NCBI GenBank assembly: GCA_905182415.1
Contig: CAJJBK010000057.1
Coordinates: forward strand, 1-43,209
DNA: 43,209 nt
DNA from: an uncultured Woeseiaceae bacterium
GTDB lineage: Bacteria; Pseudomonadota; Gammaproteobacteria; Steroidobacterales; Woeseiaceae
Direction: 5' to 3'
The stretch's first letter is position 1. Every line of letters begins with the position of its first letter. Below, piece by piece: positions 1-43,209 of this stretch. The notes under the pieces were generated by a model. That model was not told where the DNA came from and made no database searches. It worked only from the letters and a program-made list of their open reading frames with translations. Position numbers and translations under genes: made by a program.

Positions 1-1230
1 CGTAATAAGTTCAAATTTATCTCCAAAAAGGAGATCTAAAGGGACTTTTATTGCTGTCGGTTCAAGCATTCCGTAACATTCAGGTACCTGATGATTGGTG
101 AGAGTTTTACCACCAAATAAGAGAACAGTTTCGGGTAAATTTAATATCGATTTTATATGATCAAGCATAGCTGCATTAGTCCAAGATAGAATAGGGCCAA
201 TACTCAAATCATCTGTATTTCTCTGGGAAGCAAGTTCTTTTATTTTAGGAAATAATGTTGATGACCAATTTTTATGACAAAAAAGGATGCTTTGGGCAGA
301 GCATTTTTGTCCTGAAGCATTGTAAGCGTCCTGATCAGACTGCCAAGCCACAAAATTCAACCAAAGTGGATCAAAGTCTGGACCAATTATTTTCCAATCG
401 AAGCCAGCATCTTCAAGCCTAACTAGACCATTCATGGTATTAGATATCTTTTCTGCTACTTTATTGGATCCAGTAAATTGAATTAATCTTATAGATTCTT
501 TAGTGCTGTCAATCAATTTACCCATCTCTAATCCGCGACAATGAATGAGATTAACGTCTTTGCTTGGAAGTCCGCAGTGAATGAGTAATCTTAAAAATTG
601 TTCAAACACAACACTTACCTTGGAATCTACTTTTACCAATGGTTTATTTCCCATAAATAGGGCACCTAGGGTCTGTAAAGCAGGTATTTCAAGAGGAAAA
701 TTAAAAGGTGCAATAACTATAACCGGACCAAAAGGCCAGCGATAACCCCTTGATTCTTGGCCTTGATGATCTCCGGGATTGGAAAAACCACGACCTAGAA
801 AACGAACACCATCACCGGAAAAATTTTCAAGAAATATACGCGTTACAATTACCTCGCCACGACATTGATTGTATTCTTTAGGCATAACCCGCTGAATTAG
901 TTTTGTGAAGTAATGTTCAACCTCGGGTTTGGCCATCAAAGCAGCAGCTTTAGCGCATACCTCACCTAGCATCAAATAACGCTCGGGCTTATATAGTGGA
1001 TTATGAGTACCAAAGCTTTTTTGTAGGTTTATATCATTAATGAAATTTGAATGATCAGTCGTATCGGGGATTTGAAGAAAATGCTCGCCATTCATGGGGT
1101 CGACTATATCTTTTCGTATATTGTCTGTAGTAACCCATTCGCCATTTATTAGGTTGCAAACTATCCCCGGTTTTTTTTGGGTCATCCCGTTTATTGGGTC
1201 AATACTAATGAATTTTATTGGATCAGGCAT
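1..1230 (-). CDS. ALDH12-type 1-pyrroline-5-carboxylate dehydrogenase (3' end outside window)
   Basis: This is a 410-codon open frame starting at ATG 1230 and running off the left edge, so the C-terminus is missing. It is an NAD(P)-dependent aldehyde dehydrogenase. The nucleophile is Cys310 in SGQKCSA, the cofactor loop is FTGSNKVAE (252-260), and the substrate-side stretch RLEDAGFDWK lies at 271-280. The order PLVKVDSKVSVV, LEDAGFDWK, SDQDAYNASGQKCSA, FGGKTLTNH and EPTA is, from memory, that of the ALDH12 family (plant mitochondrial P5C dehydrogenase), which oxidises glutamate semialdehyde/P5C to glutamate in proline catabolism. No proline dehydrogenase gene is visible. It is transcribed divergently from the 4.5S RNA gene. 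There is only a weak ribosome site (GAGA). Family assignment is strong; the exact substrate is inferred. Confidence 0.85.
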   Translation of the reverse strand, partial: MPDPIKFISIDPINGMTQKKPGIVCNLINGEWVTTDNIRKDIVDPMNGEHFLQIPDTTDHSNFINDINLQKSFGTHNPLYKPERYLMLGEVCAKAAALMAKPEVEHYFTKLIQRVMPKEYNQCRGEVIVTRIFLENFSGDGVRFLGRGFSNPGDHQGQESRGYRWPFGPVIVIAPFNFPLEIPALQTLGALFMGNKPLVKVDSKVSVVFEQFLRLLIHCGLPSKDVNLIHCRGLEMGKLIDSTKESIRLIQFTGSNKVAEKISNTMNGLVRLEDAGFDWKIIGPDFDPLWLNFVAWQSDQDAYNASGQKCSAQSILFCHKNWSSTLFPKIKELASQRNTDDLSIGPILSWTNAAMLDHIKSILNLPETVLLFGGKTLTNHQVPECYGMLEPTAIKVPLDLLFGDKFELIT

Positions 1231-1305
1231 AATATTCTCGATTAAATTTTTATCGTTAAAGTATAACTAAAAGTAATCTTCGGCACTCTTATTTTCATAA
1301 TTTTA

Positions 1306-1334
1306 TTGAGAAAGATATGATTCGGGGTGATAAT
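1306..1334 (+). promoter_or_regulatory. sigma-70-type promoter of the 4.5S RNA gene
   Basis: TTGAGA at 1306-1311 and GATAAT at 1329-1334 are separated by 17 bases. The mature RNA would start at 1341, six bases after the -10 box. Each hexamer has one or two mismatches to consensus, and the spacing is ideal. Confidence 0.65.
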
Positions 1335-1340
1335 TAAACT

Positions 1341-1446
1341 GGTCCGCGCTGGTTTTCCTGCGGCGATTATCTGTTAACCCCGTCAGACCTGGAAGGGAGC
1401 AGCGGTAGCGGTAAAATCGGGTGCCGGGAGTAAGCTAGCGCGGATC
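1341..1446 (+). ncRNA. ffs: 4.5S RNA of the signal recognition particle (small bacterial type)
   Basis: This is the RNA scaffold that binds Ffh and targets nascent membrane proteins to FtsY. The hallmark apical region GTCAGACCTGGAAGGGAGCA is present at 1382-1401, including the GGAAG tetraloop side and the AGCA internal loop. The ends pair with each other: GGTCCGCGCTGG at 1341-1352 against CTAGCGCGGATC at 1435-1446, with only G-U wobbles as departures. The length of about 106 nt matches the gammaproteobacterial form. It lies just upstream of dnaX, a neighbourhood seen in many Proteobacteria. Confidence 0.95.
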
Positions 1447-1452
1447 TTTTTT
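1447..1452 (+). terminator. U-tract at the 3' end of 4.5S RNA
   Basis: Six consecutive T residues directly follow the closing strand of the SRP RNA stem, so the RNA helix plus the T-run could end transcription before dnaX. Confidence 0.45.
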
Positions 1453-1553
1453 GAAATTAGAAATAGATTTTTTACTCGGTTTTTAATTTTATTTTTTTTG
1501 GGTACACTGTTCTTAAATAGTTTACGATTAATTGATTCTGTATTGGCAATAAT

Positions 1554-3182
1554 ATGAGTTATCTTGCGCTCGCTAGAAAATGGCGACCTAAAAATTTTTT
1601 AGATATAGTCGGCCAAGAGCATGTTGTTCAAGCGTTAACAAATGCACTTGAGAGCCAGAGATTGCATCATGCTTATCTATTTTCAGGTACTCGTGGAATA
1701 GGTAAAACTACTATTGCAAGGATACTTGCAAAAGCATTCAATTGTGAGAGTGGAATTACTTCTAATCCTTGTGGTGAATGCGATATTTGTCGTGAAGTTG
1801 ATGAAGGGAGATTTATTGACCTTATAGAAGTAGATGCAGCCTCTAAGACAAAAGTAGATGATACCAGGGAATTATTAGATAACGTTCAATTTGCAGCAAC
1901 GGTTGGAAAATTCAAAGTTTATCTCATTGATGAAGTACATATGCTATCTAAGCATTCATTTAATGCATTATTAAAAACACTAGAAGAACCTCCATCACAT
2001 GTAAAATTCTTTTTAGCGACAACTGACCCTCAAAAATTACCAGTGACGGTTCTGTCAAGATGCTTGCAGTTTAATTTAAAAAGAATTTCACCAAAATTAA
2101 TTTTAGATAGATTGTGTTTTATCTGTGATGCTGAAAATATTGAATATGAAAAAAAGGGCCTTGCTAATCTTGCCAGGGCAGCAGATGGAAGTTTACGTGA
2201 CGCACTAAGTTTGATGGATCAGGCAATTGCACATTGTGGTGGAAAATTAAATGATATCGATATTGCGACTATGTTAGGAACTATTGATCGTAAATATATC
2301 CATCAAATAATGAGATCAATTGCTGATAATGATGTTTCTGAATTACTTAAAACTATCAACGCTATCGATGAATTTTTCCCAAATTATGAAAATTTACTTG
2401 GTGAAATCGCTGAACATCTGCAACAAGTTGCAGTTATTCAGGTTGCAGGAGGTGTTGATGAGTCGGTTCTTATGAGTGAGAATATGCAAGAATATGCATC
2501 CATTATAAGCCCAGAGGACGTTCAATTATATTATCAGATAGCCATTATGGGTAGGCGTGATATCCATCTCGCACCCTCGCTTCGTGCCGGCTGTGAAATG
2601 ACTCTTATTCGTATGCTTGCATTTCGACCTCACAATAACGAGCAAAAAAATATTGATTCTGAGATTAAAAAATCTTCAACCATCAAAAATAAAACTCCAA
2701 TAACCAAGCCAGAAAATCAACAAAAAGAGCAACCTAAAAAAGTTGAGATTTTGCAAAAAAATAAAATCGCTGAGCCAATAAAGGACACTAAAGAATGGAC
2801 TGAAGGTGTGATTTGGTCAGATCTTATTAAAGAGCTAAATTTATCTGGGCTTACAAAAATGTTGGCCAATAATTGCGCGTTAATTGGCAGAAAAGAAAAT
2901 ACAATTCATTTAATTTTAGATGAAAAATCACTATCTTATAAAAACCAGGAGCGCGAGCAAATATTATCTAAATCCTTATCGGATTTATTTACTGAAGATT
3001 TAACTGTAAAAGTTGAGATCTCTAAAGTTGTTAGTGAAACACCGAGTCAAGAAAAAATTAGGCAAAAAGACGAGCAATTGGAATCAGCAAGAAATAATCT
3101 AAAATCAGACCCAGATGTTAAAGAAGCAGAGGATTTATTTGGTGTAGATATGAATCCAGAATCTATAACTTTAAAAAATTAA
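1554..3182 (+). CDS. dnaX: DNA polymerase III subunits tau/gamma
   Basis: This is the AAA+ clamp-loader motor of the replicase, which with delta and delta' opens and loads the beta clamp. The start fits the family N-terminus MSYLALARKWRP. Visible motifs are Walker A GTRGIGKT (45-52), zinc cysteines C64, C73, C76 and C79, and Walker B/DExH DEVH (126-129). Domain III ends near residue 360 (LIRMLAFRP). A Lys/Gln-rich linker (about 365-415) and a short domain IV/V-like end follow. At 542 residues it is shorter than E. coli tau (643). The linker holds two CAA AAA AAT runs (2643-2651 and 2754-2762) that could slip to yield a gamma-like form (see findings). It heads a dnaX-ybaB-recR-HIT run. Confidence 0.97.
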   Translation: MSYLALARKWRPKNFLDIVGQEHVVQALTNALESQRLHHAYLFSGTRGIGKTTIARILAKAFNCESGITSNPCGECDICREVDEGRFIDLIEVDAASKTKVDDTRELLDNVQFAATVGKFKVYLIDEVHMLSKHSFNALLKTLEEPPSHVKFFLATTDPQKLPVTVLSRCLQFNLKRISPKLILDRLCFICDAENIEYEKKGLANLARAADGSLRDALSLMDQAIAHCGGKLNDIDIATMLGTIDRKYIHQIMRSIADNDVSELLKTINAIDEFFPNYENLLGEIAEHLQQVAVIQVAGGVDESVLMSENMQEYASIISPEDVQLYYQIAIMGRRDIHLAPSLRAGCEMTLIRMLAFRPHNNEQKNIDSEIKKSSTIKNKTPITKPENQQKEQPKKVEILQKNKIAEPIKDTKEWTEGVIWSDLIKELNLSGLTKMLANNCALIGRKENTIHLILDEKSLSYKNQEREQILSKSLSDLFTEDLTVKVEISKVVSETPSQEKIRQKDEQLESARNNLKSDPDVKEAEDLFGVDMNPESITLKN

Positions 3183-3217
3183 ATGTTGAGAATTAAATAC
3201 AATAAAAGGGGTAATCA

Positions 3218-3541
3218 ATGAAAGGCGGTATTGGTCAATTAATGAAGCAGGCACAAGAGATGCAGGAAAATATGAAAAAAGCTCAAGAGGAGCTTTCAAA
3301 TATTACTGTGACCGGCGAATCTGGTGGTGGCATGGTAACCGTTACTATGTCATGTAAGCACGAGATAAAAGCATTAAAAATTGATGACCTACTTCTTTCT
3401 GACGATAAGGACATGTTGGAAGATTTAATTATTGCTTCATTTAACGATGCAATTCGTCGTGTTGAGAAAAAATCCCAAGAATCATTATCAGGGATGACAG
3501 CCGGGTTAAATTTACCACCTGGCATGAAGTTACCTTTTTGA
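3218..3541 (+). CDS. ybaB: YbaB/EbfC family nucleoid-associated protein
   Basis: This small DNA-binding protein of 107 residues is the usual length for the family. It has the typical N-terminal helix [21 protein letters not shown], a beta hairpin around residues 29-48 ([16 protein letters not shown]), and the C-terminal [14 protein letters not shown]. Members form dimers that bind DNA and are almost always encoded between dnaX and recR, as here. It starts at ATG 3218 behind a good ribosome site (AAAGGGG, 3206-3212). It sits 35 bp after dnaX and 18 bp before recR, so co-transcription is likely. The physiological role of the family is not well defined. Confidence 0.95.
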
Positions 3542-3559
3542 GTTTAAACTTATAACCAA

Positions 3560-4159
3560 ATGTCTTATTCACCTTTACTTATAAATCTAATCGAAGCGCT
3601 GCGCTGTATGCCCGGTATTGGGCGAAAATCTGCGCAAAGAATAGCGTTTCATTTACTCGAAAGAGATCGGGAAGGGGCTAAGATTTTATCAACAAGCCTG
3701 ATGGCTGCAGCCAATGATATTGGGCATTGTCAAAAATGTAGAATGTTCACTGAAGTAGAGTTATGTAATATTTGCTCAGCTAGTGGTCGCGATGAAAAAT
3801 CTATTTGTGTGGTTGAATCACCGGCTGATGTCATGGCGCTTGAGGATGCTACTGGTTATCGTGGCATGTATTTCATATTAATGGGGCATTTATCCCCGAT
3901 TGATGGCATTGGTCCTGATGATCTTGGTTTGGAGCAACTAGAGATTCGCTTCAAAGAGGAAGAAATTTCTGAGCTAATTATTGCAACAAATTCCACCGTT
4001 GAGGGCGATGCAACTGCACATTATTTAGCTGAAATGGCATCAAGATATGATATTGGGGCCAGTCGAATTGCGCATGGAATTCCTCTTGGGGGTGAGCTTG
4101 AGTATGTGGATGGAGGTACTTTATCGCATGCCTTTTTTGGTCGAAGAGTGATTGAGTAA
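3560..4159 (+). CDS. recR: recombination protein RecR
   Basis: RecR acts with RecF and RecO to load RecA onto gapped single-stranded DNA. At 199 residues it has the normal length. It begins with the helix-hairpin-helix region ([17 protein letters not shown], from about residue 17), followed by a four-cysteine zinc finger (C57, C60, C69, C72). A Toprim domain follows from about residue 80, with the acidic motif VVESPADV near 84-91, and then the C-terminal helix region [17 protein letters not shown]. It ends six bases before the HIT-family gene, consistent with an operon extending from dnaX. Confidence 0.97.
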
Positions 4160-4165
4160 TAGGTT

Positions 4166-4519
4166 ATGAGTGCTGTAGATAAATGTTTATTCTGTGATAT
4201 CGCTAACAAAACAATCCCTGCTGAGATTATCTATGAAACTAAAAATGTGATTGCATTTCATGATATTAACCCCGAAGCTCCATTGCATTGTCTGATCATT
4301 CCAAAGATGCATATAGCTACAATTAATGAATTAGATGCAAAAAATAGTTTTGTTGTTGCTTATTTGTATGAGGCTGCTGCTGAGATTGCAGATAAATATA
4401 ATGTAGCAAAAGAAGGTTATCGTGTTGTTATGAATTGCAATAAAGATGCAGGCCAGACTGTATTTCATCTTCACTTGCATTTATTGGCTGGACGCAAATT
4501 ATCTTGGCCGCCAGGATGA
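4166..4519 (+). CDS. HIT-family (HINT-like) nucleotide hydrolase
   Basis: At 117 residues this is a histidine-triad protein of the HINT branch. The catalytic motif HLHLHLLAGR (H101, H103, H105) lies near the C-terminus, and the N-terminus CLFCDIANKTIPAEIIYE is typical of the branch. HINT proteins hydrolyse AMP-lysine and other phosphoramidates such as aminoacyl-adenylates. The gene starts six bases after recR and is probably the last gene of the dnaX run. It converges on rsgA, whose stop lies nine bases beyond. The natural substrate cannot be deduced. Confidence 0.93.
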   Translation: MSAVDKCLFCDIANKTIPAEIIYETKNVIAFHDINPEAPLHCLIIPKMHIATINELDAKNSFVVAYLYEAAAEIADKYNVAKEGYRVVMNCNKDAGQTVFHLHLHLLAGRKLSWPPG

Positions 4520-4528
4520 TTAAAGAAA

Positions 4529-5440
4529 TTAATAGCGTTTATGGTTATTTTTTTGGGTGATGTTCAATAATCTCTTATAACTCTCATAGCGCCTGGGATC
4601 AATTCTTTCATCATTCACCGCTTCTTTGACAGCGCAGTTCTGCTCTTTTGCATGCGAGCAATTATTGAATTTACAATTCAAGCCTTCGGCTTCAATTTCA
4701 ACAAAACTTCCTACAACTTTATAAGTTGAGTCAATGATAGGAGAATAATCTCTTACTCCTGGGGAATCCATGACTTTGCCACCATTATCGAGATCAAGGA
4801 TATTTGAGTTAACTGTGGTATGTTTTCCTTCTTTCTTTTTACTGGAAATTTCTTGAGTCAACTGATTAGAATTTCGAGAAATTTGATTAATTATAGACGA
4901 TTTGCCAGCACCTGATTGTCCAACGAATATAGCTGTTTCATTTTTTAAATGCTCTAGAATTTTCTCTAAATTAGATTTCGTTTCAGCGCTGCAATATATT
5001 ACGGGATAACCTATTAATTGGTAGTTTTTGATTGTTTTTGAGTATTGTTCAGTCTCCCAGTTCAAGTCAATTTTGTTGCAGATAATGCAGGCTTTAATAC
5101 CCATAGATTCTGCTGCACCGATATAGCGATCAACGATAAACCAATCAGGTTTCGGTGGATCAGAAACAACTACCGCAATCATGGTTATGTTTGCAGCAAT
5201 TACCTCTCTCTTATGACTGTAGTTACTTCTAGTAAGCTCGTTATTTCTAGGTATGATTTTATTAATTAACCAGTCTGATTCTTGTGCTATAGGGGAGATT
5301 TCTATCTGATCTCCGCAGACAGGTTGAATTTTTTTCCCTTTAATTTTAGCAAATAAAACCTCATTATTGGATGTCTTAACTAGCATTCTTTGGCTATAAG
5401 TGCCTATTATTGTTGCTTGTTGGGTTACATTGGTATTCAT
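4529..5440 (-). CDS. rsgA: ribosome small subunit-dependent GTPase RsgA
   Basis: RsgA is a late-stage 30S assembly GTPase that checks the decoding centre and releases RbfA. The G-motifs are circularly permuted, as is diagnostic: G4 NKID (122-125), then G1 GQSGAGKS (174-181), then G3 DSPG (225-228). An OB-fold precedes them (about 1-75). The C-terminal zinc site follows the family pattern with C256, C261, H263 and C269. At 303 residues it is slightly shorter than E. coli RsgA. It is divergent from orn, the same pairing as in E. coli, with a 107-bp shared upstream region. Confidence 0.96.
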   Translation of the reverse strand: MNTNVTQQATIIGTYSQRMLVKTSNNEVLFAKIKGKKIQPVCGDQIEISPIAQESDWLINKIIPRNNELTRSNYSHKREVIAANITMIAVVVSDPPKPDWFIVDRYIGAAESMGIKACIICNKIDLNWETEQYSKTIKNYQLIGYPVIYCSAETKSNLEKILEHLKNETAIFVGQSGAGKSSIINQISRNSNQLTQEISSKKKEGKHTTVNSNILDLDNGGKVMDSPGVRDYSPIIDSTYKVVGSFVEIEAEGLNCKFNNCSHAKEQNCAVKEAVNDERIDPRRYESYKRLLNITQKNNHKRY

Positions 5441-5547
5441 TTAGTTGTATGTTATAGCGCTCTGATAGATATTTATAGTCAATTGTTCGTTCATGTACTA
5501 TAAAATCAATATTTAATTATATTAATTTACTCAAATTTTGAATTCAT

Positions 5548-6108
5548 ATGAAAAACATCAATGATAGAAATAAGTTAATCTGGGTTGATCTTGAAATGAC
5601 CGGATTAGACACAAAGCATGACAACATCATTGAGATTGCGTCAATTGTTACTGATTATGATTTGAATATTGTGGCTGAAGGACCAGTTCTTGCCATCCAT
5701 CAATCACAACAAATAATGAGTGCCATGGATGATTGGAATACAAAACACCATGGAAATTCAGGGTTAATTGAAAAGGTACTCAATAGTTCAACAACTATGC
5801 AGGAAGCCGAGCAAGTAACTTTGGATTTCCTGGCGAAACATGTTGCGCCAGGAACCTCACCACTATGTGGTAATGGAATATGCCAGGACAGACGATTTTT
5901 AGCTCGTCAAATGTGCGACTTAGAAAAATTCTTTCATTACCGTAATTTAGATGTAAGTACAATTAAGATACTTGCTCAGATCTGGAAATCAGATATTGCA
6001 AAAAATATCAATAAACAGTCCAAACATAGAGCGCTTGATGATATTAAGGATTCAATAAATGAATTGTCATATTATCGATCTTCGTTCTTTAATTTAGGCA
6101 AGCGATAA
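5548..6108 (+). CDS. orn: oligoribonuclease
   Basis: This is a DEDDh 3'-5' exoribonuclease that degrades two-residue RNAs (and pGpG) to mononucleotides, an essential finishing step of RNA decay. The first acidic pair is D14 and E16 in WVDLEMTGLD. The middle motif region is GNGICQDRRFLARQM. The last motif has the histidine and aspartate of KHRALDDIKDSINELSYYR. The length of 186 residues is normal. The methyltransferase gene follows after a single base, so the two are probably co-transcribed. Confidence 0.97.
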   Translation: MKNINDRNKLIWVDLEMTGLDTKHDNIIEIASIVTDYDLNIVAEGPVLAIHQSQQIMSAMDDWNTKHHGNSGLIEKVLNSSTTMQEAEQVTLDFLAKHVAPGTSPLCGNGICQDRRFLARQMCDLEKFFHYRNLDVSTIKILAQIWKSDIAKNINKQSKHRALDDIKDSINELSYYRSSFFNLGKR

Positions 6109-6109
6109 G

Positions 6110-6724
6110 ATGGCATTGATCGAAAAACCTGAAGCGCCTCCAACACAAAGAAATAAATGGCCGATACTGGAGATTTTAAGTAAAGAGCTGATATCAACTG
6201 CAAATATTCTAGAAATTGGCTCCGGAACGGGGCAGCACGCAATTTTCTTTGCAGAGAAATTACCATTAATTACCTGGTTCACAAGTGACATTGAAAGCAA
6301 TCATGCAGGCATTAAAATGTGGCTTGAGACATATCATGGATCAAATATAAGGCCACCTTTTGATCTTGAGATGGGATTAAATGATCAAGATTTTAATACA
6401 AACATTGATCATGTGTTTTCATCCAATACCTCTCATATAATGAGCTATAAAAGTGTAAAATGTATGTTTTCTATGATTGGTCGATTATTGCCATTAGGTG
6501 GTAAATTTTACCTCTATGGGCCTTTCAATATGAATAATCAATTCACCAGTAAAAGCAATCAAGAGTTTGATGGTATGCTAAAAAAACAGAATTCCTTGAT
6601 GGGTATTAGGGATATAGAAAAATTAGATATTCTGGCCGAAAAAGAAGGGATGAAAAGATATGGCTTTCATGAAATGCCCTCTAATAACTACCTTTCTATT
6701 TGGCGTAAAGGTAAATTTATTTAA
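6110..6724 (+). CDS. DUF938 SAM-dependent methyltransferase-like protein
   Basis: This is a class I Rossmann-fold methyltransferase of the DUF938 family. The glycine-rich SAM loop ILEIGSGTGQHAIFFA lies at about residues 34-49, with an acidic strand-2 end TSDIES (about 59-64). The substrate is unknown for the family. The 204-residue length is typical. The start at ATG 6110 lies one base after the orn stop, which suggests translational coupling. The C-terminus (SNNYLSIWRK) matches the family pattern as I remember it. Confidence 0.85.
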   Translation: MALIEKPEAPPTQRNKWPILEILSKELISTANILEIGSGTGQHAIFFAEKLPLITWFTSDIESNHAGIKMWLETYHGSNIRPPFDLEMGLNDQDFNTNIDHVFSSNTSHIMSYKSVKCMFSMIGRLLPLGGKFYLYGPFNMNNQFTSKSNQEFDGMLKKQNSLMGIRDIEKLDILAEKEGMKRYGFHEMPSNNYLSIWRKGKFI

Positions 6725-6745
6725 TTGTTATCAAAATTACTAATA

Positions 6746-7138
6746 TTAGATAGATATAAGAAACATATTTATTGTGGCGCCAAAACCTATTACCCACACC
6801 ACGCTTCTGCAGAATGCCCAATCAATTAGATAGAATATGCCATGGGCTAAACGAGCTATTATAAAAATGAGCGCTGTTATATCTAATTCAAATTGAGACG
6901 CCTCCATAAGATGGGCAATGATGGTACCAGCTATGAATCCTGGCAGCGCTTCAAATGCATTTTGTTGTGCCCAAACAGCTCTTTTCCTGAAACCCGTGAG
7001 CGTATTTAAAAGTTCTCTTGGGGCTGAGTTGTGCTCATGAATATAATTTCTTGTGCCAGCTTTGGCAAAACCAATCCAAATAATTGGCAAAATGATTGCC
7101 ACTAGTACACACCAATAAGCGATAGTTAAATGTGTCAT
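6746..7138 (-). CDS. MAPEG-family membrane protein
   Basis: This is a 130-residue integral membrane protein with about four hydrophobic helices (near 5-25, 60-78, 84-100 and 108-128). It has the MAPEG features ELLNTLTGFRKRAVWAQQNAFEALPGF and ARLAHGIFYLIDW. MAPEG proteins include glutathione transferases and eicosanoid enzymes, and bacterial members are mostly uncharacterised. I chose ATG 7138; a longer frame from 7183 would overlap ppsA by 34 bp and add a non-hydrophobic extension. It lies just downstream of ppsA on the same strand and may be read from that transcript. The ribosome site is poor. Confidence 0.85.
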   Translation of the reverse strand: MTHLTIAYWCVLVAIILPIIWIGFAKAGTRNYIHEHNSAPRELLNTLTGFRKRAVWAQQNAFEALPGFIAGTIIAHLMEASQFELDITALIFIIARLAHGIFYLIDWAFCRSVVWVIGFGATINMFLISI

Positions 7139-7149
7139 AACACTAATAA

Positions 7150-9519
7150 TTATTGAACTTTTTTTCCAGCCAAGGCCATCCATGTCTCAATCACGGTATC
7201 TGGATTCAAAGACATGCTTTCAATATTTTTCTCAAGTAACCAAGTCGCAAGATCAGGATGGTCTGATGGGCCCTGACCACAAATACCAATATATTTATTT
7301 TGCTTTAAGCAAGCATCAATTGACATTGATAGCATCATTTTAACCGCATCATCTCTTTCGTCAAAGGTATCAGCTACCAAGCTTGAATCCCTATCTAAAC
7401 CCAATGTTAATTGGGTCATATCATTTGAACCGATGGACATTCCATCAAAATATTTAAGGAATTGGTCTGCTAAGAGTGCGTTTGAGGGTAATTCACACAT
7501 CATAATAATTTTTAATCCATCTTGACCTCTCACTAGGTTATTTTCAGCAAGTAGATCAATTACTTGGCTTGCTTGAGCGACAGTTCTTATGAATGGAATC
7601 ATGAGTTGAACATTCTTTAGCCCCATATCTAATCTAACTTTATTAATGGCGCGACATTCTAGTTCGAAGCAATCTTGGAATTTTTTCGAAACATAACGAC
7701 TAGCACCTCTGAATCCCAACATCGGATTCTCTTCATCAGGTTCAAAAAATTTACCACCGATAAGATTGGCGTATTCATTTGATTTGAAGTCAGACATTCT
7801 TACAATCACTGGTTTAGGTGAAAATGCGGCTGCTATTGTACTGATGCCTTCGGCTAATTTAGAAACGAAGAACTCCATTGGATCATCATATCCAGCCATT
7901 TGTTCGTTGATTAATGATTGCGTCTTTTTATCCATCTGACTGTAATTTATTAGTGCCTTGGGATGAATTCCGATCATACGATTTATTATAAATTCGAGTC
8001 GTGCAAGACCCACTCCATGATTTGGGATAGAAGCAAAACTAAATGCTCGATCTGGATTGCCGACATTCATCATAATTTTAACAGGTATCTCAGGGAGTGA
8101 ATCAACTTCAATGTGTTGTTCATCAAATTCGAGAACGCCATCATATATAAACCCTTCATCACCTTCCGCGCAACTAACCGTAACGGGTTGCCCGTCAAGG
8201 ATTGATTTTGTCGCATTATTACATCCAACTACAGCAGGTATACCTAATTCTCTTGCAATAATAGCTGCATGACAAGTTCTTCCACCACGATTCGTAACTA
8301 TAGCCGAAGCTTTTTTCATAACAGGCTCCCAATCAGGGTCTGTCATATCCGAAATCAAAACATCGCCATTTTGAATTCGGTGCATCTCAGATACATCATT
8401 GATTATCTTTGCCGTACCTGCACCAATTTTTTGTCCGATACTTCTTCCAACTGATAATATAGTAGATTGAGATTTAAGGGTAAACCGATTAATAGTTTTA
8501 CCGCTCCTGCTTTGAACTGTTTCAGGTCTTGCTTGAAGAATGTATATTTGTCCATCCGAACCATCCTTGCCCCACTCAATATCCATTGGTCTGTCATAGT
8601 GTTGCTCGATCACCATTGCCAATTCAGCTAATTCGATTATATCTTTATCATTAAGTGAAAATTTTAAAGATTCTTCTTTGGGAACATCTATAATTTGGAC
8701 AGTTTTGCCAAGAGACTTACTTTCGCCTAGTATCATTTTTGTAGCTTTATCACCCAAAGTTTTTCTAAGGATGGGGTAATTTTTATTTTTTATTGCCTCT
8801 TTGTAGACATAAAATTCATCGGGGTTAACTGAGCCCTGAACAACTGTTTCTCCCAAACCATAAGAAGAAGTGATAAAAACGGCATCTCTGAACCCAGATT
8901 CTGTATCTAGAGTAAACATCACACCAGCAGCACCAATATCACTTCTTACCATATATTGAAAGCCAACTGATAGGGCGACGAGTGAGTGATCGAATCCTTG
9001 ATGTACTCGGTATGCTATTGCTCTATCTGTGAATAACGAAGCATAAACATGGTGCAGAGCTGTAATTAAATTTTCCAGACCTCTAATATTTAGGTATGTT
9101 TCTTGTTGGCCCGCAAAAGAAGCATCAGGAAGATCTTCAGCTGTAGCAGAAGAACGAACTGCAACCGCAATATCTTTTCCACCAGACATTTCCTGCCATT
9201 CACGTTCAATTTCTAGCATTAATTTATTTGGTAACTCAGTCTCAAGGACCCATGCTCTGATTTTTTTACCGGTTGCAGTTAAGTCTGAGATATTATCAAC
9301 ATTAAGATTATCTAAAGCGTTATTTATTCGATCACCGAGGTTCTTATGCTCAAGAAAGTCTCTATAGGCATGAGAAGTAGTCGCAAACCCCCCAGGAACA
9401 TTGATACCAAGTTCAGATAAGTTACCAATCATTTCACCGAGAGAAGCGTTCTTTCCGCCGACTAAATCGATATCTTGTAGATTAAGCTTGTTAAGTTTTT
9501 TAACGTATGAATTCTGCAT
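7150..9519 (-). CDS. ppsA: phosphoenolpyruvate synthase
   Basis: This enzyme converts pyruvate, ATP and water to PEP, AMP and phosphate, the first committed step of gluconeogenesis from C3 compounds. The N-terminal ATP-grasp part has [21 protein letters not shown] (121-141). The swivelling domain has the phosphohistidine H417 in GGRTCHAA. The C-terminal TIM-barrel active site includes [16 protein letters not shown] and the catalytic-cysteine motif [13 protein letters not shown]415, two residues before the histidine, is the position modified by the PpsR regulator in relatives. At 789 residues it has the usual length. The ppsR gene is divergent, 77 bp away. Confidence 0.98.
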
Positions 9520-9596
9520 ATTTCTCTTGAGTTAATAGTTTAGTAATTAGACAATAAAGGTTAAATAATCATGGATATAAGGGTAAGGCATGTAAC

Positions 9597-10415
9597 ATGC
9601 GATTTGTATATTTCCTCTCTGATCAAACAGGTGTTACCGCAGAGACACTCGGGCACAGTTTGATTACTCAATTTGATGGTCAAGACTTTCAACAAGTGAC
9701 TTTGCCATTTATAGATAACGAAGACAAGGCTAAAGAGGCTGTTTTAAGAATTAATTCCTCAATTAAAGATAATTCTTTAAAACCAATTATTTTTTCTACA
9801 TTTATAAGCTTAGAATTAAGAGATATTGTTAGGAAAGTAAACGGATTACATTTAGATATATTTGATGTTTTTTTAAAGCCCTTGGAAAATGAATTAAAGC
9901 AAAAGCCAACCAATAAAAGTGGCTTAGCGCATGGTATGAGTAATGCTAATACTTATATGAAGCGTATTGAGGCAACTAATTATGCGCTCTCTAATGACGA
10001 TGGTGGAGTGACGCGTCATTATGATAAAGCGGATATTATAATAGTAGGTATTTCTAGATCGGGTAAGACGCCAACTTGCTTATACATGGCATTGCAATAT
10101 GGGATTTATGCGGCAAATTTTCCTTTAACGGAAGACGATCTTGAGGACGGTTTGATACCTGATACGCTCAAAGCTTATAAAAATAAATTATTTGGCCTAA
10201 CCATCTCTCCTGCAAGATTACGTCAAATTAGAAAGGAACGCCGTGCTCTTGGTAGTTATGCATCAATTAAACAAGTGAGTTATGAGATTCGTGAAGCTGA
10301 AAAACTCTACATAAAAAATGGAATTAATTTTATAGATACAACCGAGCTATCTATTGAGGAAATATCCGGAAAAATTATAGAACAAACTGGCGTTCAAAGA
10401 CGCTTTAGGCCTTAA
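9597..10415 (+). CDS. ppsR: PEP synthase regulatory protein (bifunctional kinase/pyrophosphorylase)
   Basis: This DUF299-family enzyme switches PEP synthase off by ADP-dependent threonine phosphorylation and back on by Pi-dependent dephosphorylation. The nucleotide-binding P-loop GISRSGKT is at 151-158, followed by TPTCLYMALQYGIYAANFPL. The N-terminus RFVYFLSDQTGVTAETLGHSL and the C-terminal ARLRQIRKERR region are characteristic. The start is ATG 9597, because two upstream ATGs are out of frame or stop at once. An AAGG sits about 10 bases upstream. The divergent pairing with ppsA supports the assignment over the pyruvate phosphate dikinase regulator of the same family. Confidence 0.95.
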   Translation: MRFVYFLSDQTGVTAETLGHSLITQFDGQDFQQVTLPFIDNEDKAKEAVLRINSSIKDNSLKPIIFSTFISLELRDIVRKVNGLHLDIFDVFLKPLENELKQKPTNKSGLAHGMSNANTYMKRIEATNYALSNDDGGVTRHYDKADIIIVGISRSGKTPTCLYMALQYGIYAANFPLTEDDLEDGLIPDTLKAYKNKLFGLTISPARLRQIRKERRALGSYASIKQVSYEIREAEKLYIKNGINFIDTTELSIEEISGKIIEQTGVQRRFRP

Positions 10416-10437
10416 GTCTATTCAGATAAGTGAATGT

Positions 10438-10896
10438 ATGAGTACTAGTATGTATGATCACCAAATAAATCCTCAGGCAATTGTAAAGCCAAACTCTTTT
10501 ATAGGTTTAATGACTTTATATGAGAGTAATTACTTAAAGTTATTTGATTTAGTTCCAAATTTTAGGGATCTTGAAGGCACCTATATAGCAAATACACCAA
10601 ATGAAAATGATATATTATTTACGATAAACGAAAAAACAAAACATACTATTTCATTTTCAATGTCTTATATATTTGAAGATAGCCTCGGTATAGAATTTGA
10701 ACCCAATATGAAAGTTAATGTTTATTTAGATGGAAGACTCGCTCAAGTTAGCGGTATAAATGAGGATCAAAATAATAGTATATTTAATAAAATTGCTCAT
10801 TCTCATGGCGATATTATTAATTTATTATGGAGAAATAATATGATATTTAATAAGTGGTTAGAGCATATAGGTGATAAAGAATATTATTTTTCATAA
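10438..10896 (+). CDS. DUF1249 (YqiB-like) protein
   Basis: This 152-residue protein resembles E. coli YqiB (DUF1249). The match includes an N-terminal YESNYLKLFDLVP block (29-41), a central MKVNVYLDGRLAQVSG strand pair (about 97-112), and a closing helix IINLLWRNNMIFNKWLEHI. There is no catalytic motif, signal peptide or membrane segment. The function of the family is unknown. It begins 22 bp after ppsR and is probably co-transcribed. It converges on prc. The alternative start at the second Met (MYDHQ) cannot be excluded. Confidence 0.78.
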   Translation: MSTSMYDHQINPQAIVKPNSFIGLMTLYESNYLKLFDLVPNFRDLEGTYIANTPNENDILFTINEKTKHTISFSMSYIFEDSLGIEFEPNMKVNVYLDGRLAQVSGINEDQNNSIFNKIAHSHGDIINLLWRNNMIFNKWLEHIGDKEYYFS

Positions 10897-10916
10897 GTCT
10901 AGTTATTTGAATGAAT

Positions 10917-13082
10917 TTATCTGTTAGTTAGAGTTATATCTTCATTATTTAGAGTTAAAAAGTCTGTGGCAATCGCAGCAGCTTCATTTAGATGAATGTC
11001 AATATCATCATTTATATCTTCATCGTTATTTTTATTGTTTAGGTTTGAATTATCTGACGATAGTAAACTAATTGGTTTGCTGTTATTTGTGTCAAGGTTA
11101 TTTATATCGTTTGGATTTATAGATAAATTTCTTTTTTCTTCACGTTTCTTTCGATCGTCTATACTCTTCTCTCGATCTTCTGTTCTTTTATTGGCGTTAA
11201 GAGAAACCGATTTTTTTACTCTGTTCTTATTCGCTGCCTCAATATCCTCAATAAGAAAAATTAAATGCGGATCTTCTGTTTTTCTAATCTCATGACCAAT
11301 TAATAATGCTTCGATAGTATTTTCCATGGATTTGATTTTTTTGAAATTAGATGAACGAATTGTGTCCCAAGGAAGGGCTGTTTTACGAGCACTTTCTCCG
11401 GTTGAAGAAATATCTATATAAGACGGAAGTTCTATATCTGGAGCAACTCCTCTATTTTGAGTACTTTCACCAGTTATTCGATAGTACTTGCCAATCGTTA
11501 ATGTGAGCTGACCAAGGCCTTGGTCATCACTTTTTCGGACATATTGATCAAGAGGGTAAAGATTTTGAACGGTGCCTTTTCCAAATGTTTGTTGTCCAAC
11601 GATGATGCCTCTCCCATAATCTTGGATGGCTGCCGCAAAAATTTCTGAAGCCGAGGCACTATATCGATTCACAAGGACGATGAGTGGTCCTTCGTAAATA
11701 GATCGTGGCACTGGATCAGGGTCATCCAGTCTGCTGATCCTTCCGCGTGCATTTTGCAATTGGACGATTGGACCATTATCAACAAATAAACCAGAGAGAG
11801 CAGTTGCTTCAGTGAGGTGGCCACCACCATTGTTTCGCAAATCGATGATAAGAGCATCTATATCAGTTTCTTTTAACTCTGATATTAGACGTTTTACATC
11901 TGAAGTTGTGCTTGTGAATTCCTGATCTCCATTATTTAAGGCTTTGTAATCGCGATAAAAGCTCGGAACATCTATAACTCCGATTGAGTAGTCTTTGCCA
12001 TTTTTTTTAGTTTTTATTAGTTCGCTTTTTGCTGCAGATTCTTCTAGTTTGACCTGATCTCTAGTGAGATTGATGATATGTTCAATTTCACCCGGGACCG
12101 ATCCATCGGGAAGTATTTGTAAGCGAACAACTGTATCTGAAGGTCCTCGTATCAACTGAACCACATCATCTAAACGCCAACCAATTACATCAATTAAGTC
12201 TCCGTCGACTCCTTGAGCGATTGCAGATATTCGATCTTTAGGTTTTAAATTACCATCTATACTCGCAGGTCCACCAGGAATAATATTAACTATTGAGACA
12301 TAATCATCTTCTATGGAAAGAGAGGCGCCTATCCCAAAATAAGATAGACTCATCTGTATTTGATATTCTTCTGAGTTCCTTGGTGAAAAATAGCTTGAAT
12401 GAGGATCTAATGAGTGAACCACTGAATTCATAAAAGTCTCAAAAATATCGTCCTTATTTAGCTGTTTAAGCTGTTTTAGGAATCTTTCGTAACGCTTTGT
12501 GAGTAAATCTTTTGTTTCGGGCCATTCTTTTTCATTGAGAACTAGATTCAATACATCATTTTTTACACGTTTTCTCCATAATTCATCAAGGTCATTAATC
12601 GATTCTATCCAGGGCTCTTCTGATCGGTCAAACTGATAATCTTCATCTATCAAGAAATCAGGTTCATTGTCGAGCGACGCTAAAGCAAATTCCATCCTAC
12701 TGATTGCCTTTGTGCGGTATGTATCGAAAATTTCAAAAGCTGGTTGAAGAGAGTCAGGCCCAAGCATATCATCAATTTTAAAGCGATATGATTCGAATAT
12801 TTCAATATCAGAAGCTATAAAATAAGATCGGTTACCATCTAAGTTTTCAATATAATTATCAAGTATTTGGGATGATAATACATCATCAACTTTAGTGTGA
12901 TTATAGTGTGACCGCTCAATCAATCTTTCAATTAAAGCACTAACTTTTTCATGTCTTAATTCTATTTTTATTAGTGAATCTTTGTTTTTTATTTCTTCTG
13001 TATTCGGGAATGCAGAAGTGAACCCAATAAGCAGAAGAAATAAATAGTATTTAATATTAAGAATTTGTATTTTTTGTTTCAA
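10917..13082 (-). CDS. prc: carboxy-terminal (tail-specific) protease Prc
   Basis: This periplasmic S41 protease trims or degrades substrates with nonpolar C-termini and, in E. coli, processes FtsI and controls murein hydrolases. A signal peptide spans about residues 1-24. A PDZ domain lies around 240-325. The catalytic dyad is S477 in NRYSASASE and K502 in GQQTFGKGTVQ, the same 25-residue spacing as E. coli S430/K455. The C-terminal part (about 640-700) is Asn/Asp-rich and low in complexity. At 721 residues it is slightly longer than E. coli Prc. The start codon is TTG, supported by AGGA nine bases upstream and by the lack of another Met before residue 106. Confidence 0.95.
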   Translation of the reverse strand: MKQKIQILNIKYYLFLLLIGFTSAFPNTEEIKNKDSLIKIELRHEKVSALIERLIERSHYNHTKVDDVLSSQILDNYIENLDGNRSYFIASDIEIFESYRFKIDDMLGPDSLQPAFEIFDTYRTKAISRMEFALASLDNEPDFLIDEDYQFDRSEEPWIESINDLDELWRKRVKNDVLNLVLNEKEWPETKDLLTKRYERFLKQLKQLNKDDIFETFMNSVVHSLDPHSSYFSPRNSEEYQIQMSLSYFGIGASLSIEDDYVSIVNIIPGGPASIDGNLKPKDRISAIAQGVDGDLIDVIGWRLDDVVQLIRGPSDTVVRLQILPDGSVPGEIEHIINLTRDQVKLEESAAKSELIKTKKNGKDYSIGVIDVPSFYRDYKALNNGDQEFTSTTSDVKRLISELKETDIDALIIDLRNNGGGHLTEATALSGLFVDNGPIVQLQNARGRISRLDDPDPVPRSIYEGPLIVLVNRYSASASEIFAAAIQDYGRGIIVGQQTFGKGTVQNLYPLDQYVRKSDDQGLGQLTLTIGKYYRITGESTQNRGVAPDIELPSYIDISSTGESARKTALPWDTIRSSNFKKIKSMENTIEALLIGHEIRKTEDPHLIFLIEDIEAANKNRVKKSVSLNANKRTEDREKSIDDRKKREEKRNLSINPNDINNLDTNNSKPISLLSSDNSNLNNKNNDEDINDDIDIHLNEAAAIATDFLTLNNEDITLTNR

Positions 13083-13092
13083 TGTTTTAATC

Positions 13093-13341
13093 CTATGACT
13101 TGAATTTACTGCATGCTCGTATTGTTATTTTTATGCATAAATAACAAAAATATGGGCTTAATGTAATAAACCATGAAGCTAAATGACCACTTTTCATCAT
13201 TGTGAAATGTTCACTGTAAAATCCTATAAAACCTTCACCACCATATTTCCCAAAGACAAAGTCATTCGCTGCGAAAAATAAAAACGGTAAAACCAAAAGA
13301 CCAAAGAGAAAAAAGAGAAAGAATAGGATAGTTTTTTTCAT
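13093..13341 (-). CDS. small two-helix membrane protein of unknown function
   Basis: This 82-residue protein has two strongly hydrophobic stretches (about 4-25 and 55-72) separated by a Gly/Phe-rich loop (FVFGKYGGEGFIGFYSEHF). I do not recognise a family. The gene starts at ATG 13341 and ends 10 bp upstream of prc on the same strand, so it is probably translated from the same transcript and may act at the inner membrane. No catalytic or metal-binding pattern is apparent. Confidence 0.65.
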   Translation of the reverse strand: MKKTILFFLFFLFGLLVLPFLFFAANDFVFGKYGGEGFIGFYSEHFTMMKSGHLASWFITLSPYFCYLCIKITIRACSKFKS

Positions 13342-13427
13342 AGTTAATGTCGTTACTTTATCAAATTAAATGATTTTGAATTATTGGCTTGTTAAGTATA
13401 AAAACTTTATTCTTTCGAGTACATTAT

Positions 13428-14117
13428 TTATCCAGCTATAAAAATTTTAAGTTGATCAGATAGTCCTTTGCAGGCTTTTGCTTGCGTTCTGGCAAATAAT
13501 GGAATTGGGATTACAATGGCAGGCATAAAAGAAGTCCCACTGAATTCCGCACTGATGTTGCCCTCATTTTTTATATCTTGCACATCCCATATTGTTGCTT
13601 CGTAATTAGAGTCATTTTGCCACCAGGCAAAACCAAAGCAACCGCCGCCATTGGGTCCTACAGCACATGACATACTGCCACCGCCACCCGAACTATCTGT
13701 ATTCCCATCTAACCAAATGATATAACGCAGGTTTTGATTTCGAAAAATATCACTTACTTGTTTTCTGGCCATTAATGTAGTTAGACTTTTGGTATCTGAT
13801 GGGACCGTTCTTGGCTCAAACCATGGAAATAGAAGATCTTTGAATTTATTGGTTGGAACAACTCTTATTCTTGATGCGCCTTTACTTATGCTCGAGCTGA
13901 CACATTTAATGAAATCAGTTTCTGTATCATTTCCAAGATGATAGCTTTTGGCTAAAATAACAACTCCTTCGCCTTCTTCAAGTCCAGTACTGCCAATCCT
14001 ATTATCTTCTATTCTGGCAGTCACGCAGGAGCTTAAGCTTAAAGTAAGTATAGTAAAAAGCGCTATCAGCTTATATTGATATAGAGTTTTTTCTTTACTT
14101 ATTGGTGTATTTTTCAT
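13428..14117 (-). CDS. uncharacterised lipoprotein (Gly/Cys-rich)
   Basis: This is a 229-residue predicted lipoprotein. A long positively charged n-region is followed by a hydrophobic core ending in the lipobox LSLSSC, with C31 as the lipidated residue. The middle has a GGGGS run, then SCAVGPNGGGCFGFAWWQNDS (about 149-168) and an IWDVQD block, with extra cysteines at about 70, 150, 159 and 215 that could form disulfides. No family is named with confidence. It starts 7 bp after the preceding lipoprotein gene, so the two are almost certainly co-expressed. The residue after the lipidated Cys is Val, which favours an outer-membrane destination. Confidence 0.75.
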   Translation of the reverse strand: MKNTPISKEKTLYQYKLIALFTILTLSLSSCVTARIEDNRIGSTGLEEGEGVVILAKSYHLGNDTETDFIKCVSSSISKGASRIRVVPTNKFKDLLFPWFEPRTVPSDTKSLTTLMARKQVSDIFRNQNLRYIIWLDGNTDSSGGGGSMSCAVGPNGGGCFGFAWWQNDSNYEATIWDVQDIKNEGNISAEFSGTSFMPAIVIPIPLFARTQAKACKGLSDQLKIFIAG

Positions 14118-14124
14118 GCCGGTA

Positions 14125-14727
14125 TTATTTGATTTTCACTTGTTGGGTTGATGGAGATAGTTTATTGGTTTTTTCTAATTGAAGTACTATTAATGCAGCG
14201 GCATCTCTCATTGCCAAGATTGCTGCATTGGCAAGATCTTTATCATCAGAAAAAGTTGTGGTTGAAGTTTTTCCGTAAGCGCTGATGGGCCAATTAATGA
14301 TTTCCATGCCAGTGAAGTCAAAAATTTTAACTCGGTACCTTATCCATACTGAAAATGTTTCATCCTGGCTTTGCTCGGGAACTGAGAATTCAATTGCATC
14401 TATACTTGGCATGATAGTGAAATTAAAATTTTCATATATATTATCTTCTGAATTCTCCAGAACCGAAACTTGCTCAAAGAAGGATTGAAATATCTCATTG
14501 AAAAGAAGTCTATTAGAGTTGGAAAAATCAACTTGCCAGGATTTTTTCCCTATCACTTTTTCTTCATGAAGGAAGTTATTGAAATTATCTGGATATTTTA
14601 TAGCTACAGAGAAGGGTGCCTGAGTTATAAGTAATTTTGGTATATTGGGATTATCAATTTTTACTTGTGACGAGCAGCCGTAAAAAAAGGTTAACAAGAC
14701 AAGAGTTGAAATATACTTTACATTCAT
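14125..14727 (-). CDS. uncharacterised lipoprotein
   Basis: This is a 200-residue predicted lipoprotein with lipobox LTFFYGC (C18). The mature part alternates beta-rich segments with a helix carrying AAILAMRDAAALIVLQL near the C-terminus. It loosely recalls small outer-membrane auxiliary lipoproteins of the YajG/LptE shape, but I see no decisive motif. It is encoded 7 bp upstream of the second lipoprotein gene and 63 bp downstream of srkA. The pair may form one envelope complex, which is inference from spacing only. Confidence 0.75.
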   Translation of the reverse strand: MNVKYISTLVLLTFFYGCSSQVKIDNPNIPKLLITQAPFSVAIKYPDNFNNFLHEEKVIGKKSWQVDFSNSNRLLFNEIFQSFFEQVSVLENSEDNIYENFNFTIMPSIDAIEFSVPEQSQDETFSVWIRYRVKIFDFTGMEIINWPISAYGKTSTTTFSDDKDLANAAILAMRDAAALIVLQLEKTNKLSPSTQQVKIK

Positions 14728-14790
14728 GACATAGACTCTAGACTGTGTTCTCTGTCAGTGCAAGAATCTCTAGCGTCAGTATACGATTGG

Positions 14791-15789
14791 TTACAATGAC
14801 AGGTTTAATGGTGTTTCTTGCATCAGCGATGTCTGTTCTCGTAACGAGAGGATATGATCATCCCAGAATCTTGGAGTATCGAACCATGGAAAAGCTATCT
14901 TAAAGGCAGGATCACCCCATCTTTTGGCTATCCAGGCTGTATAATGCATTATTCTGAGTGTTCTTAAGGCCTCAATGAGGTGAAGTTCTTTTAGGTTGAG
15001 GCTTCGAAATTCCTCATAACCTTCAAGCAATGAAGTGAATTGTAATTGCTGATCAGGTTTTTCTCCCGAAATAAACATCCATAGATCTTGTATTGCTGGT
15101 CCATTTCTAGCGTCATCAAGATCAACAATTTTGATCATTTCGCCTTGAGTTAGAATATTACTGGGGTGAAGATCTGCATGTAGTCTGATATTCTGATAGT
15201 TTCCACAGTAATCAAAACAAGTTTTAATATTATCCAACAATTGATCGATAATACTGATATAGGTATTTTCTAGCTCGATGGGGATGAACATATTTTCAAG
15301 TAGAAATTTTTCTGATTCATATCCGTATGTTTCAATATTCAAATCTGGTCGGAAGTCAAATTGTTTTATTTCTCCATGTAGATGAATTCGACCCACAAGT
15401 CTACCGATTTGCTTTAATGTATCTTTATTATCAAGATTTGGAGCTCTACCGCCAAAGCACTCCCATACTGAAAATCGATGGGATTTATAATAATGAAGTG
15501 TTTTGTTGTTGATTGTCATTGGTGCAATGACAGGTATACCCAGGTTATGCAATTCTTTTGTAAACTCATGCTCTTCGTTAATGGTTGAATCACTCCATCT
15601 ATTAGGGCGATAAAACTTGACCACTATATTTTTTCCGCACTCAAGTCCAATTCGATAAACACGATTTTCATAACTATTTAAGGCTAATATCTGGCCATTA
15701 TCTTTATATTTAAGAGTATTGAGTGCCGCTAATATCTCGTGAGGATTAAGATTTGAATAGTCGGAATCTATTTTTTTATGATTACTCAC
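14791..15789 (-). CDS. srkA: stress response kinase A (YihE/RdoA family Ser/Thr kinase)
   Basis: This is an APH-fold protein kinase, which in E. coli protects cells against MazF-mediated and envelope stress death. The catalytic loop is LHADLHPSN with D206 and N211, and the metal-binding IVDLDDA has D223. The nucleotide-binding lobe contains ENRVYRIGLECGKNIVVKFYRP (41-62). At 332 residues it has the normal length. The start is GTG 15789, because no ATG lies in frame upstream and the next Met is near residue 91. It follows typA by 38 bp on the same strand. Confidence 0.93.
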   Translation of the reverse strand: MSNHKKIDSDYSNLNPHEILAALNTLKYKDNGQILALNSYENRVYRIGLECGKNIVVKFYRPNRWSDSTINEEHEFTKELHNLGIPVIAPMTINNKTLHYYKSHRFSVWECFGGRAPNLDNKDTLKQIGRLVGRIHLHGEIKQFDFRPDLNIETYGYESEKFLLENMFIPIELENTYISIIDQLLDNIKTCFDYCGNYQNIRLHADLHPSNILTQGEMIKIVDLDDARNGPAIQDLWMFISGEKPDQQLQFTSLLEGYEEFRSLNLKELHLIEALRTLRIMHYTAWIAKRWGDPAFKIAFPWFDTPRFWDDHILSLREQTSLMQETPLNLSL

Positions 15790-15827
15790 AAGGATAGAAT
15801 AGCATTTTTAAGGTTCTTTATATTTAC

Positions 15828-17642
15828 TTACCTTGAAGCTCTCTTTCGTTCTACTTCTGTAAGTAATTTCTTTCTAATTCTAATATTTTTTGGCGTCACT
15901 TCGACTAACTCATCGTCATTAATGAATTCTAGTGCTTGTTCTAGTGAAAAATTGATGGGAGTTGTAAGCACAATATTTTCATCATTCCCCGAAGCACGCA
16001 TATTGTTTAATTGCTTGGCTTTCGTCGGATTGACATTAAGATCGTCTATTCGACTATTGATACCAATTACCATGCCTTCGTAGACCTCATCAGCATGCTT
16101 GGCCATAAGTTTTCCTCTTTCCTGGAGGTTGTAAAGAGCATAGGCTAATGCTTTACCAGTGACCATTGAGATTAAGACTCCGTTATTTCTTTGGCCCAAT
16201 GAAGATTCAACACTATTGTCATAGGCATCAAAGACATGGTAAAGAAGTCCAGTACCAGATGTGGCAGACAGATATTCAGTTCTAAAACCAATTAATCCTC
16301 GAGTTGGAATATGGTAGTCTAGCCTAACTCGACCTTTTCCATCTGGTGACATCTCCAATAATTTACCTTTTCGCTCAGCCAATTTAGTCATAATGGCTCC
16401 TTGGTAATCTTCTTCAAAATCAACGGTAAGTTGTTCCCATGGCTCTTGCATTTGTCCTTCAATTTCTCGATATATGACTTCAGGTCTTGATACTGCTAAT
16501 TCAAAACCTTCTCTTCGCATAGTTTCAATTAATATTGAAAGATGTAGTTCACCTCTACCGGAAACTCGGAACTTATCTGGATCTTCTGTATTCTCAACTC
16601 TGAGGGCGACATTGTGAGTTAATTCTTGTTTTAGTCTTTCGTGAATTTGTCGACTGGTTAAAAATTTACCTTCTTTGCCAGAAAAAGGTGATTTATTAAC
16701 CTGAAAAGTCATGCTAATAGTTGGCTCATCTACGGAGAGCGGCGGAAGACATTCGACATGCTCACGATCACACAAAGTGTCTGATATGGAAAGGTTTTCG
16801 ATACCTGAAATTATTATTATATCTCCAGCGTTTGCGGTATCTATTTTTTTCCTCTCTAAACCATCAAAACCGAATAAATCTAAGACTCTTGCGTTTCTGA
16901 TTTTGCTATTTTCTGATGCGACTGCAACCGGAGTATTAGTTTTAATTTCTCCACGTTGTATTCGACCTGTGCCAAGGACACCGAGGTAGGGGTCAAAACC
17001 CAAACTAGAAATTTGCATTTGGAAGGCACCATCCCGATTGACATTAGGCGGCGAAACTTCTGTGCTAATAGTGTTTAGTAATGGAACCATATCACCATTT
17101 CTATCTTTTGAATTAAGACTAGAGTAACCGGACAAGGCGGATGCGTAAACCACAGCAAAATCGAGCTGATCATCGGTCGCACCCAGTCGATCAAAGAGGT
17201 CAAATGTTTGATCCAACACCCAATCTGGTCTGGCACCATCCCGATCGATTTTATTGATGATTACAATAGGTTTAAGTCCTCTGGCAAAGGCTTTTTGGGT
17301 GACAAAACGGGTTTGAGGCATAGGCCCCTCAACCGCGTCAACAAGCAGTAGAACGCTGTCTACCATCGAGAGTATTCGCTCAACTTCGCCCCCAAAATCG
17401 GCATGTCCAGGAGTATCGACGATATTGATACGAAAATCATTCCAATCTATGGCGGTATTCTTAGCCAGAATAGTAATACCACGCTCTCTTTCAAGATCAT
17501 TAGAATCCATTACTCTATCTGGAGATTTTGTGCGAGGATCAAAGCTATTAGAATATTTTAGAAGTTGATCTACAAGCGTTGTCTTGCCGTGATCAACGTG
17601 CGCGATGATTGCAATATTTCTTATATTATTAATTATTGGCAT
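15828..17642 (-). CDS. typA: ribosome-associated GTPase TypA/BipA
   Basis: This translational GTPase of the EF-G/LepA superfamily helps 50S assembly and growth at low temperature. The G-domain shows [10 protein letters not shown] (14-23), the switch I region [15 protein letters not shown] and NKIDRDGA. Domains II, III and V follow, and the BipA-specific C-terminal domain ends in [17 protein letters not shown]. At 604 residues it has the standard length. The start is ATG 17642. It lies between a saccharopine-dehydrogenase-like gene and srkA, all on the minus strand. Confidence 0.97.
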
Positions 17643-17703
17643 GATTTAGTATCACTATCTGAGATTAGTGCATTATGAGGAGAAGGGGAAAAAGAGGCTT
17701 ATT

Positions 17704-18960
17704 CTATAATATTTTGAAGGTCATGCCAGCATTAGTTTTCAGTCTAGTTAATAATTTAGCTCCTAATGCTGAAGCTGGTGTCCAAATACCGCCTTTTGTC
17801 TCAATTTTATCACAAGCTAGACAGATAGCAGTTTCGCTAAGAATTTTACTGGTTGAGCCATAACCTGGATCGCGATCACCAGTTACTTGTATAGACAAAC
17901 CTTCGTTATCTTTTGTTTTACCGAGTAAAATTAACTTAAAGAAACCATTTTGACGTTGCTCCTTGCTAGGTCCTTGGCCTGAGCTTGGAAGGAGTTTCTC
18001 TATAATATACTTTCTTATAATAGAGTTTGCACTGCCCAGTAAAAACAAACCTAGAGTTACTGTAAGAAATATTGCTTTTAGTCGACCCGTTAATTTTTTT
18101 CCGCAAATAGTGCTCTCTGTATAAGAGAAGTCTTCTCCATAAATAAAGTTCATTAGCGCATTACTTCTTCTTACTATTCTAGTATTGATACTCGCCATAA
18201 AAAATGGAGCAGTCCAGCACTCTAATTCATCATTATAAATAATCGAAGCTTGATCACGTTTATCGGGTCCTGTTTTTTTATCGTTAGGGTTGAGTCCATA
18301 AGGATGCGAAACAGTTCTTGCTATGTCACGATTTGCACTTCCTTCGGCAATAACATTAAGAATACTTGCGATGGTTCCACCACTAGCTCCACCTTTCATA
18401 GCTTTGACGAATAACTGTATTTTTTTTAATGGTTTTTGGTATTTTTTTCTTGCCTCTTCTTGCATATAAAAGACACCCATATCGGATGGAATAGAATCAA
18501 ATCCACAGGCATGAACGATACGCGCACCAGTCTCTTCAGCTTTAGTTTGATGGGTATCAATCATTTTTCTTATCCATTGTGTTTCACCAGCTAAATCACA
18601 ATAATCAGTTCCATTTTTCACGCAAGATGCAACTAATAAAGATCCATATTTAGCATATGGACCGACCGTGGTTAATATCACTTTTGATTGTTTTGTTAGC
18701 TCATCTAGGGATACGGGATCATGACCATCAGCAACTATAATTGGAATATCAATTTTTTTTTGCGCTGGATTAGCTTCTCTTATCTCAGTTAGTACTTGGC
18801 TAATTTTTTTATGGTTCCTACCAGCAATACCCCATTTTAATTGAGGGTTATTACTGTATTTTTTAAAGAAGTATTCAAGAACTAATTTACCAGTAAAGCT
18901 ACTCGCACCATAGATTATGATATCAAATTTAGCATTATCGAGGGATTCATTGATTTTCAT
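17704..18960 (-). CDS. saccharopine dehydrogenase-like NAD(P)-binding oxidoreductase
   Basis: This 418-residue protein has an N-terminal Rossmann fold (IIYGASSFTGKLVLEYF, about 15-31) and the conserved blocks KWGIAGRNHKKI, VILTTVGPYAKYGSLLVASC, GTDYCDLAGE and ARIVHACGFDSIPSD. This is the pattern of the trans-acting enoyl reductase/saccharopine dehydrogenase-like family, whose bacterial substrates are mostly unknown; mycobacterial relatives reduce double bonds in phthiocerol lipids. A hydrophobic stretch near residues 298-315 may associate with membrane. It is the first gene of the minus-strand run leading to typA and is divergent from msbA. The substrate cannot be assigned. Confidence 0.85.
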   Translation of the reverse strand: MKINESLDNAKFDIIIYGASSFTGKLVLEYFFKKYSNNPQLKWGIAGRNHKKISQVLTEIREANPAQKKIDIPIIVADGHDPVSLDELTKQSKVILTTVGPYAKYGSLLVASCVKNGTDYCDLAGETQWIRKMIDTHQTKAEETGARIVHACGFDSIPSDMGVFYMQEEARKKYQKPLKKIQLFVKAMKGGASGGTIASILNVIAEGSANRDIARTVSHPYGLNPNDKKTGPDKRDQASIIYNDELECWTAPFFMASINTRIVRRSNALMNFIYGEDFSYTESTICGKKLTGRLKAIFLTVTLGLFLLGSANSIIRKYIIEKLLPSSGQGPSKEQRQNGFFKLILLGKTKDNEGLSIQVTGDRDPGYGSTSKILSETAICLACDKIETKGGIWTPASALGAKLLTRLKTNAGMTFKIL

Positions 18961-19068
18961 GAGGTTAAGGGTAAGTTAACAACGCGTCGCTATCAACATA
19001 TAACTAAGGTATCTTTAGTATTTACTAAATAATATCATTAGGATATTTATTTGCCGCTTGGTTGATAT

Positions 19069-20823
19069 ATGGATAGTTCATCAAATAATGAAGTCTTAGA
19101 AACTTATAAAAGATTATGGGGTTATGTCACGCCTTATCGATTTATTGGTTGTATAGCAATAATAGCAATGGCTTCTACTGCTTTTGTAGAAATGATGATG
19201 GTGGCTTTGATTGAACCTTTATTGGACGAAGCACTAGTTGCTAAAAATCTAGAAGCTTCAAAGTGGTTGCCTTTTGCCTTTGTTGTTATTTTTATTGCAC
19301 GTGGTATCGCTGGCTTTGGCACTGAAGCGTCCTTGGGTTGGATAGGGCGAGGTGTTATTAGCTCACTTAGAAGGGAGGTTTTTGCGAAATTTCTTTATTT
19401 ACCGACTCGCTATTTTGAGAATCATGCAATGGGCTCATTGCTTTCTAAAATGACTTATAATGTTGAAATGGTAGCGGAGTCCGTTACAAGTGTGGTAACG
19501 ATTCTTGTTAGAGATGTACTAACAGTCATTGCGGCTATAGGTCTAATGGTATATCAGAGTTCACAGCTTTTTATGACGGTTGCAGTTGTATTACCTCTAA
19601 TTGCTCTAATAGTTAGATTTCTAGGATCGGTTTTTCGCCGATACAGTCAACGTATTCAAGATTCTATTGGTGAGGTAACACAAGTTACTGAAGAAGCATT
19701 GACGGGACATAAAATTATTAAAATTTTTGGCGGGCAAAACTATGAAATGGATCGATTAGTAGTTATTGACGAGAGAAATCGTAAGCAAAATTTAAAGCTT
19801 ATTCGCTCTCGTTCATTGGGTGTCGGCTTAACACAGATCGTATTTGGTTTTGGGTTGGCTGGTGTTATATATTTTGCTGGAATTGAATCTATTAATGGCA
19901 ATTTAAGCCCTGGAAGTTTTATGTCATTTTTTGGTGCAATGATGCTGATGTTGCAACCGATCAGAAGAATAACCAATGTTAACTCCATTTTACAAAGAGG
20001 AATCGCCGCAAGTTCTAGTTTGTTCGAGATAATAGATGAGCCAAATGAAAGGGAGCTTGGAACTAAATCAGCTAAATTATCTAATGGTAAAATTGAGTTT
20101 AAAAACGTCAGCTTTTCCTATGACGAAACCGATAAGAAAAAAATCATCAGTGACGTCTCATTTAGTGTAGAAAAAGGACAATCCATAGCCATCGTTGGTC
20201 ATTCAGGTAGTGGTAAATCTTCGTTGGTCAATCTTCTACCAAGATTTTATGATTATCAGTCCGGAGAAATTTTTCTTGATCACCTATTGATTCAGGATTA
20301 TAGCATTGAGAATCTCCGTAAAAAAATAAGTTTAGTGAGTCAAGATGTTGTCTTATTTAATGATTCAATATTGAATAATTTGGCATATGGTGAATTAAGA
20401 AATCGCTCATCAGCTGAATTATTATCAGCAGCTGAGAGTGCTAGAATTACTGAATTTGCTGATAATTTTTCTGATGGAATGGATACCATGATTGGGGATA
20501 AAGGAGTATTGCTTTCAGGTGGACAGAGGCAAAGGATCGCCATTGGAAGAGCAATTCTAAAAGATGCACCCATTTTGATTCTCGATGAAGCCACTTCTTC
20601 CTTGGATACAAAATCAGAATTTCAAATTCAACAAGCACTTAAGGGGTTAATGACGAATCGAACAACATTAGTAGTCGCTCATCGCTTATCTACTATCGAA
20701 AATGCAGATCAAATAGTAGTTTTAGAGAAGGGGCGTGTAGTAGAGAAGGGCAGCCATGAAGTCTTAATGGGTAATGAAAGCTATTACGCGGACCTACATC
20801 GGCTTCAGTTTAAAAAGGATTAG
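19069..20823 (+). CDS. msbA: lipid A export ATP-binding/permease protein MsbA
   Basis: This homodimeric ABC exporter flips core-lipid A across the inner membrane. The N-terminal half holds six membrane helices (residues about 20-310). The ATPase has Walker A GHSGSGKS (377-384), the signature LSGGQRQRIAIGRA, Walker B ILILDEATSSLD and the switch histidine of AHRLST. At 584 residues it has the normal length. It is followed directly by lpxK and kdsB, giving an LPS operon. The end of the gene also carries the ribosome site of lpxK (AAGGA, 20815-20819). Confidence 0.97.
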   Translation: MDSSSNNEVLETYKRLWGYVTPYRFIGCIAIIAMASTAFVEMMMVALIEPLLDEALVAKNLEASKWLPFAFVVIFIARGIAGFGTEASLGWIGRGVISSLRREVFAKFLYLPTRYFENHAMGSLLSKMTYNVEMVAESVTSVVTILVRDVLTVIAAIGLMVYQSSQLFMTVAVVLPLIALIVRFLGSVFRRYSQRIQDSIGEVTQVTEEALTGHKIIKIFGGQNYEMDRLVVIDERNRKQNLKLIRSRSLGVGLTQIVFGFGLAGVIYFAGIESINGNLSPGSFMSFFGAMMLMLQPIRRITNVNSILQRGIAASSSLFEIIDEPNERELGTKSAKLSNGKIEFKNVSFSYDETDKKKIISDVSFSVEKGQSIAIVGHSGSGKSSLVNLLPRFYDYQSGEIFLDHLLIQDYSIENLRKKISLVSQDVVLFNDSILNNLAYGELRNRSSAELLSAAESARITEFADNFSDGMDTMIGDKGVLLSGGQRQRIAIGRAILKDAPILILDEATSSLDTKSEFQIQQALKGLMTNRTTLVVAHRLSTIENADQIVVLEKGRVVEKGSHEVLMGNESYYADLHRLQFKKD

Positions 20824-20826
20824 CTT

Positions 20827-21873
20827 TTGTCTGATAAAGTTTTTGGTTGCCTAGAGCAGCTCCTGTTAAAAATTTGGTACAGGGAAAGCCATTGGTATAT
20901 TATTTTTCTTCCATTCAGTTGGTTGTTTTTCGCCCTTATCTTAATTAGAAAACACCTATTTAAAAAGTTATCAAAAAGCCTCTATCAACCTCCTTGTCCG
21001 GTTATTATTGTAGGTAATATAACTGTCGGAGGTACTGGAAAGACACCCTTTATTATCTGGCTTGCAAATTATTTAACAGCAAAAAATTTAAAAGTGGCGA
21101 TCTTAATCAGAGGTTATGGCGGTACAATCAAAGATATGCCCATTGAGGTTTCGAGAAATTCTGATGTAGATATTGTTGGCGATGAATCAATAATGATTGC
21201 CACTAAGACGAATTGTGTTGTTATGGTGCATCCAGATAGAAATTTATCGTGTAAATTTCTATCAAAAAGAAAGATTGATTTGATTATTTGCGATGATGGG
21301 TTGCAATTTTATAAGTTAAAACGTGACTATGAAATCGCGATTATTGATCAGAAGAGATTGTTTGGTAATGGTCAATTATTACCCGCAGGCCCACTTAGGG
21401 AACCAATCTCAAGGCTGAAAAATGTTAACCTTGAGTTATCTCAAATTAGTATTCCGTCAGATAAGGGTAATCATGAGAGTACTTATACTAATATTAATAC
21501 ATTTTATTTAATGGGTGATATGGCGGTTAACATTGAAACAGGTGAGAGGAGGCTACTCTCTGAATTTATGAATAATAAAATTCATGCTGTGGCTGGAATT
21601 GGCAATCCTGCAAGTTTTTTTAGTTTATTGGAAAGAAAGAATCTTATAATAGAAAAGCATTACTTTAGAGATCATCAAAAATATTCATTAAATGAATTAT
21701 CCTTTAATGATGATCTTGATATTCTTATGACTGAGAAAGACGCTGTTAAATGCAAAAAACTTAAAAATGATCGATTATGGTATGTTCCGGTTGATTTGAT
21801 GTTTGATGGAAATTATCAAACATGGTTAATTGATATAGAAAATCTCGTAAAAAAAAGAGAGACAGATGATTGA
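20827..21873 (+). CDS. lpxK: tetraacyldisaccharide 4'-kinase
   Basis: LpxK phosphorylates the 4' position of the lipid A disaccharide at the inner-membrane surface. An N-terminal membrane-associating segment (about 23-42) precedes the P-loop VGNITVGGTGKT (62-73), followed by IRGYGG and CDDGLQFYKLKRDYEIAIID. The start is TTG 20827, supported by AAGGA with a 7-base gap inside the end of msbA; stops block any upstream ATG. At 348 residues it is slightly longer than E. coli LpxK. Its end overlaps kdsB by 8 bp (ATGATTGA), which indicates coupling. Confidence 0.96.
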   Translation: MSDKVFGCLEQLLLKIWYRESHWYIIFLPFSWLFFALILIRKHLFKKLSKSLYQPPCPVIIVGNITVGGTGKTPFIIWLANYLTAKNLKVAILIRGYGGTIKDMPIEVSRNSDVDIVGDESIMIATKTNCVVMVHPDRNLSCKFLSKRKIDLIICDDGLQFYKLKRDYEIAIIDQKRLFGNGQLLPAGPLREPISRLKNVNLELSQISIPSDKGNHESTYTNINTFYLMGDMAVNIETGERRLLSEFMNNKIHAVAGIGNPASFFSLLERKNLIIEKHYFRDHQKYSLNELSFNDDLDILMTEKDAVKCKKLKNDRLWYVPVDLMFDGNYQTWLIDIENLVKKRETDD

Positions 21874-22609
21874 TTTTAATATAGTTATACCATCTAGATA
21901 TGCCTCAACTCGCTTACCTGGTAAGCCATTAATAGATATCTTGGGTAAAACTATGCTAGAACGCGTTTGGATTAACGCAAAAAAAAGTCAGGCCAAAGAA
22001 GTTATAATCGCCACTGATGACGAAAGAATTGCATCTAAAGCAAATCAATTTGGTGCCTCTGTTTGCATGACGAGTAATGGGCATCAATCCGGCAGTGAGC
22101 GGATTACAGAGGTGATTAATCGATTAAAATGGAAAGATGAGCAAATTGTTCTCAATGTTCAAGGTGACGAGCCATTGATGCCCCATACTGCAATGAATGA
22201 ATGCGCTTTATTACTTAATGATGATTTAATAGATATTGGAACTCTTGGCTCACCATTTTTAAGTAAAGAAGATTGGCTTGATCCTAATATGGTTAAGGTT
22301 TTAGTGGACTATAATGAATGTGCACTTTATTTCAGTCGATCATCGATTCCTTACCCCAGGGAGCGTGAAGCTGACATCATTAAGAATAATATTGTGCTCC
22401 ATCATCATGGTATTTATGCATACAAATGTAAATCACTCAGAGCATTAGCTGTATTGGAAGATTCTCAGATTCAGATTATTGAGGGGTTAGAGCAATTAAA
22501 AGCCATTTATCACGGGTTAAAGATTAAGGTCGGCGTTACCAGTGATCGACCTGGGGTAAGTGTCGATGTTCCTGATGATGTTGATTTAGTGATTAAAGCA
22601 TTAAGATGA
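21866..22609 (+). CDS. kdsB: 3-deoxy-manno-octulosonate cytidylyltransferase
   Basis: KdsB activates Kdo with CTP to CMP-Kdo for LPS inner-core synthesis. The nucleotide-binding N-terminus IPSRYASTRLPGKPL (9-23) and the blocks VIIATDDERI, SGSERITEV, VLNVQGDEPL and YFSRSSIPYPR are diagnostic. The C-terminus GVSVDVPDDVDLVIKAL matches the family. The 247-residue length is normal. It overlaps lpxK and closes the msbA-lpxK-kdsB operon. Confidence 0.97.
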   Translation: MIDFNIVIPSRYASTRLPGKPLIDILGKTMLERVWINAKKSQAKEVIIATDDERIASKANQFGASVCMTSNGHQSGSERITEVINRLKWKDEQIVLNVQGDEPLMPHTAMNECALLLNDDLIDIGTLGSPFLSKEDWLDPNMVKVLVDYNECALYFSRSSIPYPREREADIIKNNIVLHHHGIYAYKCKSLRALAVLEDSQIQIIEGLEQLKAIYHGLKIKVGVTSDRPGVSVDVPDDVDLVIKALR

Positions 22610-22612
22610 ATA

Positions 22613-23629
22613 TCAGAAACTTCCTTTTAGGCACCTGGAAAAGAATGGAAAATCATCTGTAACCATGTAGTGATAAATACCATCAGGAAATTCTGGTGTC
22701 ACGCCAATTCGACCATTGCATTGATCTAAATCACCGTAATCAACAACATATTCAAAGTCTTGGGTAAAAGCACCCAATGGAATCACAGCACCAGTTCTTA
22801 AATTAGTGCTAGGACGACCGTTATCAGCAATCGTTTTAAGTTTCCAGCCAGTCTTCATAGTCTTAATCACGCTACTAGAATCATTTGCATCAGTGTAACC
22901 ATATCTAGCGTAGACCGGAAAACCATCCGCAGCCCAGCCAACGAGCGTCATTGTCTTACCTTTTCCCAATTTATCAAGGTAAAGTTCAGGAACACCATGA
23001 TAATGATATTCACCCGATGGTTGGACATGGGCGTGATTCATATCATCGCCAAAATCAAAAGTACTATGTCCAAGTGCCTCGATACTCCATGAGCCAAGTG
23101 ATGGTGGTCCTAAACTGCACGATCCGGAACTTGAGCAGGTACCAGCGGTTCCTGGGTCAAATTTAACACTATTTAAAGCATAAGCTATGACTCTAACGGG
23201 GCCAACAACTGCAGCGCCTGAGGAGGATATAGTAACTGGATTATTGGTGAAGGTTTTATTGATAGTTTGAACACTAATTGTGTTCGGGTTATTTGAATTA
23301 GGAAAAGTGCCAACCTCATGATTGGGGATACCGTTCCCTGTAAGCATTCTATTTTGTGTATTACATGACCAATTGTAACTACTATTTGCATTTATGGATT
23401 CATCATCATTGAAAGTGAGCTCACTTAAATCACACAAAATATTACCAGTTGAATAAGTTACTTCTGACGAATTATTGGTGGTTGAAGTCGAAATTGAGTT
23501 CGATGATTGGTTTATTGCAGAGTCTGAATTAGCATTAGAATCGGCGGATCCTCCGCCACAAGCATTTAGGGATATAAAGTGTATTGTTAAGATTATAAGA
23601 GTTAAGGATTTTTTGTAATTATATTTCAT
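22613..23629 (-). CDS. YHYH-domain lipoprotein
   Basis: This is a 338-residue secreted protein with lipobox SLNAC after a hydrophobic core, then a Ser/Asn/Thr-rich linker of about 50 residues. The YHYH domain follows, with HAHVQPSGEYHYHGVPELYL as its defining motif and GWAADGFPVYARYGY downstream. The closing DGIYHYMVTDDFPFFSRCLKG also fits YHYH proteins, which are widespread in marine bacteria and of unknown function. I chose ATG 23629, because the longer frame from 23683 adds 18 residues ahead of the signal peptide. It sits between kdsB and the phosphatase gene but on the opposite strand. Its His and Asp content suggests metal binding, which is inference. Confidence 0.83.
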   Translation of the reverse strand: MKYNYKKSLTLIILTIHFISLNACGGGSADSNANSDSAINQSSNSISTSTTNNSSEVTYSTGNILCDLSELTFNDDESINANSSYNWSCNTQNRMLTGNGIPNHEVGTFPNSNNPNTISVQTINKTFTNNPVTISSSGAAVVGPVRVIAYALNSVKFDPGTAGTCSSSGSCSLGPPSLGSWSIEALGHSTFDFGDDMNHAHVQPSGEYHYHGVPELYLDKLGKGKTMTLVGWAADGFPVYARYGYTDANDSSSVIKTMKTGWKLKTIADNGRPSTNLRTGAVIPLGAFTQDFEYVVDYGDLDQCNGRIGVTPEFPDGIYHYMVTDDFPFFSRCLKGSF

Positions 23630-23764
23630 AAAATTATTTTTTCGAGTATAAGTATAATTACAACTTAATTTACTAAGCGGCATAGCGGATATATGTCAAG
23701 CATTGTAAGTATTTGCTGGGAATATTGAGAACTATTTAAAGAATAAATTATATATTAAATTATT

Positions 23765-24235
23765 ATGAAAAAAGTAAATATTTTATTTGTTTGTCTGGGG
23801 AATATTTGTCGCTCTCCTATGGCGGAGGGGGTTTTGAATAGTTTAATCAAAGAGGTGAAGCACGATAATTATATTGAAGTAGATTCAGCAGCAACTCATA
23901 ATTATCATAGCAATGCACCTCCCGATAAGAGAGCATGTTTTGTAGCAAGCTCTCATGGTATCGATATCACAAAACAACGCTCGCGACAGATAACGGATGA
24001 TGACTTTGCTAAGTTTGATTTAATATTTTCAATGGATGAAAGTATCCATAAAAACCTACTAAGAAGATCAAAGAGAAGCGATTATAAAATTAAGCAGTTA
24101 GCCGACTATATAAAAGAGCTCGATTACTCCTCTATTCCTGATCCGTATTATGGCGATCTAAATGATTTTGAAAATACCTTCTCGCTAATCAAAGAGGCAA
24201 TGAATATCTTGTTGATTGATTTGATCAACAAGTAA
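23765..24235 (+). CDS. low-molecular-weight protein tyrosine phosphatase
   Basis: The active-site loop LFVCLGNICRSP carries the catalytic cysteine C10 and arginine R16 (CX5R). The general-acid aspartate is in IPDPYYGD near the C-terminus. At 156 residues it has the family length. Such phosphatases act on tyrosine kinases of exopolysaccharide export or on arginine-phosphate, but no partner kinase is visible here. A low-molecular-weight phosphatase next to kdsB is, to my recollection, common in gammaproteobacteria. It converges on rne. Confidence 0.93.
   Translation: MKKVNILFVCLGNICRSPMAEGVLNSLIKEVKHDNYIEVDSAATHNYHSNAPPDKRACFVASSHGIDITKQRSRQITDDDFAKFDLIFSMDESIHKNLLRRSKRSDYKIKQLADYIKELDYSSIPDPYYGDLNDFENTFSLIKEAMNILLIDLINK
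24208..24232. terminator. possible bidirectional hairpin between phosphatase gene and rne
   Basis: A perfect 9-bp inverted repeat, CTTGTTGAT at 24208-24216 and ATCAACAAG at 24224-24232, encloses a 7-base loop. It covers the last codons of the phosphatase gene and lies just past the rne stop. No clean T-run follows on either strand, so a terminator role is uncertain. Confidence 0.35.
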
Positions 24236-24246
24236 TAATTTAATAG

Positions 24247-26574
24247 CTATTTTTCACTTTCATTGTTTTCTATTGGCCAAGGCATCAGATTGCTCACCGG
24301 CTTTTCTCTCTTTTTCTCAGGTTTGCTCTTAGCTTTTACTTCTGAATCTTTTGCGCTCACCGGCTTTTCGCTCTTTTTCTCAGGTTTGCTCTTAGCTTTT
24401 ACTTCTGAGTTTATTGCTTGGGTTTCATTTTTAACTGCTTTCTTTTTAGCGACTTTCTTTTTAGAGGTTTTTTCAATACCAACTTCTTTTGAACTTGTAA
24501 TTTTTTCGGGTATTTTTGACTCGATTGATGCCTTATCTTTTATTGTATTCTCTTTAACCTTAGTTTCATTTCTATTCGAAGTCTCATTAATGACTTTACT
24601 TAATTCTTTATTGATCGGCGGCGATGTATTCTCATTATTTATTGGCCCATTATCTAAAGTGGCTGACTTAAGGTTTTCATCTTGATTGCTTTGAATAGGT
24701 TTAGATTCTTGGGCAATATCTTTTTTATAACGATCGTTTCTATTTCTATTTCTATTTCTATTGTTATTTTTATTACGTTGATTGTTATTGGTATTCTGAT
24801 TTGACTTGTTGTTTGCGTTGTAATTCTTGTTTCGAGGTCTTTTGTTGTATGGTTTTTTGTAAGTCGATTGTTTCTTTGACGGCTCAGCTTTCTTACTTGG
24901 TTCAAAAAGATTTTTCAAGAGGCCCCAGAGGTTCTGAGTAGTCTCAGTTTTCTTTATACCTGGTGGCTTTGGTGTTGGAGTCGCTGTACCAACTGCTGGT
25001 AGCTCGGATGGTTTTTTATTTTGAATTACTTGCGGTATAAGCTGCTCTTCAGATGAGGCGATCATTGAGAAGCTATTGCCTGAATTTTCTGGTAATTCTA
25101 CTTGATCGGTTCTGACTCTTTTTATATCGAAATGAGGAGTTTCAAGTAATGGATTTGCTACCAAGATGACGCTCGTATCATGACTTGATTCAAGATTCTG
25201 AACCCATTCTCTTTTTTCATTTAAAAGGTAAGTTGCAACTTCTATGGGGAGCTGTGCAATAATTTTTGCCGTCATGTCTTTTCGTGCTTCTTCACCAATT
25301 ATCCTTAAGATTGTTAATGCCAGTGATTCAACACTCCGGATACTGCCAATACCTGTACAGCGAGGGCATATCAATACATTTGATTCGCCCAGCGCTGGAC
25401 GTAGGCGCTGCCGTGACATTTCAAGTAAGCCAAAACGACTGATTTTCCCAATCTGGATACGCGCACGATCTTCAACAGCCGCTTTACGCATGCGTTCTTC
25501 TACTGCACGTTGATTTTTTTGTGCATGCATGTCAATAAAATCAATGACAATAAGACCAGCTAAATCTCGTAATCTTAATTGCCTGCCTAGTTCATCAGCT
25601 GCTTCTAGATTAGTTGCTAACGCCGTTGCTTCAATGTCACTGCCTTTTGTTGCTCGTGCTGAATTTATATCTATCGAAACCAAAGCTTCTGTATGATCTA
25701 TGACCATACTACCTCCTGATGGGAGATTTACAGAATGTGTGTATGCAGATTCAATTTGGCTTTCAATTTGAAATTTGGTGAATAGAGGAATATCTTCGTT
25801 GAAATATTTAAGTTTTTTTAAGTTATGCGGCATAACCTGCTCTACAAATTCTTTTGCTTCATCGTAAGCGACTTTACCATCGATTAAAATTTCACCTATA
25901 TCATTGGTTAGGTAGTCTCTGAGAGATCTTAGTACGGCATTACTTTCCTTGTAGACTAAGAAAGGCGAGGGTCTTTTAACGATAACTGTCTTGATGGCTT
26001 CCCAAATAGCCAATAAATTATTTAAATCCCATTCAAGCTCGTCAGCGGTCCTATCTATACCGGCAGTTCTCACGATAACGCTCATATTGGTTGGGATATT
26101 TATTTCTCTGAGAGAGTTTCGAGCTAGATCACGATCTTCACCAACGATTCTTCTGGATATACCTCCAGATCTTGCTTTATTGGGTTTTAGTACGATAAAG
26201 CGCCCAGCCAGACTAACGAAAGTGGTTAATGCTGCGCCTTTTTTACCTCGTTCTTCCTTGTCAATCTGGATAACTATTTCTTGCCCTTCTTTGAGGACTT
26301 CTTTTATATTAACGCGGGATCCAGGTTCAATATCTTTAATAAAATATTCACTGGAAATTTCCTTTAGTGGCAAGAAGCCATGACGTTCAGCGCCATAATT
26401 TACAAAAGCAGCTTCAAGACTGGGTTCAATCCGAGTTATTTTTCCTTTATAGATGTTTGCTTTTTTTCTTTCATTTGATGAAAGTTCTATATTGAGATCA
26501 TATAGATTCTGACCATCTACCATAGCCATTCGCAACTCTTCTTCCTGAGTTGCATTGATTAACATTCTTTTCAT
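24247..26574 (-). CDS. rne: ribonuclease E
   Basis: This endoribonuclease scaffolds the RNA degradosome and matures rRNA and tRNA. The N-terminal catalytic half has an S1 domain (about 38-120), the DNase I-like active-site aspartates D302 (VSIDINSARATKG) and D345 (LIVIDFIDMH), and the Zn-link C403/C406 (CPRC). The C-terminal half is disordered: a short amphipathic segment NLWGLLKNLFEP (548-559) that may anchor to membrane, an Asn/Arg-rich RNA-binding tract (about 580-617), and a duplicated Lys/Glu/Pro segment (724-741 and 745-762). At 775 residues it is shorter than E. coli RNase E (1061). The start MKRMLINATQ matches the family. A long leader lies upstream. Confidence 0.97.
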   Translation of the reverse strand: MKRMLINATQEEELRMAMVDGQNLYDLNIELSSNERKKANIYKGKITRIEPSLEAAFVNYGAERHGFLPLKEISSEYFIKDIEPGSRVNIKEVLKEGQEIVIQIDKEERGKKGAALTTFVSLAGRFIVLKPNKARSGGISRRIVGEDRDLARNSLREINIPTNMSVIVRTAGIDRTADELEWDLNNLLAIWEAIKTVIVKRPSPFLVYKESNAVLRSLRDYLTNDIGEILIDGKVAYDEAKEFVEQVMPHNLKKLKYFNEDIPLFTKFQIESQIESAYTHSVNLPSGGSMVIDHTEALVSIDINSARATKGSDIEATALATNLEAADELGRQLRLRDLAGLIVIDFIDMHAQKNQRAVEERMRKAAVEDRARIQIGKISRFGLLEMSRQRLRPALGESNVLICPRCTGIGSIRSVESLALTILRIIGEEARKDMTAKIIAQLPIEVATYLLNEKREWVQNLESSHDTSVILVANPLLETPHFDIKRVRTDQVELPENSGNSFSMIASSEEQLIPQVIQNKKPSELPAVGTATPTPKPPGIKKTETTQNLWGLLKNLFEPSKKAEPSKKQSTYKKPYNKRPRNKNYNANNKSNQNTNNNQRNKNNNRNRNRNRNDRYKKDIAQESKPIQSNQDENLKSATLDNGPINNENTSPPINKELSKVINETSNRNETKVKENTIKDKASIESKIPEKITSSKEVGIEKTSKKKVAKKKAVKNETQAINSEVKAKSKPEKKSEKPVSAKDSEVKAKSKPEKKREKPVSNLMPWPIENNESEK
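24292..24408. repeat. tandem direct repeat inside rne
   Basis: Two 54-bp copies (24292-24345 and 24355-24408) differ at a single base and have a 63-bp period, so the reading frame is kept. They encode the repeated EVKAKSKPEKK(S/R)EKPVS segments near the RNase E C-terminus. Confidence 0.9.
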
Positions 26575-26638
26575 ATTGCCCTACTTATATTGATTAAGGG
26601 CAGCAGAGTACTTTGGTTATGATGCTCGAGGTAAGCTC

Positions 26639-26698
26639 ACAGTAATACTTGTAGTTTGGTTTATTAGTTGTTTAATAAAATTTGCTTAAGATTACTGT
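26639..26698 (-). promoter_or_regulatory. stem-loop in the rne leader
   Basis: ACAGTAAT (26639-26646) and ATTACTGT (26691-26698) pair perfectly over 8 bp. After a one-base bulge the stem continues with CTT (26648-26650) against AAG (26688-26690), leaving a large AT-rich loop. It ends about 65 bases before the rne start codon, in the position of the hairpins through which E. coli RNase E senses its own transcript. Confidence 0.4.
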
Positions 26699-26926
26699 AC
26701 TTGAAATATTTTGTTTATACTTGTTAGAAAATTATTTTATAACTTACAAAACTTACTTCGGCGCTAGTCAATTTACCTGCTGCCTTGATATCTGAACTCT
26801 AATTAATTATTTTTTATTTTTGAGTACAGACTAAATTAATTTAATTAGCTAATTATTAATTATTAGTTAATATTCGCTATCTATTTTACTACTTCGATGA
26901 TTCTTATCATCTTTTGTAATAAAAGA

Positions 26927-26935
26927 ATAATACCA
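26927..26935 (-). promoter_or_regulatory. candidate extended -10 element for rne
   Basis: Read on the minus strand, TGGTATTAT gives a TGN extension plus a -10 with one mismatch to TATAAT. The -35 region is poor, as is common for extended -10 promoters. Transcription would begin near 26920 and give a leader of roughly 345 nt. Confidence 0.35.
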
Positions 26936-26999
26936 TATCTAATATCTTTTTGTTTTTTTATATAAAATAATGATTCCTGTTAACTTACGTTGATTAAAA

Positions 27000-27938
27000 A
27001 TGACTGAAGAAGCCACAACAAAAAAAACCTCCGTAGAGAAAGTTATAGTAAGTGATGATGATATTGGTCAACGTATTGATAATTTTTTGATAAAGAGATT
27101 TAAAGATCTACCTAAATCCAGGATATATCGAATTATAAGACGGGGTGAGGTTCGAGTAAATAGCGGGCGAATCAAGTCTAGTTATAAAATCAAGGCTGGC
27201 GATGTACTAAGAATCCCTCCAGTTACAATCAGATCAAACGCTGGTAAACCTTCTAAGAGTTATGCTGAAAATATATTAACTTCGATTCTCTTTGAGGACA
27301 AAGATTTATTAGTTATAGATAAACCTACTGGAGTTGCTGTTCATGGCGGTAGTGGAATTAATTTTGGTGCAATTGAATTAATGCGAGCTGCTAGACCTGA
27401 TCTATACAATCTCTCCTTAGCTCACCGTATTGATCGAGAGACTTCTGGTTGCCTTGTAATGACAAAAAAGAGAAGTATGTTACGCTTTCTTCATGAAAAA
27501 TTTCGAACAGGTAAAATTGTAAAAAATTATCTGGCTTTAGTGAAAGGTAATTGGCAATTTGCCAGTAATATTATTGATGCACCATTACATGTTCAAAACC
27601 GTGAAAATGGTGAAAGACATGTCCGTGTTGATGATGCAGGTAAAGCGTCAAAAACAAAAGTTAAATTAATCAATCAATACAAAGGTTTTGCATTGATAAG
27701 GTGCCAGCCAGTAACAGGAAGAACGCACCAAATAAGAGTGCATTTGAATCACATTGGCTTCCCAATAATTGGAGATGATCGTTATGGGGTCAAAAGCCAA
27801 AATGCTTCAAAAAGTAAAAAAAGATCTAGAAAATTATATTTACATGCTCAATCACTGTCCTTTAGCGATGCTAATGATAATGAGCGGATTTTTGTAGCAC
27901 CAACACCATCTGAATTTGAGTTTTTTTCATTAAAGTAA
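27000..27938 (+). CDS. rluC: 23S rRNA pseudouridine synthase RluC
   Basis: This RsuA/RluA-type synthase modifies 23S rRNA uridines 955, 2504 and 2580 in E. coli. An N-terminal S4 RNA-binding domain (about 21-85, QRIDNFLIKRFKDLPKSRIYRIIRRGEVRVN) precedes the catalytic domain, with the nucleophile D145 in AHRIDRETSG. Conserved GRTHQIRVHL follows near residue 240. At 312 residues it has the usual length. Divergence from rne across a long leader mirrors E. coli, which favours RluC over RluD. It starts at ATG 27000 without a strong ribosome site and converges on maf. Confidence 0.95.
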   Translation: MTEEATTKKTSVEKVIVSDDDIGQRIDNFLIKRFKDLPKSRIYRIIRRGEVRVNSGRIKSSYKIKAGDVLRIPPVTIRSNAGKPSKSYAENILTSILFEDKDLLVIDKPTGVAVHGGSGINFGAIELMRAARPDLYNLSLAHRIDRETSGCLVMTKKRSMLRFLHEKFRTGKIVKNYLALVKGNWQFASNIIDAPLHVQNRENGERHVRVDDAGKASKTKVKLINQYKGFALIRCQPVTGRTHQIRVHLNHIGFPIIGDDRYGVKSQNASKSKKRSRKLYLHAQSLSFSDANDNERIFVAPTPSEFEFFSLK

Positions 27939-27947
27939 TTTATACGC

Positions 27948-28541
27948 TTATCTAATTATGTGCCCAAGTTTTTTTAGAATTGAGCATACCCAGATCAATG
28001 GTAAACCCACGAGCGCTGATGGGTCGTTTGTTTTAATATGCTTAAAGAGTATGCTGCCGGCACATTCCACTTTGAAGCTTCCAGCACAGTCTAGAGGCTT
28101 GTCTTTTTTAAGATAAGCCTTTGCAAGTGAACGAGTGATTTCATCAAAATAGATTACAGTCTTATCTGTATGCTTAAAATATTGTTTAGTTCTTTGATCA
28201 AAGATTACAGAAGAGGTATAAAAACTGGCTCTATTATTCGAGTAACTCATTAATTGTGACATAGCATTTTCTTCGTTGAGTGGCTTGGTTAATATTCTGT
28301 TATTAATTTCACCAATTTGGTCAGCACAGATGATTACGGTGTCTTTTTGATTTTTAGATATAAAATCGGCTTTATTTAGCGCAATTTTTTGTGAACGCTT
28401 CCTCGCATCTAGTGATTTGTAATTATTTTCATCGATATTTGGCGATATAGCTTCAAATGTATCGAGTATCCTTCCTAATAATTGATTTCTGTATATGGAT
28501 GATGATCCTAGAATTATTTTTGATGAATTTTGTTTTTGCAA
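27948..28541 (-). CDS. yceF: Maf-like nucleotide pyrophosphatase (YceF type)
   Basis: Maf-type enzymes hydrolyse non-canonical or modified nucleoside triphosphates; the E. coli YceF subgroup prefers 7-methyl-GTP. The N-terminal IILGSSSIYRNQLLGRI (9-25), the acidic ICADQIGEI and the FKVECAGSILFKHIKTNDPSALVGLPL block mark the family. The length of 197 residues fits. The start is TTG 28541, behind GAGG with a 7-base gap. It is divergent from yceD, the same arrangement as E. coli yceF/yceD, which supports the subgroup. Confidence 0.92.
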   Translation of the reverse strand: MQKQNSSKIILGSSSIYRNQLLGRILDTFEAISPNIDENNYKSLDARKRSQKIALNKADFISKNQKDTVIICADQIGEINNRILTKPLNEENAMSQLMSYSNNRASFYTSSVIFDQRTKQYFKHTDKTVIYFDEITRSLAKAYLKKDKPLDCAGSFKVECAGSILFKHIKTNDPSALVGLPLIWVCSILKKLGHIIR

Positions 28542-28584
28542 GAGACTGCCTCAAGAGGTTAATAGTTATTATTAATGATTTTAT

Positions 28585-28606
28585 AACTATAAATATATTT
28601 ATAGTT
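28585..28606. promoter_or_regulatory. perfect 22-bp palindrome between maf and yceD
   Basis: The half-site AACTATAAATA (28585-28595) is followed immediately by its exact reverse complement (28596-28606). A -10-like GATAAT lies at 28613-28618, so the palindrome would cover the -35 region of a yceD-operon promoter. An operator for a dimeric regulator is possible but unproven. Confidence 0.4.
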
Positions 28607-28682
28607 CATTGGGATAATTTTTTCATATAGAATTCATCTATCTGTTTTTTTAAATTTTATTAAAGTGATTTATTTAAATCTT

Positions 28683-29240
28683 ATGAGTAACCCTCTCTCA
28701 AGTATTGTTTCAATAACTAAGCCGATTAGTGGTGTTTATAGTGTTGATTTTCAATGCAAAATAAAAGAGTTTGAAAAATTATCTCAGGTTATAGCTAGCG
28801 ATTTAGAGCATCTTGAAAATCCTGAAGATGATGATATGTGGTTGAATCAATTGATCGATATCAAGCTGCAAGTTAAAAATGTCAATTTGGGTATTAGTAT
28901 GCCTCATGTTTCCGGCGAAGTAAGAACTTCATTTTTTCTAGCATGTCAGAATTGCCTGCAAACGATTATAAAGAAAATTGAGTTACCAATAAATTTAATT
29001 TTATGTGACCGTGATCGAGAAGATGACAGTAATAATAAATATGATTACTGGGAAATACTTGGCGATAGCATTAGTATGCACAATTTAATTGAGGAAATTT
29101 TGATTCTGTCGGTACCTTTGTATACAAAACATGAGGCAGAGAAAGAATGCCTTGTTTTTTCAGAAACTGAAGTAACTGATGGAGAGACCTTGCACTCACC
29201 ATTTTCTGACTTGAAAAATCAATTAAATAATAAAAAATAA
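28683..29240 (+). CDS. yceD: YceD/DUF177 family protein
   Basis: This 185-residue protein belongs to the DUF177 family, encoded next to rpmF across bacteria and implicated in 23S rRNA accumulation and ribosome biogenesis in plants and bacteria. It shows the conserved ISGVYSVDF near the start, the CxxC of ACQNCLQTI (about 85-93), and the acidic MHNLIEEILILSVPLYTKHE block. I chose ATG 28683. A GTG at 28665 would add six residues, and neither start has a clear ribosome site. It leads the yceD-rpmF-plsX-fabH operon. Confidence 0.9.
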   Translation: MSNPLSSIVSITKPISGVYSVDFQCKIKEFEKLSQVIASDLEHLENPEDDDMWLNQLIDIKLQVKNVNLGISMPHVSGEVRTSFFLACQNCLQTIIKKIELPINLILCDRDREDDSNNKYDYWEILGDSISMHNLIEEILILSVPLYTKHEAEKECLVFSETEVTDGETLHSPFSDLKNQLNNKK

Positions 29241-29246
29241 ATTAGG

Positions 29247-29252
29247 TATAAT
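29247..29252 (+). promoter_or_regulatory. consensus -10 upstream of rpmF
   Basis: A perfect TATAAT lies 71 bases before the rpmF start, just after the yceD stop. The best -35 at 18-base spacing (TTAAAT, 29223-29228) is weak. An internal promoter for rpmF-plsX-fabH is plausible. Confidence 0.4.
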
Positions 29253-29265
29253 AAACAAAAGACTT

Positions 29266-29297
29266 ATTTAGTATTGAGTTGTAAATCGATACTAAAT
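29266..29297 (+). promoter_or_regulatory. rpmF leader hairpin
   Basis: A 12-bp stem (29266-29277 with 29286-29297, one G-U pair) closes an 8-base loop. It ends seven bases before the GGAG ribosome site (29305-29308) of rpmF. Position and stability suggest a translational or RNA-stability role; no known riboswitch pattern is recognised. Confidence 0.5.
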
Positions 29298-29317
29298 TAT
29301 ATATGGAGATAAAAATC

Positions 29318-29509
29318 ATGGCCGTTCAGAAAAGTAGAAAAACTCCCTCACGAAGGAACATGCGTCGTTCGCATCATAGTTTAACCGCACCTTCCTTATC
29401 TGTTGATCCAACTTCAGGTGAAACTCACTTAAGACACAGAGTGACAACTGATGGTTTCTACAAGGGCAAGCAAGTTATTGAGCCTAAAGATATTGAGACA
29501 GAAGAATAA
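29318..29509 (+). CDS. rpmF: 50S ribosomal protein L32
   Basis: The 63-residue protein starts [20 protein letters not shown] and continues with [20 protein letters not shown], the classic L32 pattern. The form lacks zinc cysteines, as in E. coli. The start is ATG 29318, nine bases after GGAG; an upstream in-frame ATG at 29303 lies before the ribosome site and is unlikely. It is the second gene of the yceD-rpmF-plsX-fabH operon, which links ribosome synthesis with lipid synthesis. Confidence 0.98.
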
Positions 29510-29556
29510 ATACTCAATAGTGCTTTTAGGTAAGGCAAAATTCAAATAATTCAGAT

Positions 29557-30579
29557 ATGAATTCATCCAGGCAATCAGACTACGTAATCTCACTTGATGC
29601 AATGAGTGGGGATAATGGTCCAAAAGTTGTTGTGCGTGCAGCTAAATTGAGCCTCAGTAAAAATCCTAACCTCAGAATTATGCTGATAGGTAAAGAAACT
29701 ATTCTCATTAGCTTGGTGGCTAAAATTATAGGTATTGATGAGCGGGTTTCAATTCATGATGCCACTGAAGTCGTAAGTATGTCCGAATCACCAACGGAAG
29801 CGGTGAGAAAGAAAAAAAACTCTTCTATGCGAGTAGCCATCGATAAAGTTAAAGATGGAAGTGCTCATGCATGCGTAAGTGCTGGAAATACTGGGGCGTT
29901 AATGGCGATAGCTAAGTTTGTACTGAAAATGCTTCCAGGAATAAATCGTCCCGCAATTATGGCTGAATTACCCGTCGCCGGTGGAACTGTTCATATGCTT
30001 GATTTAGGTGCAAATACATCAAGTGATCCAGAGCAATTATTTCAATTCGCACTGATGGGCTCAATTGTAGCGGGAGATATTTGTGACCTTGAAAATCCAA
30101 GGGTTTCATTACTTAATATTGGTGTCGAGGACTCTAAAGGTAATGATAACGTTAAAAATGCAGCTAGTTTGTTAGTACAGAGTGGCTTGAACTATATCGG
30201 CTTTATTGAAGGTAATGAGATCTTTTCTGGCAAGACTGATGTAGTGGTCACTGATGGATTTACGGGTAATGTTGCATTAAAAACAATCGAAGGCACAGTG
30301 GGGTTCGTTATTAGCTCTTTACGTGATGCATTTTCGAAAAATATATTTACAAAATTTCAAGCTTTATTGTCAAGTTCTGTTTTGTCAAAACTTAGAAAGA
30401 GAATGGATTCAAGAAAATACAATGGCGCATCATTGGTGGGATTGAATGGTATAGTGATAAAGAGTCATGGAAGTGCTGATGCCTATTCTTTTCATTGTGC
30501 AATTGAGACGGCTTTAATTGAAGTAAAAAATCAGGTGCCAGACCAAATTAGAAAATTACTGGAGCGAGAATCAGGATGA
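29557..30579 (+). CDS. plsX: phosphate acyltransferase PlsX
   Basis: PlsX converts acyl-ACP and phosphate to acyl-phosphate, the acyl donor for PlsY in phospholipid synthesis, and sits peripherally on the membrane. Diagnostic blocks are SLDAMSGDNGPKVVVRAA (13-30), CVSAGNTGALMAIAKFVL, MLDLGANTSSDPEQLFQFA and VVTDGFTGNVALKTIEGT. At 340 residues it has the normal length. Its last four bases overlap the fabH start (ATGA), showing translational coupling. Confidence 0.97.
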   Translation: MNSSRQSDYVISLDAMSGDNGPKVVVRAAKLSLSKNPNLRIMLIGKETILISLVAKIIGIDERVSIHDATEVVSMSESPTEAVRKKKNSSMRVAIDKVKDGSAHACVSAGNTGALMAIAKFVLKMLPGINRPAIMAELPVAGGTVHMLDLGANTSSDPEQLFQFALMGSIVAGDICDLENPRVSLLNIGVEDSKGNDNVKNAASLLVQSGLNYIGFIEGNEIFSGKTDVVVTDGFTGNVALKTIEGTVGFVISSLRDAFSKNIFTKFQALLSSSVLSKLRKRMDSRKYNGASLVGLNGIVIKSHGSADAYSFHCAIETALIEVKNQVPDQIRKLLERESG

Positions 30580-31544
30580 TTTATTCTAGGATAGAAGGAA
30601 CTGGCCGTTATTTGCCATCTAAAGTGATGACAAATTTTGATCTAGAAAAAATAGTTGATACTAGCGACGAATGGATTAGAACAAGAACTGGTGTTGAAAG
30701 AAGGCATATTGCTGCGGATGATCAAGCCACATCGGATATAGGTTTTGAAGCAGCCAAAGAAGCCATAAAAAATGCGGGTATTGATAAGGAAGACATAGAT
30801 CTTATTGTGGTTGGTACCACGACCCCAGATTATGTTTTTCCTAATGTCGGAACTTTAATTCAAGATCGACTCGGTATTCATGGTTGCCCGGCGTTCAGTG
30901 TCGAGGCGGCATGCTCTGGATTCGTCTATGCATTGTCTGTAGCAGATAAGTTCATTAAGACAGGAGGAGCTAAATGCGCCTTAGTCATTGGGGCAGAGGT
31001 AATGACAAGATTGATTGATTGGGGCGATCGAAATACTTGTGTGTTATTTGGGGATGGTGCAGGTGCTGTAATTTTAAAACCTTCAAGTGAGGCAGGGATA
31101 TTGGATTGTAACTTAGGCGCTGATGGTAAATATAAAGATTTATTATTATATCCGGCAGGTCCATCAAAGAATTTTCATAAAATGGGAACCGGTGAAATTG
31201 GTCTTGAAATGAGTGGAAATGATGTATTCAGGGTAGCGGTAAAAACACTAGGTAATGTTGCCGAAGAAGCTCTAATTGCGAATAATATAGATAAGCAGGA
31301 ATTAGACTGGTTGGTACCCCATCAAGCAAATTTAAGAATAATACAAGCCACTGCAAAACGACTAGATTTGCCAATTGAAAAAGTTATTCTCACGGTTCAA
31401 GATCATGGGAATACTTCATCAGCTTCAATCCCTATGGCGCTTGATGTGGGCATTCGAGATGGTCGAATTCAACGTGGTCAATTGATTTTAATGGAGGCAT
31501 TTGGCGGTGGATTTACCTGGGGAACCGTTTTAATGCGTTATTGA
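30576..31544 (+). CDS. fabH: 3-oxoacyl-ACP synthase III
   Basis: FabH starts fatty acid synthesis by condensing acetyl-CoA with malonyl-ACP. The Cys-His-Asn triad is visible: C113 in AACSGFVYAL, H249 in PHQANLRI and N279 in DHGNTSSASIP. The 322-residue length is typical. It overlaps plsX by four bases. The usual next gene, fabD, is absent; an L,D-transpeptidase gene follows 13 bp downstream instead. Confidence 0.97.
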   Translation: MIYSRIEGTGRYLPSKVMTNFDLEKIVDTSDEWIRTRTGVERRHIAADDQATSDIGFEAAKEAIKNAGIDKEDIDLIVVGTTTPDYVFPNVGTLIQDRLGIHGCPAFSVEAACSGFVYALSVADKFIKTGGAKCALVIGAEVMTRLIDWGDRNTCVLFGDGAGAVILKPSSEAGILDCNLGADGKYKDLLLYPAGPSKNFHKMGTGEIGLEMSGNDVFRVAVKTLGNVAEEALIANNIDKQELDWLVPHQANLRIIQATAKRLDLPIEKVILTVQDHGNTSSASIPMALDVGIRDGRIQRGQLILMEAFGGGFTWGTVLMRY

Positions 31545-31557
31545 CAGTAAGACTTTA

Positions 31558-32538
31558 ATGTCAAAAGATAAAAAACATAAAAATTCAACGTATTGTTTGC
31601 TGCTATGTTTGTTTGTATTTAATCTTTCGGATGCTGAAATTTATGAACTACCTCATAACGACAATAATATTATTGGTAATATCTCTGAAGTAATTGCATC
31701 CCATGAAGACACATTACTTGATATCGCTCAACGTCATGGACTGGGTTTCGAAGAAATTAAGCGCGCCAACCCAAATATAGACCTATGGATTCCTGGGGAA
31801 GGCACGAAAGTTATATTACCAAAAAAATTTATATTACCCGATGCACCAAGAAGTGGTTTGGTATTAAATATAGCTGAATATAGGATGTATTATTATCCAG
31901 AGACGGTCAGAGGTCAGCCAGAGATAGTGATCACTTACCCTATGAGTATTGGTCGTGTTGATTGGGAGACACCCCTAGGGAAAACAAAAGTAATCTCTAA
32001 GAAAGAGAATCCATCTTGGTATCCTCCTGCTTCTATTAGAGCAGAGAGAGCGATGGAAGGAGAGTTCTTGCCTAATATAATACCGCCCGGACCTGATAAT
32101 CCATTAGGAGATTTTGCTATACGTCTAGATATTCCTGGGTATTTGATTCATGGCACAAATAAACCTAATGGAATTGGAATGCGAGTTACCCATGGTTGCA
32201 TCAGAATGCTTCCTCAAAATATTGAAGAACTTTATTCAATGATGTCATTAAATGATGATGTCTATATAGTTAATCAGCCCATTAAACTAGGCTGGAATTC
32301 TGATGAATTATTTATAGAGGCTCATGAGTTTCTATTAGACAATTCAATTGATTATGAGTTACATGATAGAAGCATGAGCCAAAAAAAAGCTAAGAGCTTA
32401 AGCTACATCTTTTCAGAGCTGACTGAACGTTATATAAAAATTACCGATAAGAAGAAAGCAAAATTAGACTGGAGGGTAGCAGAGCTGGCCTCGATTCGTG
32501 CTGACGGAATACCGATTTTTGTAGGTGCTAAAAATTAA
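31558..32538 (+). CDS. L,D-transpeptidase (ErfK/YbiS type) with LysM domain
   Basis: This periplasmic YkuD-fold enzyme either attaches Lpp-type lipoproteins to peptidoglycan or forms 3-3 crosslinks. A signal peptide spans about residues 1-26 (cleavage near SDA-E). A LysM-like segment is at about 43-89. The YkuD domain (about 98-235) has H198 and the catalytic motif THGCIRM with H212, C214 and R216. At 326 residues it is close to E. coli ErfK and YbiS. It follows fabH closely and converges on two Lpp-like lipoprotein genes ending in lysine, which supports a role in lipoprotein anchoring. Confidence 0.92.
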   Translation: MSKDKKHKNSTYCLLLCLFVFNLSDAEIYELPHNDNNIIGNISEVIASHEDTLLDIAQRHGLGFEEIKRANPNIDLWIPGEGTKVILPKKFILPDAPRSGLVLNIAEYRMYYYPETVRGQPEIVITYPMSIGRVDWETPLGKTKVISKKENPSWYPPASIRAERAMEGEFLPNIIPPGPDNPLGDFAIRLDIPGYLIHGTNKPNGIGMRVTHGCIRMLPQNIEELYSMMSLNDDVYIVNQPIKLGWNSDELFIEAHEFLLDNSIDYELHDRSMSQKKAKSLSYIFSELTERYIKITDKKKAKLDWRVAELASIRADGIPIFVGAKN

Positions 32539-32577
32539 AACTATAGGCTTTGAAATTTGTAGAAGTGAGCAGACTCT

Positions 32578-32841
32578 TTATTTTTCTTGAGCTTTTTGAA
32601 ACATCCTTTCCATGCGCTCCACAATTTCGTTATAGTCATAATTAATATTCTTTACAGAATTTTGTGCAGCTTCAGCAATCATTTCTGCATTTTCAGCGCG
32701 TGTATTAGCAGCTTCAGCTTCATTTAAAGCATGATTGGCTGTCGCCTGAGCATCATCAACCATTTCTTGGCTGACGACCGCGCAGCCGGAAAGAAAGATG
32801 ATTGCAAGACATATACAGAGTTTTATATTTTGCGTGAACAT
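32578..32841 (-). CDS. Lpp/OprI-like outer-membrane lipoprotein, copy B
   Basis: This 87-residue lipoprotein has lipobox LSGC (C20), leaving a 68-residue mature chain that is one long Ala/Glu-rich helix with coiled-coil spacing. It ends in RMERMFQKAQEK. The size, lipobox, Ala-rich helix and terminal lysine resemble E. coli Lpp and Pseudomonas OprI, whose terminal lysine is joined to peptidoglycan by an L,D-transpeptidase. It is a clear duplicate of the neighbouring copy: the signal peptides and last 12 residues are nearly identical. A good ribosome site (GAGGGA) lies upstream. Its stop is 39 bp from the L,D-transpeptidase gene. Confidence 0.85.
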   Translation of the reverse strand: MFTQNIKLCICLAIIFLSGCAVVSQEMVDDAQATANHALNEAEAANTRAENAEMIAEAAQNSVKNINYDYNEIVERMERMFQKAQEK

Positions 32842-32886
32842 TTATTAGTTTCCCTCTATGGTTTTCTTAGTAACTAAAATAGACCA

Positions 32887-33147
32887 TTATTTTTCTTGAG
32901 CTTTTTGAAACATTCTTTCCATACGTTCCATTATTCCATTGTATTCATCATTTGCGTCTTTCGCAGCTTTTTTTGCTGCTTCAGCAGCCATTTCAGCATT
33001 TTCAGCACGTATATTAGCAGTTTCAGCTGCAATTAATGCACGATTTGCAGTTGCTTGCGCTCTATCAGCCATTTCTTGACTTGGCATGCAGCCGGAGAGT
33101 GAGATGATTAAAAATAACGTGAAAAGTTTTATATTTTTTGTGAACAT
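32887..33147 (-). CDS. Lpp/OprI-like outer-membrane lipoprotein, copy A
   Basis: This 86-residue lipoprotein has lipobox SLSGC (C20). The 67-residue mature chain carries many closely spaced Ala residues (AQATANRALIAAETANIRAE) and ends in RMERMFQKAQEK with a terminal lysine. It matches copy B in its first 11 residues apart from one, and in its last 12 residues exactly. The residues differ most in the centre. Ribosome site AAAGG lies about 10 bases before the ATG. It is divergent from lexA. Structural attachment of outer membrane to peptidoglycan is inferred from its resemblance to Lpp/OprI. Confidence 0.85.
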   Translation of the reverse strand: MFTKNIKLFTLFLIISLSGCMPSQEMADRAQATANRALIAAETANIRAENAEMAAEAAKKAAKDANDEYNGIMERMERMFQKAQEK

Positions 33148-33232
33148 TTTTATCAGCGCCTTTTATTTTTTTTGTATCTAGAAACATATCATTTATAACT
33201 TAATATTTATATTAAATAACTTAAAAATTTTA

Positions 33233-33285
33233 TTTACAAAAATATTATACTGTATATAATTACAGTACTGTATAAAAGGACAGTA
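33233..33285 (+). promoter_or_regulatory. lexA promoter with two LexA (SOS) boxes
   Basis: Two perfect CTGT-N8-ACAG boxes lie at 33250-33265 and 33268-33283; each is flanked by TA, and the flanks share 33266-33267. A consensus -10 TATAAT (33255-33260) lies inside the first box, with TTTACA (33233-33238) as -35 at 16-base spacing. The second box overlaps the AAAGGA ribosome site (33275-33280). LexA would therefore block both polymerase binding and early elongation at its own gene. Confidence 0.93.
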
Positions 33286-33291
33286 AATATT

Positions 33292-33909
33292 ATGAAGCAA
33301 TTAACACCTCGTCAACATCAAATATTAGAAATGATTAGAGACTTTATATCCGAGTATGGGATACCACCAACACGGATGGAAATTGCAAATGATTTAGGGT
33401 TTAAATCTGCAAATGCAGCCGAAGAGCATTTAAGGTCTTTGCAAAAAAAAGGAGTAATAGAACTATTACCCGGATCATCAAGGGGAATCAGATTAAAAGA
33501 CTCACTAAGAGAACAGATCGGATTGCCATTGGTTGGCAGAGTTGCGGCAGGTAATCCAATACTAGCCGAGGAAAATATTGAAGCTCATTATAAAATTGAT
33601 CCTAAGATATTTCATCCAAAGCCACATTATCTCCTCAGAGTAGAGGGTATGAGTATGATGGATATAGGAATCTTTGATAATGACTTAGTTGCCGTTCATA
33701 GAACCTCTGAGATTAGAAGTAGGCAAGTAGTTGTTGCAAGAATCAATGATGAGGTAACTGTAAAGCGATACAGTCAAAAAGGCTCTGTTGTTTGGTTGCA
33801 TCCTGAAAATAAAGATTTTTCACCGATAAAAGTCGATTTAGCAACGCAAGAAATGGTAATTGAAGGAGTCGTTGTCGGCGTTATACGTGGTGATATGTCT
33901 ATTCACTAA
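33292..33909 (+). CDS. lexA: SOS repressor LexA
   Basis: LexA represses SOS genes until RecA filaments trigger its self-cleavage. The N-terminal winged-helix domain (about 1-70) begins [19 protein letters not shown] and has the recognition region [11 protein letters not shown]. The cleavage site is A86-G87 in GRVAAGNP. The Ser-Lys dyad is S121 in [10 protein letters not shown] and K158 in VTVKRY, all with the same spacing as E. coli. At 205 residues it has the standard length. The tandem operator shows autoregulation. Its stop codon overlaps that of gspF on the opposite strand. Confidence 0.98.
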
Positions 33910-35120
33910 GTAATTAAATTATTTATCTCAAATATTGGCAAAAGAATTGCCAGAACAATTAAAAGTACCACTGACGCCATGATAATGACTGTCATAGGTT
34001 GCATTATACCAAGAAGTGTTGAGATGGTATTTTCAACCTCTTGTTCTTGATTGGCGGTTGCTCTATCAAGCATTTCCTCTAAACGTCCACTATTCTCTCC
34101 ACTGCCTATCATGTGAATCATCATTGGAGGGAATAAGCGACTTTGAGATAATGATTTGCTAATAGATTCGCCTTCACTAACTTGGATTGCAGTCTTTTCG
34201 ATAGCTTTTTTCATAGGTAAATTTGTTACCACATTAGATGATATTCTAAGTGACTCAAGAATTGGAACCCCGCTACTCGCTAGAATACTTAATGTTTGCA
34301 AAAAGCGGGCACTATTCATGTTTTTAATGAGCTGTCCAAATATTGGTATTCTCAGGAGTATGTCATGATATTTATTTTTAGTTTCCTCGTTTTTTATTAA
34401 ATTGCGACATAGAAATACCAGCATGACGGCAAATATAATAATATAAAGCCAGTTATCTAATAAAAAATCACTCGAAGTGATCATGATTCTTGTGAGTAAT
34501 GGAAGTTGTTGGTCGAAATTTTCAAATATATACACTACCTTTGGAACGACATAGGCAAGCATAAAAGCGATTACCAAAAGTGCTGTTATTACAAGGGCAG
34601 AAGGGTAGATGAGTGCATTTTTAATTTGCTGCTGAAGTTTTTGTCGTGACTCAGTAAAATCAGCTAATTTTTCAAGAATAAGGCTCAAGTTGCCCGATTT
34701 TTCTCCGGCAGCAATAGTTGTAGTGTAAATCAAAGGAAATGACTTTGGGAAATCACAGAAACTATCAGAAAGTGTATAGCCTTCCATTATCTTAGAATGA
34801 ATTGTGAGAATAATATTTTTTATGTGTTGTTTGTCATTCTGATCATTTATTGCAATTAAGGCTTCATCTATGGGTATTCCGGATTTTATAAGTGTTGCCA
34901 ACTGTCTGGTGAAATAAGTTAAGTCACTATTTGATAACGAATTTTGCTTAAAATTAATTCTTATCTTATCTTCACTCTCTTTTTTTATTTCCTTAATTGA
35001 TAAGGGCAGTAAATTTTTTTCCCTAAGAATTGAACGAACATGTTTATCAGTATCTCCCTCGATTGAGCCCGTGATTTCATTTCCTTGTTTATCTATTGCG
35101 GTATAATTGAATGCTGGCAT
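33906..35120 (-). CDS. gspF: type II secretion inner-membrane protein GspF
   Basis: This is the polytopic platform protein of the T2SS. It begins [23 protein letters not shown], followed by two repeated GspF cytoplasmic domains (about 70-190 and 270-395). Each has the [22 protein letters not shown] or [19 protein letters not shown] type motif, with membrane segments near 170-190, 220-240 and 370-395. At 404 residues it has the standard length. It is the last gene of the gspC-D-E-F run. The usual pseudopilin genes gspG onward do not follow. A PilC-type homologue is excluded mainly by context. Confidence 0.95.
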
Positions 35121-35143
35121 GATATTTTACAAATAATAATTCA

Positions 35144-36670
35144 CTAATCTTCCTGGGTAACTCTTAGTACTTCTTCTAATGTTGTTTTACCCAATAATAC
35201 CTGTCTTCGGCCATCGGCTCTAATGCTTTTATGTGTGATTCTTGTATGAAGCTCCATATCATGTTCACTAGCACCATCGTGAATTAAGGCTTTCATTTTC
35301 TCATCAACCGTCATAAGTTCATAAATACCAGTTCTTCCAGAAAAATCCCCACTCTCGTTAGATTTCCCTTTGTAGAGTGTAGGTGGTGTTTTAGGGTTAA
35401 TTTTTAAAGCTTCACATTCATATTTATTCGCCTTATAAGATTCTTTTGTATCCTCTTTAAGTGTTCTAACCAACCTTTGCGCGATTACCCCAATTAAACT
35501 TGATGAAAGCAGGAAAGGTTCCACACCCATATCCCTAAGTCTTGTGACAGCTCCAATAGCTGTATTTGTATGCAACGTAGCAAATACTAAGTGACCCGTT
35601 AAACTTGCTTGTATGGCTATTTCAGCGGTTTCTAGATCACGTATTTCACCGATCATAACTACATCTGGATCTTGACGAAGAATAGCTCTTAAGCCTTTTG
35701 AGAAAGTCATTGCTATCTTTTGATTAACCTGAGTTTGACCAATACCATCAATTAGATATTCGATAGGATCCTCTACCGTCATAATATTGCGAGTATGATT
35801 ATTTATTCTTTCAAGTGCGGCATAAAGTGTGGTTGTTTTCCCTGAACCTGTTGGCCCAGTAACAAGAATAATCCCATGTGGACGATGAATTAATTCATCT
35901 ATATTTTTTGAGAGACTCGATTCCATGCCTAACGATGATAATTTTAATCTCCCAGCTTGCTTATCGAGCAACCGCATAACAACTCTTTCACCAAACCCAG
36001 AAGGGATAGTAGAAACTCTAACATCAACGGATCGTCCGGCAATTTTTAATGATATTCGACCGTCTTGAGGTAATCGTTTTTCCGCTATATCAAGTTTAGA
36101 CATAACTTTAATACGAGAAACTACCAGTGAGGATAAAGCTCTTCTCGTTTTTAGGATTTCTTGCAACATACCATCAACTCGAAAACGAACCATAAGTCGA
36201 TTTTCATAAGGTTCTATATGTATATCTGAGGCTTTATTTTTAAGGGCTTCCGTTAATATGGCATTTATAAATTTTATGATTGGTGCGTCGTTATCACTAT
36301 CGAGAAGGTCAGCTTGTTCGGGAAGTTCTTCGGCAGCCGTTAATAGATCATAATTATCATCAATGTCACCGGCCATCTGCATTGTTGATTGGCTGTTTTC
36401 TTCGTACGTTACTCGAAGTAAATCATTAAATTCACTGTCTGAAATATTGTTTAGTGTTAATGGCCTTCCAGTAAATCGTCTTATTTCAGCGATTATATAG
36501 GATGATATTTTTCCACAATAATAGGCTTCTGTAGATTTATTTCCTAAAGATTTGATAAGGACCTTATGTTTTTTGGCGAACGAAAAGGGTAATTTTTTTG
36601 TTCGCGTCGCCGAGATATTTTGGCTAATTTTATTCTCTCGCGTTTGATTTTTGAGCGCTGTTTCTTTCAT
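35144..36670 (-). CDS. gspE: type II secretion ATPase GspE
   Basis: This cytoplasmic hexameric ATPase drives pseudopilus assembly. The N-terminal domain is about 1-125. The core has Walker A GPTGSGKT (272-279), the Asp-box around VEDPIEYL (299-306), Walker B RQDPDVVMIGEIRD (332-345) and the His box GHLVFATLHTNTA (359-371). At 508 residues the length is normal. The zinc-binding tetracysteine insert is degenerate: the positions reading LCPxC and GCxxC in relatives are LKEDT (404-408) and KGKSNES (434-440), with only C419 left. It lies 21 bp after gspD and 23 bp before gspF. Confidence 0.96.
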   Translation of the reverse strand: MKETALKNQTRENKISQNISATRTKKLPFSFAKKHKVLIKSLGNKSTEAYYCGKISSYIIAEIRRFTGRPLTLNNISDSEFNDLLRVTYEENSQSTMQMAGDIDDNYDLLTAAEELPEQADLLDSDNDAPIIKFINAILTEALKNKASDIHIEPYENRLMVRFRVDGMLQEILKTRRALSSLVVSRIKVMSKLDIAEKRLPQDGRISLKIAGRSVDVRVSTIPSGFGERVVMRLLDKQAGRLKLSSLGMESSLSKNIDELIHRPHGIILVTGPTGSGKTTTLYAALERINNHTRNIMTVEDPIEYLIDGIGQTQVNQKIAMTFSKGLRAILRQDPDVVMIGEIRDLETAEIAIQASLTGHLVFATLHTNTAIGAVTRLRDMGVEPFLLSSSLIGVIAQRLVRTLKEDTKESYKANKYECEALKINPKTPPTLYKGKSNESGDFSGRTGIYELMTVDEKMKALIHDGASEHDMELHTRITHKSIRADGRRQVLLGKTTLEEVLRVTQED

Positions 36671-36691
36671 AGATAATGATTTAATGATGCT

Positions 36692-38635
36692 TTATTGTGT
36701 ATTTTGTTTATAGCTTTCAAAATCTGGCAAGATTGGATTATCTGTAGTGCCAATAAAATCCTGACCACGAAATTTGCTAAGTTCTTTCTTTTTGTTATCT
36801 TCTATTTGTAAGTCTCTAATATAATTATATTTTTTATTTGTTTCAAAAGTAGCTTGCTCAGGGTTTTCAAGTATTGTTGGCCTAATGAATACCATCAAGT
36901 TGGTTTTAACTTTTGAAGTTTTTTTGCTTTTAAATAACGTACCTATAATCGGTATACTGCCTAATATAGGGACACGTTGATCGCTTTCTCTTAGTTGATC
37001 TTCAAGTAATCCACCTAGAACCAAAATATCACCATCACCGACAATTACAGTTGTATTAATCGTTCGCTCATTAGTTATAAGGTCAACAGCTCCCGAAGCT
37101 GATTGTGAAATATTTGATATTTCTTGTGATATTTTCAATAGAATCGAATCTCCCTCATTTATTTGAGGAGTGATCGTTAGATTTACACCCACCTGTTCAC
37201 GTTGAATTGTTTGGAATGGATTCACTGATCCAGTTCCACCCGTATTTGAAAACGACCCAGTAACAAAGGGAACTTCTTGGCCAACATTAAGACTTGCTTC
37301 TTCATTATCTGTGGTGACAATTGATGGTGTAGAGATTATATTTGTATCTGCGATACCCTCAAGTGCCCGCAATATAGCACCAAAGCTTGTGCCTTCTTTC
37401 GTTATTTTCCCGACACCGAGTGAGATTCCTTCGCCTATTAGAGCTGAGGGATTGATATTAGTATTGTTGGCATTATTAATACCAGCTAACTGAATAACAC
37501 CAGAACCCATACTTGGAAAATTTGTTACGCCTACAAGATTATCATTTTTGCTCCCATCTGTTGCCCATGTCACCCCGAGTTCAGATGTCCTATCTGCTAC
37601 TATTTCTACGATAATAGCTTCAACCAGAACTTGTAGTCTTCGAATATCTAGCTGATCAACGATTCCCATCAGTGAGCGCATCATTTTTGGCGGGGCATTG
37701 ACGATAATGGCGTTAGTTTGCTTATCTGCCCATACGTTGATATTTTGATTATCTCCTGATTGGCCGCTGTTTGACGTGCTTCTATTTTGTTGCGAAAAAT
37801 GCTGCAATAGCTTTCCTGCTAGAGATTCAGCATCCGCATACCTAAGATAGCGCACTCGTGTGCTATCGCCATCCTCGAGAGAAGTGTCGAGATGTGCGAT
37901 AAGTGCTCGAATCTTTAGTCGACCGGTTTTCTCTCCACCAATCAATACACTGTTTGTCCGGGTATCAGCAACAAGTGATATTTGCGAAGGGGTGCCATCA
38001 CTTTTCGGCGCTCTTGCTAGAACGGTTAAAACACGAACTATCTCGGCAGCTGAGGCATGACTAAGGCTTACTATTTCAATGTCATTATCATTGGATTGGT
38101 CTATTCTTTGAATAATATTTAATAATCGATCTACATTATTTGCCCTATCCGATATGATCAACATATTGGAACCTGCATGTGCTGCTAAATGACCATATTG
38201 AGGGATTAATGGTCTTAGAATAGGAACAAGTTGAGCCGCACTGATATTTTGTATTTTTATAACTTGCGTGACAATATCATCATTAGCGGCCCCTTCAAGA
38301 TTAGGGTAACCGGGATATTGTCTGGAGCTCGCATCCGGTACAATTTTGATTATTTCACCAGTTTGAACAGCAACAAAACCATGCACTTGAAGCAAGGAAA
38401 GAAATGCTTCATAAAATGCGTCTGTAGTCATCGGTGTGGCGGATAATAAGGTTACTTCAGCCCTTACACGTGGATCTATAATGAAATTTTTACCTGTAAT
38501 CGAACTAACGGCCTCAATTACAGATCTGAGCTCAACTCCAACGTAATTAGGTGTAATTGATTGTTCCTGCGAGAAGCTGTTACTCATTGGTACAGTAAGA
38601 ATAGTTAATAAAATTAGTATTTTTCTTAGTTGCAT
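36692..38635 (-). CDS. gspD: type II secretion secretin GspD
   Basis: This forms the outer-membrane channel of the T2SS. A signal peptide (about 1-22) is followed by the N0 domain (VGVELRSVIEAVSSITGKNFIIDP), N1-N3 ring domains to about residue 330, and the secretin core. The core has LVEAIIVEI, VGQEVPFVTGSF, REQVGVNLTITPQI and VLGGLLEDQLRES with the closing IPIIGTLFKSK. At 647 residues it is normal. A C-terminal S-domain-like extension (about 590-647) is short and Lys/Glu-rich, and no pilotin gene is adjacent. It lies second in the gspC-D-E-F operon. Confidence 0.97.
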   Translation of the reverse strand: MQLRKILILLTILTVPMSNSFSQEQSITPNYVGVELRSVIEAVSSITGKNFIIDPRVRAEVTLLSATPMTTDAFYEAFLSLLQVHGFVAVQTGEIIKIVPDASSRQYPGYPNLEGAANDDIVTQVIKIQNISAAQLVPILRPLIPQYGHLAAHAGSNMLIISDRANNVDRLLNIIQRIDQSNDNDIEIVSLSHASAAEIVRVLTVLARAPKSDGTPSQISLVADTRTNSVLIGGEKTGRLKIRALIAHLDTSLEDGDSTRVRYLRYADAESLAGKLLQHFSQQNRSTSNSGQSGDNQNINVWADKQTNAIIVNAPPKMMRSLMGIVDQLDIRRLQVLVEAIIVEIVADRTSELGVTWATDGSKNDNLVGVTNFPSMGSGVIQLAGINNANNTNINPSALIGEGISLGVGKITKEGTSFGAILRALEGIADTNIISTPSIVTTDNEEASLNVGQEVPFVTGSFSNTGGTGSVNPFQTIQREQVGVNLTITPQINEGDSILLKISQEISNISQSASGAVDLITNERTINTTVIVGDGDILVLGGLLEDQLRESDQRVPILGSIPIIGTLFKSKKTSKVKTNLMVFIRPTILENPEQATFETNKKYNYIRDLQIEDNKKKELSKFRGQDFIGTTDNPILPDFESYKQNTQ

Positions 38636-38663
38636 GACTTAATTATCTCGTTAAACTGAATTA

Positions 38664-39608
38664 TTAATTTTCTAAAAATTGACCAGTTGTAATATTAATT
38701 TTTTGTGATTTATTGTTTCTTATAATGGTAAGAGTAACTTCATTTTTATTTTCAATTTGTTGGAAAATAACCATAGCTTCTTGCGCGTTATTTAATGGCA
38801 CTCCATTCACATTAGTTATTAAGTCACCAGAAAGCAATCCAAGAGACATAAATTGCTTTCTATTATTTCCCGGATAAACGCGATAACCAAGTTGTGCCCC
38901 ATTCGAGAAATATGGAGTCGGCCTAATTGTATCGGCAAGTTTGGTTCCAAATTGATTTAAGGGTTTTACAGTGGCTTTGTTATTTTGAGTTACAGATGCT
39001 CTTTTATTGACTCTGCTGTCACGAATAATTGTTGGCGTAATCTCAGCTAATTCTCTTGGTAATTTTAATATTTCTAATTCATTATTGTTACTTATTATGA
39101 TTTGGTCAGCGAAGACCGAATGGAGGAGGATACCTGGAGCGATCATTTCATTTACGGAATAAACTTTTTCCTCATTTGAGTTATTTGTAATTATCGCTAA
39201 GGAGGGCAGTTCATTGTCACCGTATACTGTACCTTTAAGCAAGAGTGTTAATTGAGTTTCTTTAATATCCCCAAAGTCTGGTTGCGATATTGAATTGCGA
39301 TTTTCAGTGCCCATATTAATTTTTTTATAATCACCAAATAGATTCTGAGCTATAATATTTTTTATAACTGTATTGGATTGATAGTTTGTAGAGCTGGATT
39401 GGGTTTTATTTTCAGACATCACCACGGGAGTATTTATATTATTAATGATCCGCTGATTTGGGTATAGCGTCCAAAAAAGTTGTGATGACTGCCATGCAAT
39501 AACTGATAAAATTAATACTGATAACAAGAACGGCCCATTATTATTTAACAAATGGATAAACAAATTAATATTAAGATTCTTGAGTTGCTTGATTTTTTTA
39601 AAGAGCAT
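38664..39608 (-). CDS. gspC: type II secretion inner-membrane protein GspC
   Basis: GspC bridges the inner-membrane platform and the secretin and is thought to contribute to substrate choice. A single membrane helix (about 27-46, GPFLLSVLILSVIAWQSSQLF) is followed by the periplasmic homology region (about 78-165, NLFGDYKK, LTLLLKGTVYGD, LPSLAIITN). A C-terminal PDZ domain (about 225-312, YRVYPGNNRKQFMSLGLLSGDLITNVNGVPL) follows. At 314 residues the length fits. It is the first gene of the operon, 28 bp before gspD, with 245 bp of AT-rich sequence separating it from divergent clpS. Confidence 0.94.
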   Translation of the reverse strand: MLFKKIKQLKNLNINLFIHLLNNNGPFLLSVLILSVIAWQSSQLFWTLYPNQRIINNINTPVVMSENKTQSSSTNYQSNTVIKNIIAQNLFGDYKKINMGTENRNSISQPDFGDIKETQLTLLLKGTVYGDNELPSLAIITNNSNEEKVYSVNEMIAPGILLHSVFADQIIISNNNELEILKLPRELAEITPTIIRDSRVNKRASVTQNNKATVKPLNQFGTKLADTIRPTPYFSNGAQLGYRVYPGNNRKQFMSLGLLSGDLITNVNGVPLNNAQEAMVIFQQIENKNEVTLTIIRNNKSQKINITTGQFLEN

Positions 39609-39853
39609 TTTTATTTGTTAATTTAATTTTAAGATAAACTATTGTTTCATGAATTAGAGTTCTTAAGTATGAAAATTTTCTGATTTTACTTTTTTATGAT
39701 TTAAAATATTAATATAGATAATACAAAGGATAATAATTTTAATATATTTAAAAAGTAACATTTTAAAGCTATTTTTTTATATAAGATATTGCAATGTGGC
39801 ATCGACCCTTTTAGGATAATCATAAAATAGTACTCCAATAATATAATCCAAGA

Positions 39854-40180
39854 ATGACTGAGAAAATTCCAGAAAATCAAAATGAATACAACGATATAGC
39901 GCTCGAGGACTCAAAAACTGAGCTTTCCCTTCCATCGCTATACAAAGTTATTCTAATTAATGATGATTACACTCCAATGGAGTTTGTGGTCGAAGTCTTA
40001 ATGAGTATTTTTTCATTGAATAAAAATACGTCTACAAGGGTAATGCTGGATGTTCATACTAAGGGTCAGGGTATTTGTGGTATTTATCCTTATGAAATTG
40101 CTGAAACAAAAGCAGCGCAAGTGATGAAAATGGCCTCAGAAAATCAACATCCACTTTTATGCTCAATTGAAGAAGATTAA
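39854..40180 (+). CDS. clpS: ClpA adaptor ClpS
   Basis: ClpS recognises N-degrons and delivers them to ClpAP. The core begins [22 protein letters not shown] (29-50), with the degron-binding [10 protein letters not shown], and continues with [23 protein letters not shown]. At 108 residues it has the usual length, including a flexible N-terminal tail. It lies 27 bp before clpA in the standard clpS-clpA operon. Upstream, TTGCAA (39789-39794) and TAGGAT (39812-39817) at 17-base spacing form a weak promoter candidate. Confidence 0.97.
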
Positions 40181-40207
40181 AATTAAAATAACAAAGGAAG
40201 AACTGAA

Positions 40208-42487
40208 TTGTTAAATAATGAATTAGAGTTTTGTTTGAATGAGGCTTTTCAGATGGCTCGAGATAAGCGACATGAGTTCATAACGGTTGAGCATCTTTTG
40301 CTTTCTTTGCTTAATATGGACGACGTAATTGATATTTTTAATTCTTGTGATGGTGAGATTGAGTTATTGAAACAGCAATTAATTGACTATATTGATACTT
40401 CTACTCCAGTTGTTAATAATGATAAAAATACAGAAGTTCAGCCAACACTTGGTTTTCAGAGGGTATTGCAACGAGCAGTCTTTCACGTTCAATCATCAGG
40501 AAAAAAAGAAGTAGCAGGTATCAATGTATTGGTTGCTATCTTTAGTGAGAAGAAGTCACGAGCGATTTATTTCTTAACAAAGCAAAATATAACCAGACTG
40601 GATGTTGTTAATTACATCTCTCATGGAATGGATCGCTCTGAGCAACATAGCGAATCCGAGCAAACAGCCGGTGAAATTAATGAAGTTAGTGGCTCAACAG
40701 CATTAGATAAGTATGCAACAAATCTTAATGAGTTGGCTAAACAAGGTAAAATTGACCCATTAATAGGTCGCGAAAAAGAAATAGAGCGAACAATTCAAAT
40801 ATTATGCCGACGTAGAAAAAACAATCCGCTATTTGTTGGTGAGGCTGGTGTTGGAAAAACAGCAATTGCTGAAGGACTTGCTAAATTAATTGTTGAAAAA
40901 AGTACGCCCGTAATTATGCATGATGCGATTATATATTCACTTGATATGAGCTCCTTGATTGCTGGCTCAAAGTATCGAGGTGATTTTGAAAAGCGTCTTA
41001 AGTTAGTAATGAAAGAAGTAAAAGAAGATGCTAGTGCGATTTTATTTATTGATGAAATTCATACTATTATTGGAGCTGGAGCTGTCTCTGGTAGTGTTTT
41101 GGATGCATCTAATATACTTAAACCAGCATTAGCAAATGGTGATATTTGCTGTATCGGATCAACCACCTTTTCAGAATATAGAGGTATTTTTGAAAAAGAC
41201 AGAGCACTTTCAAGGCGATTCCAGAAGATAGATGTAAAGGAGCCTTCAAACTCTGAGGCGATAGAGATTCTCAAGGGGTTATTGCCGCAATTTGAAGGCT
41301 ATCATAATGTCACCTATGAGCATGCCTCTATCGAGGCGGCTGTTATTTTGTCTAATAAATATATAAACGACCGTAATTTACCCGATAAAGCGATAGATGT
41401 TATTGACGAGGCTGGTGCCAATATGAGACTCATAACTAATGGCAAAAAGAATTCACAAATTACTGAGATTCATATTGAGAATATCATTGCGAAAATGGCT
41501 CAAATACCGCCAAAAAATGTATCAATTTCTGATAAAGATGTTATGCGTACACTTGATCGAAATCTTAAACTTGTAATTTTTGGCCAAGATCCTGCTATTG
41601 GTATGCTTTGTAGCGCAATTAAATTATCTAGATCTGGATTATCAGATGACAGTAAGCCAATTGGTTCTTTTTTATTCTCTGGACCTACTGGCGTGGGAAA
41701 AACAGAAGTTACACGACAGCTTGCTGAAATAATGGGGCTTGAATTAATTCGATTTGATATGTCCGAGTATATGGAGAGACACACGGTTTCTCGCCTATTG
41801 GGAGCCCCTCCAGGGTATGTAGGATATGAGCAGGGTGGGCTGTTAACTGATGCCGTAGCAAAAAATCCTTATGCTGTTTTACTGCTGGATGAAATAGAAA
41901 AAGCTCATCCGGATGTATATAATTTATTATTACAAATAATGGACCATGGCTCACTTACAGACAGTAATGGCCGAAAGGCTGATTTTAGAAATATTTTAAT
42001 TGTAATGACAACAAATGCAGGTGCGCATGAAATGTCACGATCATCTATTGGTTTTACAAATCAAGATCATGCCTCAGATGGAGTCATTGCTATTAATAAG
42101 GTTTTTTCTCCTGAATTTCGCAATAGACTTGATTCTATCATCCAGTTCTCCTCTTTAGATGAATATTCTATAAGCCGCGTAATTGATAAATTGATTATTG
42201 AGTTAGAATTAAAGCTAGAAAAGCGTCATGTAAATATAGATATAAGTACTAAAGCGAGATCTTGGATTGCAGAAAATGGCTATGACGCTAAAATGGGAGC
42301 TCGTCCACTGGCAAGATTAATTCAAGAGCACATCAATAAGCCGCTCGCTGACGAATTACTTTTTGGTAAACTAATGAACGGTGGAAGCGTTCATGTTGAA
42401 TTAGCTGGTGATAAATCAGGTTTAAAACTGAGCTTTAAAGTGAGACGTAAAAGCAAAAAGAAAAATACAAAAACAGAGCAAGTATAG
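40208..42487 (+). CDS. clpA: ATP-dependent Clp protease ATP-binding subunit ClpA
   Basis: ClpA is the AAA+ unfoldase of ClpAP. The N-domain starts MLNNELEFCLNEAF, matching E. coli MLNQELELSLNMAF, which fixes the TTG start at 40208 together with the ribosome site AAGGAAG (40194-40200). D1 Walker A is GEAGVGKT (211-218) and D2 Walker A is GPTGVGKT (492-499). The arginine-finger region and FDMSEYMERHTVSRLLGAPPGYVGY are present. At 759 residues it equals the E. coli length. It converges on infA with a four-base gap. Confidence 0.98.
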   Translation: MLNNELEFCLNEAFQMARDKRHEFITVEHLLLSLLNMDDVIDIFNSCDGEIELLKQQLIDYIDTSTPVVNNDKNTEVQPTLGFQRVLQRAVFHVQSSGKKEVAGINVLVAIFSEKKSRAIYFLTKQNITRLDVVNYISHGMDRSEQHSESEQTAGEINEVSGSTALDKYATNLNELAKQGKIDPLIGREKEIERTIQILCRRRKNNPLFVGEAGVGKTAIAEGLAKLIVEKSTPVIMHDAIIYSLDMSSLIAGSKYRGDFEKRLKLVMKEVKEDASAILFIDEIHTIIGAGAVSGSVLDASNILKPALANGDICCIGSTTFSEYRGIFEKDRALSRRFQKIDVKEPSNSEAIEILKGLLPQFEGYHNVTYEHASIEAAVILSNKYINDRNLPDKAIDVIDEAGANMRLITNGKKNSQITEIHIENIIAKMAQIPPKNVSISDKDVMRTLDRNLKLVIFGQDPAIGMLCSAIKLSRSGLSDDSKPIGSFLFSGPTGVGKTEVTRQLAEIMGLELIRFDMSEYMERHTVSRLLGAPPGYVGYEQGGLLTDAVAKNPYAVLLLDEIEKAHPDVYNLLLQIMDHGSLTDSNGRKADFRNILIVMTTNAGAHEMSRSSIGFTNQDHASDGVIAINKVFSPEFRNRLDSIIQFSSLDEYSISRVIDKLIIELELKLEKRHVNIDISTKARSWIAENGYDAKMGARPLARLIQEHINKPLADELLFGKLMNGGSVHVELAGDKSGLKLSFKVRRKSKKKNTKTEQV

Positions 42488-42491
42488 GTTT

Positions 42492-42710
42492 TTACTTGCC
42501 TCTGTATGTAATCCTTCCCTTGCTTAGATCGTATGGCGTCAATTCAACAGTAACGGTATCACCGGTGAGGATACGAATATAGTGCTTTCGCATCTTACCC
42601 GAAATATGAGCGGTAACTGTATGACCATTTTCGAGTTCGACTCTAAATGTTGTATTAGGGAGGGTTTCAGTAACCACACCTTCCATCTCTATGGGTTCTT
42701 CTTTTGCCAA
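42492..42710 (-). CDS. infA: translation initiation factor IF-1
   Basis: IF-1 binds the 30S A site during initiation. The 72-residue OB-fold protein reads [22 protein letters not shown] at the start and [16 protein letters not shown] at the end, almost identical to E. coli. The start codon is TTG 42710: a TAG stop lies three codons upstream and the next ATG would remove eight conserved residues. The ribosome site is poor (GAAGAA). It sits between clpA (convergent) and aat (same strand, upstream), as in E. coli. Confidence 0.97.
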
Positions 42711-42794
42711 TTTCTTCTACTTTAGTTTATTAAATTAGTATCGGATTGTGCAGAATTAGTTAATTTATTGCAATTAAGTTTTGGTATTTTGTTT

Positions 42795-43209
42795 TTAAAT
42801 AAAATCATTTAGATTGGTTTTTCCAGTAGGCCAGTGAATAAATTTATTTTTAATGGAGCAGTTATTTTTCAATACCTCTAAAAAATTTATTTTTTTTATT
42901 GTCTTTGCACCAAGAGTGAAGAGGTGTGCAGAGGGAACTTGGCAGTCAATTAAGGCAAAGTGATGTTTTTTTAGGACATGACATAAAGCTAGTAATGCAA
43001 ATTTTGAAGCATTAGATGTCCGGCTATACATTGATTCTGCAAAAAATACTCTATCAATAGCGACGCCGTAAAGACCGCCAATAAGAGTGTTCTCAGCCCA
43101 TACTTCAACTGAATGAGACCATCCCATGGTATGGAGGTCATTATAAGCGTTAATCATATCCTCGTTTAACCAAGTTCCTTCTTGGTGCATTCTGGGTGCC
43201 GCACAGTTG
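42795..43209 (-). CDS. aat: leucyl/phenylalanyl-tRNA-protein transferase (5' end outside window)
   Basis: Aat adds Leu or Phe to N-terminal Arg/Lys, creating degrons for ClpS/ClpAP. The frame is open to the right edge, where NCAAPRMHQEGTW matches the E. coli NCA...EGTW region, so the apparent ATG at 43190 is internal. Conserved blocks seen are HTMGWSHSVEVW, LIGGLYGVAIDRVFFAESMYSR, ASKFALLAL and LIDCQVPSAHLFTLGA. About 138 C-terminal residues are present. It lies 84 bp upstream of infA on the same strand, reproducing the E. coli aat-infA order facing clpSA. Confidence 0.93.
   Translation of the reverse strand, partial: NCAAPRMHQEGTWLNEDMINAYNDLHTMGWSHSVEVWAENTLIGGLYGVAIDRVFFAESMYSRTSNASKFALLALCHVLKKHHFALIDCQVPSAHLFTLGAKTIKKINFLEVLKNNCSIKNKFIHWPTGKTNLNDFI

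What the first reader, a model, noticed from the sequence alone, without database searches (positions are those of the whole stretch)
31558..33147. L,D-transpeptidase facing a tandem pair of Lpp/OprI-like lipoproteins
The enzyme has LysM plus a YkuD HGCIR active site. The two convergent lipoproteins have LSGC lipoboxes, single Ala-rich helices and identical ends RMERMFQKAQEK with terminal lysine. In E. coli, enzymes of this type attach the Lpp C-terminal lysine to peptidoglycan, but lpp lies elsewhere. Here enzyme and likely substrates sit side by side, and the substrate is duplicated with divergent centres, suggesting a self-contained outer-membrane tethering module with possible mixed trimers.
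Basis: partly seen in the sequence, partly recalled or inferred. Interest (0 to 1): 0.57.

Follow-up and report, generated by a model that had tools for sequence, protein, structure and literature searches.

The report
Ordinary Lpp anchor locus, substrate duplicated
A marine bacterium keeps the enzyme that probably ties its outer membrane to its cell wall beside two copies of the lipoprotein it probably ties down, a gene order that is common in related bacteria, with only the doubling of the lipoprotein looking local.

Summary
An L,D-transpeptidase (YkuD, HGCIR) at 31558-32538 (+) faces two Lpp/OprI lipoprotein genes (-), both with LSGC lipoboxes, Ala cores and terminal Lys. Most likely this is the ordinary Braun-lipoprotein anchoring pair. 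The gene order is common: LDT and Lpp are convergent neighbours in 27 of 31 genomes with an Lpp hit (window's included) and in at least 47 of 80 named loci. What looks local is the tandem Lpp (two genomes of one genus), a two-heptad shortening, and absence of a Cys-Cys pair found in 34 of 57 relatives. The locus holds the genome's only detected Lpps and its only YkuD protein with the catalytic Arg, so 'self-contained' is fair. Six of the nine genomes of the genus, all incomplete, show no YkuD and no convincing Lpp. That co-loss suggests enzyme and substrate work together and are dispensable there. Tandem lpp genes are already known (Salmonella lppA/lppB). Mixed trimers are possible but untested.

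The parts
31558..32538 (+). L,D-transpeptidase (LDT1), relative of LdtA/B/C/E; N-terminal signal (by eye, no call), LysM-like stretch, YkuD domain with THGCIR, C-terminal helical/strand tail
   Evidence: AlphaFold2 model mean pLDDT 86.1; best Foldseek match 4lzh, a Klebsiella L,D-transpeptidase, E 1.7e-26
32578..32841 (-). Lpp/OprI-like lipoprotein copy A (87 aa; 68 aa from the lipobox Cys)
32887..33147 (-). Lpp/OprI-like lipoprotein copy B (86 aa; 67 aa from the lipobox Cys), 45 bp upstream of copy A on the same strand
30576..31544 (+). fabH, upstream neighbour
   Evidence: plsX, fabH or lexA matches found in 27 of 80 named loci
33292..33909 (+). lexA, neighbour on the far side
33250..33283 (+). 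two CTGT-N8-ACAG sites (LexA-box-like; the consensus is recalled) between copy B and lexA
   Evidence: 3 matches in the window against 0.28 expected

Best explanation
This is a Braun-lipoprotein anchoring locus. The two lipoproteins are exported, lipidated at the LSGC cysteine and carried to the outer membrane (inferred from family knowledge). There they form Ala-zipper coiled coils with their C-terminal Lys at the peptidoglycan. LDT1 acylates its Cys214 with a tetrapeptide stem, releases D-Ala4, and transfers the tripeptide to the side-chain amine of the terminal Lys of either copy, as reported for E. coli LdtA/B/C with Lpp and for LdtPae2 with OprI. The shared tail means one enzyme should accept both copies. 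The tandem pair arose in this genus from the single Lpp seen in relatives, and both copies have stayed under purifying selection. Shown: the parts, gene order, uniqueness in the genome, conservation and joint absence in sister genomes. Inferred: the chemistry, localisation and trimer state.
For: LDT1 is 33-39% identical to E. coli LdtA/B/C/E; PMC10434034 (abstract and passages) reports LdtPae2 as the only OprI-anchoring enzyme of P. aeruginosa PA14 and puts it in a lineage with those E. coli enzymes. LDT-Lpp convergence in 27 of 31 genomes with an Lpp hit (hand tally, window genome included) and 47 of 80 named loci, with 7 more of the 80 having an Lpp downstream but no LDT ORF closed by my rule. 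plsX-fabH-LDT-Lpp-lexA order recurs; the LDT1 tree agrees with vertical descent. LDT1 is the only YkuD with the catalytic Arg in the genome; the other has DGCLA. Co-loss: 6 of the 9 genus genomes have no YkuD even at E<=10, five of these no Lpp hit at E<=0.001 and G005 one 20-bit hit. In G008 fabH and lexA are 101 bp apart with nothing between; in G003 another gene lies between them. The second YkuD is absent from between its neighbours in G001 and G003. Copies A and B: dN 0.19, dS 0.91; A-A orthologs dS 0.25, B-B 0.46.
Against: Adjacency does not prove the substrate: E. coli lpp's own convergent neighbour LdtE is reported as a 3-3 cross-linker, with LdtA/B/C as anchorers (PMC12729407 passages), and PMC10434034 says sequence lineages do not separate the two activities. 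LDT1 is far below the cut-offs of the NCBIfam equivalog models. The LysM match is below cut-off. The co-loss genomes are 52-86% complete. The LDT1 site is spanned from fabH to lexA in only two of them (G003, G008); in G001 and G004 only the lexA side is seen; and there enzyme and substrate are lost as one block. 23 of 80 named loci showed no Lpp within 2 kb by my rule, though the rule missed at least two (L112, L118) visible. The rules that picked Lpp rows asked for a basic C-terminal residue, so Lys conservation among relatives is partly by selection. No wet evidence exists.
Confidence: 0.8

Rival explanations
1. LDT1 is mainly a 3-3 cross-linker, like E. coli LdtE, and its place beside lpp is inherited gene order rather than a functional pair; Lpp then works unanchored or is barely anchored.
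For: E. coli ldtE-lpp has the same convergent order and LdtE is reported as a cross-linker (PMC12729407 passages). Anchoring and cross-linking enzymes are not separable by lineage (PMC10434034 passages).
Against: LDT1 is the only YkuD with the catalytic Arg in the genome, so any Lpp anchoring by this enzyme class needs it; both copies in both tandem-bearing genomes keep the terminal Lys. Enzyme and substrate are absent together in sister genomes. A dual activity is possible and would not contradict the best explanation.
Confidence: 0.15
2. Only one Lpp copy is the anchored tether; the other is specialised (free form, other stage or condition) or is starting to decay.
For: The copies differ at 27 of 86 aligned residues, and in G002 the copy A tail reads RMEGMFQKSQEK rather than RMERMFQKAQEK.
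Against: Both copies keep lipobox, Ala core and terminal Lys, and dN/dS between G000 and G002 is about 0.3 for copy A and 0.12 for copy B.
Confidence: 0.12
3. The pair is an assembly artefact or chance Ala-rich ORFs.
For: Tandem repeats can be misassembled; in G007 the contigs break between LDT1 and lexA.
Against: The copies differ at 24% of nucleotides and are found in a second genome, G002; both pass the curated Lpp cut-off.
Confidence: 0.01

Closest known systems
P. aeruginosa LdtPae2 and OprI
   Same: Single anchoring L,D-transpeptidase and an Lpp homologue with a basic C-terminal end (PMC10434034 abstract and passages). That the two genes are neighbours there is my recollection, not tested here.
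   Different: Three LDTs with separate roles are reported there. Here two Lpp copies and a single Arg-type YkuD.
E. coli lpp-ldtE gene pair with LdtA/B/C as anchoring enzymes
   Same: Convergent lpp and YkuD gene, 63 bp apart; LDT1 33-39% identical to LdtA/B/C/E.
   Different: E. coli splits anchoring and cross-linking over five LDTs (PMC12729407 passages); ldtA, ldtB, ldtC, ldtD and dpaA lie far from lpp.
Salmonella Typhimurium lppA/lppB
   Same: Two functional lpp genes in tandem, 82 bp apart (PMC5103298 and PMC7969528 passages); here 45 bp apart.
   Different: Different lineage, independent duplication (inference).
PDB 9tyw and 4lzh L,D-transpeptidases
   Same: Best sequence matches in PDB (E 1.6e-78 and 4.6e-44); 4lzh is also the best fold match.
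   Different: The calls do not state which reaction these proteins catalyse, nor the source organism of 9tyw.

Membership tests
YkuD L,D-transpeptidase of the LdtA/B/C/E - LdtPae2 lineage | YkuD domain over curated cut-off | tested here: met
   74.9 bits against 23.4
YkuD L,D-transpeptidase of the LdtA/B/C/E - LdtPae2 lineage | Catalytic (S/T)xGCh(R/N) motif with Cys and Arg | tested here: met
   THGCIR; C214 and R216 invariant in the 23 sequences of A1, window included
YkuD L,D-transpeptidase of the LdtA/B/C/E - LdtPae2 lineage | N-terminal LysM | tested here: inconclusive
   18.3 bits against cut-off 20.9; 12 of 23 members of A1 at E<=0.01
YkuD L,D-transpeptidase of the LdtA/B/C/E - LdtPae2 lineage | NCBIfam PRK10190, LdtE or PRK10260 equivalog score | tested here: not met
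   183.7, 183.6 and 157.4 bits, below cut-offs 517, 480 and 583: a relative, not an equivalog of these enzymes
YkuD L,D-transpeptidase of the LdtA/B/C/E - LdtPae2 lineage | Lipoprotein-anchoring activity | not testable with these tools
   needs muropeptide analysis
Lpp/OprI alanine-zipper lipoprotein | NF040598 curated cut-off 43 bits | tested here: met
   44.5 and 43.2 bits; in the six-frame genome search copy B scores 42.1, just below
Lpp/OprI alanine-zipper lipoprotein | Lipobox, Ala-filled heptad core, C-terminal Lys | tested here: met
   LSGC; a/d core 90% (A) and 85% (B) Ala or hydrophobic; ends ...QEK
Lpp/OprI alanine-zipper lipoprotein | Trimer and covalent link to peptidoglycan | not testable with these tools
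   no multimer prediction or chemistry available
DpaA (YafK) Lpp-releasing amidase, considered for the second YkuD at G000:C2 | DpaA-type Met133 in place of the LD-carboxypeptidase Trp | tested here: not met
   Trp at that place; best PDB matches are 7o21, 4xzz and 6xj6; PMC10653827 (passages) names 7O21 as Bd1075, 4XZZ as Csd6 and 6XJ6 as Pgp2, all LD-carboxypeptidases

The most novel reading that the evidence does not exclude
In this genus the usual single, Cys-Cys-bearing Lpp was replaced by two shorter Cys-Cys-free paralogs that assemble into mixed trimers, served by one all-purpose L,D-transpeptidase; sister species then discarded the whole covalent tether, along with the companion YkuD enzyme, and rely on Pal/OmpA-type contacts alone.
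Probability: 0.12. Interest if true: 0.45.

Novelty: new member of a known kind. Interest (0 to 1): 0.2.

Why it matters
It is a compact natural case in which one transpeptidase and two lipoproteins appear to make up the whole Lpp-type tether. Close relatives that apparently lost all of it offer a comparison for asking what the tether is for. Otherwise it fits known biology, and it shows that LDT-Lpp adjacency is a common gammaproteobacterial gene order rather than a peculiarity.

Tried and rejected
Considered and rejected: (1) That the gene order is special: against it stand. (2) That the identical tails reflect recent gene conversion: the last 12 codons differ at 2 synonymous sites, and copies A and B are further apart (dS 0.91) than orthologs between genomes (0.25, 0.46), so a conserved tail plus selection suffices; conversion of the tail alone is not excluded. 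(3) That the second YkuD enzyme is a DpaA-type releasing amidase: like DpaA it has Ala where transpeptidases have Arg and blastp between the two is weak (22% identity, E 9e-5), but it carries the carboxypeptidase Trp and matches Bd1075/Csd6/Pgp2. (4) Rfam RNA elements: none at gathering score in 31300-33500. (5) Promoters and terminators: 14 promoter-like sites against 8.9 expected and 1 terminator-like against 1.3, so uninformative. (6) Papers: a search for PA2854 with oprI and one for ynhG, lpp and pykF found 0 papers each. Broader searches held 358, 69, 441 and 12 papers, of which I saw only the 12, 12, 12 and 10 listed; none of those listed was by title about LDT-Lpp gene order, Cys-Cys-bearing Lpp or tether loss in Woeseiaceae. 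This is not proof that nothing is in print.

The 40-genome sample and the 80-locus sample overlap (for example G018/L089 and G016/L090 share contig lengths), and the 80 loci are the best of 583 confirmed matches to the LDT alignment, so they are neither independent nor random.

Full report
What is there. LDT1 (31558-32538, +) has a YkuD domain, a LysM-like stretch below Pfam's cut-off and the motif THGCIR. Its AlphaFold2 model has mean pLDDT 86.1, and the best fold match is a Klebsiella L,D-transpeptidase, 4lzh. Copy A (32578-32841, -) and copy B (32887-33147, -) both pass the NCBIfam Lpp/OprI cut-off. Their a/d heptad cores are nearly the same. The locus sits between plsX-fabH and lexA.

Where it comes from. 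The window lies in a 1.82-Mb, 99.4%-complete genome. Its family appears to be Woeseiaceae: genomes G018 and G016, placed in the same family, have contigs of the same lengths as records titled Woeseiaceae and Woeseia (taxonomy). In the LDT1 tree the window and G002 group with L089 and L090 (titled Woeseiaceae and Woeseia) and L093 at 100% support.

The arrangement is common. I tallied by hand. Of 40 genomes, the window's included, 31 have an Lpp hit at E<=0.001; in 27 of those an LDT match is convergent with it, at most about 1.2 kb from match to match. The four without are G005, G012, G030 and G035. The hits in G005, G030 and G035 are under 25 bits (cut-off 43), and the G012 contig ends 374 bases beyond its Lpp, too soon to hold the LDT. 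Among 80 named loci picked by LDT similarity, 47 have an Lpp convergent within 2 kb (median 73 bp), 23 have none by my rule, and 10 were not scored. Seven of those 10 do have an Lpp downstream. Of the 23, L092 and L137 have an Lpp 3.4 and 2.7 kb away, and L112 and L118 have one in place that the rule missed. Matches to plsX, fabH or lexA turned up in 27 of the 80 loci, most in the order plsX-fabH-LDT-Lpp-lexA; the loci reach only 4 kb on each side at most.

What looks local. None of the 47 scored loci has a second Lpp. Tandem copies were seen only in the window genome and in G002, of the same genus; in G007 the contigs break between LDT1 and lexA, so it cannot be judged. Divergence between copies (dS 0.91) exceeds that between orthologs in G000 and G002 (0.25 and 0.46), so the duplication is older than that split, and dN is well below dS. 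Compared with relatives both copies show a 14-column gap, two heptads, and lack a Cys-Cys pair. That pair is present in 34 of 57 named relatives' Lpps, its second Cys lying 17 residues before the terminal Lys in 31 of the 34. The RMF tail is shared by nearly all rows of the alignments, so the identical ends are no special sign. The terminal Lys of those rows is partly a result of how I picked them: the scripts asked for a basic last or last-but-one residue or a Lys.

Does the enzyme act on these lipoproteins? Four lines say probably. First, the lineage: in P. aeruginosa LdtPae2, put in one lineage with E. coli LdtA/B/C/E, is the only OprI-anchoring enzyme (PMC10434034 abstract and passages). 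Second, uniqueness: the genome has two YkuD proteins, and the other, on contig 2, reads DGCLA, has the carboxypeptidase Trp, and matches Bd1075, Csd6 and Pgp2 best. Third, the recurrent neighbourhood. Fourth, co-loss: six of the nine genus genomes show no YkuD even at E<=10 and no Lpp over cut-off (G005 has one 20-bit hit).

The co-loss in detail. G008 has fabH and lexA 101 bp apart with nothing between. G003 carries a 667-aa gene, oxidoreductase-like by eye, between fabH and lexA. G001 and G004 have a similar gene beside lexA, but fabH was not found in them and the contigs end nearby, so their sites are not spanned. The second YkuD gene is missing from between its neighbours in G001 and G003, the only genomes of the six where both neighbours were found. 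A four-gene tree puts G008 with the window group (93% support) and G001, G003, G004 apart, which suggests two losses of locus 1; G001 and G004 entered it with LexA and GspF only. OmpA-type domains remain in 8 of 9 genomes. Caveats: these six genomes are 52-86% complete, and at locus 1 the genes are adjacent, so their joint loss there may be one event.

Limits. No call shows anchoring, trimer state or expression. Adjacency alone cannot tell an anchoring enzyme from a cross-linker, as E. coli ldtE shows. Mixed trimers are compatible with the near-identical cores but unproven. The verdict is a new member of a known kind, with a modestly interesting pattern of duplication and loss around it.

Noticed in passing
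L089-L168 (named relatives), Lpp next to LDT: 34 of 57 Lpps carry a Cys-Cys pair; in 31 of the 34 its second Cys lies 17 residues before the C-terminal Lys, at a heptad core position. It could lock the trimer by disulfides; the window pair lacks it.
   Followed up: partly
L089-L168, mature Lpp lengths: Lengths step by heptads: 26 of 57 are 3 mod 7 (59, 66, 73, 80, 101); after thinning 19 of 40, chi-square p about 1e-6, not corrected for relatedness. The window copies (67, 68) do not fit. Lpp length may track periplasm width.
   Followed up: partly
G000:C2:94480-95382 (L086:4481-5383): Second YkuD enzyme (300 aa, DGCLA, carboxypeptidase-like) between a DsbA-like gene and an acyl-CoA-synthetase-like gene (both labels by eye); absent from that site in G001 and G003.
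   Followed up: yes
L080:3553-5556, L081, L082: A 667-aa gene, oxidoreductase-like by eye, sits between fabH and lexA in G003, and a similar one beside lexA in G001 and G004, where relatives have the LDT-Lpp block.
   Followed up: no
window 33250-33283: Two LexA-box-like sites lie between copy B and lexA; a weak promoter-like match on the minus strand (33256-33227) overlaps the first, so SOS control of the lipoproteins is conceivable.
   Followed up: no
window 33758-33773: A third CTGT-N8-ACAG match lies inside lexA; probably chance.
   Followed up: no
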